From: Manduca sexta
Taxonomy: Eukaryota > Arthropoda > Insecta > Lepidoptera > Sphingidae
Direction of reading: 5' to 3'
Assembly (NCBI RefSeq): GCF_014839805.1
Contig: NC_051124.1
Span: 10,106,001 to 10,170,000 of the forward strand
DNA: 64,000 bases
Shown here: piece after piece, positions 1 to 64,000 of the stretch
Layout: the number at the start of each line of letters is the position of its first letter
Numbering within the stretch: position 1 is the first letter of the stretch
Notes under the pieces: model-generated
The model's input: only the letters and a program-made list of their open reading frames with translations
Told to the model about the DNA's origin: nothing
Database searches by the model: none
Translations under genes and position numbers: made by a program

Positions 1-371
1 AATGCTATAGGCTATATATATGATGAAACATGATGCAAAAACGGGGACAATTTATTAGTTTTGAGAGCTTCTGTTGCGTGCGCTGCGTAAACGGTTAAAG
101 TTATGCAACAATAATGTATGACGGGATTGTTCCTCTTAAAAAGTTCTACAAAAATATATCATAAAACAAAAGTCCCCCGCTGCATCGGTCTGCCCGAACG
201 TGTTAAACTCAAAAACTACCCAACGTATTAGGATAAAATTTGGTATGGAGACAGTTTGAGACCCTGGGAAGAACATAGGCTCCCGAGAAAATATATAGCG
301 TGACTTTTATAACGGAAAACTTTAGCCCGAAAAACTTTATAACGCGGGCGGAGCCGCGGGCAAAAGCTAGT
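1..371 (+). mobile_element. Helitron-like element, 3' tail only
   Basis: The 3' part of the same element that is present more fully at 371-1478 and 1479-2489, cut by the window edge. It ends in a GC-rich hairpin (GCGGGCGGAGCCGC), then CAAAAG and CTAG at 367-370 followed by T. A short 3' hairpin with a CTRR end inserted before T is the hallmark of Helitrons. The tail differs from the two downstream copies at only a few positions, so the array is young. No coding capacity, so non-autonomous. Confidence 0.6.
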
Positions 372-1478
372 ATACTATTATATAAAGCTGAAGAGTTTGT
401 TTGTTTGTTTGTTTGTTTGTTTGTTTGAACGCGCTAATCTCAGGAACTACTGGTCCAAACTGAAAAATTCTTTTTGCGTTGGATAGCCCTATTTTCGTGG
501 AGTGCTATAGGCTATATATCATCACGCTATACCCAATAGGAGCGGAGCAGTAATGCCTAATCTCAGGAACTATCGGTCCGAACTGAAAAATTCTTTTTGC
601 GTTGGATAGCCCTTTGTTCGTGGAGTGCTATAGGCTATATATCATCACGCTATACCCAATAGGAGCGGAGCAGTAATGCCTAATCTCAGGAACTACCAGT
701 CCGAACTGAAAAATTCTTTTTGCGTTGGATAGCCCTTTGTTCTTGGAGTGCTATAGGCTATATATCATCACGCTATACCCAATAGGAGCGGAGCAGTAAT
801 GACTAATCTCAGGAACTACCGGTCCAAACTGAAAAAATCTTTTTGCGTTGGATAGCCTTTTGTTCGTGGAGTGCTATAGGCTATATATCATCACGCTATA
901 CCCAATAGGAGCAGAGCAGTAATGGCTAATCTGAGGAACTACCGGTTCGAACTAAAAAAATCATTTTGTATTGGATAGCCCTTTGTTCGTGAAGTGCTAT
1001 AGGCTATATATCATCACGCTATGACGAGCAGAGCAGTAATGGCTAATCTCAGAAACTAGGAGTTTGAACTGAATAATTCTTTTTGTGTTGGATAGCCCTT
1101 TGTTCCTGGAATGCTATAGGCTATATATATGATGAAACATGATGCAAAAACGGGGACAATTTATTAGTTTTGAGAGCTTCTGTTGCGTGCGCTGCGTAAA
1201 CGGTTAAAGTTATGCAACAATAATGTATGACGGGATTGTTCCTCTTAAAAAGTTCTACAAAAATATATCATAAAACAAAGTCCCCCGCTGCATCGGTCTG
1301 CCCCAACGTGTTAAACTCAAAAACTACCCAACGTATTAGGATAAAATTTGGTATGGAGACAGTTTGAGACCCTGGGAAGAACATAGGCTCCCGAGAAAAT
1401 ATATAGCGTGACTTTTATAACGGAAAACTTTAGCCCGAAAAACTTTATAACGCGGGCGGAGCCGCAGGCAAAAGCTAG
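371..1478 (+). mobile_element. Helitron-like non-autonomous element, full copy B
   Basis: Starts with a TATACTATTATATAAAGCTG terminus directly abutting the end of the upstream copy, then a (GTTT)n run, about 5.6 units of a 123-bp minisatellite, and the 3' tail ending in hairpin plus CTAG (1475-1478). The same 5' sequence followed by the 'gctaatctcaggaact' segment recurs in a short solitary relative at 58772-58942, which supports this definition of the ends. No transposase frame is present. Assignment to Helitrons rests on the 3' end and the absence of terminal inverted repeats. Confidence 0.6.
434..1115 (+). repeat. 123-bp minisatellite inside Helitron-like copy B
   Basis: Units begin with 'ctaatctcagg' at 434, 557, 680, 803, 926 and 1043, giving periods of 123 bp four times and then 117 bp. 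Each unit contains 'gttggatagccct', 'gctataggctatata' and 'aataggagcggagcagtaatg'. Short ORFs across it are artefacts of the repeat. Confidence 0.9.
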
Positions 1479-2489
1479 TATACTATTATATAAAGCTGGA
1501 GAGTTTGTTTGTTTGTTTGTTTGAACGCGCTAATCTCAGGAACTACTGGTCCAAACTGAAAAATTCTTTTTGCGTTGGATAGCCCTATTTTCATGGAGTG
1601 CTATAGGCTATATATCATCACGCTATACCCAATAGGAGCGGAGCAGTAATGCCTAATCTCAGGAACTATCGGTCCGAACTGAAAAATTCTTTTTGCGTTG
1701 GATAGCCCTTTGTTCGTGGAGTGCTATAGGCTATATATCATCACGCTATACCCAATAGGAGCAAAGCAGTAATGGCTAATCTCAGGAACTACCGGTTCGA
1801 ACTAAAAAAATCATTTTGTATTGGATAGCCCTTTGTTCGTGAAGTGCTATAGGCTATATATCATCACGCTATGACCAATAGGAGCAGAGCAGTAACGGCT
1901 AATCTCAGAAACTAGGAGTTTGAACTGAATAATTATTTTTGTGTTGGATAGCCCTTTGTTCCTGGAATGCTATAGGCTATATATATCATCACGCTATGCC
2001 CAATAGGAGCGGAGCAGTAATCGCTAATCTCAGGAACTACCGGTTCGAACTGAAAAAATATTTTGTGTTGGATAGCCCTTTGTTCCTGGAGTGCTATAGG
2101 TTATATATCGTCACGCTATGACCAATAGGAGCGGAGCAGTAATGAAACATGATGCAAAAACGGGGACAATTTATTAGTTTTGAGAGCTTCTGTTGCGTGC
2201 GCTGCGTAAACGGTTAAAGTTATGCAACAATAATGTATGACGGGATTGTTCCTCTTAAAAAGTTCTACAAAAATATATCATAAAACAAAAGTCCCCCGCT
2301 GCATCGGTCTGCCCGAACGTGTTAAACTCAAAAACTACCCAACGTATTAGGATAAAATTTGGTATGGAGACAGTTTGAGACCCTGGGAAGAACATAGGCT
2401 CCCGAGAAAATATATAGCGTGACTTTTATAACGGAAAACTTTAGCCTGAAAAACTTTATAACGCGGGCGGAGCCGCGGGCAAAAGCTAG
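1479..2489 (+). mobile_element. Helitron-like non-autonomous element, full copy C
   Basis: Third tandem copy, joined to copy B without intervening DNA. It has the same 5' end, a shorter (GTTT)n run, five minisatellite units and the same 3' tail ending CTAG at 2486-2489, followed by ordinary AT-rich sequence. Its internal units match copy B units 1, 2, 5 and 6 by their diagnostic variants plus one extra unit, so unit gain or loss has occurred since duplication. Confidence 0.6.
1530..2142 (+). repeat. 123-bp minisatellite inside Helitron-like copy C
   Basis: Units start at 1530, 1653, 1776, 1899 and 2024. Compared with copy B, the units equivalent to B3 and B4 are absent. A 60-codon ORF at 1939-2121 is only repeat sequence. 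Confidence 0.88.
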
Positions 2490-3529
2490 TATTTAATATG
2501 TCTTCTATCGTTCAAGGTGTTGAATGTGTTATATTTCATTGTATTACCAATGTATTGCATTACATAATTTTTACTCTTTTTTTTAGTTCCTGCTCATTAC
2601 GGCTAAGTTTAACTGATTTAATGTAAAAAGTAAATACACCGTGATTATCCTCGCAACACAGTAATTCCTAATTTAAACACGGTGCTCGGTAAATGGCAAA
2701 AGGCTCGCTGGCTGTAACATGGGACTTAACACAACGTGCGAAATGTGGATGATACAAACCTAGCTACTTTTGAAAAGCGTAATGCATGATGTTTTGTACG
2801 TATATATGAGTTTTATAAACAAACATTTCATAATTATTTGAGTAAACACTACAGATGTTTATCTTTTGATTTTTTAGCGATATGTTAACTAAACAACGTG
2901 AAAAGTTACTCTATCTCTTTCTTCCATTTTATCTCTACTTTGCCACTTTAAAATGACTTGTAAAAAATAATTATCTAATATATTTTTTTAAAAATTTTTA
3001 TTTCCACTTTGACACTATATAGTGTAATTTTTTATGTGATAAAATGTTGTTACTATGCACCCCTATCGTGCCCCCTATCAAATAAGATAAGATTGCAGAT
3101 GTATGCTAGTGAACTCCTGTCTAATCTCTACTGTGACAACAATGATACTGAAGCTTCCCTATCGCGATGAGTGATCGTTTTTCGTGCATTAGTGTTGCCT
3201 TTGTCATAGCGTCTTGAAGTATGAATTCATTATGCTAGACGGTTACATTGATTAGACATTAATCGTTTATCTGTAATTTTTTTGTTGTCTAACGGCCGGT
3301 TTATATAATTCCATATAATCGAGACGGATCGGAAACAGAATAGAACTGATCAGATAAATTTAATTAAATTTAATACTTTACAGATGACAAATGATCTTTG
3401 GGGCATTAATATTTAATGATCACGGGGAGGACTGCAGTCTTCGATGCACCCCCTTCCCCCTCTCCCTCTCCTCTAGTGGATTCAACCCAATCATAAACGT
3501 ATGTACTTGAGTTATTGGGGGACATCTAA
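2490..3529. other. Gene-free AT-rich stretch (Rim2 intron 6)
   Basis: No ORF, repeat array or motif I could support. I looked on the minus strand for the missing Rim2 C-terminal exon, whose expected start is the PHE[V/I].RTRLREEG signature, and did not find it. Confidence 0.5.
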
Positions 3530-3850
3530 ATGAAACTACCGCTTCGGAGGTACAATTTGAGATGTACCCAACCTGAGTTATTTGGCTCCGTCTATGAAAA
3601 AACTCTATATTGTGGCACTCATAGAGCAAAGAAAGTAAATGAAACTACCGCTTCGGAGGTACAATTTGAGATGTACCCCGACCCGAGTTATTTGGCTCCG
3701 TCTATGAAAAAACTCTATATTGAGGCACTCATAGAGCAAAGAAAGTAAATGAAACTACCGCTTCGGAGGTACAATTTTAGATGTACTCCAACCTGAGTTA
3801 CTTGGCTCCGTCTATGAAGATACTCCATATTAATAAGACACTCCAGAACA
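3530..3850 (+). repeat. 109/110-bp tandem repeat, three units
   Basis: Units start with 'atgaaactaccgcttcgg' at 3530, 3639 and 3749. They share 'ttatttggctccgtctatga' and mostly end in 'catagagcaaagaaagtaa'. The third unit is more diverged and runs almost to the Rim2 exon 6 donor at 3859. The open frame 3530-3748 follows the repeat and is not taken as a gene. Confidence 0.9.
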
Positions 3851-3859
3851 AAGACTCAC

Positions 3860-4076
3860 CATGCGGATAAGCAATGCACGAGGCGACGGTCTTGGAGAAG
3901 GCGCCGGCGGCCATGAACTCGAGGAAGTCCCTCGCCGAGCGCTCCGGCGCCGCGCCGCCCGCGCCCCGCGCCGCCGCCACGCGCGCCTTCACGCCCTCGT
4001 ACAGCACGAAGTGCACCACGGTCTCACTGATGCCCATGTACGACGCGGTGATGCCCTTGTAGAAGCCGCGGATGCC
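3860..4076 (-). CDS. Rim2: Rim2 coding exon 6
   Basis: Acceptor CGGCAG ends at 4077; donor GTGAGT begins at 3859. It encodes [32 protein letters not shown], then an Ala/Gly-rich linker, then [20 protein letters not shown] and YPH plus one base. ISET..HF..YE and [10 protein letters not shown] are family hallmarks. The linker segment (about 3930-3995) is extremely GC-rich compared with the AT-rich introns. The split codon after YPH is expected to continue as Glu at the third carrier signature, left of the window. Confidence 0.95.
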
Positions 4077-7000
4077 CTGCCGACAAACCGGTTATTCTAA
4101 TGTCATTCTTATACAAATGTATTTAGGGTTGAATTTTCAATTATCGTATTTTATCTTACTTCTTTACCCCATTTGCCATTGGAATGTTAGCCGGCTTACA
4201 TGTTGAGCATTAAGTAGTTAGTGATATTATGAATGCGTATGTTTATGAAAAAGTTTTGTTTTATTAAAAGTCAACGGAGTAACCGCTGAACGATTTTGGA
4301 TGAAAATACGATCAATAAGTCTACTTTAACAATTCTTTTCACTGTTTTATTTAAATGTTTAATTGCTATTATAAAGTGTTGTAAATATGGTATTTGTTCT
4401 TAGTAATTAAATAAAGTTAGTAAAAAGATGTTATTGACATGAGTGTTTATTTCGGACTAAAAAGAAGTAACTATGGCAAACAAAATACAATTAGTTCTAA
4501 AAATAGAACATATAAAAAATAATAAGTCACGACGAAGGTTACAATCTCCAACAGCCGCCCTTAATCGCAGTTGTGACAGAAACAAAACAAATAAAATAAT
4601 TAAGTTTCTAAACCTAAGTTAACTACACATCGTTTGTGTGCTAGAGGTCCGAGGGCCTTCGTTAGTACATCAGCAGGCATATCGTTACTTTTTATATATT
4701 CTAACTTAACAATATTATTAGATACCTTTTCCCTAATAAAGTGAAACCTAGTATCTATATGCTTCGTCCTGCTGTGGTGTACAGGATTTCGAACAAGATT
4801 AATGGCACTTTGGCTGTCAGAAGCTAAGTTAACTGAACAAAGTATACCTGTTATCTCGTATATAAACCGACGTAAGTAACACGCTTCCTTCGTGGCAGAC
4901 GCTAATGCCATATATTCTGACTCGGCCGAACTTAACGCAACAGTAGGTTGCTTCTTGGATTCCCATGATACTGGACCTCCACTTAACTTGTAAACATAAC
5001 CGGTGTATGACCTTCTGTCGATTGGACAGTTTGCCCAGTCTGCGTCACAAAAACCCTTTAAAGGTTCTCTATTCTTCCTGTAAACCAATGAATAGTTTAG
5101 GGTACCTTTTAGGTATTGCAGAATCCTTTTAGCAGCATTCCAGTGTTCTTTAGTAAAACACGTATTAAATTGACTTAAATAGCTCGTGGCGTAAGCGATG
5201 TCTGGTCGTGTGTTTACCGCTAGATACATGAGGCATCCTATTAAGTTTTGATAAGGATAAGACTCACCGACTTGACCATCCATTCTTTTTCCATATTCTT
5301 TTTAATTAATGGAGTATCCACGGCCTTACAATCCTTCATATTAAATTTTTCTAATATAGAAAGAATATAATTTCGCTGGTTCAACCTTATACTCTCGGAA
5401 TCACTTTCAACTTGTAGTCCCAAATAACATTTCAGTATTCCGAGATCTTTTAATGAAAAATATTTCGACAAATCATTCTTGACAGTGTCAAATGTCAAAT
5501 CAGAATTAAAGAAGACTATTATGTCATCAACAAAGATTCCTAATATTACAAGTTCTTTACCAAAAGTTTAGTATACACACAAGGTTCGGAAGGAGTTCCT
5601 ATGAAACCTATTTTTAAAAAGCGTTTCATTTAACTTTTTATTCCAAGCTCGCGGTGCCTGTTTAAGACCGTAAAGAGATTTCTTCAATAAACAAACTTTG
5701 TTTTCTTTACCCTTTTCAATAAAACCAAGAGGTTGCTCCATGAAAACTTCTTCTTCTAAATCTCCGTTAAGGAAAGCTGTATCGACATCTAAGTGCTTCA
5801 TTCTCAACTTCATATCTGCAGCTATCGCAAACAACGTGCGGAGGGAAGAATGACGAATCACTGGTGCGAACGTCTCCTTGTAGTCTACACTTTCAACTTG
5901 ATGAAAACCTTTGACGACGAGTCTCGCTTTATACTTGATAATATTACCATAAGCATCCCTTTTAATTTTGTAAATCCATTTACATGGTATAACCTTTTGT
6001 TAGGTCTATCTACTAAATTCCATGTATGGAGTTTCCTTAAGGAACTATACTCATCAACCATAGCATGTTGCCACTTATCAGCATCATCGGCATGAGTAGC
6101 TTCGTAATATGTCGTAGGTTCATTAGAATCTACCATTGACGTATTGTAAGCTTTATAAAAATTTGTTGCTTTTCTATCTCTGGAAGGGTATCTGCGCTCA
6201 GGGTGCGATTCCTGTTCCAAATTCGCTGTCTCTTCTTCCACACTAGGCAGCCTTAAGTCACTGAGAGACTCTCGCTCTTCCAGAGTCACTGACTCTTTTG
6301 CACTTTCTAGATTTACTGGTAAAGTTGCTTCAGCCGCCGGGCTGATACTCTCATCACAGTCATAGAATTGACAGTCATGATCAAACTCAGAATCAATCTC
6401 TTTTTGCTCATCAAATAACAATATAGATTCTGACTGTGCGACAGATTGCTTCTGCTTTAGCGCTGTAAAGCAATTTTCAAAAAGGTTGCATCTCTGGATA
6501 TAATAACTTTTCGTGGGTTAGCAGGGTCCCTAAAAATATAAGTGCCTGGATTTTCAGAATAACCGACGAAAATTGCTTCCTGTGCCTTGACATCTAATTT
6601 CTTCCTGTGACACGAAGGTATATGGACTAGAGCTCTACAACCAAATACTTTTAGATGGCTAAGATCACCTTTTCGTCCATACCATTTGTCATAAGGAATT
6701 TGTCCACCTAAGGCTCGATGAGGAGACCTATTCTTAAGGTAAATGGCAACTTGGAATGCATCTTCCCAGAATGCTTTCGGTAGTGAACTTTCAGCTAGCA
6801 ACGTTCTTGCCTTTTCTGTAACCGAACGATGGGTGCGTTCCGCTACTCCAACTTGCTGAGGACTATAAGGCGTCGTTGTTTGATGTTCTATACCTTTTGA
6901 AGCAAGATAATCAACAAACTCTTTATTCACGAACTCCTTACCTCCATCAGTCCTAATTGCTTTAATTGTTTTATCTAACTGATTTTCAACAAAAACATTG

Positions 7001-10000
7001 AAACACACAAAATATATCTTTGACTTCTGTTTTAGAAGAAATAAAATAAGCAAACACTTTTCGCGTATAATCGTCTACTATTGTCAACATATATCTATTT
7101 CCTTGAAAAGAAGTTGTAGACACCGGTCCCATCAAATCCATATGGATCAGTTCCAAAGGGGAAGTAGCCCTATTAAACGCTAACCTTTTGAAAGGTTTTC
7201 TTGCTTGTTTACCTTCCACGCAAGCGATACAACTAGTTTTATCTACTCCTGTATACTTTATACCTACCTTGTGATTTTTCAATTGGTTCATGCCTATACG
7301 ACACAAATGTCCTAACCTCTTATGCCATATTTGATAACTATCCTGACAACCAGAGTGCACATCTTGTGTCAAAAAATATCCGCCACATTCTCGGAAACAT
7401 TTACAGTTCCATCTAAAACGTACAGTCCACCACAGGGCGAGGCATGAGCAACAGATTCACCTGTAAAATTAAAAGTATCAGATTTATAAAAGTTACATCC
7501 ATTTTTATCAAAAACACAAATAAAACCCTTTTCAACAGTTTTATATACAGATAACAAACTAGCTTTCAAATCTGGTATATAAGCAACATCACTAATATTG
7601 TTGACCACGTTCTCGGGCGTGTTTATTGAAATATTTCCAATTCCGCAGCACTTAATCTGTTCTCCATTTGCGACAGTAACAGTACCTTGATTCTGTATCG
7701 AGATATTCTGAAACCAGTCCCGTCTAGAAGTCATGTGTCTAGTACAACCTGAATCTACATAAATTATGTCCTTTCTTGGGTTTCCAGAAGTATTAAGACT
7801 TGTAAATATCGTATCATTGGTATTTACCGCATTGCCTTTCTCCTTCTTGTTTCTCTGTGGACAGTCTGGTCTCTTATGTCCAGGTGTCTTGCACTCATAA
7901 CAAACTATATTCTTCTTCATTGACTTAGGCTTCTTCTTCGCATGAAAAACAGAGTCTAATGACGTAGCCACATCTTTGGACATTTCATTAAGCAGTTTTG
8001 TTTTCACCAACTCTGTAGTCACGTCTACATTGCAATTTTCTAAAGCCATAATGAGAGGTTCATACCTTGGAGTTAGACCTCCCAAAAGTATTGCAGCAAT
8101 AGACTTGTCCTCTATGACTACATCAATATCCGCAAGATCCTGTGCGGTTGACATAACTGCGTTAATATATAGTTCAATATTTTTGAACTCTGATAGACTC
8201 AACCTGTACAGTCTACGCTCCAAAAATAATCTTCGTCCTATTCCCTTATCTTCAAAGGCTTTTTGCAAACAAGTCCATGCCTCAGATGCAGTTTTCGCAC
8301 ATCTTATATGGGTTATCGCTGCACCTTCTACTGATAAGCATATCTTTGCTAATGCCTTTGCGTCTTTGCGTACCTTTGTAGAGGCATGGGTTGTGTCTCC
8401 ATCTCGGTATCCACTAATTGTTTCCCATAAATCCTCATGGATAAGGTAATTTCGCATCTTGAACTTCCAAGTCGGATATCCATCTTTTATCCTCAAACAA
8501 GGAAATGGAAAAGATGTGATCGACGCAGGGAATTTTTCACACTCGAAACATCTCCAGATTCATGTGACATTTTCAGACTATTACTATTTCCTAGTCACAC
8601 AAAAAATATATTCAACTTTATTTTACTAAATAACGTGAAAAAAAAAAAAAAACTAAGAACTAAGCGTTCGTGCTGATAACGTGTTGTAAATATGGTATTT
8701 GTTCTTAGTAATTAAATAAAGTTAGTAAAAAGATGTTATTGACATGAGTGTTTATTTCGGACTAAAAAGAAGTAACTATGGCAAACAAAATACAATTAGT
8801 TCTAAAAATAGAACATATAAAAAATAATAAGTCACGACGAAGGTTACAATCTCCAACATAAAGTAATTTGCGTCATCTGTCCGTATTACTTACACTTCTA
8901 TTCCCGTCCACGTATTGTGTTTTATAATTTATTTAAAATTATGATTATGACTTCTCAATAACAAATTGTAAGTAAGATATAGATCTTTTTCTGAGTAAGG
9001 ATGATTTTTTCATAATCCAAACATTATGAAAAAAATAAAAATATTAAAAATAAACATGTATGCATGGCTTATAAAGAATAAAAGAAAAACGATCCTCATT
9101 ACAGTTTCTCAGAGAAAATTTTATACCGTAATCAACTTAATTTTTTAATTATTAAAATTTTATGACAATAACAAATTAAATAATAATAACCGCAAAAATG
9201 CTCAAAATACTGCACGCTTTTTTAAAAGGACACGACAAAGCGACTCCACTGCACCTGATGGTAAGTAGAGTGGAGTTCAATAGAATGTCGACTGGCGACT
9301 GAAGAGAGATGACTAACCCTTGACAGTCGACACAATTATGCTGGTCTATTGGAACCGGATATACACAGGCTGATCCCGGAACGCGACACATTTACGTGGG
9401 CCGCTATGGCGGGTTTTAACACCTTGTGTACGGTTCCTATCCGGGCGGATATAAAATATAACCTACCACCAGTAACATGTATCCATTGTAACTTGTAACT
9501 TATAACTTGCAAGGATATTGAGTGACATTGTTGATGAGATGTGAATTAAAGGAATAAATAATATAATCTAATGAGTGTACGTACCGACTTAGCATATATC
9601 CTTTTAATGCATTGCAGAGCCGTCACGTTTTGTCCGTCGAGTTGTAATCGAGTCTTCACGAACCATATCGGGTTGGTCATTGTGCACGACACGAATCCTG
9701 CAACGACGAATTTCATTATAATATTGTTTATTTGCTTACTTTACTGAGATATGTTCTTTTTGCTGATGATTCTGCATTCATTATCTGCTTACTTTACTGA
9801 GAGATTTTTTTTATTTTGTTTTGTTGGTGATCCTGCAGTCTACACCGAGGGGAACCTGCGAATGGGTTACTGGTTCCCCCCGGCTTAACGACTGCAGGTA
9901 CAGAGAATGGGAAGGGGAATAGGATAATAGGGATAGGATAGAGGTTGGAGAGGGAAGGATGTATTCGCTGTATACCGGTGGCAGGGGTTTTCAGATTGAT

Positions 10001-13000
10001 TATCTGATAGTACCGAGGTTTTTACTGAAGGTAAAGTTTATTCACAGTTTGTTGCCACCGGTGTTACTGAGAGATGTTTATTTTTATAAATACATAGAAC
10101 ATATAAAGCAACGAGTTTGATAGATGTAAATGGTAAAGTATATACAATTGAAAATGTGCTTAACTTTTTTGTGTTTAGTCCTTGCTATATGCTTCAAAAT
10201 ATTATCACATTTATAGTACCGTAAGAGAAGTGTTTAGATAATTGTAGTGCCTGGCATTTATGTGTATTTATCTAGTTGAAAACCGATTATCATTACAAGT
10301 TTTCAATCGAAATTTTCATTATAATAAAAAACATTGATAAAATATATATCAATGAAATTCTAGCCATCAATCTAACTTCATGATAGCCAAATGAAAAATG
10401 CCACTATCAGATTTTGCAATACATCCTGTGTGTTTAATCGTTAGCATAATCTGCAATAATGTAAAGAAATACAATGTACGTCATTGCATCTTATCAATTG
10501 AAAACCCAGACATAAAGTAACAATAATCTTTATTTGAAGAGGTTAAAGTCCATAGGTGAGGATAGGAGTCAAGGCAGATTTTCATATTGTGTAATGACTT
10601 TATTTAGAAATTCCTTAATTAGAATTAAAAGTAAATAACAAAAATTATAAATAAAAGTATTTCTAACATGAATATGGTTCATTCTTTTCTAAAAATCTTA
10701 AATTTCATTCACAGATAAACATATATTTATTTGTTAAACATGTGTATGTCATTAACATTTTACGGCTATATCACTCCATACTACTAATAGTAGTAGTTTA
10801 ACTATGTACAAATAATACATTGTACGTAATATTTAAAGAGTGTCATGTAGTAACAACCGTGAGTTTTTGAAGTGGGCCATTGTACCACTGATCGACCTAA
10901 GAGTAGTAAAACATCTAGAACATGTCTGGCCAACCTAATATTGCTATTGATGTAATTACTGAAGAGTATAAGCGATACGTTCAAAAATCAAATTTAAATA
11001 TGAATTAACCTCTGTTGGAATTTTGCTTATTCTTGGCTACAGCTTGCACAGTTTTTAGTTTTTGGCTTCTTTTTTGTGAGTTACTTTTCTATTTTTTTTT
11101 TAATATTTGTTTTAATTTTTCTATAGGATTTATATAGTCTGGCATATTTTAACATACTGCGTGAACGTCTCCAAATTATATTGTGCTTGATTCGCTGCGC
11201 TTAAGTCACTTTTAGTTTAAATTATGTGCATGTTGAGTTTTCCTAACTTGGGCTTACATTATAGCTATAAGTTATAATATTTAAAATATTGTTATCGTAG
11301 TGTTAAGTCTGCTGGAAAACCTAATTAATAAATAAATAAATACAGTAGATTCAAAAAGATATTGCATCCTTACATATTACACAACAGAGTCCCTGCAGCG
11401 TTTGTCTGTCTGGATAAACTCAAAAACTAAGCAATACTTTTTGATGAAATTTCATATGGAGAGTTAAGGATCCTGGAAAGGACATATGCTACTTTTTATC
11501 CGAAGATAATCTATCTATACTGGGACTTATATCCCGGAACAACTATAACTCTTTCACATGGGCGGGGCCGCCAGTAAATGACAATAAGACGTATGAGAAA
11601 TTATGAATAAAATCCAAATATAAATGAAAACAACTTGCGTCAATCCATTGAAAAAATAAGGTAAAAATATATCCTGCAGTCATAATAAGAAATTGACTCA
11701 ACTGACAGAACAATCTAAATCCCACACTACGATAAAAGTTGTAGCGTCGTGGACATTTGGAACGAGATACTTCTGATTGCATAGAAGATCCAAATAGTTA
11801 CTATTAACAGATACATATGACAGCGTAGGTACTTATATAATCAACAATTAGTCCAGGGCCACTCGAGGTGTAAAGCTTCAAGAGGTTTTTTGTGGGGTGA
11901 AATAACAGCGGTCGCATCGACCCGAGGATTGTATTTAAATGTAATTCCGGATCTAGGGGAGGGGGGGACCCGGGACTCATGCCATAGTCGGCGAATTCAG
12001 AGGGCGGCAAATCCAAACTTGGCAGACGAATACACAACTCATTATTAACGCTACATTGACTACTGAGACATCCAGTACATTTAACACATTTTTTTTTCGC
12101 CGGGAGAGAAATGATGATGACAAAGGTAAAACATAAGTGGGCGGGGGCGGCTATACCAGATTTTGCTCTGCTTCGAAAAAATTCTACATCCGGGACTGTT
12201 CTGCACAACTACAAGTGTGTCTTTCTCTTCCTTATGACTACTATAACATGACAGATGCCCCACAACATTAGCGTAACCACTACTCATAAAAGCTAAAATG
12301 TTAACAATGGCAATAAAAAATCATGTCTACAGCAGTGGCGAAAGGTCCATATAACCCAATTCCTGCTGACTTCCTTTCATGTAAAATGTAATTATCATTA
12401 GAATGCAGACCGTATTTACGTAATTAGTACCTACTACCTATATGTTATGTCAGGTTCCCTTTCGGGAAACTTCACCCTTCACAATCAACCTGCAATCTGG
12501 TGGTGTTGCTAGTTTACATTCATACCTGCCGCGCTGGCTGCAGACAGATGAACTATCGGCGTGTCCGGAGGTATGTGCTGATTCAGTATAGCCTTAGCCT
12601 GCGAGTATGTGCAGAAGTAGATCGCGCGTGACGGCGCCACACCCACAATGTTAGGCCCAAGTCCTTTGAACAGCGCCCTCGGACCCTCCGTTTGGACTAT
12701 GTGCCTGAAACAAATTAAGGTGCATGACGTCAATGGGTATCTCATTTAGATAATGCTGAGGATATTTTTATCGGTATATTAAAAATCTGGAGTTGTTTGT
12801 TTGGTGTCGGATGAAGGTTAAATTGTTGTAGATAAGTTATTATGACGGCCTCGGTGACAGCGTTGTATTTTGTACGACTGCAGTGCTGAGGTCTCGGGTT
12901 CGATCCCCGGGTCGGGCAAAGTGATATTGGGTTTTTTGTTTCAGTGCGGCCCCGGAGTCTGGAATTTGTGTTTAATATGGCGATAGATTCATCCCCTATC

Positions 13001-16000
13001 ACGGCATGGACGTAACACACACGGCGGAAAGTGGAAGCACCAGTGGCTTCTCTAACGACCCCCTCGGGTATAAAAAGTGTAACTGTGTGTGTGTCTGTTC
13101 TTCATACCTGCCAATCATACGTTCAATCAAAATTCATTTAATCCACATTATTTATGACCATTGAGCGTGCGCATAAGGCAATACCTGGCTACTTAAACAT
13201 ACTTATCCGTATTAGTTATCTTTATATACTCGTATAGGTGTTAATTTATAATTAGACATTTCCAACATAAGCTATATTGATGTGTAACTGTTGTTTTGCG
13301 AGATTCGAAGTTTTGGCTTTCGTCCACTGAGCACATCCGATGCAAGTGAAGCGTCATTCACTTATATGAGTTTTATTATGATCGTTTCATTACTAAATTA
13401 AACGCCTTGTTTTCCTTCGTAGAGGTAAACCAATACGTTTTCAAACGCTTTTAAATTATTTATAGTTTAACGTAAATTAGTCACCTCATTTGAATACACT
13501 GGAGTTTCTATTTGATAATGCCGTAGTGGGATTTAAAGTAGGGAAGTAAGAAGGTACAGGTACCGTGACCAGTCATCAAAATAAAAATACGAGTTTCAAA
13601 TCGAAAGATAAGGGTAAAGCACCCTATCCTATCTCTAATTGCGTAGCAATAATTTTAAGCCGAAATAATCAGCGACTTGTTATAACCACTTTTTACTGCT
13701 CACTATCAAACTCGATAAGGAAAATCGGGATTGTCACGAGAGACGATCATGCGCGGATTTCATGACACACCCGTGGTGCAAAATGTTTACAAATTTACTT
13801 ATCATTATCTTTTATAGACGTAAGCACTCCCTGGATAAAACTAAATTATTTTTAATTTACATAATATCTACCGTTGTTTTTTGTTCATTATCGTCGAAAC
13901 AGAACAGAAAATATTCTTGACTGTTTGCTATTTCATCACTAAGCATTACTTCTCTACGTATCATGGAATCATAATTTGTATTTGAATAAGAAAGTACTTT
14001 TAGAGTAAATACCCGTTTCTTTACTTTACTATGACTTATATCTTGTATCTCTTATCTTATATCTTGTGCAGTATTTCATCATCTACCGCTAAATGAACAT
14101 TCTTGCATTTTACTTAGTCTTAACGATCTATAATTCGGCTTATCCCTAATCGTTGATATCTCATCTCTAGTGACGATCACAGCCGACGTTCGTAACCGGT
14201 TAGTGGGTTGCCTTCAGCATGGTCGCTTTATTTTTAAGGGTTGAAAGTGCCTAATGTGCTCACCCAAATGTCCGGTCTGTATGTTCATGCCGACCCTTGC
14301 CAGGCTAACAAACGTGACGTTAAAAAAAATGCGACTACACTATTTTTAGGTATTTTAGTCCTTGAACCTATTTCAGTAATCATATTTTACTGACAAACGA
14401 GCTATTCGCAAAATTTTGATTGGGCGGTCTGAAAACATTGCAGACTTCATTCGTGTCAAAATTTCTCCCGTCAATTTAATTGATTTATCTTCGTACATTT
14501 TATTAGTTTAACACAAAGTTATTTTAGATGAATGAATTGTTGTTCCCAACATACGTGACACTTACGAGCGATGTACTAATAAATTAAATGACACCCCGGT
14601 TCGAAATACCTCGCACGGTAAGTGACTAATCAGATACAAGACCTACATCTGTCGAGCGTCTTGATACAAGTCTAAATACAGAACTCAATAATAAGCCAAC
14701 GTACTTGGTGAACGACGACTTGGTATTGAGAGAAACATCCAGAAATTTGGGAGTGATTTGTCATTTCGAAATTTCGAATTCAATTGATTCGTTAGGAGGT
14801 TGAGAACTAAAAGCTAGGATTATTCGGATATGAAAATGGTAAATTACTATTATTAAGATCCAAGGGCGAGGAAGGATCTTGCAAAATGCTAATGTTACTT
14901 TCCTTATTACTAACTAGGAGTTTTAGATAAAATCCTTTTTTAAAGATATTTCTTTAAACTATTTTGCTTCTGTTGGACTCTGGTATGTATATTTCTATTC
15001 CTCGTAAGTAGGTGTTATTGTGCAGTTCTATGAATTCCAGCGTGTAGGCGGCGCATCTTGTGAAAGCTCGGTTAATGTAAATATTGTGGATCTACGTATT
15101 TATAAATATTCGATCGCTTTAAATCTTCGTGATCGTGAATAAATCGATTTTACAGCGGAGCGTGGCATCGATATCGTTGCTATTTATATTGAAATACAAT
15201 AGGAATAATTAGCAGTAACCGAATATATATCATGATCACACGGCGCCAAAGTTTGCACATGTTGTGATCTAATATTTACTAGTTTATATATGGCAATATT
15301 TTATTGATATCTCATTGGGCTCGGACGAGTAATTGCGTGTCGTTAGTAAATAACTTAAATGTTCAATTTGGCGTAATACATTGAAGCACTTTTTTAATAG
15401 ACATTTATTGTAATCTGTTTTGTTGTCCAAATAAATTTACAAACTGTACCGGAGTAAGACAATTTAAAAAAGCTGAGTATTTAACGAAGCCTGAACCCAA
15501 AACATCGTTAAGGGGTTGATTTACGGCATATTTCATCAATAGCTACTTTTGGACCCAACGCGAAAATGGAGCAGTTCGTTAACAAGTTTACAGATGATTT
15601 TGTTCATTGTTTTATCCTAGACAAGAAGGTAGGCTAAAGATCTTTAATTGATTTCGGTCATTAGTCGAAGTGTCAAACAAATTCAACAATCTCAAAATGT
15701 ATTATTCATAGGAAACATTAATAAATAATAAAATATCAATCTTACCTGATGCACTGTATGAGACTCATTCTAGAGGCGGTCCTGGCGTGCCCTGCGCGTG
15801 CGCACTGCTGCACCTGGCAATTGTACGACATCAGCATACGATCTGCCTGCTTGCTGTATGCGAACATGGCGCCCATGGTACGCCTGTAGCCCCATTTTGC
15901 CTCCTGCGTACACTCCCAACATTACGGCATCCATCGCTTGTGTCAAGCAACGCGGGTTCGATTAGCGATCGTGTGCTGGATTGTTATCGAATTAATGGAA

Positions 16001-19000
16001 AAATCAATAAATATGCTTTAATTATGGACACTTTCGAAATGTATAAAATAGAGTTTATATTCCATAAAAAAAAAAAAACAAAATATAGAAGAGCTTAGTA
16101 AGTAGACTGCAACTTTCTTTTGAAACAAGCCAGCACGCGACCGCAGAAGCAACATAAAAAAATATATTAAAACATAATGAAACTAAAAACGGTTTACAAA
16201 GTTAGATAACACATTGGCTTAACTATCTAAATAACACTCTGTAATTATTTAGCACGATTCAACAAATATTTGAAATAATTTCACATCTACTCGAAACATT
16301 GTAAAATTTTACGTGGGTAGCCCTTTAACTAACTTATGTAATAATTTAGGAAAGAATACATACACAAAATTTTGAATAGAGTCGTATTACCAATATTATT
16401 GTAGTACTTGCATATATTTAAGGCTATCTATAGGTACTATTAAAAATTGGCAAGGGCAGCTGGAGCCAAAGGAAATTTTACAACTATAACCAACTACAGA
16501 GTTCGTGTACTAACAAGTTTTAACCCCTCCCCAGCGATATAAATGATGGGTTTATGTAAAAAGGTCGTGTCTACAACAAACATTTTATAAAACCAGATGT
16601 GCACCAGCTGCAAGGACCCCTGCGATCTTCACTTCACTTTACCATAGGTTTATACTATAATCAACGTTCTACGTCTATCGAGTCACAGCAAATATTGATT
16701 TTAGTATCGGCATAGCATAAACAAAATTAATACACAATTTTGATCAATATCATATAACAATATAATCAGCTATTTCGTCCACGCGGGCAAAGCCGTCTTT
16801 TTGCAATTACAGGCGTTCTAATAAAAGGCCATCTTTGGAAGCCGTATAGGTAAATAGGGGATTTTTTTTACGTATTTTTGATTTTTTATCTTTTAATTAT
16901 ACGATTATCAAAGCTGTCTTTCCATTAGAACGCCCGTAATTGCTAAAAGACGGGTATGCCTCACTAAACAGAATAGGGCATTCTTACTATGTTAGTATTG
17001 CGAACAGATTTTTGCCATCGCCAAAACGCGATTTCAGTGCAGCGATAGGTTGGAAATCGTAAGAACGCGATACAAACATAAACGAAGGCCACACTAGCAG
17101 ATTGCCGATACTAAAACTATAGTATGCGCTGCGGCCCATATCTAAAGTCTAAACAATAACACATCCACGTTTGCTAAATGATGATAATGTAGAAGCAAAC
17201 ACGTAGAGCTTTACACAAGTGATGGAAACAATATTGAGCGTTAATTAGGGCTTAATGTTTCCATACTGGCAACGCAAAATACATATTGGACAGATAAGAA
17301 ATATTACATTGGCTTATACCTTAACTTGGTGTATATTCAAATGCAGTCCTTTCATAGCCTGTGTTATATTACCTAACGTTCTGTATGAAATGAAATAATT
17401 TATTTGGACCTGTTGAATGTTATACATTATTTAGATTCCGTCAATATTAACTCTACCGCCAGTTTGTAAAGCAGTTGTCACCAGAGAAGAACGGGCAAGA
17501 CACTCTGGTGTTGCTCTTTTCAAAATCAGTTAAAGGATTAAATTACAGTACATGATGCACAGAAAAGAGAAAAATTACAATTGTTTTTTTTTATTGCTGT
17601 TTCGAGCAGTTCATTTCATTCTACTTAGTCTGGCCATAAATACTGTTACACTTAATTATAAAAAAATATTACATTTGAATTTCGAATCTGTCATTTTTAT
17701 ACGATTGTTCATTGTGTTTTCTCATTTTGGCGCCAATACATTGTAAAATATTTTGCGATATTAAAATGGTGTGGGGTGATAAAGAGAACCGAATCGCTGT
17801 GATAGCATTACACAAAGTAGGTATGGAGCCAAATGCAATTTTTAAAACTCTCCATACACTTGGTATTAGTAAAATGTTTGTGTACCGGGCTATTAATAGG
17901 TACAATGAGACCTCCTCTGTTTGTGACAGAAAAAGATCTGGCCGTCCACGTAGTGTTCGTACGAAAAAGGTGGTCAAAGCAGTAAGGGAAAGAATTCGAA
18001 GAAATCCTGTCCGAAAGCAAAAGATTTTATCTCGGGAAATGAAGATAGCACCTAGAACCATGTCGCGTATTTTAAAAGATGACTTAGGACTTGCAGCCTA
18101 TAAGAGACGCACTGGCCATTTCTTAACTGATAATTTAAAGAAGAATAGGGTGGTAAAATCGAAACAACTACTGAAGCGGTACGCAAAGGGAGGTCACAGA
18201 AAAATTTTGTTTACGGATGAGAAAATTTTTACAATTGAGCAACATTTTAACAAACAAAATGACCGTATTTATGCTCAAAGCTCTAAGGAAGCTTCCCAAT
18301 TAGTCGACAGAGTGCAACGTGGACATTATCCGACTTCAGTGATGGTTTGGTGGGGTGTTAGCTATGAAGGAGTGACTGAGCCATATTTTTGTGAAAAAGG
18401 TATCAAAACATCGGCACAAGTGTATCAAGATACCATTCTTGAGAAGGTAGTTAAGCCCCTTAACATCACCATGTTCAATAACCAAGTATGGTCCTTCCAG
18501 CAAGACTCGGCGCCGGGTCATAAAGCTCGGTCCACGCAGTCTTGGTTGGAATCGAACGTTTCGGACTTCATCAGAGCTGAAGACTGGCCGTCGTCTAGTC
18601 CCGATCTTAATCCGCTGGATTATGATTTGTGGTCAGTTTTAGAGAGTACAGCTTGCTCTAAACGCCATGATAATTTGGAGTCCCTAAAACAATCTATACG
18701 ATTGGCAGTGAAGAATTTTCCCATGGAAAGAGTGCGTGCTTCTATTGATAACTGGCCTCATCGTTTAAAGGACTGTATTGCAGCCAATGGAGACCACTTC
18801 GAATAAGCTTTTTATATTTTTAATTGTTTTATATTTATGTATTAAACTGACACACTGTAAAAGTAATAAATGTTATTTGCAGTTAACAATTTTCTTTTTT
18901 CTTTATTACAATATTTATGGCAAGACTAGGTATATTTGTATATAACAATCAACAATAATGTCCATCACCTTTAATGATGTTTGTGACGGAGTTTTTCCAC

Positions 19001-22000
19001 ATGATACTTATATAGAAACAATACTATAATATAAGCATCGTAATGTTACCTACTTATACTTTCCGTCTGGTCGAGGTAGGTTAAGTTCTTTATACATCGC
19101 CTGTAGTTATATAAATGCAATAAATATTTGACGATTCGCGTAGGCTAGCCATGTTTCGTACAAGGTACGACAGATCATTACTAAATAAAACTGGAAAACA
19201 TATAAAATTTTACGTGCAAGTAAACAATCTTGGATAGTTCATTATTCAGCTTTTACTTTGTAAGCCTGGACATCTTAGTATATCGAAATAATATACAACT
19301 CATAAACGTTGGTAACCTTGGCTATATTGTTTCTAGATGCATCTTTAAAGTCAATACTTCTTTAATTAAATTAATCGTGTTTCAGAGTTAGCAATATGAG
19401 CACCAACCCGACAGAAGCCCTTAGTAAGGAAAGACCAAGGCGTAAAACAATAAAAAACAAACAAATCCAACATTTGCAATGCAGTTAAGACTCCCGTATT
19501 TAATGCAATATAATCTTTAATCATAATGCAACAAGGTATGTATAATCTAGTCCACAAATAGCGTGTTTGTGTGACTAAAGGATGAAGCACACAGTAATTG
19601 TGAGAGACGTGATTGCTCACGCTATCTGTCTACCTTCAGTCATAGTAACTGCGGAAAATAACCATCCAATCAATAAAGAAGCTTGACAACATAATGAAAT
19701 CTCCCATGAAATTGATTCATTCTGATAACGGCCTGTCCTAGTCTGTGTGACGCAGTTGTGGCAAAATTGCTCAAAATGTATGGCTTGATAACAAGTGCTT
19801 TGATTATGACGTTGATTGTTTTTGAATGGGATTGTGCGAGTCAATTGCGCTTTCGTCAGATCAAGAAGTTACATTTTCAATTGAAACAATAGTAGATGTT
19901 ACTATTATACCTAGTAACCGTGTCGATCCAAAAACCTTGTAAGAAGTATATTGAATTCTAGGCAATCTAAATGAAATAATGAAATTTTGTGAGAGATGAT
20001 AATACTTATTAACATTGTTTCTATAATGAAACAAGCTACGAAAAAAGTATTAATAAGGAAGATTAATAAATAGACGACCATCTCTCCACAGATCGCATCT
20101 TATCTACGAACAGTTGCGACACACGTGGGATTGTCAATAAGAGAGATTTCTCCAAAGTACATAATTATTCAAGGCTTACTGTTGAATAAAAATGACATAA
20201 AGTAAAGAAATAATTAGAAGAACATCTATCATCAGCCTACATCTACTGACGAACACATTAATAGTATTAACCACGACTATAAACCACATGATTAGCGGTA
20301 TATCATCCAAGTTATTATCCTTCAATAAATTACACTTTACGCTTTAATTTGTGAGTTAATTAAGCATATCTTTGATAAACTTAGAACTCATCAATATATA
20401 TTAACACCTCTCCCGACAGAATCATCTGCATCGTAGGAAGCTTGAACACACAATACGTATTTAATTCCAAGATCTATCACCATCTATACTTAGGTATGTT
20501 TATCTCGTCGTGTTTCAATCTAACACCATCTACATATTATACTTAGGTATGCATGTATAGCTCGTCTAGTTTCAGTTAGCATACTTTCTCTGACCTAATT
20601 GCTAAAGAATCTATATTTAACAATAGTTCGACTTGCAAAATTAGAGCGGAATGTTTGTCGAACTTAGATCCCAACGAAAAATTGCGGATAACTCAAGTAT
20701 GTAAATCTTTTTTAAACCTGTTTGAGCAACCAATACGCTACACATTGAACAATGGAGCCTGTGAACTGTACAGTGAAAGTTACTTGAACATAACTAGTGT
20801 ATTCAATAAACAAGTAGTCGTAACAAGAAAGTGAGAAATGGTTATAATAATAGTGCAAGGGTTTTTATTATTCAATGTGTTGGGAACAGAAAATAATTAC
20901 CTACAATTAATATACCAAGTAAGTTACTTTAGGCCAGACGTGAAATTGATTAAACAAATTATACCTAATATAGTCCTTATTTGTACACAAATCTATATTT
21001 ATACGTTCGGTTTGGAATAGTAATAACTAAATACTGTTTTTAGTAATTCGCCCATCGCAAAACGTTATGAAGTGGGCGAAAGAGTAATGACTGTCTTGCA
21101 GTGTAGCGACTAGTCACGGACCGTAATCCGAGTTTTCGTATACGTATATATGGCAAAAACTTAGCAATGAAGTACCCAACGCGGTACCCTCCCAACACTA
21201 TGGTGTCTTCAGTTCACATAAAACAATGCACATGTCTGAGAATATATTTACATACTGGATATTCGTGTTAGGTAACAAATTATGCTTAAAAAATAATAAA
21301 CTAGTTTTTAAAGTTATTGAAAATATGTATAATAACTGTAAATTAACGAACACATGCAATAGATGAGATTTTTTAAATGAGAATCATTTTACACGAAGAT
21401 AGTTGTTACTACTAGATAGAGAAAGAATGTTTGGGAGCAGCAGGCTGGAAAAGATATCAAAAGTGATTGAGGTACAGAAATGGGTTTGTCAGTACGAATC
21501 ATGGACTCTCCTTAATATCAATACATCTCTTAGATATGTGAGATGTGGAACAGGATATTCACGGATGATTAATCCATGATGTGAAATGTGGATAATCTGA
21601 TAAACGACGAGCCTCTTCACGCTGTATCTCACTTATATGATAAAGATCAAAACAAGATCTGCGCAATATTGAATAAAATAAGTTAGATGGAATACTATGT
21701 AGTAGGCCACACAATTCTAAATTTAGTTTGCCTTAGAATGAGATAGGATCAAAAAGATATCAGGCGAACGCAAAGCACTAAAACCAAATTATATAATAGA
21801 GACAAAAATATTCATGTTAGATCGATATTAACACTCGAGCTCAAGTAGAAGTCACATTTTGACATACATTATGCAGATATCTCAGCACTCCAAAAACAAG
21901 ACCATCACACGAAAGTGTTCTGCGTGCATTGTGCATACATGTTGCATAACATATTGCCGTTATTCAATAACCATGCACTCTTGATATAGAACGGCCTTGC

Positions 22001-25000
22001 AGCTCCTTTAGCGTCAATATCTAAACGACATTGCACAAGGTCATTTAATCTTCGCTCGCACTTACGCAATATATAACATGCTATATATTTGTTATTTAAT
22101 TTACCATTTGACAAGACATTCTACGCATTGTCGACTATTAGTCTGTTGTATATTACAGTAGGAACTAGGATCTTGTAACAAGGTCTAACAGCGTTAAGTT
22201 AATCTTCTAACTTTACTGTGATTATTATTTCTTATTTAAATTCAGGAATTCGGAAGTTGCTTTGTATATTTAATTGTTGCCGTTTGGACACCTTGTAGCT
22301 ATAAAATTTGGCATAAGCTTCGTTCGTGATTTAACTTGAGCATAAAACGACACAAAAGTAGCGTAACATGATTTTTTTTAAATAAAATAATGTTTTTTGA
22401 AGATAATTCGAGCTGTACTTAATAGACGGTAAAATTTACAGGATAGGTAAAAAAGTCCCGATAAAAAATAATAACGAAGAAAATCGCAATATCCCGATTC
22501 AGACTTTTTCTTTGCTCTAATTGCTCCAAAAGAATATTTTTCGAACATGTGGAATGTGGTGATAATCGTGGACCACACATCAAAAATATATTGGAGATAC
22601 CGAAAAGGTGATATAAATCTATAAGGATTAAAATCATCTGATGTTATAGATCATGAATTAATAAAGAGTTTAAAATTAGATTGTGATTTGAGTTGATTTA
22701 TCTGACGCGGAGATCGAAGTCAAAACATCACGAAAGTTCAAACAGTTCACTTTTCATGATTTTTAAAGTCAATATAAAGTCAAATCAAGTGTAAAAATAT
22801 AACTGTCTTGAACGATAGCTAACATCACGATATGATCTAAAATGGAAAATATGGAAATTTTATTCCAAAGAATAACAATTTTATTAGCATAAAGATGTAA
22901 GAATCAAGAGATAACGGTATCTTCGTTCAAACATTAGACATATCGTTGAAGAGAACACTTCTGAAGTATTCGAAACAGGACCATCCTACTGGCTCAGAAT
23001 TGTTCTACACCCAGGGAAATTAAAATAAACACAAATATTTGTCACTTGCTCATGCGGCGCCTAAAACAGATCACTATGGAGATCTTGGCTCAACATCGAT
23101 CATATGTCTCTAAAACGTCCCAAGTACAATAGTAAAATTGTATGTTCATAACAAAAAGTGATTTTTCTTGGCTTACAAGTAGGCATTTGGACAGACGCCA
23201 ATGCCGGGTCACCAGCTAAATAATTTCTCTTTGATTTGTGGCGAGATATAAATATATAAAGCATGGTTCGTATTTACATGTTTACTTGACGAGAGATGAA
23301 TGACAGACGTCTGGGCTTTAATAGTGATAATGTTCTGCCAGACGGATTCGTATCTCGCTTGTTCGACTTGATATTTTTCGACAGTAGTTCATAAGACAAA
23401 ATAAATTGACATTTTCGACGAGTATTTAAAAAACATATCATAGAAAATAATTTATTAAGCAATTTAGATTGCAGCAATTTAGACTTGCATTTACCATATA
23501 AACAATCATGGCAAGCTGATTTCTGCAAACGTTGAAGCTTGCAGTACTTGCGGCAAGTTATGTGTACTTAAAGAACTATTGAAATATTGTTGCTAGGATA
23601 TATTCGCATCTTGAACTTACTTGCTTGAACAATTAGGCGTTATATTAATTGGACTGTATATAACATAAAGTTTCTAGTAGAAAAGACACAAAGATCGTGA
23701 GACTTTTTAAGTAATACTACAATAGATCATTTAAATTATACGTTTAAACTGTTTTCTATACAGCAAACAATAAAATATATCGAAAATAGTACCGAGTATT
23801 TACAAAAAAACTATTTAAGTCTACTCAAACATCTACTTGGTCTACCTCGACAAGATACATGCGACATAGTTTCATTAGCCTGCAGCGGGCAACCTTACTT
23901 AGGTCGTCGGCCCGATCGGTTAAGGGAAGTCCCACACCCACCGGTGAAGTCTAATAATTTAAAACTTGTTTACTTACAAGTAAAAATGCAAGAATCTGTC
24001 CCAACTAACAACACACGACCCCCAACAGTCGAGATACGAGGTTTCAAGTCATTAGAGCCAAAGTGTATCGAAATATAACATGACGATTAGATAATATACG
24101 TCTGATTTTTACGCCTTGGAATATGTAAATAACAAATCAGGATCCCGAACGAGTTTCTGTTGCTAGTTCCGATAAAAATCAAGAACAATTTTCAACTGTT
24201 TATTATGCAACGTTTTGTTTACTTTGTCGACATAATACTCTTTTTTATAACCGTTTAACCGAGAACACTGCAATATGTAACTAGAATTACTAAAATAGAT
24301 TTGTTGGTATCAAAATCAATAAAACAGAGCTTGCATAGCAGTTGGCATGGCTGGGTTTCAAGTTGCATGTAAGTGGTATTTTTGAATAAATAAGCTATGG
24401 TAGCTAGCTTAGTACAAATTTCTTTTTAATATTAGTAAGAAAACTGGCGATAATTAATACATACAAAATATGTACACAGAACTATTATGAATTTGTTTTC
24501 CTTACTTGAAAGATCGTTCGAAGTCCGGGCATCGCCTGAGCAAGATTTATTTGATAGCATATTTTTAAAATTTGGAACTCAACTGGGCATTATTTTATGT
24601 CCGTCTTCATTCTAAATATAAGTTAAATTAATTTATAAGTTTCAGGTGGTATTTTGTACCCATGAGTTAGACAAAATATGTAAATTAGCTTTCATAAATA
24701 AAACTATCGCATCCCTTTGCAGATATAAAGTGATATGCGAATCATTGGGTCTGTAACCCAGTGGCGAAGGGTGACATTTTCGAAAAGGGCAACATGTAGG
24801 TACTAAAAATATGCATAAATGTGATTTGAAAATTGTTACAATGATAATTAGATTTTACATAAGTTACAAAAGGGAAGCCGGTAGGAATCGGGATATATCG
24901 ACCCTTCGCCACTGCTGTAACCTTCGCGATCCAACCGAAACTCGTTCGTTATCGCCAACTGAGTCAAACCACCACTCTCCCGTCAATTATAATCTATGCA

Positions 25001-28000
25001 AACCTTGACTTTGAAATTTATTAAGTATTTAACTATTTCAGTTTTTACTGCGCCATCGTGTTTGTTTACAAAATGTCTGCTGGCTCAACGTATAGACTAC
25101 TTTGTAGTCCAATCAATATCAGTAACGGTAAGTTGCAACATTATTTCCTGCCCGGCTCTGAATAAACCATTATCAGAACTGCGATAATGAACGTAACAAG
25201 TAAATAACGCTAAATTTTCTACCAATTAAAATCTATAAATAGACTGGTAAACATGCTCAAGTGTACGTTGTGCGTACATTTTATTATCTTGTTGTCTAAA
25301 TTCTGACAAGCGATATGTTGTTCAATACCTACTTTTTAAGGACATGTGCTATCAGGATAAAACCTTAACGAGATTGTTTAAATTCTGACAAGCGAGATGT
25401 TCTTCAATACCTACTTGTTAAGGGCATGTGCTAAACGAGATAAAACCTTAACGAGTTTGATTGAATTCTGACAAGCGAGATGTTCTTCAATACCTACTTG
25501 TTAAGGGCATGTGCTATCGGGATAAAACCTTAACGAGATTGTATAAATTCTGACAAGCGAGATGTTCTTCAATACCTACTTTTTAAGGGCATGTGCTATC
25601 AGGATAAAACCTTAACGGGTTTGTTGAAATTCTGACAAGCGAGATGTTCTTCAAAACCTACTTGTTAAGGGCATGTGCTAAACGAGATAAAACCTTAACG
25701 AGTTTGATTGAATTCTGACAAGCGAGATGTTCTTCAATACCTACTTGTTAAAGTCATGTGCTATTAAGAAACAACCGTAACGAGTTTCAACTGCTATATA
25801 AGAATGTATATTTCGTGTTATTATATAATTTTGCAAATTCATTTGTAATATTTGTATCAGTTGTAAAATAGCTATGGCCAAAACAAATACATAACACTAT
25901 TTTTTGCATGAAGCTGAAGGCACCATAAATACTTATTTAAGTACAAATTCGAAACCTTGGGTTTCAGTTGTAATAATCTAAATGATATTCTAATTTTATA
26001 ACTATTCCATACGATATTATTCACTTAAACCTTAATTGCTCCCTTAAGCAATAGAATTTTAGACCAATAAATCTATTGAACTTTAATATTTATTTGAAAC
26101 TACAAACGAATTCAATCAAATCGATAACCGATAATGTAATCAGACGCATTTTTGTATCGCATAACGCGTTAGATACGGTATCGAGTTAAGTTTACAACTC
26201 ATAATCAATCGACAGTAGGTATTGTACATAACGAGTTATCTACAAACATAAAGAATCCAATCGCCGATAAAGTAAACATTGGGGGCAACTCTTATGTATG
26301 GATTGCTCAGTAAAAATTACAAGCTTTTTACTATGTGAGAAGTAGGGAATCCAATTTTGTTTTTCTCGTATTCGCGAGACTGGTTTCCTGGTCTCGCGAG
26401 ATCAGCGTTTAGTCTAAAATTTCGCGAGATTGCATTCCCTAGTGAGAAGTTATTTTGAATTGAGATGTAGCAATAAAATTACAGCTTTTATTTTCAAAAG
26501 TATGATTAGAAAGAATATGGCCTTAAGTACAAAACTGATCTAATTCGCCAAATTCATCCAAGGTTAAATCCATTCAAGTAAGTAAAAATAGGGAAAACAA
26601 CAAACAATGATAAAAACATTATATAACCTAATACCCGTCTACACTACGTCGGTAAAGTTTAAACTATATGTCCGTGTGAAGTAAACACAGAATGCTTTGA
26701 AAACACTATATTTACACAAACAGAAAAATGACCATACAATAAAATGCTTTATGAGCATTTAATTGCATAACGCCTGGAACTAGACGGAAAAAATACTTTA
26801 CGATCTGTCCATTAAAATATATTAATTCTAAGTTGTATACTAAACTTCTTAATCGTTATATTTACCTGATGTTTAGGTATTTTAGAACAGATCTTCTTCG
26901 CATTAGAAGCACTGTCGGAGGGCGGCGGCTGTGATGGCGGCACACCGACCCCCTTGGACGACTGTAGTCTAGTCTTAACAACTTCCAGTGGACATGTCAC
27001 TACGGCGCCCGCTGTGCCCGCCACACTGGAAAGGAACAACCAAATCTTGAGATCCAGCTTTGTTTCGCTCTCAAGTCATCAGCGATTTAAGATTAACCGC
27101 TTAGAATGACGGAATCTATCTACTATCTGCTCAGTTTTCTGGATTTAATCAGCAAAACTATTATAATATGCACAGATGACAAAACTCCCGTATCTTTGCA
27201 CGGAGTTTCACTTGGAAACCAGCGGCGATTGGCATTGGTAACAGGCGACTAATATAACAAAATTCGCCACTTTGTTTGACAGAACTGGATTTACAGTCAG
27301 GTTCTCTTGGTGATTTAGGTACGGACTCAGCACAAATAATAAATAACACGAATATTACAGAATTATCATAAATAAGATACGCAGTGGCGGCGTGACCTGT
27401 TTATTGCAAAATCAACACACTTACATCCAGCAATAAAGGAATTCAATTAGATTTTTTTGGAAAACGAAAATTTTTCGTGCTCCCCCTCCGGGTCGGATAC
27501 CATTGAAAATACGGATTGCCTACACCCTCCGACTATTTTTTTCAAAACTAGATGCGACATCTAAAGAACTTAATAGTCCAAATGCAATGAAATGGTTAGT
27601 TAATCATTATGACAAGCATTGCCAGCGGACTGGAAAATGCCAGTTAATGATGTAAATTACACCCATGCTATAGCTATAAGTATGTGGCCAATTTAGACAG
27701 ATTTATTAACATGCATTAACAGATCTAATGGGCTTTAAATTTGCGCACAATTTGGTCGTGCGGAAGTGATTTGCGTCCGAATGTAAACAAATAGAGGAGA
27801 CGTTTGGAGAATTCAAATTCCTTTGCCTTTTTCGAAAACATGGCACATTTCATGTATCTATGAAATGAGCTTCCAATTGTAAAGTGCAAAAATCTAATTT
27901 TTTTACTGTTTTATGAGTCGGATATAATACATAGTACATAATAGAAGTCATTTTTTAAAAGAATGTATGATAAAAAATATTATTGTTCTGATTTTCGTTA

Positions 28001-31000
28001 CGCATTGCTGAGCAATGCGAATAAGCGGTAAGATCCGTTCGATCAGCATTTTGTGGGGTTTTTATCAAATAAAAAAAGAACGGTGATTTATAAGCAACGC
28101 ATGCGTTACGCATTTGCTTGCATCCATAATTACAGACCTCATGCGGTCCGAAGAACATGTTTAGGACAAAGAATAAGACAAATATATTTTTCCTATCGGA
28201 ATAAAGTAAATGATAAGAGCAGTATCGATAAAAGTATTCCCTCTTACGCACCTATTACCAATCTATTAAAAAAAATATATTTTCTAAAACCGAAGAGTTT
28301 TAAAAGTCCCAAATTCGACGTTTAGTTCCATATCCATTCAAATACACTTGAGGGAGGGAGCGAGTGACGTATCAAATACCGGAACCTCGCCTCCCTCTGC
28401 CACATATATGAGCACACGCAAGTCCCTTACATTATTTGTTATGTCATAATTAATAATTGTTTATAAAATAAAAATAAGATTTTTTGTAAACTCATTAATA
28501 AAAAATAAAAAATACATTTGAGATTGTTATATGATCTGCGTGCGTCCCTCGTTCAATCTACTTATCTCTATAAGGAAAATTTATTCAAATATGTTCATAG
28601 TAGCATGTTATGTGCATATATTTGTAGTTAATATATGAGTATATTGAACATATACTTATAAAACATGAGAAAATGGCCTTTGATAGACCTTAATGTTTTT
28701 TTTTAAATGGTCTTTTATTAGTATTCTAAGGCATATTTAGCGTAAACTTAAAAAACCATGGAGGGTATTAATCTAAGACGTCGTTTAAATTATGGCTCTA
28801 TCTGACGATTTAAAAACAGCAGGCCTAATTGAAAATTCAAAATTTACATTTAAAGGCTTGAAGACTTCAAATTAACACACCAAGACTAAAAATATATAAT
28901 TAAATTAATAATAATTACAGCAATATAAAGAGGTGATGTTAATATGTTGATGAGGAATGAAATCAGGTCATTAAAAGAAATCACTTGAACTGTTGTAAAA
29001 GATCCTAAAAATTCTTTCAACCAAAAAGCTATTTGTCCTTGAGCAAGAGAATTGATACATATATTCATTTGATTGTTAATTGGAAAAATAGAATTTTCAG
29101 GCCGAACAGAGACCTAGTCATTAATATTAAAAACTTCAATAATATTATTGAGCTTGACAATTATAAAACCTGAAATTAGTATAACGGTTGTTTTTTTTCT
29201 CATACAAACTAACAAACCATTTAACAACTATGAGCAGAAGTATGAACTTCAGATGAAGATCTCTGACGACACAAACCTACCTTGAATAGCCCACTCTATT
29301 AGTATAACATTTACATTTTTTTTTTTAAATTTATATTTTTTATAATATCCAAAAAAACAAGTGTATAGAAAATAATGAAGTGAAATTTGTAAACATTTAC
29401 TTTAGCACAAGGTTATGCAGTGTATTATTGAAGTGAGTGGACATTTAAATGGCAATATTTTTTAATTTTCTTTGAAACTTAATATGTTTTTGAATTTAAT
29501 AGTTTATGAATTCTTGTAAATGCATTCACAAGGAAGTAAAGGGCAGCTTTGTATGCATTTTGGCATTGATTCATTTAATGATTATAAAATTATATGAATT
29601 AAAGTATTTTATAAAAATGATTTATGGAATTGATTGGTTATTATAAACTTTGTTATTTACAAATTAATCTATAGTAATATGCATACTTTTATCCAATGAA
29701 TAAATTGTATATTTTTTGCAGTTATAATGAAAAAATAATTTTATTATTTCTATTAGTATTCTTTGGTTTTAAACTTTGCCTCGAATATTACAGTTTAAAT
29801 TTTGGATTACTATATTTAATGTAATTAATCACAACTGATATGTTTGATCATTTTTATTAAAATTGTGTATTAATCCATATGTATAAATGTAAAAAAATAC
29901 ATTTCCTTGAAAGTTATTCACCAGGTTATATGTAAAAGTAAATTTCTGGTGGCCAGTAGAAATAAAAATGTTGAGAACCTTTTTTTAATTCCAGTGGTTT
30001 CTTGGTTTATTCGAAAATTGCTGAAACACAATACTTTGTAATATTTATATACATACATAAACCTATATTTAAATATAATAAGTGAAAAGTATAAGAATCA
30101 AGAAACCACCATGTAATTAGAATCACACAATATCTAATACAACAATCTATGATTTTAAGTTTTGATTAATAATTTACCTATAATGATAATCACAATTGAC
30201 CTTAATTAATAGATATTTTTAGCACAAGCAAGAAAATTTATAGAATATTTATTTTTAATATATGGAGAAGTGTTCAAACATCTAATATGATTTACATCAA
30301 AAAGTAAATCTAGATTTATTATGTCAATAATTCTATCTGTATCTATAAATTAGAAAATAAACCAAAATATGGATATTTTATATATAACATACATAAATGA
30401 ATCTGTTAAGTAATTTGAAAAAAGAATATAATATAAAAACAACACCAACCAACTGTTTAATTTATTCTATGTTATTTAGTATAATCTAAATCTAATTGTA
30501 ACAAAATAAGGTACTTATTGTTTACATTTAGTTTATTTCCTTCTTTTAATATAGATAGTATAAATAACTAATCCTTAACTATTTAATTCAGAAGACTATT
30601 GATGATGATATATTATTATAAAAAGAAATATTAATAAAAACGTCATTTATTTTCAATTTTAATATGAGACACAAGTTACTTAAACATTATAAATATATTT
30701 TTACATTTGTATTTTTTACTGTTTATAAGGATTAAATTAAATAAATCATGTTCCGAAATTAAAAGATATGTCATTGATAACTATAGTAATTTATTTCTAA
30801 TTATATTTCATTACAATTAGCTGACTGTTATTTCATCATGATCATTTTATTAATATTGTGAAATAATGTCAATACTTGATATTGATTTTCTAATTCTGAT
30901 TGATATTGAAAAGAAAATTTTTCAATCCAATAATGGGGATTGGATGTGTAGAAATTAGTATATTATAAGGTGTTAAAACATCACTATTTGTTGTGTAATA

Positions 31001-31490
31001 TTTTCATAACTCCCATAATGCTTATTGCTTAGATTTATAAGTAGTTGATCTAAGTCTTATTGCTAGCACAAGGCACGATATGTGAACTACGCATGTAATT
31101 CTGGTACCTTTTCTGTTATATTATCGCCAATGTGATCATTTTACAATAAGTATAACTTATTAAACGTGAGTTTAAATGTAAAACATACCCAAAGTAAACA
31201 ATTGCGACTGTAAAATCAGAAGTCAGTATTTTGTGCAAAACTAAGTTACACCTCTAAATTCAAAAGTATTTTATTGCAATGGTACTATTTTTTAAAAGAA
31301 GTGTGTCATGCGTAGGCAGAATACCCGCGCTAGTAAACACAGCTCTGTCACACGTGCCAAACCGTAGGCAACAAGAATTCTGATCTGATAACGTGATGAT
31401 AACGATAAAATAAACTCTAAAGTTGACCTCTCGCGAGATCGACACTCACCCTCCCGCCACAAGGTGAATTGCTGTATCCCTTTGAGACAT
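3860..31490 (-). CDS. Rim2: Rim2: mitochondrial pyrimidine-nucleotide carrier (SLC25A33/36 family), C-terminus outside window
   Basis: Six coding exons on the minus strand: 31490-31450, 27025-26866, 15903-15746, 12704-12526, 9697-9585 and 4076-3860. All join in frame, with GT donors and AG acceptors. Together they give about 289 codons against roughly 310-365 for the family; the missing part is the third carrier repeat, to the left of the window. Visible marks are the start [14 protein letters not shown], carrier signature [12 protein letters not shown] in repeat 1, [20 protein letters not shown], signature [13 protein letters not shown] in repeat 2, [15 protein letters not shown], and the run into YPH where repeat 3 starts. 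Known of the family (fly Rim2, human SLC25A36): an inner-membrane protein with six transmembrane helices that moves pyrimidine (deoxy)nucleotides for mitochondrial DNA and RNA synthesis. Introns 2 and 5 are swollen by transposons. Orthology is strong; the start of exon 3 is the least certain boundary. Confidence 0.95.
4377..4553 (-). repeat. copia 3' LTR (177 bp)
   Basis: Downstream LTR of the minus-strand element, TG...CA, the same sequence as 8682-8858. A purine-rich stretch (AAGGGCGGC on the minus strand, 4554-4562) directly before it is the likely polypurine tract. Confidence 0.93.
4600..6421 (-). pseudogene. copia reverse transcriptase and RNase H region, frame-broken
   Basis: An acidic linker (6421 to about 6200) is followed by the reverse transcriptase with [30 protein letters not shown] and the catalytic VDD motif, then RNase H with [15 protein letters not shown] and the C-terminal [12 protein letters not shown]. 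The stop is at 4600, 47 bp before the LTR. Frame breaks lie at the plus-strand homopolymers 5995-5998, 5611-5615, 5567-5569 and 5286-5290. The VDD motif lies in an open frame without its own start codon. Confidence 0.88.
6457..7372 (-). pseudogene. copia integrase region, frame-broken
   Basis: Starts with the GAG-pre-integrase HHCC zinc segment (WHKRLGH ... CIACVEGKQ), then the integrase core: first Asp in HMDLMGP, second in RTDGGKEF, Glu in [11 protein letters not shown], the DDE triad. A one-base shift in the plus-strand A run 6991-6995 splits the core between the first and second catalytic residues, and another at 6479-6483 ends this frame. No in-frame stop apart from those caused by the shifts. 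Confidence 0.87.
7369..8570 (-). pseudogene. copia gag and protease region, frame-broken
   Basis: The gag probably starts at the ATG 8570-8568. The long open frame begins at 8496 and runs to 7369. It contains a copia gag domain, one CCHC zinc knuckle ([14 protein letters not shown]) and the aspartic protease active site DSGCT. A single-base shift at the A run 8509-8512 (plus strand) separates the start from the long frame, and another at 7371-7376 ends it. Function in life: capsid protein and polyprotein processing. As written it cannot give full-length Gag-Pol. Confidence 0.85.
8664..8681 (-). promoter_or_regulatory. copia primer-binding site (probable half-tRNA type)
   Basis: Directly inside the 5' LTR the minus strand reads CGTTATCAGCACGAACGC. 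A GCTGATAAC-like block next to the LTR is usual in Ty1/copia elements primed by an internally cleaved tRNA. Which tRNA is used was not determined. Confidence 0.5.
8682..8858 (-). repeat. copia 5' LTR (177 bp)
   Basis: Upstream LTR, same sequence as 4377-4553, followed on the plus strand by the TAAAG target duplication. Confidence 0.93.
8864..9584. other. Rim2 intron 5, right part, with SINE-like fragment
   Basis: AT-rich intron. About 9225-9400 holds an interspersed repeat ('gatggtaagta...gtcgactgg...gacagtcgacacaattatgc') that has a related, diverged copy at 50070-50175. The 71-codon ORF at 9176-9391 belongs to this repeat. Confidence 0.5.
9585..9697 (-). CDS. Rim2: Rim2 coding exon 5 (carrier repeat 2 signature)
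   Basis: Too short and without an ATG, so easily missed. Acceptor GTTGCAG ends at 9698; donor GTACGT begins at 9584. The leading GA completes glycine, then [23 protein letters not shown] and [25 protein letters not shown] is the second carrier signature and CI.RIYA matches fly Rim2 in kind. It ends at a codon boundary, matching exon 6. Confidence 0.95.
9829..10075. repeat. Interspersed repeat with nested inverted repeats
   Basis: Contains nested palindromes CTGCAGTC (9833-9840)/GACTGCAG (9890-9897) enclosing GGGGAACC (9849-9856)/GGTTCCCC (9872-9879), and a second pair ACCGGTGGCA (9974-9983)/TGCCACCGGT (10053-10062). The purine-rich interior is GC-richer than its surroundings. It looks like a non-coding mobile element; class unknown. 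Confidence 0.45.
10076..11379. other. Rim2 intron 4, nothing recognised
   Basis: AT-rich sequence with no supported gene or repeat; the short ORF 10802-10984 (minus) has no recognisable content. Confidence 0.4.
11380..11580 (+). mobile_element. Diverged Helitron-like remnant
   Basis: Follows the same word order as the tail at 1-371: 'gcagcgtttgtctgtctgg', 'aactcaaaaactaagcaata', 'tcatatggagagtt', 'ccggaacaactataac' and a final GGGCGGGGCCGCC. Highly diverged, so old. Confidence 0.4.
11840..12240. other. GC-richer block in Rim2 intron 4, unclassified
   Basis: Raised GC with a poly-G/C patch near 11950-11975. Overlapping minus-strand ORFs of 134 and 68 codons show no family motif. Probably a transposon remnant; not called a gene. 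Confidence 0.3.
12333..12480 (-). mobile_element. hAT-type MITE, 3'-truncated copy
   Basis: Begins CAGTGGCGAAAGGT and ends ...TTCACCCTTC. It is the reverse-complement orientation of the complete copy at 24759-24914, with the last few bases of the distal terminal repeat lost. Confidence 0.65.
12526..12704 (-). CDS. Rim2: Rim2 coding exon 4
   Basis: Acceptor TTTCAG ends at 12705; donor GTATGA begins at 12525. The first G completes an Arg codon. It encodes [30 protein letters not shown], then [10 protein letters not shown] and up to [29 protein letters not shown] is nearly invariant in SLC25A33/36 proteins. The last G begins a glycine codon completed by exon 5. Confidence 0.96.
12838..13110 (+). 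repeat. tRNA-derived SINE
   Basis: The RNA polymerase III B box GGTTCGATCCC is at 12897-12907, preceded by an A-box-like stretch in 'acggcctcggtgacagcg'. It is followed by an unrelated body ('gcggccccggagtctgga...') ending near a (GT)n run. A related 3' body in the opposite orientation lies at 63561-63693. It sits in Rim2 intron 3. Confidence 0.7.
13111..15745. other. Rim2 intron 3, nothing recognised
   Basis: No supported gene, array or transposon end. The 66-codon ORF at 13565-13765 carries no recognisable motif. Confidence 0.4.
15746..15903 (-). CDS. Rim2: Rim2 coding exon 3 (variable loop), start uncertain
   Basis: The 3' end is firm: the last codons encode SRMSLIQCI and then AG, which joins with the G of exon 4 to give Arg, followed by donor GTAAGA at 15745. 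The frame stays open leftwards on the minus strand to a TAA near 15920. Phase-0 acceptors therefore exist at 15903 (158-bp exon), 15912 and 15813 (68-bp exon). I prefer 15903 because the resulting total length fits the fly protein and an RR.(x)n.S.NC pattern resembles the fly loop. None of the acceptors has a good pyrimidine tract. This region is the least conserved loop of the family. Confidence 0.75.
15904..16784. other. Rim2 intron 2, left end, nothing recognised
   Basis: AT-rich intron sequence. The plus-strand ORF 15787-16098 is antisense to exon 3 and is a shadow. Confidence 0.4.
16785..16985. mobile_element. MITE with 30-bp inverted repeats
   Basis: CCGTCTTTTTGCAATTACAG (starting 16793) and its near-exact complement (ending 16953) form a 30-bp inverted repeat around an AT-rich core. 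The right flank continues 'cagaatagggca'. The same modules, with better-preserved outer ends, occur at 40350-40590, so both belong to one MITE family. Confidence 0.6.
17624..17650 (+). repeat. mariner left terminal inverted repeat
   Basis: 27 bp, preceded by the TA target duplication; matches the right repeat at 22 of 27 positions. Confidence 0.85.
17766..18806 (+). CDS. maT mariner transposase, intact
   Basis: 346 codons from ATG 17766; an in-frame ATG at 17712 would add 18 residues but lies in the untranslated leader. I chose the internal start because MVWGDKEN resembles other maT transposases. Order: N-terminal helix-turn-helix DNA-binding half with the GRPR motif (residues 59-62), then a DDD catalytic core: Asp151 in LFTDEKIF, Asp247 in [12 protein letters not shown], Asp285 in [12 protein letters not shown]. 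There are 37 residues between the second and third Asp, hence DD37D. It cuts and pastes the element by binding the terminal repeats and joining ends at TA. No frameshift or stop; all three catalytic residues are present, so it could be active. Confidence 0.95.
   Translation: MVWGDKENRIAVIALHKVGMEPNAIFKTLHTLGISKMFVYRAINRYNETSSVCDRKRSGRPRSVRTKKVVKAVRERIRRNPVRKQKILSREMKIAPRTMSRILKDDLGLAAYKRRTGHFLTDNLKKNRVVKSKQLLKRYAKGGHRKILFTDEKIFTIEQHFNKQNDRIYAQSSKEASQLVDRVQRGHYPTSVMVWWGVSYEGVTEPYFCEKGIKTSAQVYQDTILEKVVKPLNITMFNNQVWSFQQDSAPGHKARSTQSWLESNVSDFIRAEDWPSSSPDLNPLDYDLWSVLESTACSKRHDNLESLKQSIRLAVKNFPMERVRASIDNWPHRLKDCIAANGDHFE
18904..18930 (-). repeat. mariner right terminal inverted repeat
   Basis: Reverse complement of the left repeat with five mismatches, followed by TA. 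Confidence 0.85.
18933..24750. other. Rim2 intron 2, long stretch without recognised features
   Basis: AT-rich with scattered short ORFs (up to 84 codons at 19366-19620 and 23274-23528) that have no family motif. A short imperfect tandem duplication ('accatctatacttaggtatg' and a variant) lies around 20475-20580. I see no gene. Confidence 0.4.
24759..24914 (+). mobile_element. Complete hAT-type MITE (156 bp)
   Basis: The terminal inverted repeats CAGTGGCGAAGGGT / ACCCTTCGCCACTG are perfect, and the 8-bp target duplication CTGTAACC (24751-24758 and 24915-24922) is exact. An 8-bp duplication and CAGTG-type ends indicate mobilisation by a hAT transposase. Relatives lie at 12333-12480, 53183-53667 and 59211-59545. 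Confidence 0.9.
25298..25785 (+). repeat. Satellite-like array, six 82/83-bp units
   Basis: Units start 'ttctgacaagcga' at 25301, 25383, 25466, 25548, 25630 and 25713. Units 1 and 4 share 'ctactttttaagg' and 'ctatcagg'; units 2 and 5 share 'ctaaacgag' and 'gattgaa'. The array is therefore two copies of a 247-bp three-unit block. Unit 6 decays at its end. Confidence 0.92.
26343..26441. mobile_element. 99-bp MITE with TCGCGAGA repeats and 8-bp target duplication
   Basis: Ends TAGGGAATCCAAT / TAGGGAATGCAAT are inverted, and both flanks read GTGAGAAG (26335-26342 and 26442-26449). Three TCGCGAGA-type palindromes lie inside ('ttcgcgagac', 'tctcgcgaga', 'ttcgcgagat'). Consistent with a hAT-derived miniature element with subterminal transposase-binding motifs. 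Confidence 0.75.
26866..27025 (-). CDS. Rim2: Rim2 coding exon 2 (carrier repeat 1)
   Basis: Acceptor GTTCCTTTCCAG ends at 27026 and donor GTAAAT begins at 26865. The single leading T completes the glycine codon from exon 1. It encodes [20 protein letters not shown] followed by QSS, i.e. the first mitochondrial-carrier signature, then a Pro/Ser-rich matrix loop ending KIPKHQ. The exon ends at a codon boundary. Confidence 0.95.
27026..31449. other. Rim2 intron 1, nothing recognised
   Basis: Very AT-rich, especially 28400-31250. Contains a perfect hairpin CGCATTGCT-G-AGCAATGCG (28001-28019). Short ORFs show no motif. Confidence 0.45.
31450..31490 (-). CDS. Rim2: Rim2 coding exon 1
   Basis: Thirteen codons plus two bases, encoding [13 protein letters not shown] and the first two bases of a glycine codon, followed by donor GTGAGT (31449-31444). 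The start is chosen because MSQRDT is the conserved N-terminus of SLC25A36-type carriers. The ATG context is CTAAAATG. It is split from exon 2 by a 4.4-kb intron. Confidence 0.93.
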
Positions 31491-32461
31491 TTTAGCGCCA
31501 CAAGTAAAATTACATGACTGCAAATTGCGACTGTCTATAAATAAACAAAATGCAACACCACTTATTATAGCAACGTACACATACGATTCAAAACACTGAT
31601 AGATTACAGCAAAGAAAGTTATTTAGATTAATGGTTTATTGAAACTGAACTATAATGATCTTTTTGTGAAAATTTTTCGTATTTTTCTTGTAATATTATA
31701 ACAAAATCGGCGAAAAACTTCGGAGCACCACAACCGTGCACATTCGTCGTCGTAACAATTTACGCACACAAGTCGTGATCAACATCGAAACACGACTCAA
31801 CTACGCACACTAGTAAAATTATCAACGACGTACGTGACGTCTCGGCGGTCGGCATCAGCAACTTGACCCTGATTGGCGGGCCGGAGGAATTTCGCGGGGG
31901 ACGAGGTAAAGACAAGACAGAAGACGTCTTGCGTACCAAGTTAGAGTGGGAAAAAATATTTTGTTTTTTATGGCACAATGTGTCACTGTCAATATTGTTG
32001 TTGTGTACTTGTCAAAAATCTTCCGAAAAATATTACGGAAAAATATTACATCATCTGAACATATAAATTGTTTCTTTTTTTATGTAAATGTTTAATAAAA
32101 ATCTTATTTGGTTGTATTGTTATTATCTGTGTGTTTAATACATGACTAATATATGATTTTAAATTTAATGAATAATAAATTTATTACTATATTATATTGC
32201 TTCACAGTCATTATCTACGTACTAAAAATATTTTGTTACATGTAGACAATGAATATTTCATAATAATTAACACAATTTGGAATATCCTTCGTAAACGCAC
32301 ACAATTCAACGTCAGCTGATTTGACAATTGACATTTGAACATTTGTGAAAAAAGATTTGTTGCATAATTTCACGTTATTGATAATTTGCCATCGATCGGT
32401 CTGAATCCGCCGGCCGGTGTCCTACAATTATTGTGCTAGCATACCTCAACCGCTAACCACG
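31491..32461. promoter_or_regulatory. Divergent Rim2/Sod2 promoter region
   Basis: The two start codons face away from each other with 971 bp between them. On the Rim2 side there is a CCAAT box on the minus strand (31876-31872) within a GC-rich patch, and TGACGT (31835-31840), which resembles a CRE half site. On the Sod2 side a GC-rich patch (32400-32420) precedes the coding start. No TATA box is evident. Transcription starts are inferred only, perhaps 31780-31860 for Rim2 and 32380-32440 for Sod2. Confidence 0.5.
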
Positions 32462-32493
32462 ATGTTCGGTACACGCAGGATTGGATCCGTAAT
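32462..32493 (+). CDS. Sod2: Sod2 exon 1
   Basis: Ten codons plus AT, then donor GTATGT at 32494. A competing GT at 32489 would end at a codon boundary and break the frame with exon 2. The 32494 donor gives ATT (Ile) across the junction and the presequence [15 protein letters not shown], as expected for lepidopteran MnSOD. Confidence 0.92.
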
Positions 32494-35400
32494 GTATGTA
32501 AACCTTTACCATGATCATAGTTTATGTAGTATGCTAATTAATAATTACTTTGTCGCATTACCGTGGATGTTTTCTTGGTCTTTAAGTCGTACTGTGGGGG
32601 CGTCTCGGCAGAAGCACACACTACCCGAGCTGCCTTATGAGTACAGCGCTTTGGAGCCGGTTATCAACCGGGAGATCATGAGCTTGCACCACAGCAAGCA
32701 TCACGCAACTTACGTCAACAACCTCAATGCGGCTGAAGAGAAGCTGGCGCAGGCACAGTCCAAAGGTTGTATGTTATGTATACTACGGTTTATGTAATAT
32801 TTTAACCAAGTAAATATTTCAATTAATGTCATCTAATAGTAGTAAAGGAAATCACACGAATATTAAATAATTATTATTCTCCAAATATATTTAAACAAAA
32901 TGTGCAGTATCTCAATATCTTAAATTAAAAAAAAAAACATTGAAAATATAGTTTATCATTTATTTTCAATGATTGATGGAACCCATAATTTTTTTTTTCT
33001 AATTAAATAAATGCAAAAATTTAATATACTGTTTATCAGGATCTGTTATTGCAAAACTATGCAATAATTCATGAAAAGTAGGAAATTATAAATGGTATAT
33101 ACCTTGGCAGCAGCAGATACGAACACAGTATTGGGCCTGCTGAGTGCCATTAAGTTCAATGGTGGTGGACATGTCAACCACTCCATACTTTGGTTAAACC
33201 TGTCACCATCCAAGACTGAACCTTCTCAACCATTTAAAGATGCTGTTGCACAGTAATTTATTTTGTGTTTCTTTTTTATTGCTGTTAATGTAGTTATTTG
33301 TAGAAAAAAACAGTCACGATTTAATATCTTGTAGAGAATAAGCTATAAAAATTAAACTATTTTATGGAATTTATTGCAGTTTTTATATTTCAATTTTCTC
33401 TTGAAGTTTCAAAGACTTCTTAGCCTTCATGGTTACGGGGAGGAGGGTGGACAGACACTGACAGTGTGAAGAGAAAATTAAAATATAAAAGCTGTGATAA
33501 AATCTAAAAAATAAATTTATTTTAATGTCTAACATTCACATAAACATAAGAAATCATTGTAGAATGAGATATGTAAAATTTGTATCAAGTATTTTACTGT
33601 GCAGTGTAAATAAAAATAGCAGATACTTGTATTAAGAATTCTCAATGGTAAACAGTAAAATTTTCAAAAGGGATACAAAATCTTAACCTATGTTCATGTT
33701 TTGTTGATTGTAGCACTTATATCACAAGTATGCAAAGATAAGTTAGTAGGAATTGTATTATTGATATCGTTCACCAGTGATGTTCCTATAATTATGTACT
33801 TGAGAGCATCATAAAATTATTTACACACACCTTTATAACATGTTATTTTGTTTGTCATTCTGATTTATTGTGTAATTGCTGATTATAAAGTTAATGCAAT
33901 TATATAGGGTATTTACAAAGACTGATTACACAGGGCAAAAAAATAAACCATTCAAGATATCACAATTTACATTGCAGTGGGATGTTTAACTTGAATCTAT
34001 TCGCAATACATTCTATGTACATATATAGGATTTCGCTTATTTGTATATTTTACGTAAAGGGTAACAGCAAAATTTTTAAATCATTAAATATTGTGTAAAA
34101 TACAAACTATTTTCCATGAGTAATACACCTGGTATAATGTTGAGATTGCATAAAATATCAGGCAGGTTACTTAAAACAAAGAAATGTGAATATACTATTA
34201 ATACTTAGTATTTTTGTATAATTATGTACACACATACTATAATTATTAATCAATATGCATTGTATATCGAACAATTTATGTCACATAATTTATATCGTAC
34301 AATACATTTATGTGAAATTAAATTATAACATTCTGTGCATATTCCTCAGGTGACATTGACACAATAATCAATTTGGCACCAGCTCTTAAATTCAACGGAG
34401 GTGGTCACATCAACCACACCATCTTTTGGCAGAACCTCTCGCCCAATGGCGGTAAACCATCAGACGCACTCACCAAAGCTGTTGAGAAGTAACTATGAAA
34501 TTGTATTTTGCATGTCCAATAGTCCATACTAACTGGATCATTTTGTAATATCTCTTTGGTGATTTGTCTTGGTGCTTAATTTGTTAATTTCGTGAGCTAG
34601 TTGTTTTGTCCTGGATGGGATAATTATTTTTAATTTATTTTTAAAATAATATATCACTTATGAAAAAAATTATGGAAATTGCATTCATTGCATTACAGGG
34701 TTTGGTCAATAATTGTGAATAATATACAGTAACATCTACTTATTTTTATCGATACTGCATTAAGCTTACGTAAACATCATATGTATTGTTTTCACCACAC
34801 TATACTCAATAGGGGATACTCAAGAAATGTTTTAATTGGACGCAACTTTAGATGGAAAATCAAAGGTTTCTTCATTATGACGTAGCCCAAAAATTCATGA
34901 AAGGTTTAATTCATACTAGCTTTTGCTCGCGGCTCCGCCCGCGTTATAAAGTTTTTCAGGCTAAAGTTTTCCATTATAAAAGTAGTAGTTTCCCGGGAGC
35001 CTATGTTCTTCCCAGAGTTTCAAACTGTCTCCATACCAAATTTTATCTTAATACGTTGGGTAGTTTTTGAGTTTAAGACGTTCAGGCAAACGGATGCAGC
35101 GGGGGACTTTTGTTTTATAATATATTTTTTTAGAACTTTTTAAGAGGAATAATCCCGACATACATCATTGTTGCATAACTTTAACTGTTTACGCAGCGCA
35201 CGCAACGGAAGCTCTCAAAACTAATAAATTGTCCCCGTATTTGTAACATGTTTCATTACTGCTCCGTTCCTATTGGGTATAGCGTGATGATATATAGCCT
35301 ATAGCAATCCACAAATAAAGGGCTATCCAACGCAAAAAGAATTTTTCAGTTTGGACCGATAGTTCCTAAGATTAGTAAACAAATATAATGAGAAAGCTTC

Positions 35401-35734
35401 GAACTGCTAAGCTATCGGGAGTTACACGTGTCATTGTGAGTCAACCATAAAAGATAGACATATGCTGTCGTGGGATATTTTTTACATAATTTTAAGGAGA
35501 ACATTTCCGTCATACATGATTTCTATGTAGCTTTAACCATTAAGGTTGCACACGCGACGGAAGCTTAAAAATGGAGTAACTTCTCCCGTTTTCCCAACAT
35601 TTCCCTTCACTGCTCTGCTCCTATTAATTGTAGCGTGATGAAAAGTATACTATAACCAGCACAGGAGTATGAAAAATAATTGTACCAAGTTTCGTTAAAA
35701 TCCGTCGAGTAGTTTTTGTTTCTATAACGGTTAT

Positions 35735-35771
<37 letters not shown>

Positions 35772-38240
35772 AATTTTACTAATTGCATTTTTGGAATCAG
35801 TATCGATCCCTAATCACCCCCTGATAGTTATTTTTGAAATATATTTCATGTACAGAATTGACCTCTCTACAGATTTATTATAAGTATAGATTAGTCATAT
35901 CATTTGTCTTATTTTTGTTGCAAGACTATTTATAATCTCAATCCATGCAATATTTTCAATAAAGCTATCATTATGTTTGTTTATGTTTAAACACATAAGT
36001 TCACCTTTGCCATCATATCACCTGGATCCATTGACGTCAATGACACTAGATAATGGTTTTTTATTTGTTGACTATTGATAACTCCCTCATTGTAGTTCTT
36101 TCTATAATGTATACTGTCTAGACTTATATTACGTATTCTTATGTGTAGTTATAATATGTCATGATAAAATTGTTATTGTAACTGTAATTATTAAGATTGT
36201 AAGTAAGTAAAAGTGGTAATGGAAAATAATTATTAGAGAATAGTTTAGCTTTGAATTATCAAATATATATTCAGATACTTAATTTTTTTTGAACTTGGAA
36301 TATATGTAGAGATTGAATAGCAGGCCATATTCTGCCTATCCCTATGGGATGCAAATGTGGTATTTTGCTCATTTAATGAAAGTGTTGCTATTTAATGCAA
36401 CATTTTAAGTTGTTCACACTTTAAGTTAAATGCCTAGAAACTGACTTCGATGTTGGTCATATTATTAAAAGCATCTCCAGTAAATGTGAAGGCTTTGAAG
36501 AAATAAATGTCACAAAGGAGTGTGAACAGGTAATTTTTTTTTATAGAAATCGTTGGAAAAGTTAATAAAAGGTTACAGCTAAAATAATGTTATTTTTTGT
36601 ATGCTGTTCATCAATGATGATAGCATTGTTTTATAATATCGGTTTTGAATATATTCGTTAACTGAATTATACACTGTTCCACAATTTACATTGTTTTAAA
36701 GTATTTTGTTTTTAACAACATTGATCATTTTATGTTTGTAATCGTATTCTTATTTGTTTTTTTTTTGTGTTGCATAAACTTTATTGTTTTCTTGCCATGT
36801 TAAAAAAGATTAACCAAGCACGATAAAAATAATTTTCATAATCTACATTTACATGCAATTTATGTATTTCCAGAGACTTCGGTTCATGGGAGAACATGAA
36901 GAATCAGCTGGCGAACTCGTCAGTCGCCGTGCAGGGCTCCGGCTGGGGCTGGCTCGGCTACAACAAGCAGATGAAGAAGCTCCAGATCGCTACTTGCCAG
37001 AACCAGGACCCTCTACAGGCTACCACTGGTAACTATCTATACTGGTAACTGTCTATAAATAAATAAACAATGATTTTCAAAAAGCATAGACAAACCATAC
37101 ACTATCAAATCATATGAAAAAATGGTTTTGCATGCATGCATACACATTCTTGCATTGACATGACGTGTGAAAGAGGTGATGTATTTCTACCACTATGAAC
37201 AAAAAAAGAAATTTAGAATTTGTCATGTATGTGAAGAGTATAAAACTGTCCAAAAGGGACAATTTCGATTCTAGCTTAAATAGACTAAAATAATTCGAGC
37301 TAATTCCATCGGTATAGATAATAATATAAATTTCTTATATGAAATATTCTAGGGGTTAAAAATGTGTTGCGTAGTTAACAGTTAGCTTCCGTTGGATTTA
37401 TTTTTCAAAAGGAACCTGAAACCTTACTACGCTGAGTTTCATAATGGGCTTTGCTACAGCTACCATTTGCTATTAGTTTGACTCTCAACTAGCGTGCTAT
37501 TGTGGGTAACAAAAAAATATGGTTCTTAATCATGATGAGACGGTACATATCTAAAATTGGTTCAGAGTACGTATAAGTTGCATAATATTATGAATAACTA
37601 ATGGTTGCCAATAAAACGACCTGATAGCACGGCGCCGTGCTGACTGTGTGGTGTTTATTGTCGTTGGGTGTACTAATGCCGCATAATGTGTTGCTCTCCC
37701 ACCTTGCTACTCACATTCCAGGATGTGACTAGCTCTCGCTTCTCTAAAATTTTTATTATTGGGAAAGAGGAGTAAAGCGGTTGAGCACTGTAGCATTACC
37801 GACTCTACCTGCAACATAACTATGCTATACACATAAGGTACCACGGCTTAATAACAGCCTTTTGATTTTATAGTAGTGGTGTAAAAATTGTTTGGCTCGG
37901 TTTTTATGACTAAAGTTTTGGGACGTTATCCCCCGCTATATGGACCTCGAAGACTTTCAAGAAATTATTTTGAAATGGTAGCGCAAAGCGCTGATGCAAA
38001 AAACATGATATCAATATATTAATCTTAGTCTGAGTTATTTTGGTAAAAAATTATTTTAAGTCACAGTGGTGAAAGTGGATTTTTTTTTCTCTAGGCTTGG
38101 TGCCCCTCTTCGGTATCGACGTATGGGAGCACGCGTACTACCTGCAATACAAAAACGTGAGGGCAGACTACGTCAAGGCAATCTTTGATGTTGCCAACTG
38201 GAACGATGTCTCAGCAAGATTCGAAAAAGCACTGAAATAA
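32462..38240 (+). CDS. Sod2: Sod2: mitochondrial manganese superoxide dismutase
   Basis: Five constitutive exons: 32462-32493, 32587-32765, 34350-34488, 36874-37028 and 38095-38240. All have GT-AG introns and join in frame to 216 codons, the size of other insect MnSODs. The first ~19 residues ([17 protein letters not shown]...) are Arg-rich without acids, a mitochondrial presequence. The mature part starts [11 protein letters not shown]. Mn ligands by alignment with human MnSOD: His45 (LHHSKHH), His93 (GGGHINH), Asp177 and His181 ([16 protein letters not shown]). It converts superoxide to hydrogen peroxide and oxygen in the matrix. Gly in the GGGH motif and Gln in CQNQDP are the manganese type. 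A second version of exon 3 (33114-33252) predicts a splice isoform. It is divergent from Rim2. Confidence 0.97.
32587..32765 (+). CDS. Sod2: Sod2 exon 2
   Basis: Acceptor TTTAAG ends at 32586; donor GTTGTA begins at 32766. It carries the mature N-terminus [11 protein letters not shown], first Mn ligand His45 in [14 protein letters not shown], and ends ...AQAQSK plus the first base of the next codon (phase 1). Both exon 3 versions supply the two missing bases. Confidence 0.96.
33114..33252 (+). CDS. Sod2: Sod2 alternative exon 3a (predicted mutually exclusive cassette)
   Basis: 139 bp in intron 2, open throughout, with acceptor GGCAGCAG and donor GTAATT. Read in the Sod2 frame it encodes [14 protein letters not shown], then [18 protein letters not shown], then a divergent tail ending FKDAVA and a split Gln codon. 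It aligns with exon 3 over all 47 residues without a gap, about 23 identical, and has the same length and phases. Ligand His93 and Trp97 are kept; Phe96 becomes Leu. Many silent differences in the conserved block (for example in GGGH codons) indicate an old duplication kept by selection, not decay. Two further in-frame acceptors (exon starts 33111 and 33117) change the start by one residue. Expression is not shown by sequence alone. Confidence 0.85.
33395..33545. repeat. LINE-derived 3' fragment in Sod2 intron
   Basis: 'gacttcttagccttcatgg...gctgtgataaaatctaaaaaata...taatgtctaacattcacataaacataag' follows the same module order as fragments at 46600-46750, 47338-47425 and 56630-56770. An old non-LTR retrotransposon tail is the likely source. 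Confidence 0.45.
34350..34488 (+). CDS. Sod2: Sod2 exon 3 (3b, canonical)
   Basis: Acceptor TTCCTCAG ends at 34349; donor GTAACT begins at 34489. It encodes [32 protein letters not shown] and [14 protein letters not shown] plus AA of a Lys codon. It carries Mn ligand His93. This version matches ordinary insect MnSOD and is taken as the default cassette. Confidence 0.97.
34916..35378 (-). mobile_element. Helitron-like element, inverted, in Sod2 intron 3
   Basis: Minus-strand copy of the element at 1-2489. The CTAG end is at 34916-34919, then the GC-rich hairpin and the same tail, but only one minisatellite unit (35270-35378). It is more diverged than the tandem copies are from each other, so older. 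The 72-codon ORF at 34852-35070 is repeat sequence. Confidence 0.65.
35640..35890 (+). repeat. Interspersed repeat with (ACAG)n run
   Basis: 'ttaaaatccgtcgagtagtt' is followed by a (ACAG)n tract at 35735-35769 and then 'gaattgacctctctacagat'. This arrangement recurs as a common lepidopteran non-LTR/SINE-type tail. Class not settled. Confidence 0.5.
36874..37028 (+). CDS. Sod2: Sod2 exon 4
   Basis: Acceptor TTTCCAG ends at 36873; donor GTAACT begins at 37029. It encodes [27 protein letters not shown] and [21 protein letters not shown] and the second-sphere Gln in CQNQDP are active-site features of MnSOD. The first A completes a Lys (3b) or Gln (3a) codon. Confidence 0.97.
38095..38240 (+). 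CDS. Sod2: Sod2 exon 5 and stop
   Basis: Acceptor TTTTCTCTAG ends at 38094. It encodes [20 protein letters not shown], then [20 protein letters not shown] and RFEKALK followed by TAA. It holds Mn ligands Asp177 and His181. Confidence 0.97.
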
Positions 38241-38681
38241 ACAGAAACATGTAGGAAATCTCAGCATTTGGTAAAACCTGTGTAGAATTAAACGCTTTAA
38301 AAGTTTTTCACAAGGTGATCCTTTCGATTTAGATTATGTAATGCTACATTAAGTTTAAAAAACTTTGTTTTTACCTAAGCCTGTGTTTTATTTATGCCTT
38401 ATTATTCTCTATTATCCTTGCAGTGCTGGTTAATCACGCATAATCGTAAATGTAAAAGGTTCAGATCATATCTCCTAATGTCATTGATCTGTTACGGCTG
38501 CGTAAATGATAATTCATGGAACGCATTGTCACAGAGTTATGACCGTATCTGGGTATTCAAGCAATTTTATAAAAAGGATCGATTTTATCTAAATTTAGGT
38601 TGGTCTTGACAGGGCGTGTAGCTGAGATGGTATTTTCCGTTCCTCCGAAGTACTTTGTGCAGTCCCATGTAGGGTAATAAA
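38236..38681 (+). terminator. Sod2: Sod2 3' end: candidate poly(A) signals
   Basis: AATAAA overlaps the stop codon region (38236-38241) and occurs again at 38676-38681. The second is the more reasonable signal and gives a 3' UTR of about 450 bases. Inferred only. Confidence 0.4.
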
Positions 38682-40349
38682 TTTTAAAGCAGTAGTATAA
38701 CGACTAATGAGTCACTATAGAAATATACAATATTGGTCAATACCTTATAATATGAATGTTGCATGATTTTATATCTTTGCACACACATATACAAAGTAAC
38801 AATGCATATGTATTTAGCGACGAACGGAACGTAAACGTCAAGAGCCTGTCAAACCAGATGATCATCGTTTCACTTTGTCGCAGTTTGTGGTTCAAAATAA
38901 ATAAATAAAAATATTACTTAGCTTTATTAAGAAGTATAAAGTTGATTGAAGGCGTTTCGAAGATCTTCTCTGCAAGTTAGTGAAGAGGTAAGTTAAGAAA
39001 ATTGTATATTTACAAGTAATTCGAGTTAAGTAAATCTAGTAGATTTGCAGCGATGTTATTGATTTTTCAGCTAGACGTTATCCGTTTAGTTCGTGTTTTA
39101 GTTCTTACTATCGAAAAGTGATAAAAAAATACCTTTTAATTTGGCAACAAGCGCTAGGTGAGTACGCAATGTTATAATTCATAGAGAATTTGATTCAGCT
39201 TTCTCCGTTTCTCGTCCCAATGGAGATTTCTTTACAGAATTGTCCGAAGGTCATCATTTCAGTGTTTTGAAATCAGTCAGTGGTCATGCTACGTGCCTAT
39301 CTAGGACTAATTAAGAATCTAAGAATCAAGTTTACACCCTTTTATATAAATGATACTACTAGGTTTGCTTGCATTATTGCACCTGCATCTATTAAAATTT
39401 TATTTATTTATATGACTTAATATAAATTATAATGGCTGTATAGAATTTAACTTATTTTTAGCTTTGCTTTAATAACTAAATTCTTATATCAATTATAACG
39501 GATACATACTAATATTTTCTCCATTACTTATAAAGGTGACAATATAAATGCCATCCAACAAAACTGGAATTAATAAAAGTAGAAAAACACAGGTATTTCA
39601 CAAGATTTTATGTGACATTGGTTAGATGACATAAGTAGGTCACAATTTTATAATATCAGTTGTGTAATTAAAGGCAGTGAATAAAATGATTTAAAACAAT
39701 TGTATTGTGTTTATTAGATAGAATTCCTCAACTGATATAAAACGGAACTGTTGTGGAATTACTTATTAGAACATATTGTGATAGATCCGTTTGTTAAAAT
39801 GATTTTGAGTATTTGAATACCACGGTATATAACTTCTTTCTGTTGCAAAAACATCAAAATGGTAGTGTTACACTATAAAAAAAATATATAATTTGATTTC
39901 TAAATAAAAATTCAATGATTACTTGAAATAAAATTATGATCTAATGACCACTCATGAGAAATCATTGTTAATATTTGTATATTGATTTATTTTATAGATA
40001 GTGAACCACTTTTATGTTGTGAGTTATTTCATGAACTTAAAAAAAAATATTTAAAAGCATGTATTGCAGCAATGCTCTTTAAAGCTAGTCCGTCTAACAG
40101 AAGGGTTCCTCCATTTTTCTCTTTCCCTTGCTATTCTCATCCACAATAATCCAAAAAACTGTTAACTTAAAAATAATTAATTAAAAATCTATTGCAGAAT
40201 AATTTCATAGGCAAAAGAATCATAATAAAAATTATCGTGTGAATATTATAGCGTGCGGAATATAATAAAATGTATAAACAATATTACACATTACTGTGCC
40301 AGATTGTAGTTACGTTTAAAGTTTTTTAAAATAGGATCTGGTTTATGTA
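38682..40349. other. Intergenic, no gene recognised; two donor-like sites
   Basis: AT-rich. Strong donor consensus occurs at GAAGAG|GTAAGT (exon end 38987) and GCTAG|GTGAGT (39157), but without coding sequence or a supported start. They could end untranslated first exons of a gene to the right. Confidence 0.25.
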
Positions 40350-40590
40350 TAAGGTCAGGGGCCCTATTCCATCTACAGGGGTATATCTGTCTTTTTACAA
40401 TTAGGAGCTTTCTAAATGTAGGACAGCATTGATAACTATATAGGTAAATAGATATTTTTTTACTCTTACATCTATATGGCTATTGAAGATTTCCTATGAA
40501 TAGAACACCCATAGTTGCCAAAAAAAGATTCGCCCTATTTTTGCATTATGGGTGTATTGCAAAAAGACAGAATAGGGCCCTCTGACCTTA
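40350..40590. mobile_element. MITE with about 20-bp inverted ends (241 bp)
   Basis: TAAGGTCAGGGGCCCTATTC (40350-40369) pairs with GAATAGGGCCCTCTGACCTT (40570-40589) with one bulge. The interior has the '[a/g]tctgtctttttacaatta' module on both sides, inverted. Same family as 16785-16985. Confidence 0.7.
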
Positions 40591-40983
40591 CTATATACTT
40601 TAGAGTAATAAAACTATTAAAATTAGACATATTACCCACTATCTAGTTCTTATATTGTGCCACAATTAATTAAACATCTATATGTATAATAAAATTATAA
40701 CAGGCCAATGTCTATATCATAGATATTGAAGGAAAAAGAAAAACTAAAAAATCAACAAGCCACATCGTGTAGTATGTTCTGTATTTCAATAAAATGAATA
40801 CATTCATGCCCTATTCACATGTAGATAAATTAAATGCTTTATTGTCATAGCATAAAATCATTTCTGTACATTGATACAACGGCAAGGGTTCTATTACTGT
40901 AGGTAATAGGAATCCTATTAGTCTTAATACAAGTTGAGAAATGGTTAAGCATGTTTTTTTAAATATCAATAAGTGTATCATCT

Positions 40984-41259
40984 TACTAATACTATAAATG
41001 CAAAAGTCTGTTAAAAATATTTCGAGGTTTTCATATTTGTTAGAAATCAACTCGGAAAAAGCTGAACCAATTAGGATGAAATTTGGAACACAGATATGAA
41101 TATAGCGTCCAGGATTAAAACATAGGTTACTTTAATCCTGGTAATTTGTTCCTGTAAGTAATACAATGTTTTTTTTAATATAGATGGCACCATTAATCTC
41201 TCGTGTTTATTAAAGATAATAGCGGCAATCATTAGGGCGAAGCCGCGAGCAAAAACTAC
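40984..41259 (+). mobile_element. Helitron-like remnant
   Basis: Starts 'tactaatactataaatg', contains 'aggatgaaatttggaac' and ends GGGCGAAGCCGCGAGCAAAAAC followed by TACT, i.e. hairpin plus a mutated CTAG end. Confidence 0.5.
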
Positions 41260-44200
41260 TTAAAAATAAAATAGATATTAAATATTTATTCAAGTCGCAT
41301 TTATTCTATTCTAATACATTTTGGAAATAAAATTCGATTGAGAATAAATTATTATATAAATCCAAGAAAGATCATGTTTGTCATTAAATTATTTCCCTGG
41401 TTCAAATGTTGTTGTATTATACAGTAATTGCCTTGCTATGTTTTAAATTATCGAAAATTTTTAGCGCTGATCTATAATATTACCTTGTTATAAAAAAACT
41501 GTAATACTGAAATACAGCTCTCTGCAAAAACTGCACAATAATTACGTAAAACGCTGTAATAAACATGATGCATCGGCGCTCTAACCCAGACCTGCCTCAA
41601 TATGGAATTTACAATGAATTTAATTACATTCAGGCGCTCCATGCAAGAAATATGCTGGTAGATAGAAACCATTTCTGTAGGGTGACCATGCTTACTGATT
41701 TTTGGGAACCATTTTGAATGCAATAGATAGATTTGTATATATGTAGTTAAATGTAAGATTTATTGTCATTAAACTTTAAACTTGTTATAATATATCTTTT
41801 GTAAGTTTTCGGTTTAATTTTGATATTCTATATATATGCATGGTTGATATATTTTTCACAGTATAGTAGGTTTGTGAAATAACCATTTTAAGTCATAAAA
41901 ACTATTGCGTTATGATGTAATAAATTAAAGCGATATAGCTATGAATGCAGTTTAAATTCCCTTAAGGGAGAAACACAATAAATTAAGCGGACATACATTT
42001 AATAGTAAATAAACCAACATCGTAAGCAATATGTTACATTTGGTTATTTTTCTGGTTTTCCGCATTGTGGTACAAAATGCGCGAGCCATGGGTCATTGGT
42101 AGATGGGGTATCGCGGCGCCGCACGCGAGCCTGCCGACGGTGAATGCACTCCGTGGGGAGGGGCGCATCCATAATTGAGGTTCTGGGGTTATTGTGTCTC
42201 CCGCCGGCTCACCTTACTCTACCCGAAGTGTACACTTGAGACGTTTTCGTCTGCTTTTGTATTTCAATGCTTTTTTCGTTTGATTTAACATAAAGTATAC
42301 TTGAGAGATACGTGCGTGCATTTACACTTCGCCAATCTTTTAAATTATACGTCAAAACAGGCAATGGTAAACAGATATTAGATAAATACATCATGGCTTT
42401 TACAGTAATAATTTTATTCGATAACTACGTTTCATTTGACGCGATACTGAGATAATTTCCATGGCTTACCTGAGATCGGCCATTAAGATTAGCATTAGCT
42501 GTATACTGCCTTAAATAAAAGACAACAAATTAGAATAAAGGATAATTTGTATTTGTTTCACAGTTAAGCAGAAAACCTATGTGTCGATATTATCTCTATA
42601 TGTTATTTACTATGAAAAGATTATTATAATTATGACATTTTATAAATATAACAATTAACATTTTCATACGACACCGACACGTTTGGGAGGTTATTAGTTT
42701 GCAGTAATTATATATTAAGGATGTAGTATTTACATATAAGGCAAGCCTTCCTTTACCTGAGAATATGATCTAATTAAATCCAATGTGGATCATTACTAGA
42801 TACTTTTTTAATCCAGTATCCGTAAGCTAGACTCTAACCAGCCGACACTTATACGTATTGATTTGTCACTTCCGTGGATTATACTTATCTCGACCTTCGA
42901 CACAAGGGAGAGAGTGAAGCATTACGAGGGCTTAGTCGATATTACCGTTTATTTATTGTATTTATTTAAATAAGGTTTTCCAATAGTTCACACATTTCCT
43001 ATTCCTATAAGAAGTATTAAAATCACATTCTGATGCGTGTACTAATTAAAGGAGTACACAGCGTTTATAAGTTACATAAATATATATTTTAGGGAAAAAA
43101 TATAAATTAATAATTAAGAGCAGTCGGCCTTTAAACAAAATCGTAATATACTAAGAAAAGCATTGATTTAGGTCGTTGAGTGCGATTGACACCCATAAAC
43201 AGATTTCCCCGTGTTATGTTCCAGGTGATATTTTGGATATTTTGGATTAATGTTTTGGAGAGTCACTATACGTGGGTATCAGTGGTAATGCTGTTTTAAT
43301 CATCCCAAACAATAAAAAGTTCTATCAGATACCAATAGTGTTTTTAGGTACTAACTGAGAAACAATATCTTGTTTCAGTAATTAAAACAGAAAGATTTAA
43401 TTTTCTCGGTATTACTATGTCTCATCTATACAACACGTAAATTAAAAAAATATAATTTAATTAAAATTGGACTATATTTATAGTTAGAGAGATTTCAAAG
43501 TGGCTCATCCTGCAAGTGACTTGCTTTAGTCATTGTTCCCCAGCTGGAAAGTGAGTCATGTTCTAAAGTGTACCTACAGGAAACATCATGAATAAATACG
43601 CTTATATTTTCTAATACACAATTTAAACGAGGAGCACAGTGTCTTCCTGCTACATTTTACGATTACAGTATAATAAAACATGATATAACTACTTACCTAA
43701 TAAGTGAGTAAAAGCTAAATTGTAAACAATACGACAAGTAATAATGATTCTTGCCTTATGTGAAATGTTTCTTTCTCTATTATAATGAAAAAACATCTTG
43801 TGGCGTTGTTATTAAATGCATAGTAATTGTAATCTTCGTCAACCAAGGTTGCAAACCATGCTGAGTAAATATACATGCAATTTAAATACGCTGTTATCCA
43901 ATAACTGCGTATTCATCTGCGATTAAAAAAAATATATATTCCTGAGAAGTCAATGGTGTTCTCATTCCGTCTAAGATGGTATATTTTCAAAAATCCTTTG
44001 CAAAACGAACTGTTTTCTAACAAGACATAAAAGCTACCATAGTTCAAAATACAGTGCTATTTTATAATAATGATTCTCCTCGGAAAACTTCAATGTATGT
44101 TCGGGAAGCAGTAAAAACTATACTATCAGGGCCGTTTTCCTGTCTTTATATGCTCCCTCATGTTTCATGGAGGCAACGACCTTTCAACCACTAAGCGAAC

Positions 44201-44471
44201 TCTCCTAATTGACAATATTAGCGGAAAGGGCAACAGTCGCGCAGACGTGGTGCCCGGTGAGCAAACTCCCAAATTCCCGTCAGGAAATTATCGTCTCCCT
44301 ACTTTATATCCTGAGATTTTGATTGGTTTCCTGTTTGCGGAATGCGGGTAATGCGGGTGCATTGACTATTGAATTTATTTCTGTTGTTTTTAATTTGTGC
44401 TAGTTAATAATATTGAGAAAATAGTTTCTGTATAAATAAAAAAAAAAAAAAACGCAGAGTCGTGAATAGGT
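41260..44471. other. Intergenic, no gene recognised; GC-rich patch at 42075-42215
   Basis: Mostly AT-rich. The 42075-42215 patch is GC-rich with a 33-codon open frame (MREPWVIGRWGIAAPH...) that I judge to be an interspersed repeat. An ORF at 44160-44351 (63 codons) has no known motif. Confidence 0.35.
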
Positions 44472-44865
44472 ATAATAGGGGACCGTCCTGTGTTTGATTT
44501 TGTACATTATTCTATATGTAATGGTTAATAATACTAAAAAGAAACCCTCTTGCGAAAACTGCATTAAAATTGGTTAAAAAATGAGCCAGTAATTCATATT
44601 TCAAATATTACTATGTGCCGAAGTGGGCGCGAAGTGGGAATATCGCTTCATCTCTTTCTTTCGCACGCGTCGTAAGCCCGATGACGTCACACGTGGGTAT
44701 TGCGCCTCTTTTCTGTTTCTTGTTACTTACCCCTTCTAAGAAATTGAAAGACTTATAACTTGTTGATTTTTTACCGGATTTAAATGATTCTTTCTGTGTT
44801 ATAATTGATATAACGTAAATATTTGATAATAATAAAGAACAAAAATGAGTCCGGTCCCCTATTAT
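44472..44865. mobile_element. Inverted-repeat element (about 394 bp)
   Basis: ATAATAGGGGACCG at 44472-44485 faces its complement at 44852-44865. The minus-strand 85-codon ORF inside shows no transposase motif. A non-autonomous DNA transposon is likely, but I found no clear target duplication. Confidence 0.5.
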
Positions 44866-44905
44866 CATACTGATTGAATGGTTATCACATTTTCAAACAA
44901 CTTTA

Positions 44906-46290
44906 TTATTGCATCTTGGTCTCGAGATGAAAAATATTGAAATTTATTCCGCAAACATTAAAGCAAATGTATAATACAAAAAAGTGAAAAGCTCTAGACG
45001 TAATATGTAATAACAGCTCTGCAGCCGGCGTAAGTAGGTTTAAAAGCATCAATGTTAAAATAACCGTCCGACCAATTTTGAAAGGTCTTTCGGCAGCCTG
45101 CAAAATACAATCATTTGGCATTATTCGCAGGTCTCCGTTACTTTGTTGAGTTAAACCGGTACTAAGACCGTACCTGTAAGTTATGTATTCATAATCTATA
45201 TAAGTAAAGATTTGTTCAGAATATTGCAAGGGAATTTAAACTGAGTGAATGAGCGAACCTTCTATAGCATTAGCGAATTGGTTTTCAGATTTGACTCAGA
45301 ATACGTTTCTTTTTCGTTCAAAGCGTCGGGCGGTATATTAGAACTAAAACGGAGTTAGTGTCGTGCTTTATTTGGTTTTAGAAAGTATAAAATCGAAATT
45401 GCAGTCTTTCAGTTTTCCTGACAATGTTGTATTAAATATTAAATGTATTCCTTAGTATTATGTTGTATAGGGCAATAACAGTTTGTGTTTATTAGGATAA
45501 CTAGAAATGAAACTATAATTGACTTGTCACCCATAACATTAAAATCTTCATTTTATCAATTCACACTAGAAATATTTCTATCACGTCTCGTAAAATAATT
45601 TTCTTGGTATTAAAACTAATAAGAGCGTCATTAAAAATTGTATTCACAATCGGCTATTACCACGTTGGAATAAAAATTAACATTTACATTCAGGACAAGG
45701 CTCGGAATTGGACATTTACGTATAATTGTTTCCGTAATGTGCCTTGGAATTGAAATCCTAACGCTTGCCACGAAACCACCAAATTATCGGCTAGGGACCA
45801 TTACTAATTAGACGGCTATCTGATTAATTACCCAATGTAATTGTTTACGTAACGTTTGGACACCGTTCGTCGACATATATCCGCTAACTCAATGTTATGC
45901 CTCCTAAAGAGCGATAAACTTTAATTTTTCGTCACTTCACAGTTAACCTACATGTTGAACAATGGTTCGTTGTCGCTGGAGCGCTTTGTGGAGAGTTCTT
46001 TAGTTGGAAATAAACGAGTTTTCTCCCATATTTCTATTGTGTTACGCTCGCATCGGCGACGCGGCGCGATACAATGGACTAGCTAGATACGATGTATGTT
46101 TTCGTGTTGTATTAATTAATTTTCGTGAGCGCGTTTTAATAATTTTTTGCGAACTTTTTACCAAGATTTTATTTATGTATGGTATTATCTAGAGTTGAGT
46201 ATAGGTTCATTTGTACACTTGAAAATTAGGTAAAGATGTCCTTTGAGAAATATCTCGAAGTCCTGTAAAACTTATAAGGCCACAAAAGAC
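44906..46290. other. Intergenic, no gene recognised
   Basis: A 107-codon minus-strand ORF at 44906-45229 has no recognisable motif. TAATTA-rich sequence around 45800-45850 could hold homeodomain sites, but nothing supports an enhancer beyond that. Confidence 0.3.
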
Positions 46291-46299
46291 CGGCTGCCA

Positions 46300-46750
46300 C
46301 ATTTCAAGACACTGTGAACTTATTCTGTGTAGATCGGACCGTCAATAGCTAAAACAATAAAAAATATATAATTGTAAATTGAAGGTCGATAATGTAACTT
46401 TGACTTTTAGGATGATGAACAGCTCAATCCCTCCAACTCACAGGGGGAAAATTAAAAAAAAAAACTGCTATAAAATGCCTAAGATACTGTGACCTCATTC
46501 TGCGAAAGTCAGGCCACCAACAGCTAAAAATTTAAAAAGTTGTATACATAATTGTAAAATGTAGGTAGATATTGTAACTTTGACTTCGGATGAACAACAC
46601 CTCAGTCCCCACCGTGACCATGAAGGCTGAAAAGTCTTCGAAACGTCGGGAGAAAACTAAAACATTAAAACCGCGATAAAATCCGAAAAATAGTTCAATT
46701 TTAATGTCTAATAGGACTTCCTTAAAATTGTTCACATTTAGAGTTTCTAT
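46300..46750. repeat. Diverged two-unit duplication plus LINE-derived tail
   Basis: 46300-46445 and 46485-46610 share 'aaga.actgtga.ct.attctg', '.caacagctaaaa' and 'attgtaactttgactt' in the same order. The second unit runs into 'tcttcgaaacgtcgggaga', a common non-LTR retrotransposon 3' module also seen at 56690-56705. Confidence 0.5.
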
Positions 46751-47337
46751 AATAATCATATTATCCTTATATTTATAACACAATAGATTGAAAACAAATA
46801 TAAATATTCAGATGAAACAAAGCGTTAAGCATCGGCTGTACGCGTTTACGTATTAAGACTTTATCTGAGGTTTATGTTTGATAAAGTAAAAAAAGTATCT
46901 ATAGAAAACAATTCGACCAACATTTTTGTTCTTAAGCGTCGGTAGTAGGTACGAAGAACCTATCTGGGGGCTTACATGCAACCTCCTTTGTTCTGCGTTT
47001 CTTTCAAGTCTGGCTGTTTCAGCCGTGTAAGGTCAGATGTGGTTTATTGGATAAAACTTTGTTCGATCCTAGTGCATTGAGGCAGAACAGTTTCTACGCC
47101 GGATTTCTGTTGAGCTGTTCGATATCGAACCTTTTGTTAAGAAGTTGGTAATACTGTTTGTTAGTTTGAATTAAGAATGTTTACGTTCTATTGTGTTTGA
47201 TATGTTTGTATTTATTTTGATTTAAATTAATACGCATATAATTGTAGTGTAGCTGTTCAAGTTGTTTGGAGCTTCGTCTTGCGTACAAATTCAGAATTAA
47301 TGTACTTTAATTAGAATAAACCTTATATCCTTTCGAA

Positions 47338-47425
47338 CTAAGGGGCAAGAAAATTATAACACAGAAACTGCGTTAAAATTCGTAATATAGTTTAATTTTA
47401 ATGTCTAACATTCGCGTAAACATAA
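47338..47425. repeat. LINE-derived 3' fragment
   Basis: 'aaactgcgttaaaattcg...taatgtctaacattcgcgta' matches the modules at 33480-33545 and 46660-46710. Confidence 0.4.
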
Positions 47426-48629
47426 ACCTTTCGAACAGCTTATAGTAATGTATCCTGTGTCCTTATTAGTCCTTGATCCAGCAACGAGTCAATAGCCTTC
47501 CTCTAACGCGTTCCAGTTTCTGTAATGAATAGGTCAAGGCATTCGATACAGGCTTAGTCCAGTGGGTTAGCTTGTTCTGATTTTCTAATGGTAATTGTCG
47601 TGGTCATACGGGACATTCGTTCGGGGTCAAAACACTCGGTTAATGAAGGTTTTGGTTCAGGATTTTAGTATGCTATTTGTTAAGGGTTACGAGGTAAGGT
47701 CAGAAAATAGTATTTTATGATACGGCTATGTTAAGAGTCCTAACTGCTAGGAATACTACAATGTGATCATGATTGATGTTGCGTTCCATCAATCATTATA
47801 AAAACACCTCGTAATCCGAAACACAGTTTTATAAATAACTGCAGTTTTATATTGCATAGTAAAATTTCGTATTACTCAGTATTAAAGCTGGTAATAAAAC
47901 ATGGCTTTAGTTGCTGACGCTACACTCAGTCGGGGGTCGTAAAGTGGAATCGAAAGAGTGCACCCGGTGTTTAAACGGGCCTCACGTCTGCACTCTGTGC
48001 TCTGCCCTCCCACTGTTTCCACCTGAATTATTTCCCGTATAGTGCAGATACTCATTTTCTAGTATGTTCCGCTAACTTTTTAATTAAAACAAGTTTGGAG
48101 TAGTTAATGTTTTGGTTTGTGAAAATGGTTATGAATTTTGTGGTAATTGGATGACATTTTTTGTAAACTGTGTTAATTAATTACGTTGTGTATATTATTA
48201 TTGACTTTAACAATAAATTTTGTATTGTGTGTTTGTTTTGGGTGCAATTTCTGGAATCATGTGTAGATTTTTCCCCCAATAATAGTATTACCATTTATCA
48301 CATTCCATTTGAAGCATGTTGTATTTGTTAAACCTAAATATTTGGGCAAATAAAAGACAAAATACCTCTGTCTCGCTGTAATTCACTTATCCTTTTGTGA
48401 GCGTTACGCGAAATTTAATAAAACAATAATCTTCGTCAAAAACAGAAACGAGTAATTGTAGCTCAAATGAGATCGTTTACGCTTCAGAATTCGTTTGATT
48501 ATAATCTTTTTTGTTTAGAAAAAATAACTGTACAATCAACATTTTGTATATTTTCAAAATGTTCCTAAATTTTTATGTACTTAGACTACAGATTACCTTA
48601 ACCTACATATGAATATAAGCGAATGAAAT

Positions 48630-48950
48630 AACTGGTGTTACTGGTGGTAGGTCTCTCATATGTGAGACTCCGCCTGGGTAGGTACCACCGCAATGTCTAT
48701 TACAGCCGACAAGCAGCAGTTTGTGGTCACTATTGTGTTCCGGTTTGAAGGATATTGTAGCCAGTGTAACTACTGGACATAATAAGACTTAACATCTCAT
48801 GTCTCAGGATGGCGAGCGCAGTGGAATGCCAAACAATACTTAGTAATTCGAGGCGTTGGATGGTGTTTCTACTGCATGGGCGGTCGTATCGCTTACCATC
48901 AGGCGAACAGCAAGCTCTTCACGTCATTCAAAGCAATAAAAAAGAGCATA
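48630..48950 (+). repeat. A-tailed retroposon copy
   Basis: Begins 'tggtgttactggtggtaggt' and ends 'cattcaaagcaataaaaaag'. A reverse-oriented copy lies at 53231-53551, so the two define a family with an A-rich tail (SINE or LINE 3' end). Confidence 0.6.
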
Positions 48951-49110
48951 TTTGAAATATAAACTGCATGTTCTAGAGTGTTCTCGCTATCGTGATACCT
49001 AGACGGCAAGTCTTATGTAGATCGTCATGTCGTAAACTGCAACATTGTTGCTTGAAGACATAACACGATGGTGGTAATGTATATCCATACCCACCACACA
49101 TCAAGCTGTG

Positions 49111-49250
49111 GGAACATTCATCATCATCGTCATCATCATCTCAGCCACAGGAAGTCCACTGCTGAACATAGGCCTCCCCCAAGGATCTCCACGTCTACCT
49201 GTTGGAAGCGGCCTGCATTCAGCGACTTCCTGCGACCTTAGCCAGGAAAA
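49111..49250 (-). repeat. Non-LTR retrotransposon 3' tail with CAT microsatellite
   Basis: On the minus strand 'ggcctatgttcagcagtgga' and 'cttcctgtggctgag' are followed by (ATG)n. This is the usual end of a lepidopteran endonuclease/reverse-transcriptase LINE. A plus-strand relative lies at 62910-62990. Confidence 0.55.
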
Positions 49251-49693
49251 AAACACACATAAAAAGAAGAAATAAATACTGTGGAAACATTACACAGTAT
49301 TTATTCCTTGTGTACACGGAATTTAAGTATTAAAGCCACGTTTAAAGCGTGCCTCACTAGTTGGCACTCCATTACGTTGGCTATTAGGCTCCAGTGACAG
49401 GGCGGTTGAGAGGTGTCGAGTCGGCCCGGTTTGATGCAAATTTAATTGCCACGCCGCCGGTCACTTGGGCGCACTGTTTACTATTTAAACAAACACGCCT
49501 TTTAGATGTTTCTGTTTTGTGAATAATGATAATTATAGTTGGTCATTGGGTTAAAGAGGACGTTGCTTGAACTAGGCATGATTGTGAGGTTTAATATCTA
49601 GATGACGACACGCAGTGTATAGTAAGATTTATATTGTTTTCTTGCTTTAGCAGGAGTTGTAATAGATGTCAGGCCAGTAACTTGACCATCACT

Positions 49694-49905
49694 ACATAGT
49701 ATAAAACAAAGTCGCTTTCTCTGTCCCTATGTCCCTTTGTATACTTAAATCTTTAAAACTACGCAACGGATTTTGATGCGTTTTTTTTTAATAGATAGAC
49801 TGATTCAAGAGGAAGGTTTATATGTATAATAACATCGATTAAATAGTGGAGAAATACTGTTATTATGTTATTTTATACCCGTCCGAAGCCGGGGCGGGTC
49901 GCTAG
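49694..49905 (+). mobile_element. Helitron-like element (second subfamily)
   Basis: Starts 'acatagtataaaacaaagtc' and ends 'gaagccggggcgggtcg' with CTAG at 49902-49905. The 'aaactacgcaacggattttg' core is typical of an abundant insect Helitron family. Confidence 0.6.
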
Positions 49906-50069
49906 TTTTCAATAAACGATTTCAATAACTGTAGGTATTCGATTCTTTGCGAATATAGATCAATAATTTTTCTTACATGCTTATTGCTTACAAATATTTT
50001 TTTTGGTCGCTTAATTCTCTGGATCGAATCGATGATTACGATTTTTTTTCACGCTCACCGCCTAACCAC

Positions 50070-50175
50070 TGAACCTAACTGTAAGTAAAGCGGTGTCCAA
50101 TAGTGAATGTCGACTGACGAGCGATGATTAACCCCAGGCGGCCGACACGATTATGCCGGCCTGTTGGAACCATGT
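50070..50175. repeat. SINE-like fragment
   Basis: 'gtaagtaaagcggtgtccaa', 'gtcgactgacgagcgatga' and 'gccgacacgattatgccggc' match the order of the fragment at 9225-9400. Confidence 0.45.
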
Positions 50176-50748
50176 ATTAAAAACAACCGTTATTTGCTTT
50201 TAAAACTTGCTAACATGATTTCAGAAGATTTATTAGTGCCTATTGTCAATATTATATCGGTTCAAACATCAATTGTCTTAGTGTAATAATTATTTTATTC
50301 TGTGTAATAAAGTAGTCTTAAAATGTTTTAGCCCTAGACGTGATCGTAAATTGTAACTGCAAAGTATAAACCTGTTTAAATAAAAACGTTAAAGTATTTG
50401 CCCATTACGTTGATTACTTTTAAATGTTCCAGAATTTTCTGAGGTCTTTAATTCAATTTTAGCCATTAAAGTATTCATAAAGTTTGAATTACGAGCTTTT
50501 ATGTAAAACTGATATAATTAGTATAATCCCTGAAGTATTATGCGAGTCTTTTGCTTGGGATTTATGCCTTTCAATTGGAATACATACTTTATAATGTATT
50601 GTGTATTATGAAGTCGATTGGAGATTTATGAGTCGACTGTCTATATCAACATCAACATATTCGATTTTGTTACATTGCGCTGAAGAAATAAAAGATTTCG
50701 AGTTGATTTTTAGATTGCTTGCTTTGTTAACTTTTATAATTACTACTA

Positions 50749-51231
50749 TTGATTGAACACATCGTAAAAATCTTTGGTTTCTATGATTCTCTTTTGCAGG
50801 ACCAGCCAATTTCGTTAGGAATTAAGGTTGATTTTAATTCGTGTTATTCCTACAAAAGGTCCCTGCTAACATCACTATTACTCTTAATGGAATTATTAAT
50901 ATTCACAGCGTCCGCGTCGCAGCGTCATTTTTCAACGCCTTATCAAATTTCCATTATTTCTACCTCGATTATTCTACTTACATCGTCTCTTAAAAACTTC
51001 ACCGGACGTGTGCTTCTGTTTTCGTATTTATTACAGCAAGCGATGATTTCGTGCGATTCTGAACTGTTTCCCTTTGTGTCATGGTTTGGTTTTGCACAGG
51101 AGAATTGTGATCTTGGCGGCAAGTCTGTGGTGTCGTTTTGGGAGCTTACTCGGGTCGTGTTATTAGAGTCTTGTCTTTCTTTATTGGAATATACGAGGGG
51201 TTCGAAGGCTTCTGTTCGCCGACGATGTTGA
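50749..51231 (+). CDS. Unrecognised 160-codon ORF, doubtful
   Basis: The longest open frame not explained by a known gene or transposon. It starts at a non-distinctive codon context, is Leu/Ser/Phe-rich with a hydrophobic stretch (SLLLLMELLIFTASA), and ends in a basic tail. The local GC is higher than in the surroundings, and the minus strand is also partly open (about 90 codons, ending near a GTAAGT), so openness may reflect base composition. No family recognised. Confidence 0.2.
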   Translation: MIEHIVKIFGFYDSLLQDQPISLGIKVDFNSCYSYKRSLLTSLLLLMELLIFTASASQRHFSTPYQISIISTSIILLTSSLKNFTGRVLLFSYLLQQAMISCDSELFPFVSWFGFAQENCDLGGKSVVSFWELTRVVLLESCLSLLEYTRGSKASVRRRC

Positions 51232-53182
51232 GGAGCTGTGGCATCGTCAGGCTGGGTTAGTGTTTGAAGCGATTCAGATAGCGATTTGATAATAAAGTGT
51301 TATATAAAGTGTTATAGTGTTGGTAATATTTTTATCAGGTTATCAACATAGTTTCTCTGTGATTATGGCTTGTTTCCAAAAGGGATGACTCGAGAATGGT
51401 AATTTTGCACAAATCGGAAACGCCAATTCGGGGTTTTCGGTTTAGAGTAGGTATGCCTTTAAAGGTGAGTTTAGAACATAGATATATAAAATAGTTTAGT
51501 AAATAGAAATCTATGTCGTATTACAACAGGTCGCAGTTCATTTACGTCCAGGAATTTACATTACATAGTGCTAAAGTAAACTTTAAAGCTACCATGAGTT
51601 ATTAAATTGTACTTCCGCTATTCGCCGGTGCCGCCACCCTCTCCCTAGCCTAGGTTTGACGTGACGTGAACATTGGCAACGTCAATCCGTCTTGACGGAG
51701 GGGCTTGGAGCGCGATGTACGTCTATTATGTTTCCTTATCTATTTAAAAATTCTTCATTTATTTCCTTTGTCTCTTTTATTATATTTACTGATATTAATA
51801 TTGACGATGTTCCACTTCTTCAGATAATTCAGTATTTATCGTCACGAGGGTTGTCACTAGACCTCTATAAATCAACGATTTTTTAAAATATTTGTCTTAT
51901 AAAATACAAATATTGGTGCAATTCGGGTTAGCGGAGATAGCTTTGTTTAGTGATAGGTATAATTATTAAAACAATGGTGACGTTGACACGCTTGTAAGAT
52001 GTTAAGCATCATAATGCTCAATAATTACGCTGATTACAATGTCCTTAAAAATGAATATAACGATGCATGGACATTGCTGCCTGGTTGTAAAAATAGACAT
52101 ATTTACTTCTATGATATATTTGCTTCAACATCACACACGAAATATCATTAACTTAAATTTTTCCGTGTACAATATAATGTCTGCTGATGTAGGGTAGTAC
52201 ATAATTCATGTCCCGTCCGTACTAGCAGCATCTGCTGTAAAGCGGAATACAGCATTTCGCTTTACAGCGCTACAGCTTTATAGCTAGCAGTTAAAACCAC
52301 TCTTAAAATATTGCAATTTCGATCGCTTTACTTTGACCTAGACTTTGGCGAGGGAGATATTTAGCATCACAAACATTTTATTCCCATTGATATTAAATAT
52401 TCTTTGTGTTTCTTTGATATACACAAGTAAAGCTTTGTCCTCGCTCTGTACCAAAGATTCGACTATAGGTAAGTAATGCTGTATTGACTTTGTTGTTTCA
52501 TACATATTTATATTGACATACAAATTGTTTTATAGAAGAATTCCATAAAATACAGATGATGAATAAAAAAACTTCATGATAATATGAATTACTAATTCGT
52601 AGTTTGATTGACACGAATCTTGTGAACTAATAAAGGGGCAGTACCCTTTATACATAGTTTTTAAAACATATTTGATAATTGCATCATTTAGTACAATTAT
52701 TATATATGTATACGAATATGTATGACTATTTTATATAACTTCTGACCTATTACTTATAAGTTCTTGACTATTTTCATCCTGTCTCCTCCATCTTCATGTT
52801 AGTAAATAATTTCCGTTTAGCTATACGATATCCGCACACAACATTTATTTCGTTTTCTTTTTATTACTTTAGTTTATTGTAGTGAGCTCTGTTTATTCTT
52901 GGTATCGGAATACAGGATATTGTATTTTATGCTCTATATAATATTATTATGATTGTTGTGTTTGTTACTGTTATAAATCTATATTGCTGTTGTAAAATAA
53001 ACCTAAAGTTACAAAATAAATAAGGTCGAGTTTTTTTAATATGAAATGTCACTTGTTTGAAATAAAAATAAACGTTATTAGACCTTTGTTATCACTCGAT
53101 AAACGAAAAGTATATTTCAATCATATCAATATGGTTTCATTTACAATGTACTTGTTAAGGAGAATAGCGTGTATAACTGTGT
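51232..53182. other. Intergenic, nothing recognised; one hairpin
   Basis: AT-rich. A perfect 11-bp stem GCTGTAAAGCG/CGCTTTACAGC with a 13-base loop lies at 52234-52268. No gene supported. Confidence 0.35.
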
Positions 53183-53667
53183 CAATGGCGAAGGGTCCAT
53201 AGAATTCGTTTTCTACCGGCTTTCCTTTATATAGATTTTTTTTTATCGCTTTGAATGACGAGAAGAGCTTGCCGTTCGCCTGATGGTAAGCTATAAAACT
53301 GCATAGAAACAGTAGAAACAGTAGAAACACCATCCAACACCTTGAGTTACAAGGTATTGTTTGGTATTCCACTACGCTCGCTATCCTGAGACGTGAGATG
53401 TTAAGTTTCATTATGTCCAGTAGTCAGACTGGTTACAATGTCCTTCAAACCGGAACACAACAGTGACTACACAATGCTGCTTGGCGGCTGAAATAGACAT
53501 TGCGGTGGTACCTACCCAGGCGGACTCTCACATATGAGAAACCTGCCATCATTAAATTAATGTAGAATCGAATTATCATTACAAAGATTTGCACACCGCA
53601 TTTATGCATATTGGTACCTATATGTTGTGTCGGGGTCCCTTTCGGTAAATTTTACCTTCCGCCACTG
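53183..53667 (-). mobile_element. hAT-type MITE interrupted by a retroposon
   Basis: The ends CAATGGCGAAGGGTCC and ...CCTTCCGCCACTG are the terminal repeats of the 24759-24914 family, and flanks AACTGTGT / AACTGCGC look like a decayed 8-bp target duplication. The middle is replaced by a retroposon (53231-53551), so the order of insertion is MITE first, retroposon second. Confidence 0.7.
53231..53551 (-). repeat. A-tailed retroposon nested in a MITE
   Basis: Reverse orientation of the family at 48630-48950, with its A tail seen as a T run at 53231-53240. It sits inside the MITE 53183-53667. Confidence 0.6.
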
Positions 53668-55005
53668 AACTGCGCTCTATGAATTACCCCTTTGAATTTG
53701 TAATCATAACTTTACGGTAATAAGTTTTTCAATAACAGGCTGTTTGTTCTCGAGTTCTGAATGACACGAGCGCTTTCGCGACGCCTACGGTTTGTAAACA
53801 TAATGTTAGAAACGCTTGAGATGGTGACTTTGAAAATCGTTTCAAAGTTTGTTTTGTGGTAGAAATTAGCTGCTTGAGTGATGGATGGCCCTTTTGAGAG
53901 GTGTCAATTATTTATTTGAAATTAATGGGTTATTTTTATCAGCCTTGTCAAGACAAAAAATATTGTTTTACTTTGTAGTTATTGGTCTGGTTTAATTATT
54001 TTTTTAATTTATTTTATTATGGGTTTTTTGTATTTTGTTAAATGTAATCTTAGTATTGGGTGAAATTGTGACTCCCTTTTAAATATTGATTTACAATTTT
54101 TCTACGTTTTATATCATAGTTACTACCTATGCTTCAAAGATCGATAGTGATGAGGTACATAAGTTTTCTATATTTTCTTAAGAAATACGTGCATTGTTCT
54201 GGAAAGGCAGTTCGGAAGTTATTAAAATTAGCAAGTTTATTAAACAGTTCTGTGAAACTTGCAATTTTCAATTAAGGAGATTATAAAGTGACAACTTTAG
54301 AGTGGATGGAAGTATTGACTCCTTTAGAATTATGTAGCTTCTTTGGTTAGGACTGGCTCGGTTAACCTTGTTTCATCGGCCATGTTTTTTTAAATTAACC
54401 AAGTTATAAAAACAAAGGATGCACAAGTTTGAAGCAAAACCTAATGAGCATTTAGATTTAATGTTGTCGCAATTGTGTATAATTTTTTATGTATTCTTTT
54501 AAGTCATAGATTGCGTATTGTCCTATAAGAACAAATATAAAGGGCCATTTTGGCATTGCCTTATTAAATGAAACCACATGCTTATCTACTTGGAAATAAC
54601 ATATTACAATAAGTTACTTGAGCCGTGATGTAAAATAAAAAAGTGTAAGTTTTGAGCAAAATAAATATTAATAAAAAGTAAATTTATTTTTATGCGCCCT
54701 AATGCCACTACTACCACTCTAAGCGTATTCGTCGCAGCGGCAACATCATACTTTCAGTCAGAAATACACTCACTCACACGCCTTATTCGCATTAAACTAC
54801 AAAATAATCGAAAAATCAGAAAAATAAAACCAGGATTTTTGGGGGAGATATTCGTTATTAATGGATTGTTGGCACAATGTCGGCAAAGGTGGACACGAGT
54901 ATGTGGTTTCATTAAGTAAAGCAATGTCAAAATGACAAAATGACCCTGTATACATAGTCATCGAAAAATATAAATAATTTTCTTATATTTCTTTTTCCTT
55001 TCCAG
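53668..55005. other. No gene recognised
   Basis: AT-rich sequence. A 75-codon ORF at 54692-54919 lies just before the candidate exon at 55006 but has no motif. Confidence 0.35.
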
Positions 55006-55045
55006 ATGTCACCGGCGTAATTCATCCGTGACATTCGGTGAAAAG
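55006..55045 (+). other. Candidate 40-bp exon
   Basis: A pyrimidine-rich acceptor (TTTCTTTTTCCTTTCCAG, ending 55005) and a consensus donor AAAAG|GTAAGT (from 55046) bracket 40 bases. One frame is open (CHRRNSSVTFGEK). Another starts ATG and stops after four codons, which would suit a 5' untranslated exon with a small upstream ORF. It may belong to a gene whose other exons are outside the window. I cannot name the gene. Confidence 0.4.
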
Positions 55046-58000
55046 GTAAGTCCATTGATTTTCATAATAGACACCCGGATGTCCGAATTCACGTCACGAA
55101 AGGTTCTCCAAACGTGTCCGGCAAAGAGGAAAAATTTTAACAGCCATAAATCCTGTTAGTATATCTCAGTGGGCCCTTATTCGCGTTCCAAATATTCATC
55201 AACTTAATGGTTCATTATTCTAAGTGTATAGTGTATGGTGATTTTTGGACCTTCGAGAAACATCTACAAATAGGGTAAGATTCCGCTCTATCAAGAGCGG
55301 ATTCGATGTTGGAAAGCAATAATATATGAAATGAGAGATGAGAAAAACGTATAACATTATTTCTCTAGTAATAGCAAGTTTGTTTACAATAATAGTTCCT
55401 AAAGTTAACGTAGCCGCGGATTAGTTAACAAAATCATTCAAATTCTGGACTCTCCTCTTAGCGATCATAAAATCATTTTGAAATGTTTTTCTTCGCTCAT
55501 AGGCCGTTCGGTTGTTGACCCGGTCGGTTGATGGATTATTTCTCAGAATTATTTATTAGGGGGAAATTTACTATACCCACTAGTAAGTGGGTATACTTTG
55601 TGCTGCGTAAAGCGCTGGCTTACAAAACAAAAATAATATCGATATTTACAATATAATTCGAACCACATATTGTAAATTAATTGAATACATAAACGATAAA
55701 CGTGATATATAAACGTTTCCAATATAACCTCTAAGACCCAAATTATGCCAAGATAGATGGAGGTCGTGTATTAATTAACCAGTGCTGCAAATAGCCCTAT
55801 CTGTCAAGTGCTCAGATGTGCCCCTAATTGGTATCGCTTTACACCTGCCCTGGGATTAAAATTTCTAGAAATTTCGACCGAAATTATACGTTAATTAATG
55901 TTTTGATTATGGCTCAGATTTGTCTGAAATGTTTATTCAATATTTGTATTTACATTTAATGGAAATAAAATATTCTGATCTTGATCAATAAGGCAGTATT
56001 GTTCCGACCGTCGAAGGATGCTTTCATCTCTTGGTGGTCGACATTTTCTTTATATTTCAGTTCAGTTAACATCAAGTGCATTGAAGTCAATGCCGTAATA
56101 ATAAGAACAAAGAAATGTTTCTTCTCGAAGGCTGCAATGTATTATGATTCTTGTGTTAACGTGGGCGTGAGTTCTTATTATATATTCTCAGGAATGAAGT
56201 ATTTTTTTTTTGTAATACATCATAAAAATATATTTTAAATTGATTGATTATAATTAATGGTTTTATTTATTTATATTGATTGCAAAATATTATTAAAAGC
56301 TGCACAACCTTGAACCAATACAAATCCTGCTGTTCTAATATTGTAGAATATTTACAAGTAATTAAAGACATTTGGAAGTTTATAAGCCATGTACGCGTAA
56401 AATGTGAAATAGTTTTGTATCCAATTTGGCACATAAATATACAATTTCCTGTATCGGCTCGGCGGTAAATAGGGCTCAAAAGGATATTTATTCCATGAAA
56501 AAATAATGTGGGCAGAGCTTCAGTAGACAACTATGTGGTAAAATGCAAATTGCAATAATTTACACTTTTACACTTACAATTTCTCTGTCATTTTATTTTA
56601 TAATTATTTCTTATGTTTACGCGAATGTTAGATCGTTTTTATGTGGTTGTATATAGATGGCCTCCTGTGACTACAAAGGCTGCAGTCTTCGAAACGTCGG
56701 ATGAAAATAATAATATAAAAAAAAACGCAATTCCGACAAATAGTTTGATTTCAATATCATTTTATGTTAGTTTTCATCCTAGTTCTTAAAATATCTGTAG
56801 TTTATATTTTTGTATAGTACAGTAGGTTTTCCACGCGCGCAGACACTATCAAAACCAAGTTAAGAAATAATTTAACGATTCAGCAGCTGTTCCGCATCCA
56901 ATACGTTTATAGCAAATTAATTGCATTTAACAACGGCGGCAGTCGGCACGGCTCGGTTTACGACCTTTCACACCACGACGCTAACATGCTCTCCTGGTAG
57001 ATAAATGTCGAAATAACAAGGAAATGTACTTTTGAGACAAAGAAATGTTACGTATGAAAACAAAATACAAAGAGTTTTTAGTTGTGTTGAGGTTTTTTGG
57101 ATTTTTCTATATTATTGGTGTTATGTTAACTTATTTTCTTTTGAGCAGGCATAAAATGGATTTAAGCGAGCTTACAACGCATTTTCAAACTCAACTTTGC
57201 AACCAGTAATGTATGGCAACCCAAGGTACAAGCGTAGCTTAGTTTGGGTGCCACTAGCAAATACTGTAAGACTCATAAAAAAAACTGTGTATGTTCTTAA
57301 TAGAAATATGTGTGTTAATACGCAAAGAGAAGAAGGCGCGTATAAAATAGATACTCTGTCTTCATAGAGTTTATAGATTAAGTACAGTTTAAAGACGTGA
57401 AAAGAATAGAATGTTATCATTGTTATTATTATTAGTTTCTTCAGGGATAATGTTGTTGCATTACAAATTAATTGTGTATGTTTTTGTAAGATGCGGGTTT
57501 TTGCCTACTAGCTCTTGGTTTGGATAATATGGAATTATGCGAGAGATAACACTATTGTATAGCATAGTTTTTGCACAGATTGGAAAATGCATTAAAATAT
57601 GAATAATATCACAATTTAATCGTAACACAACACTTTTTTTATACATGTGATTTTTATGCCATCTAAACTTTATGGTCTAAGCTCGTTTTATACAAATTTT
57701 GTCTGAAAAATTCATGAAATTGACCGGCGGCGACCTCTGTATTTCGGACTTTATTCAACATTCGAGAACGAACCAGAAAGGCTTCTCTATAAAATCTACT
57801 ATACGCATTCATTTGAAATTTGAAACAAAGGTAGCTTTGATGTCGTAAGCAAACGCTGTGAAAAGGATTTTGTACACTCGCCGGAGCGGGTATAAGTAAT
57901 AAAATTATTGTTACACTTTTCTAAGCAAGATGCCTGTTATTGTCATATGAATTATAATTTGTATTGAATATGAATTATCTTTATGAAATCGGTTTCTTGC

Positions 58001-58771
58001 GTTTTAAGTTAACCGTAGCCTCGTGTAAATATTTTATTTGTACTAAACATTATATAAAAAAAATAATTTATACCCTAATAATGTGTTTAGCATTTTGTTT
58101 TTGCAGTAATTATTTTGATTTTAGGACTTGGGGACATGTTTTTAGCAAGTTCTTATTCGGTCCAAAAAACACCATCACTTAAAAACCAAATTGTTAACTG
58201 AAGTGATGGTTGTACCGATACTGATAAAGGAATCTTTATCGGTATTAAAACGATCCAAAAATGAATAATCTATATATGTAAAACTTTACGAGACAAACAA
58301 CTGTAACAGACAGACAGACAATTACATTAGCGTCCTGTTTTTGTTTTTAGTACCCACTAACACTAAAAGCTTTTATTTAACACAAGTAAGGCGTAGTTTG
58401 ATCTATCAAAAGTTTAATTTGGATATTACTGCATTTAAAAAAAGTGTTACGCACACATTCACATTCTTTTACATTTCATTGGCATGTAATTTGAAAGAGT
58501 TGACGTATTTAAATCAGAACGAAAATAATGGCGGCTATTTGTCATTAACCGCCATTTTCAATACACGATTTCAATCGCTTGTATCGATCTACCTCAAAAA
58601 TAGACCAATCAGAACGAAGTTTTTCGACATGTTTACAAATGCGTTATTTTGATTGGTTCATTCTCGAAATCGGATTGAAGATTAGGATTGGGATCGTTTA
58701 TTGAAAACTGCTGTTAGCCGTTAAGTATGCAATTGTCGCAATTAGAATTCTTCTACCTCTTTATTAAAATA
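55046..58771. other. No gene recognised; LINE-derived fragment at 56630-56770
   Basis: AT-rich. 56630-56770 contains 'ggcctcctgtgactacaaag' and 'gcagtcttcgaaacgtcgga', a common non-LTR retrotransposon 3' module. A short GACA run is at 58309-58320. ORFs of 60-103 codons have no motif. Confidence 0.4.
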
Positions 58772-58942
58772 CCAGCTTTTGTTCGCGGCCTCAGCCATGT
58801 GAAAAAGTTTTTCTGTGATAAAAAGTAGATTATAGCAGGAGTAATGCAGCTTCCTATAAGTGAAAAATCTAAATCGGTTTAATAGTTCCTGAGATTAGCA
58901 CGTTCACACAAACAAACTCTTCAGCTTTATATATATTAGTAT
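58772..58942 (-). mobile_element. Short solitary Helitron-like element
   Basis: Minus strand begins 'catactaatatatataaagc', followed by 'gaagagtttgtttgtgtgaa' and 'gctaatctcaggaact', then a short body and the end GCCGCGAACAAAAG-CTGG. This is the 5' and 3' ends of the 1-2489 family without its minisatellite. Confidence 0.55.
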
Positions 58943-59210
58943 GTGTATATATAATATAATAATATCTTTGATCAAAAGTGTAACTCGAATGTTACCGTCG
59001 ATACTCTGTATTTCAAATGTCAATTTCCGTTTCAGACAATTCAATTCGCTCGCTGCCTGGAAATAGTGGGTTATATTTTACAGCGAAACTTCTGTTTCGT
59101 TGAGCGCAGAATTTTTTTCACTAAAAATAAGTTCTAATTGAGTTTTTAAACTCTAACAAGAAAAATGCTAGTGTATTGTTAGAACTACGTTAGTGTTTCT
59201 TTGTTATCGT

Positions 59211-59545
59211 CTAATGGCGAAGGTTGAAATTTTTCACAAGCGAACCCGACACAAGATAAAGGTACTGATATGCATATATGCAGTCTGCAAGTTGTTCTAA
59301 CGATAATTGGATTTTATGTAAGATAGGGAAAAGGGAGCCGTGACACTGCTCGTAGGCGTCGAGGTAGACCAAGAAAAGATGGCGGGACGAACTGGAATCA
59401 TTTAAAAATAACTAGTTCACTATAGCACAGGATCGTGATTCATGGAAGGATCTTGGGGAGGCCTTTGCCCAACATTGGGACATAGGCTGATACGATACGA
59501 TAGGGAAGCTGGCAGGGGTCGGGTTTTGCAGACCCTTCGCCACTG
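59211..59545 (+). mobile_element. hAT-type MITE with an internal LINE fragment
   Basis: Left end 'taatggcgaagg', right end ACCCTTCGCCACTG, the 24759-24914 family. From about 59345 to 59500 it holds a piece of non-LTR retrotransposon ORF2 C-terminus (RRGRPRK..., later CAHQHWDIG-like end in shifted frames), ending in a short CGATA repeat. The MITE interior resumes after it. Confidence 0.6.
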
Positions 59546-61639
59546 CTAATGAGCAATGAGTAGTTCTAGCTTCTTTGAATTAAAATACTGGTGATCGTTT
59601 ACATGATAACATGTACCAAGATACCATAGCAGTAATATTCGCTAAATCTATGACCACTTTGCTACTCTAAGAACTCGACAAAACATAGTCTACCTTGGCT
59701 GAAATATTTGTTCCAACATGTCGCGTTTGGGGACCAATCGATATATCCAACAACGCTGGCCAGTATAGTTGGCGTGAACAGTTCAGGCGACCGACCAGGG
59801 ACGCATTGTCTATCGATATAAATTTGTATTTATTACTAGTTATTGTATTTAATAAACATACTTGAATAAAAATCGCATAGAGCTTAAAAAACAGACAGGA
59901 CACTACTAAACAGACGACGAATATCTAAGAGAGCCATTGAAATAAAACTGTTTTTACGAATTGTATCGCGGTTTTTTAAAGATACATTTATTTCAATATC
60001 ACCAACATTGGCATAAAAGAAATCAATATCTAAGAGAACGTTTGTTTGATACTCATTCTCGATTCTAACAAATCGTATCCATAAAATAATTATTGTGCTT
60101 TGAGTGTTTATTTAGATTGTTTACTGACGCATCGTCGCTGCGGGCGAACACCGCCCGCTGTCTTAATGCGTATGGCCGAGACTGTCTCAGCGGGTGGTCA
60201 TCGTCTGAGTGGGATCAGGGCATTTTGAAGGTTACAGTGTCTTTAGATTAGTTGCTGATATATTGATGTGGAAATTACGGGTCGATTTTGGAAATTGGGA
60301 ACTAAAAGTTTACCCCATGAAGTATAAACCGACTGAATACAAACGTTAATAAAATTGTACGATTTAATTTGTGTGTATTGTATTTCACTCTAAAGATTTC
60401 ATAAAAATGTAATAATAATTCTTAAAGATATGAATAAATATACTGCTATGTGCATTTGCAATGAAAACGCATAATCAACTTCTTCATTATATGGTGGCGC
60501 CATCTACATAAATCATATATTCTATGTAAACAGAAACCAATAAAATGCACTCTATCTATTTGGATTAAGGCCTGAGATCCACTAAACCTTGCCAGACACA
60601 GATGACGCAGAGAGGACGGAATAGAAGCGACACAGTCGGCGCGTCACCAACGCTTGACACCAATCGATGTAAACAAACTTGGCTTGCGTCAGGGCTGTCT
60701 AGCACAGGATTTTATTCTTCAGATGTTCTTTTAATTCCAGAAGCCGGTTTCAAATTTGGATTGAATTAAACATGTTACTGAATTTTAATTTAACGCATGT
60801 TTGTTGGATGTGGTTTATGTATTTAAAAAAACAGGAATTGGCAGCGTTTGAGGGGACATATTTAACAACTTTGAAATGCTTTGAATTTATGAGTGGATTT
60901 GTAAATCTTAAAAATTACACCTTTGAAGATAAGGCTCAAAAACTTAAAGAAATTGGACAGATGTCGGACAATGCCAATAAAATAACATTAAACTAAGGAC
61001 ACATTTAAAACATTTTTAAGTCAATCTTATTTGATATGAACGTTGCAACCCTAATGCAAAGCAGACATCGCATGCGTCACGGGCGCGTCCGGCGGGCGCC
61101 GCTAGTCTCACCCGATGCGCAATGTCAGGAGCGTGGGATGCAACTGCTCCTGCTATAATTGAACTTGACCTATTAATAAATAAGGACTAAACATAATAAT
61201 AACATTAATTATGTCCCCCAAGCCACATTAGACAAGAGGTATTGTCCACGCGATTTTGGTGCGTATGCGTGGGTGTCTTATGGTAGGATTTAGCAGGATA
61301 AAAGAGGAATATATTTTTATGTTATCAAACCAGTAATGTGTGCATTTATATTGTTGCAGGACTTATTAAACCTTATGTGACAACTTTATGCCACGATTAC
61401 TCCAATCTATCTTTATAAAATAACTTTTTGGCTTGATAATTATAGTAAGATTTAATGTTATTGGAACGAACTTTTATCTATCTTGGTTAGGCTTAAAATT
61501 AGGAAAATTAATTAGTTTAGAAAGAATCCATTATAGATAGATCAATAAAGATTTAGGGTTTTAGAAATATTTATGTTTTAGTAAATGGGAAAGTTTAATT
61601 TTCCGTTTTGATTCTTTTTATGTGGCTATCGTTAACATT
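59546..61639. other. No gene recognised; weak ORF at 60772-60996
   Basis: The 74-codon ORF (…FEGTYLTTLKCFEFMSGF…) has an acceptor-like AAAAACAG at its centre and reasonable amino-acid composition, but no family is recognised. GC-rich patches lie at 60125-60200 and 61060-61150. Confidence 0.3.
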
Positions 61640-61830
61640 ACAAGCTTTTGCTTGCGACTTCTTTCGCGTGAACGAGTTTTCCGGGATAAAAGTCCCGCTA
61701 TATATTTTTCCGGGATATAAAGTAGTTTATAACCTTCCTAGGGTCTTAAACTATCTCCATACCAAATTACATGAAGATCCGTTTAGTTTTTGAAAAAATC
61801 GTTAACATACAGACAGACAGAAAAGGGGAC
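61640..61830 (-). mobile_element. Helitron-like remnant, inverted
   Basis: Minus strand ends ...'gtcgcaagcaaaagcttgta' and carries 'ggtatggagatagtttaaga' shared with the 1-371 tail. Diverged. The 61-codon ORF here is repeat sequence. Confidence 0.5.
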
Positions 61831-61849
61831 TGTGTTATATTATGTACTA

Positions 61850-62105
61850 GTTGACCCGACAGACGTTGTCCCGTCTTAACTATGAATTTGCAGCGCGCAT
61901 TCTGTCAATCGCTGACAGTTATTTCCAACAATTTACTAAAATTTTCTAATTTTCCGCGCAATTTTTGAATTTTTTTCTTTCATAAGAATCTTCTCCTGAC
62001 AATAACAAACACAACAAAAAAAATAGTGAAATCGGTCCAGTCGTTCACGCGTGATGGCGTGACCTAGGGAAATAGGGATTCATTTTTATATATATAGATA
62101 GATAG
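61850..62105. repeat. Common interspersed repeat
   Basis: 'agttgacccgacagacgttg' ... 'aaatcggtccagtcgttcac' ... ending in a TATATA/GATA tract. A frequent lepidopteran repeat; class not settled. Confidence 0.45.
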
Positions 62106-62909
62106 TAAGTATTTAGAAAAGGTATTATTCTATGCCGATCATCTGCTATAGCATAAGGACTCACCTACGTTCCTAAATCGTTCAGGATTTACTCGAATAA
62201 TTCTATGTGTATAAGTTTCCAGTCTAATGGGGTGAATTCATCGGATTTCGCTACGAACAGCTCAAGGTCTGCTCGCTCATCCTTTATTATTGCTTTCAAA
62301 TAGAACGTTCTCGATATAACACGGGATTGTTGTTTTACCGACGGATCTAGGAACCTCTTTCGTCTGTTTTCTTTTATTTTTATGTTGAAACAGCGTTTTG
62401 TATCGCTCTCGAGTGCAAATGGATCTAAAAATAGGTTAAGATTGTTGGATTAGACAACACATTGTTTCTGCTATTGTAGACGGCTTGTAAGAGATAGTGG
62501 TTATAGTTTCATTGTTAATGTAGTTATAGGTACAATAAATACTTATCAATTATAGTGGAAACAGGTTATAACAGCATTGAAGGGATCATCTGGATCAATC
62601 TGGATGCTACATTTGATACAGTTAAAACGATACTCTATTTTAATATTTTTTTTTGTAGGATACTTTCCTTTGGGTCGTTATAGCCGGTACTTCGCTATAA
62701 CCGCAATAGTTATAACTTGTTTCTACTACATAATCAATTTACCAAGTAATCGTACTTGTCTACTTTCAGCGAAAATTGCTTTGAAAATGTCTTTTGTACA
62801 TACACGTTACGTCGACCACTATTGACATTGGTTAAAATACTCATCGACGACTTAAAGGTATCACGGTTACTAGTTATTTTTATTTAAGTAAAACACAAAT
62901 ACAAAAAAA
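62106..62909. other. No gene recognised
   Basis: AT-rich. The 82-codon ORF at 62577-62825 is hydrophobic (FFVGYFPLGRYSRYFAITAI) without a family match. Confidence 0.35.
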
Positions 62910-62990
62910 TCCCTCTCAGTAGTAGAGGAGGCCCGTGCTCAGCAGTGGGACAGTATATAATACAGGACACTAATGATGATGATGATGAAA
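62910..62990 (+). repeat. LINE 3' tail with (GAT)n
   Basis: 'aggaggcccgtgctcagcag' then 'tgggacagt' and a TGATGATGATGATG tail, the plus-strand counterpart of 49111-49250. Confidence 0.5.
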
Positions 62991-63560
62991 GCACAAACCT
63001 TATCATTACATAATTGTAATATTACATAGATATTAGGAACTTGGAGCGATTTTCGTTCAAAAAAGAACCATTTCTGACTTCAGAAATAATTCACAAAGGT
63101 TTCACCAACCAACCGACCGGTACCATTCTCGATGACAACCTAACTTTGTCCAACGCTCAGTGTCTTTATTGCAAAATGTCCCAGATCACAGATGGATAAA
63201 CATATTATTATCCCAACAATATTATATAATATTATTATTATAATCAATGAATAACAAAATAGTTATTCAAATTAAACATTCAGTTTCTGTTTATCGATTT
63301 CGTCTGAGAAGTCTACTAACCGCGTGGTTATAGAGCGTTGTATGCATAATGTATTACTCAGCTGTTTGACGTCATGACGTATGTACTTCCGTTTCCATGT
63401 AACCAAGCCTTTTATTGGGCTAGGTTAGGAATACCACGTAAAGTAAAACTGCATTCATTCTATAGGTACACATTATTGAAAGTTCTTCGAAACAGTATAT
63501 AAGTTTTGAATAGTAACTATTTCCTTGGGGAAGCATTATACTTTTAAGTATTGTTTTCTG

Positions 63561-63693
63561 AAAATCAAACAAACACACATTACGCATTTATCCCGAATGG
63601 GTATGCAGAGGCGCAAACAGGCCACCCACTTTTTACCAAGTGTATAACGGATCTTAATGTGATAGGAGGCGAGTCTGTCGGATATCGAGCACA
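63561..63693 (-). repeat. SINE body fragment
   Basis: Reverse-oriented relative of the non-tRNA part of the SINE at 12838-13110: 'acacacattacgcatttatc' and 'gtgataggaggcgagtctgt' with a tail of 'cggatatcgagcac'. The 112-codon ORF overlapping it is repeat-derived. Confidence 0.45.
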
Positions 63694-64000
63694 TTTTTTT
63701 GAAAAATGCTTTTTTAAATTGATAATGGGCACGATCTTTATTTCTAGAATTCATAGAACTGTCCAATTATCAATAGGGTCTGGTCAATATTGGAATGAGA
63801 ACAATTCCGAGGGTCAGGGGTCAATTTTCATGTCGTGTTTCATAAGTACAACGAAACTTTTAATAATGCAGATTACGAATATAATATAATATGTAAACAA
63901 ATAATGCATACTGAACCTAACGTTACCTAGAAGTAGTCCTTTGATGTGTTCAACATTTTCCTTTGCGTGTCAAACAGCTTGTCGGGGTTACTTGAATTTC

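Follow-up and report, generated by a model that had tools for sequence, protein, structure and literature searches.

Mutually exclusive splicing of tandem-duplicated exons is known from the insect nAChR alpha6 and muscle myosin heavy chain genes, and PKM exons 9/10 and SLC25A3 exons 3A/3B are likewise mutually exclusive exon pairs. For manganese superoxide dismutase (MnSOD), encoded by Sod2, a single form per gene is generally assumed. The MnSOD-2 and MnSOD-3 enzymes of C. elegans are the products of two whole genes. They are two mitochondrial MnSODs in one animal, as stated in a passage of PMC2593702.

In Lepidoptera, a study of Bicyclus anynana BACs (PMC3166123, 2011; BAC AC239114) includes 'exons 2 and 3 of Sod2' in its list of duplicated exons that have no nonsense mutations. 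For the silkworm, a passage of PMC4340916 (2015) says that both SODs exist as single isoforms and, as far as that passage goes, counts against a two-isoform reading. Among the matches listed in the open-licence full-text literature, we found no paper presenting the Sod2 pair as alternative isoforms; the main texts of PMC9218548 and PMC13072181 mention neither Sod2 nor superoxide, and a Sod2 isoform is absent from the passages of PMC9650554 on 'isoform X2' and 'superoxide dismutase'. The preliminary description of the locus had known of no described alternative exon at this place in insect Sod2. Among the matches listed, this holds for studies that describe the pair as isoforms, but not for the Bicyclus mention or for public isoform models (Bombyx, Epargyreus), and because such gene models and a one-clause mention exist the finding is less new than first claimed.

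The window (the whole 64,000-nt stretch of Manduca sexta DNA analyzed here) contains a Sod2 gene on the forward strand. The coding part of exon 1 is short (32462..32493, donor GTATGT), and the N-terminus obtained by joining it resembles that of Bombyx; exon 2 (32587..32765) ends in phase 1 (AAA G/GTTGTA). Two versions of exon 3 follow, an alternative exon 3a (33114..33252, donor GTAATT) and the canonical exon 3b (34350..34488, donor GTAACT). The remaining exons are constant and include exon 4 (36874..37028), the source of Gln, and exon 5 (38095..38240), the last coding exon, which carries the stop codon and the sequence DVWEH(AY); we take DVWEH to hold the remaining Mn ligands. By the reading frame, a MnSOD precursor of 216 aa is obtained with either 3a or 3b, with five coding exons per isoform. 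This number is in line with the five exons given for BmSOD2 in a passage of PMC6379424. An ATG at 32567 was considered as the Sod2 start and dropped, since the N-termini of the Bombyx, Pieris and Epargyreus proteins point to the short exon 1 at 32462-32493; part of the protein searches and comparisons, the human alignment and the exon-3 tree were run with the shorter product from ATG 32567, which leaves exon 3 unaffected. Over 32417-32797 (forward strand) the reading frame that contains exons 1 and 2 runs without a stop through the 93-nt first intron, and an intron-retaining N-terminus or one starting at 32567 might also be translated.

Exons 3a and 3b are adjacent homologous exons flanked by the same constant exons. 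Both are 139 nt long and of equal phase, and they align without gaps with 23 of 47 residues and 80 of 139 nucleotides identical, in agreement with the coordinates, the 139-bp length and the roughly 23 identities first given for this segment. When the 3b peptide is compared with the interval between exons 2 and 3b, the best ungapped score is 133, in the frame starting at 33113, vs a maximum of 20 (mean -7.8, sd 7.1) in 200 dinucleotide shuffles of the same interval. A third exon-3-like copy was not found by tblastn with both isoforms over the 64 kb, the hits outside Sod2 having E values of at least 0.19. The motif FNGGGH.NH..[LF]W.NLSP is present in both exons as claimed, including His93 (human His74), presumably a Mn ligand, and Phe or Leu at position 96 (numbering of the five-exon model).

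Different codons are used at 14 of the 23 residues that are identical between 3a and 3b, and the nucleotide differences are distributed over the three codon positions as 21/11/27. With sites counted by the Nei-Gojobori method (own script), the 47 codons give a dS of ~2.7 and a dN of ~0.42, whereas within the 19-codon block KFNGGGH.NH.I.W.NLSP pS is 0.90 and pN is 0.09, with differences at 4 of ~45 replacement sites. Since silent change is near saturation and replacements in the motif block are few, the two copies are old and their protein sequence has been kept, and the synonymous differences can be read, as was first proposed, as a sign of age and of selection at the protein level.

The 3a acceptor, NAGNAGNAG, is a run of three consecutive AGs (ttggcAG/cAG/cAG/ATACG, 33108-33117) with possible exon starts at 33111, 33114 and 33117, all of which keep the frame. 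The Bombyx 3a segment begins with ADTNT, equivalent to an acceptor at 33114, and the Epargyreus and Pieris segments begin with AADTN, equivalent to 33111; at the latter site an optional 3-nt extension of the exon (33111..33113) would replace ADTNT by AADTNT, as in the Epargyreus and Pieris models. The segment has an AG acceptor and a GT donor of its own in the right phase, as first noted, and may start at more than one of these sites. Pyrimidines occupy 8 of the 17 positions from -20 to -4 of the 3a acceptor (counted from 33114) vs 11-13 of 17 in four other acceptors.

Orthologs of exon 3a were identified in other Lepidoptera. A search with the window's 3a segment returned three proteins, among them Bombyx mori 'mn superoxide dismutase isoform X2' (P0001, E 2.9e-15); the other two (one unnamed, one 'Rhodomo...') resemble ordinary SODs. 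A search seeded with the Bombyx segment added, among the best 120 of 404 matches, Epargyreus clarus 'isoform X1' (P0005) and a Pieris macdunnoughi protein (P0004), and a search seeded with the Epargyreus segment gave no additional named lepidopteran among its 11 matches. The protein database is clustered at 90% identity and the 3a and 3b isoforms of one species are about 90% alike, which makes the absence of other species from these results uninformative. The window's 3a is identical to its Bombyx X2 ortholog at 35 of 47 residues and to Epargyreus clarus X1 at 32 of 47; for 3b, the window and Bombyx share 44 of 47. The X1 and X2 records are automatic gene models. Outside exon 3, Bombyx X2 equals BmSOD2 (P0007) at 70/70 and 98/99 residues, the longest contig given with each of the two records measures 15,277,987 bases, and the Leu of X2 at the sole differing position is also found in an unnamed protein (P0006) and in Bombyx mandarina (P0008). 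This near-identity indicates that X2 comes from the same gene as BmSOD2.

The Pieris protein (247 residues) runs from inside 3a into 3b. The fusion is probably an annotation error brought about by the exon pair, the predictor having kept the frame, rather than a true transcript, and we read it as evidence for the presence of 3a in Pieris. At least 10 of 122 fetched proteins besides those of Bombyx and Epargyreus score higher against 3a than against 3b, by 2 to 19; resemblance to 3a by score alone is therefore not exclusive.

The exon-3 tree, built from 26 rows including four 3a and five 3b rows (nine lepidopteran rows), has one branch that separates the 3a rows from the rest (91/96, not starred) and another that separates the 3b rows (99/98). 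When 3a and 3b were tested against each other, each was set apart by a branch in 100% of the 200 bootstrap trees, and the pairing of 3a with 3b of the same species was rejected for both the window (p 0.005) and Bombyx (p 0.006). The rows group by exon type and not by species, and therefore the duplication predates the split of these families and the copies have not been homogenized; the predicted 3a/3b pair goes back to a single old duplication. Together with the Bombyx X2 and Epargyreus X1 models, the tree backs the initial view of the segment as an old second exon 3 that is under protein-level selection and gives a predicted MnSOD splice isoform.

The best tree does not show 3a and 3b as sisters, yet a constraint that unites the nine lepidopteran rows is not rejected (p 0.358). 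The sequence SAIKF of 3a is common to beetle, mosquito and plant MnSODs, and 3b has PALKF. The duplication may have occurred in the earliest Lepidoptera, or before them and followed by loss in other lineages. A row from Pectinophora, a gelechioid moth, falls with 3b, which would push the duplication further back.

The two copies differ in their level of conservation. Between the window and Bombyx, 12 of 47 residues differ in 3a. Exon 3b has 3 differences in 47 residues (Fisher p 0.022 against 3a), and the constant exons have 13 in 149 (p 0.005 against 3a); the faster evolution of 3a would be compatible with a looser or a changed role. Position 96 (human 77) is occupied by Phe in all 131 fetched relatives, a set that is biased to similarity as it comes entirely from word searches in the exon 3 region, and by Leu in the window's 3a. 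The preliminary description had presented the Phe96 to Leu change as a property of the second isoform. The change is present in the window but is not general, and since the 3a exons of Bombyx and Epargyreus, like the Pieris piece, retain Phe, Leu96 looks like a species-level change and not the meaning of the exon.

The lower constraint on 3a relative to 3b, Leu at an otherwise invariant Phe and the pyrimidine-poor acceptor all count against a functional pair. The latter two are also what could be expected if 3a were functional in other Lepidoptera and a decaying, rarely spliced relic in the window's species, where alone Leu96 is found and whose 3a end branch is the longest among 3a (0.22 vs 0.10-0.15). 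However, 47 codons drawn from the flanking intron sequence would be free of stops by chance in only ~3% of cases, both splice sites, the active-site motif and the ligand are retained, and the exon has kept its 35 of 47 identities with Bombyx; we regard a relic as unlikely.

The reading frame bears on how the pair could be used. With 3a and 3b both included, the frame ends at codon 118, which lies 290 nt ahead of the last junction; with both exons skipped, it ends at codon 79, 129 nt ahead of that junction. Early stops arise with both exons or with neither, and therefore inclusion of a single exon alone makes MnSOD. RNAs with such early stops would be expected to be degraded by nonsense-mediated decay. 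The same arithmetic (139 nt is 1 mod 3, and double inclusion gives the stop at codon 118) would also suit a switch in which unproductive joint inclusion of 3a lowers Sod2 output and the 3a protein matters little. A poison exon needs no protein, yet here silent sites are near saturation with few replacements in the motif block, all three complete 3a exons retain the ligand, the glycines and WLNL (WQNL in the Pieris piece), and the gene models include 3a alone, in frame and without 3b. A role of 3a mainly as such a switch is accordingly quite improbable. Practically negligible is an origin of the pair by chance or as an annotation artefact, or of the Bombyx isoform from a separate gene, for which no supporting point was found and against which stand the score of 133 vs at most 20 in shuffles and the identity of X2 and P0007 at 168/169 residues outside exon 3, with the differing Leu common to P0006 and P0008.

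As for the means of exclusion, the 1097-nt spacing between 3a and 3b and the GT-AG introns argue, on general knowledge, against splice-site crowding or mixed spliceosomes. RNA pairing was considered as an exclusion device but not adopted, the local fold being poor evidence for regulation. The segment 33240-33610 folds with a z score of -5.66 (none of 100 shuffles was as low), the predicted fold pairs the 3a donor with ~33594-33604, and of 15 windows of 371 nt taken along the gene, 33202-33572 has the lowest z score, -3.71 (next -2.10). The core of this structure is a fold-back element between 3a and 3b (33345..33526, without assigned strand) with two 58-nt arms, 81% complementary, and a 66-nt loop; it has relatives at 46606-46711 and 47348-47425, the copies being ~80% alike, and is more likely a small dispersed inverted repeat than a dedicated splicing element. 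Moreover, a complement of at least 10 nt to the 3a donor is not rare, occurring in 23 of 300 shuffles, and this donor is not alone in being concealed by pairing (mean unpaired probability of 0.22-0.29 vs 0.03-0.34 for the exon 2 donor).

Other repetitive sequences were observed in the window. Within the long Sod2 intron that follows 3b, the segment 34913-35375 shares 90-92% identity with three longer copies on the opposite strand at the left end of the window (23-2492), a region that also contains a series of ~122-nt units (84-95%). Open frames at 4600-8496 on the reverse strand resemble, by eye, pieces of gag, integrase and RNase H of a Ty1/copia-type retrotransposon, and a 364-aa open frame at 17712-18806 on the forward strand resembles, also by eye, a Tc1/mariner-type transposase. 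An Rfam mir-2834 match (18557-18619, opposite strand) lies inside the transposase-like frame, which suggests that this miRNA family may be transposon-derived.

By alignment count, exon 3 begins at residue 52 of mature human MnSOD and contains the positions Ile58, Leu60, Phe66, His74, Phe77 and Trp78, which in the window's 3a are Leu58, Leu60, Phe66, His74, Leu77 and Trp78. Passages of PMC9208312 and PMC3646814 place Ile58 and Leu60 at the tetramer interface, with a loss of stability in human variants at these positions, and assign Phe77 and Trp78 to the outer sphere of the active site. The outer sphere as listed in a passage of PMC9208312 consists of His30, Tyr34, Phe77, Trp78, Trp123, Gln143, Trp161 and Glu162; the window's 3a product lacks the full set, as it has Leu at 77 and keeps Trp78, and the other positions lie in constant exons. 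The 3a product combines GGGHVNH from 3a with Gln (exon 4) and DVWEHAY (exon 5) from constant exons. The arrangement of GGGH and Gln we take to be a Mn-type marker, and both isoforms would be expected to bind Mn and to be active.

The best PDB match of the window's 3a product is 3dc6 (E 6.8e-87). Both Pfam SOD models, those of the Fe/Mn SOD N- and C-terminal domains, are matched by the 3a proteins of Bombyx and Epargyreus. Modeled with AlphaFold, Bombyx 3a and 3b reach pLDDT values of 84.1 vs 84.5 and show similar helices in the N-terminal half, a fold that cannot tell activity; the 3a model matches solved MnSODs of C. elegans and human (3dc6, TM 0.84-0.93), the top structural matches being C. 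elegans MnSOD-2 and MnSOD-3. The exon swap would alter only ~47 residues, that is, the second hairpin helix from residue 52 (human numbering) onward, with its interface positions and His74/His93, and the loop after NLSP. The difference between 3a and 3b would probably tune the stability of the tetramer and the surroundings of the active site, and not create a new enzyme.

On the sequence evidence, we are confident in predicting that Sod2 exons 3a and 3b form a conserved mutually exclusive pair giving two MnSOD isoforms; the pair is real and very probably has a functional role. We propose that a single old tandem duplication of exon 3 gave rise to the mutually exclusive pair, and that splicing would connect exon 2 with one of the two, 3a or 3b, and this one with exon 4, so that a full-length MnSOD precursor results in either case. 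Exon 3b would represent the predominant form and 3a a minor one or one limited to certain tissues; as the 3a acceptor is weak and 3b is more strongly conserved, 3b may be the default and 3a may need help.

It can be speculated, with considerable doubt, that the pair provides a splice-switched second lepidopteran MnSOD with altered quaternary and catalytic behavior, in which mixed 3a/3b tetramers might tune stability, product inhibition or peroxide output by tissue or stage (flight muscle, metamorphosis, diapause). This tentative idea comes from the residues that 3a changes around interface position 58 and, in the window's species, from the change of Phe77 to Leu. Given that 3a has been kept apart from 3b since before several lepidopteran families split, measurements of 'SOD2' in the silkworm and in other Lepidoptera may reflect a mixture. 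The exon pair is also a natural experiment that can show which residues of the active site and the interface are free to vary.

The duplicated Sod2 exon of Bicyclus anynana probably corresponds to 3a and 3b, although its wording could mean that both exons 2 and 3 were doubled; it is a single clause, and the terms 'alternative' and 'alternative splicing' are absent from the main text of that paper (PMC3166123). The Bombyx X2 and Epargyreus X1 models contain the orthologous 3a in an otherwise ordinary MnSOD, under names that are silent on the exon pair. With nAChR alpha6, myosin heavy chain, PKM and SLC25A3, the Sod2 locus has in common adjacent homologous exons of equal phase, by which one homologous region of the protein is swapped. 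Unlike in those systems, the segment swapped in Sod2 bears a metal ligand of a mitochondrial antioxidant enzyme, and whereas C. elegans has two MnSOD genes, the window has two exons in one gene. The Sod2 pair is a hardly described instance of mutually exclusive exons, unexpected in that the exons contribute to the active site of a housekeeping antioxidant enzyme.
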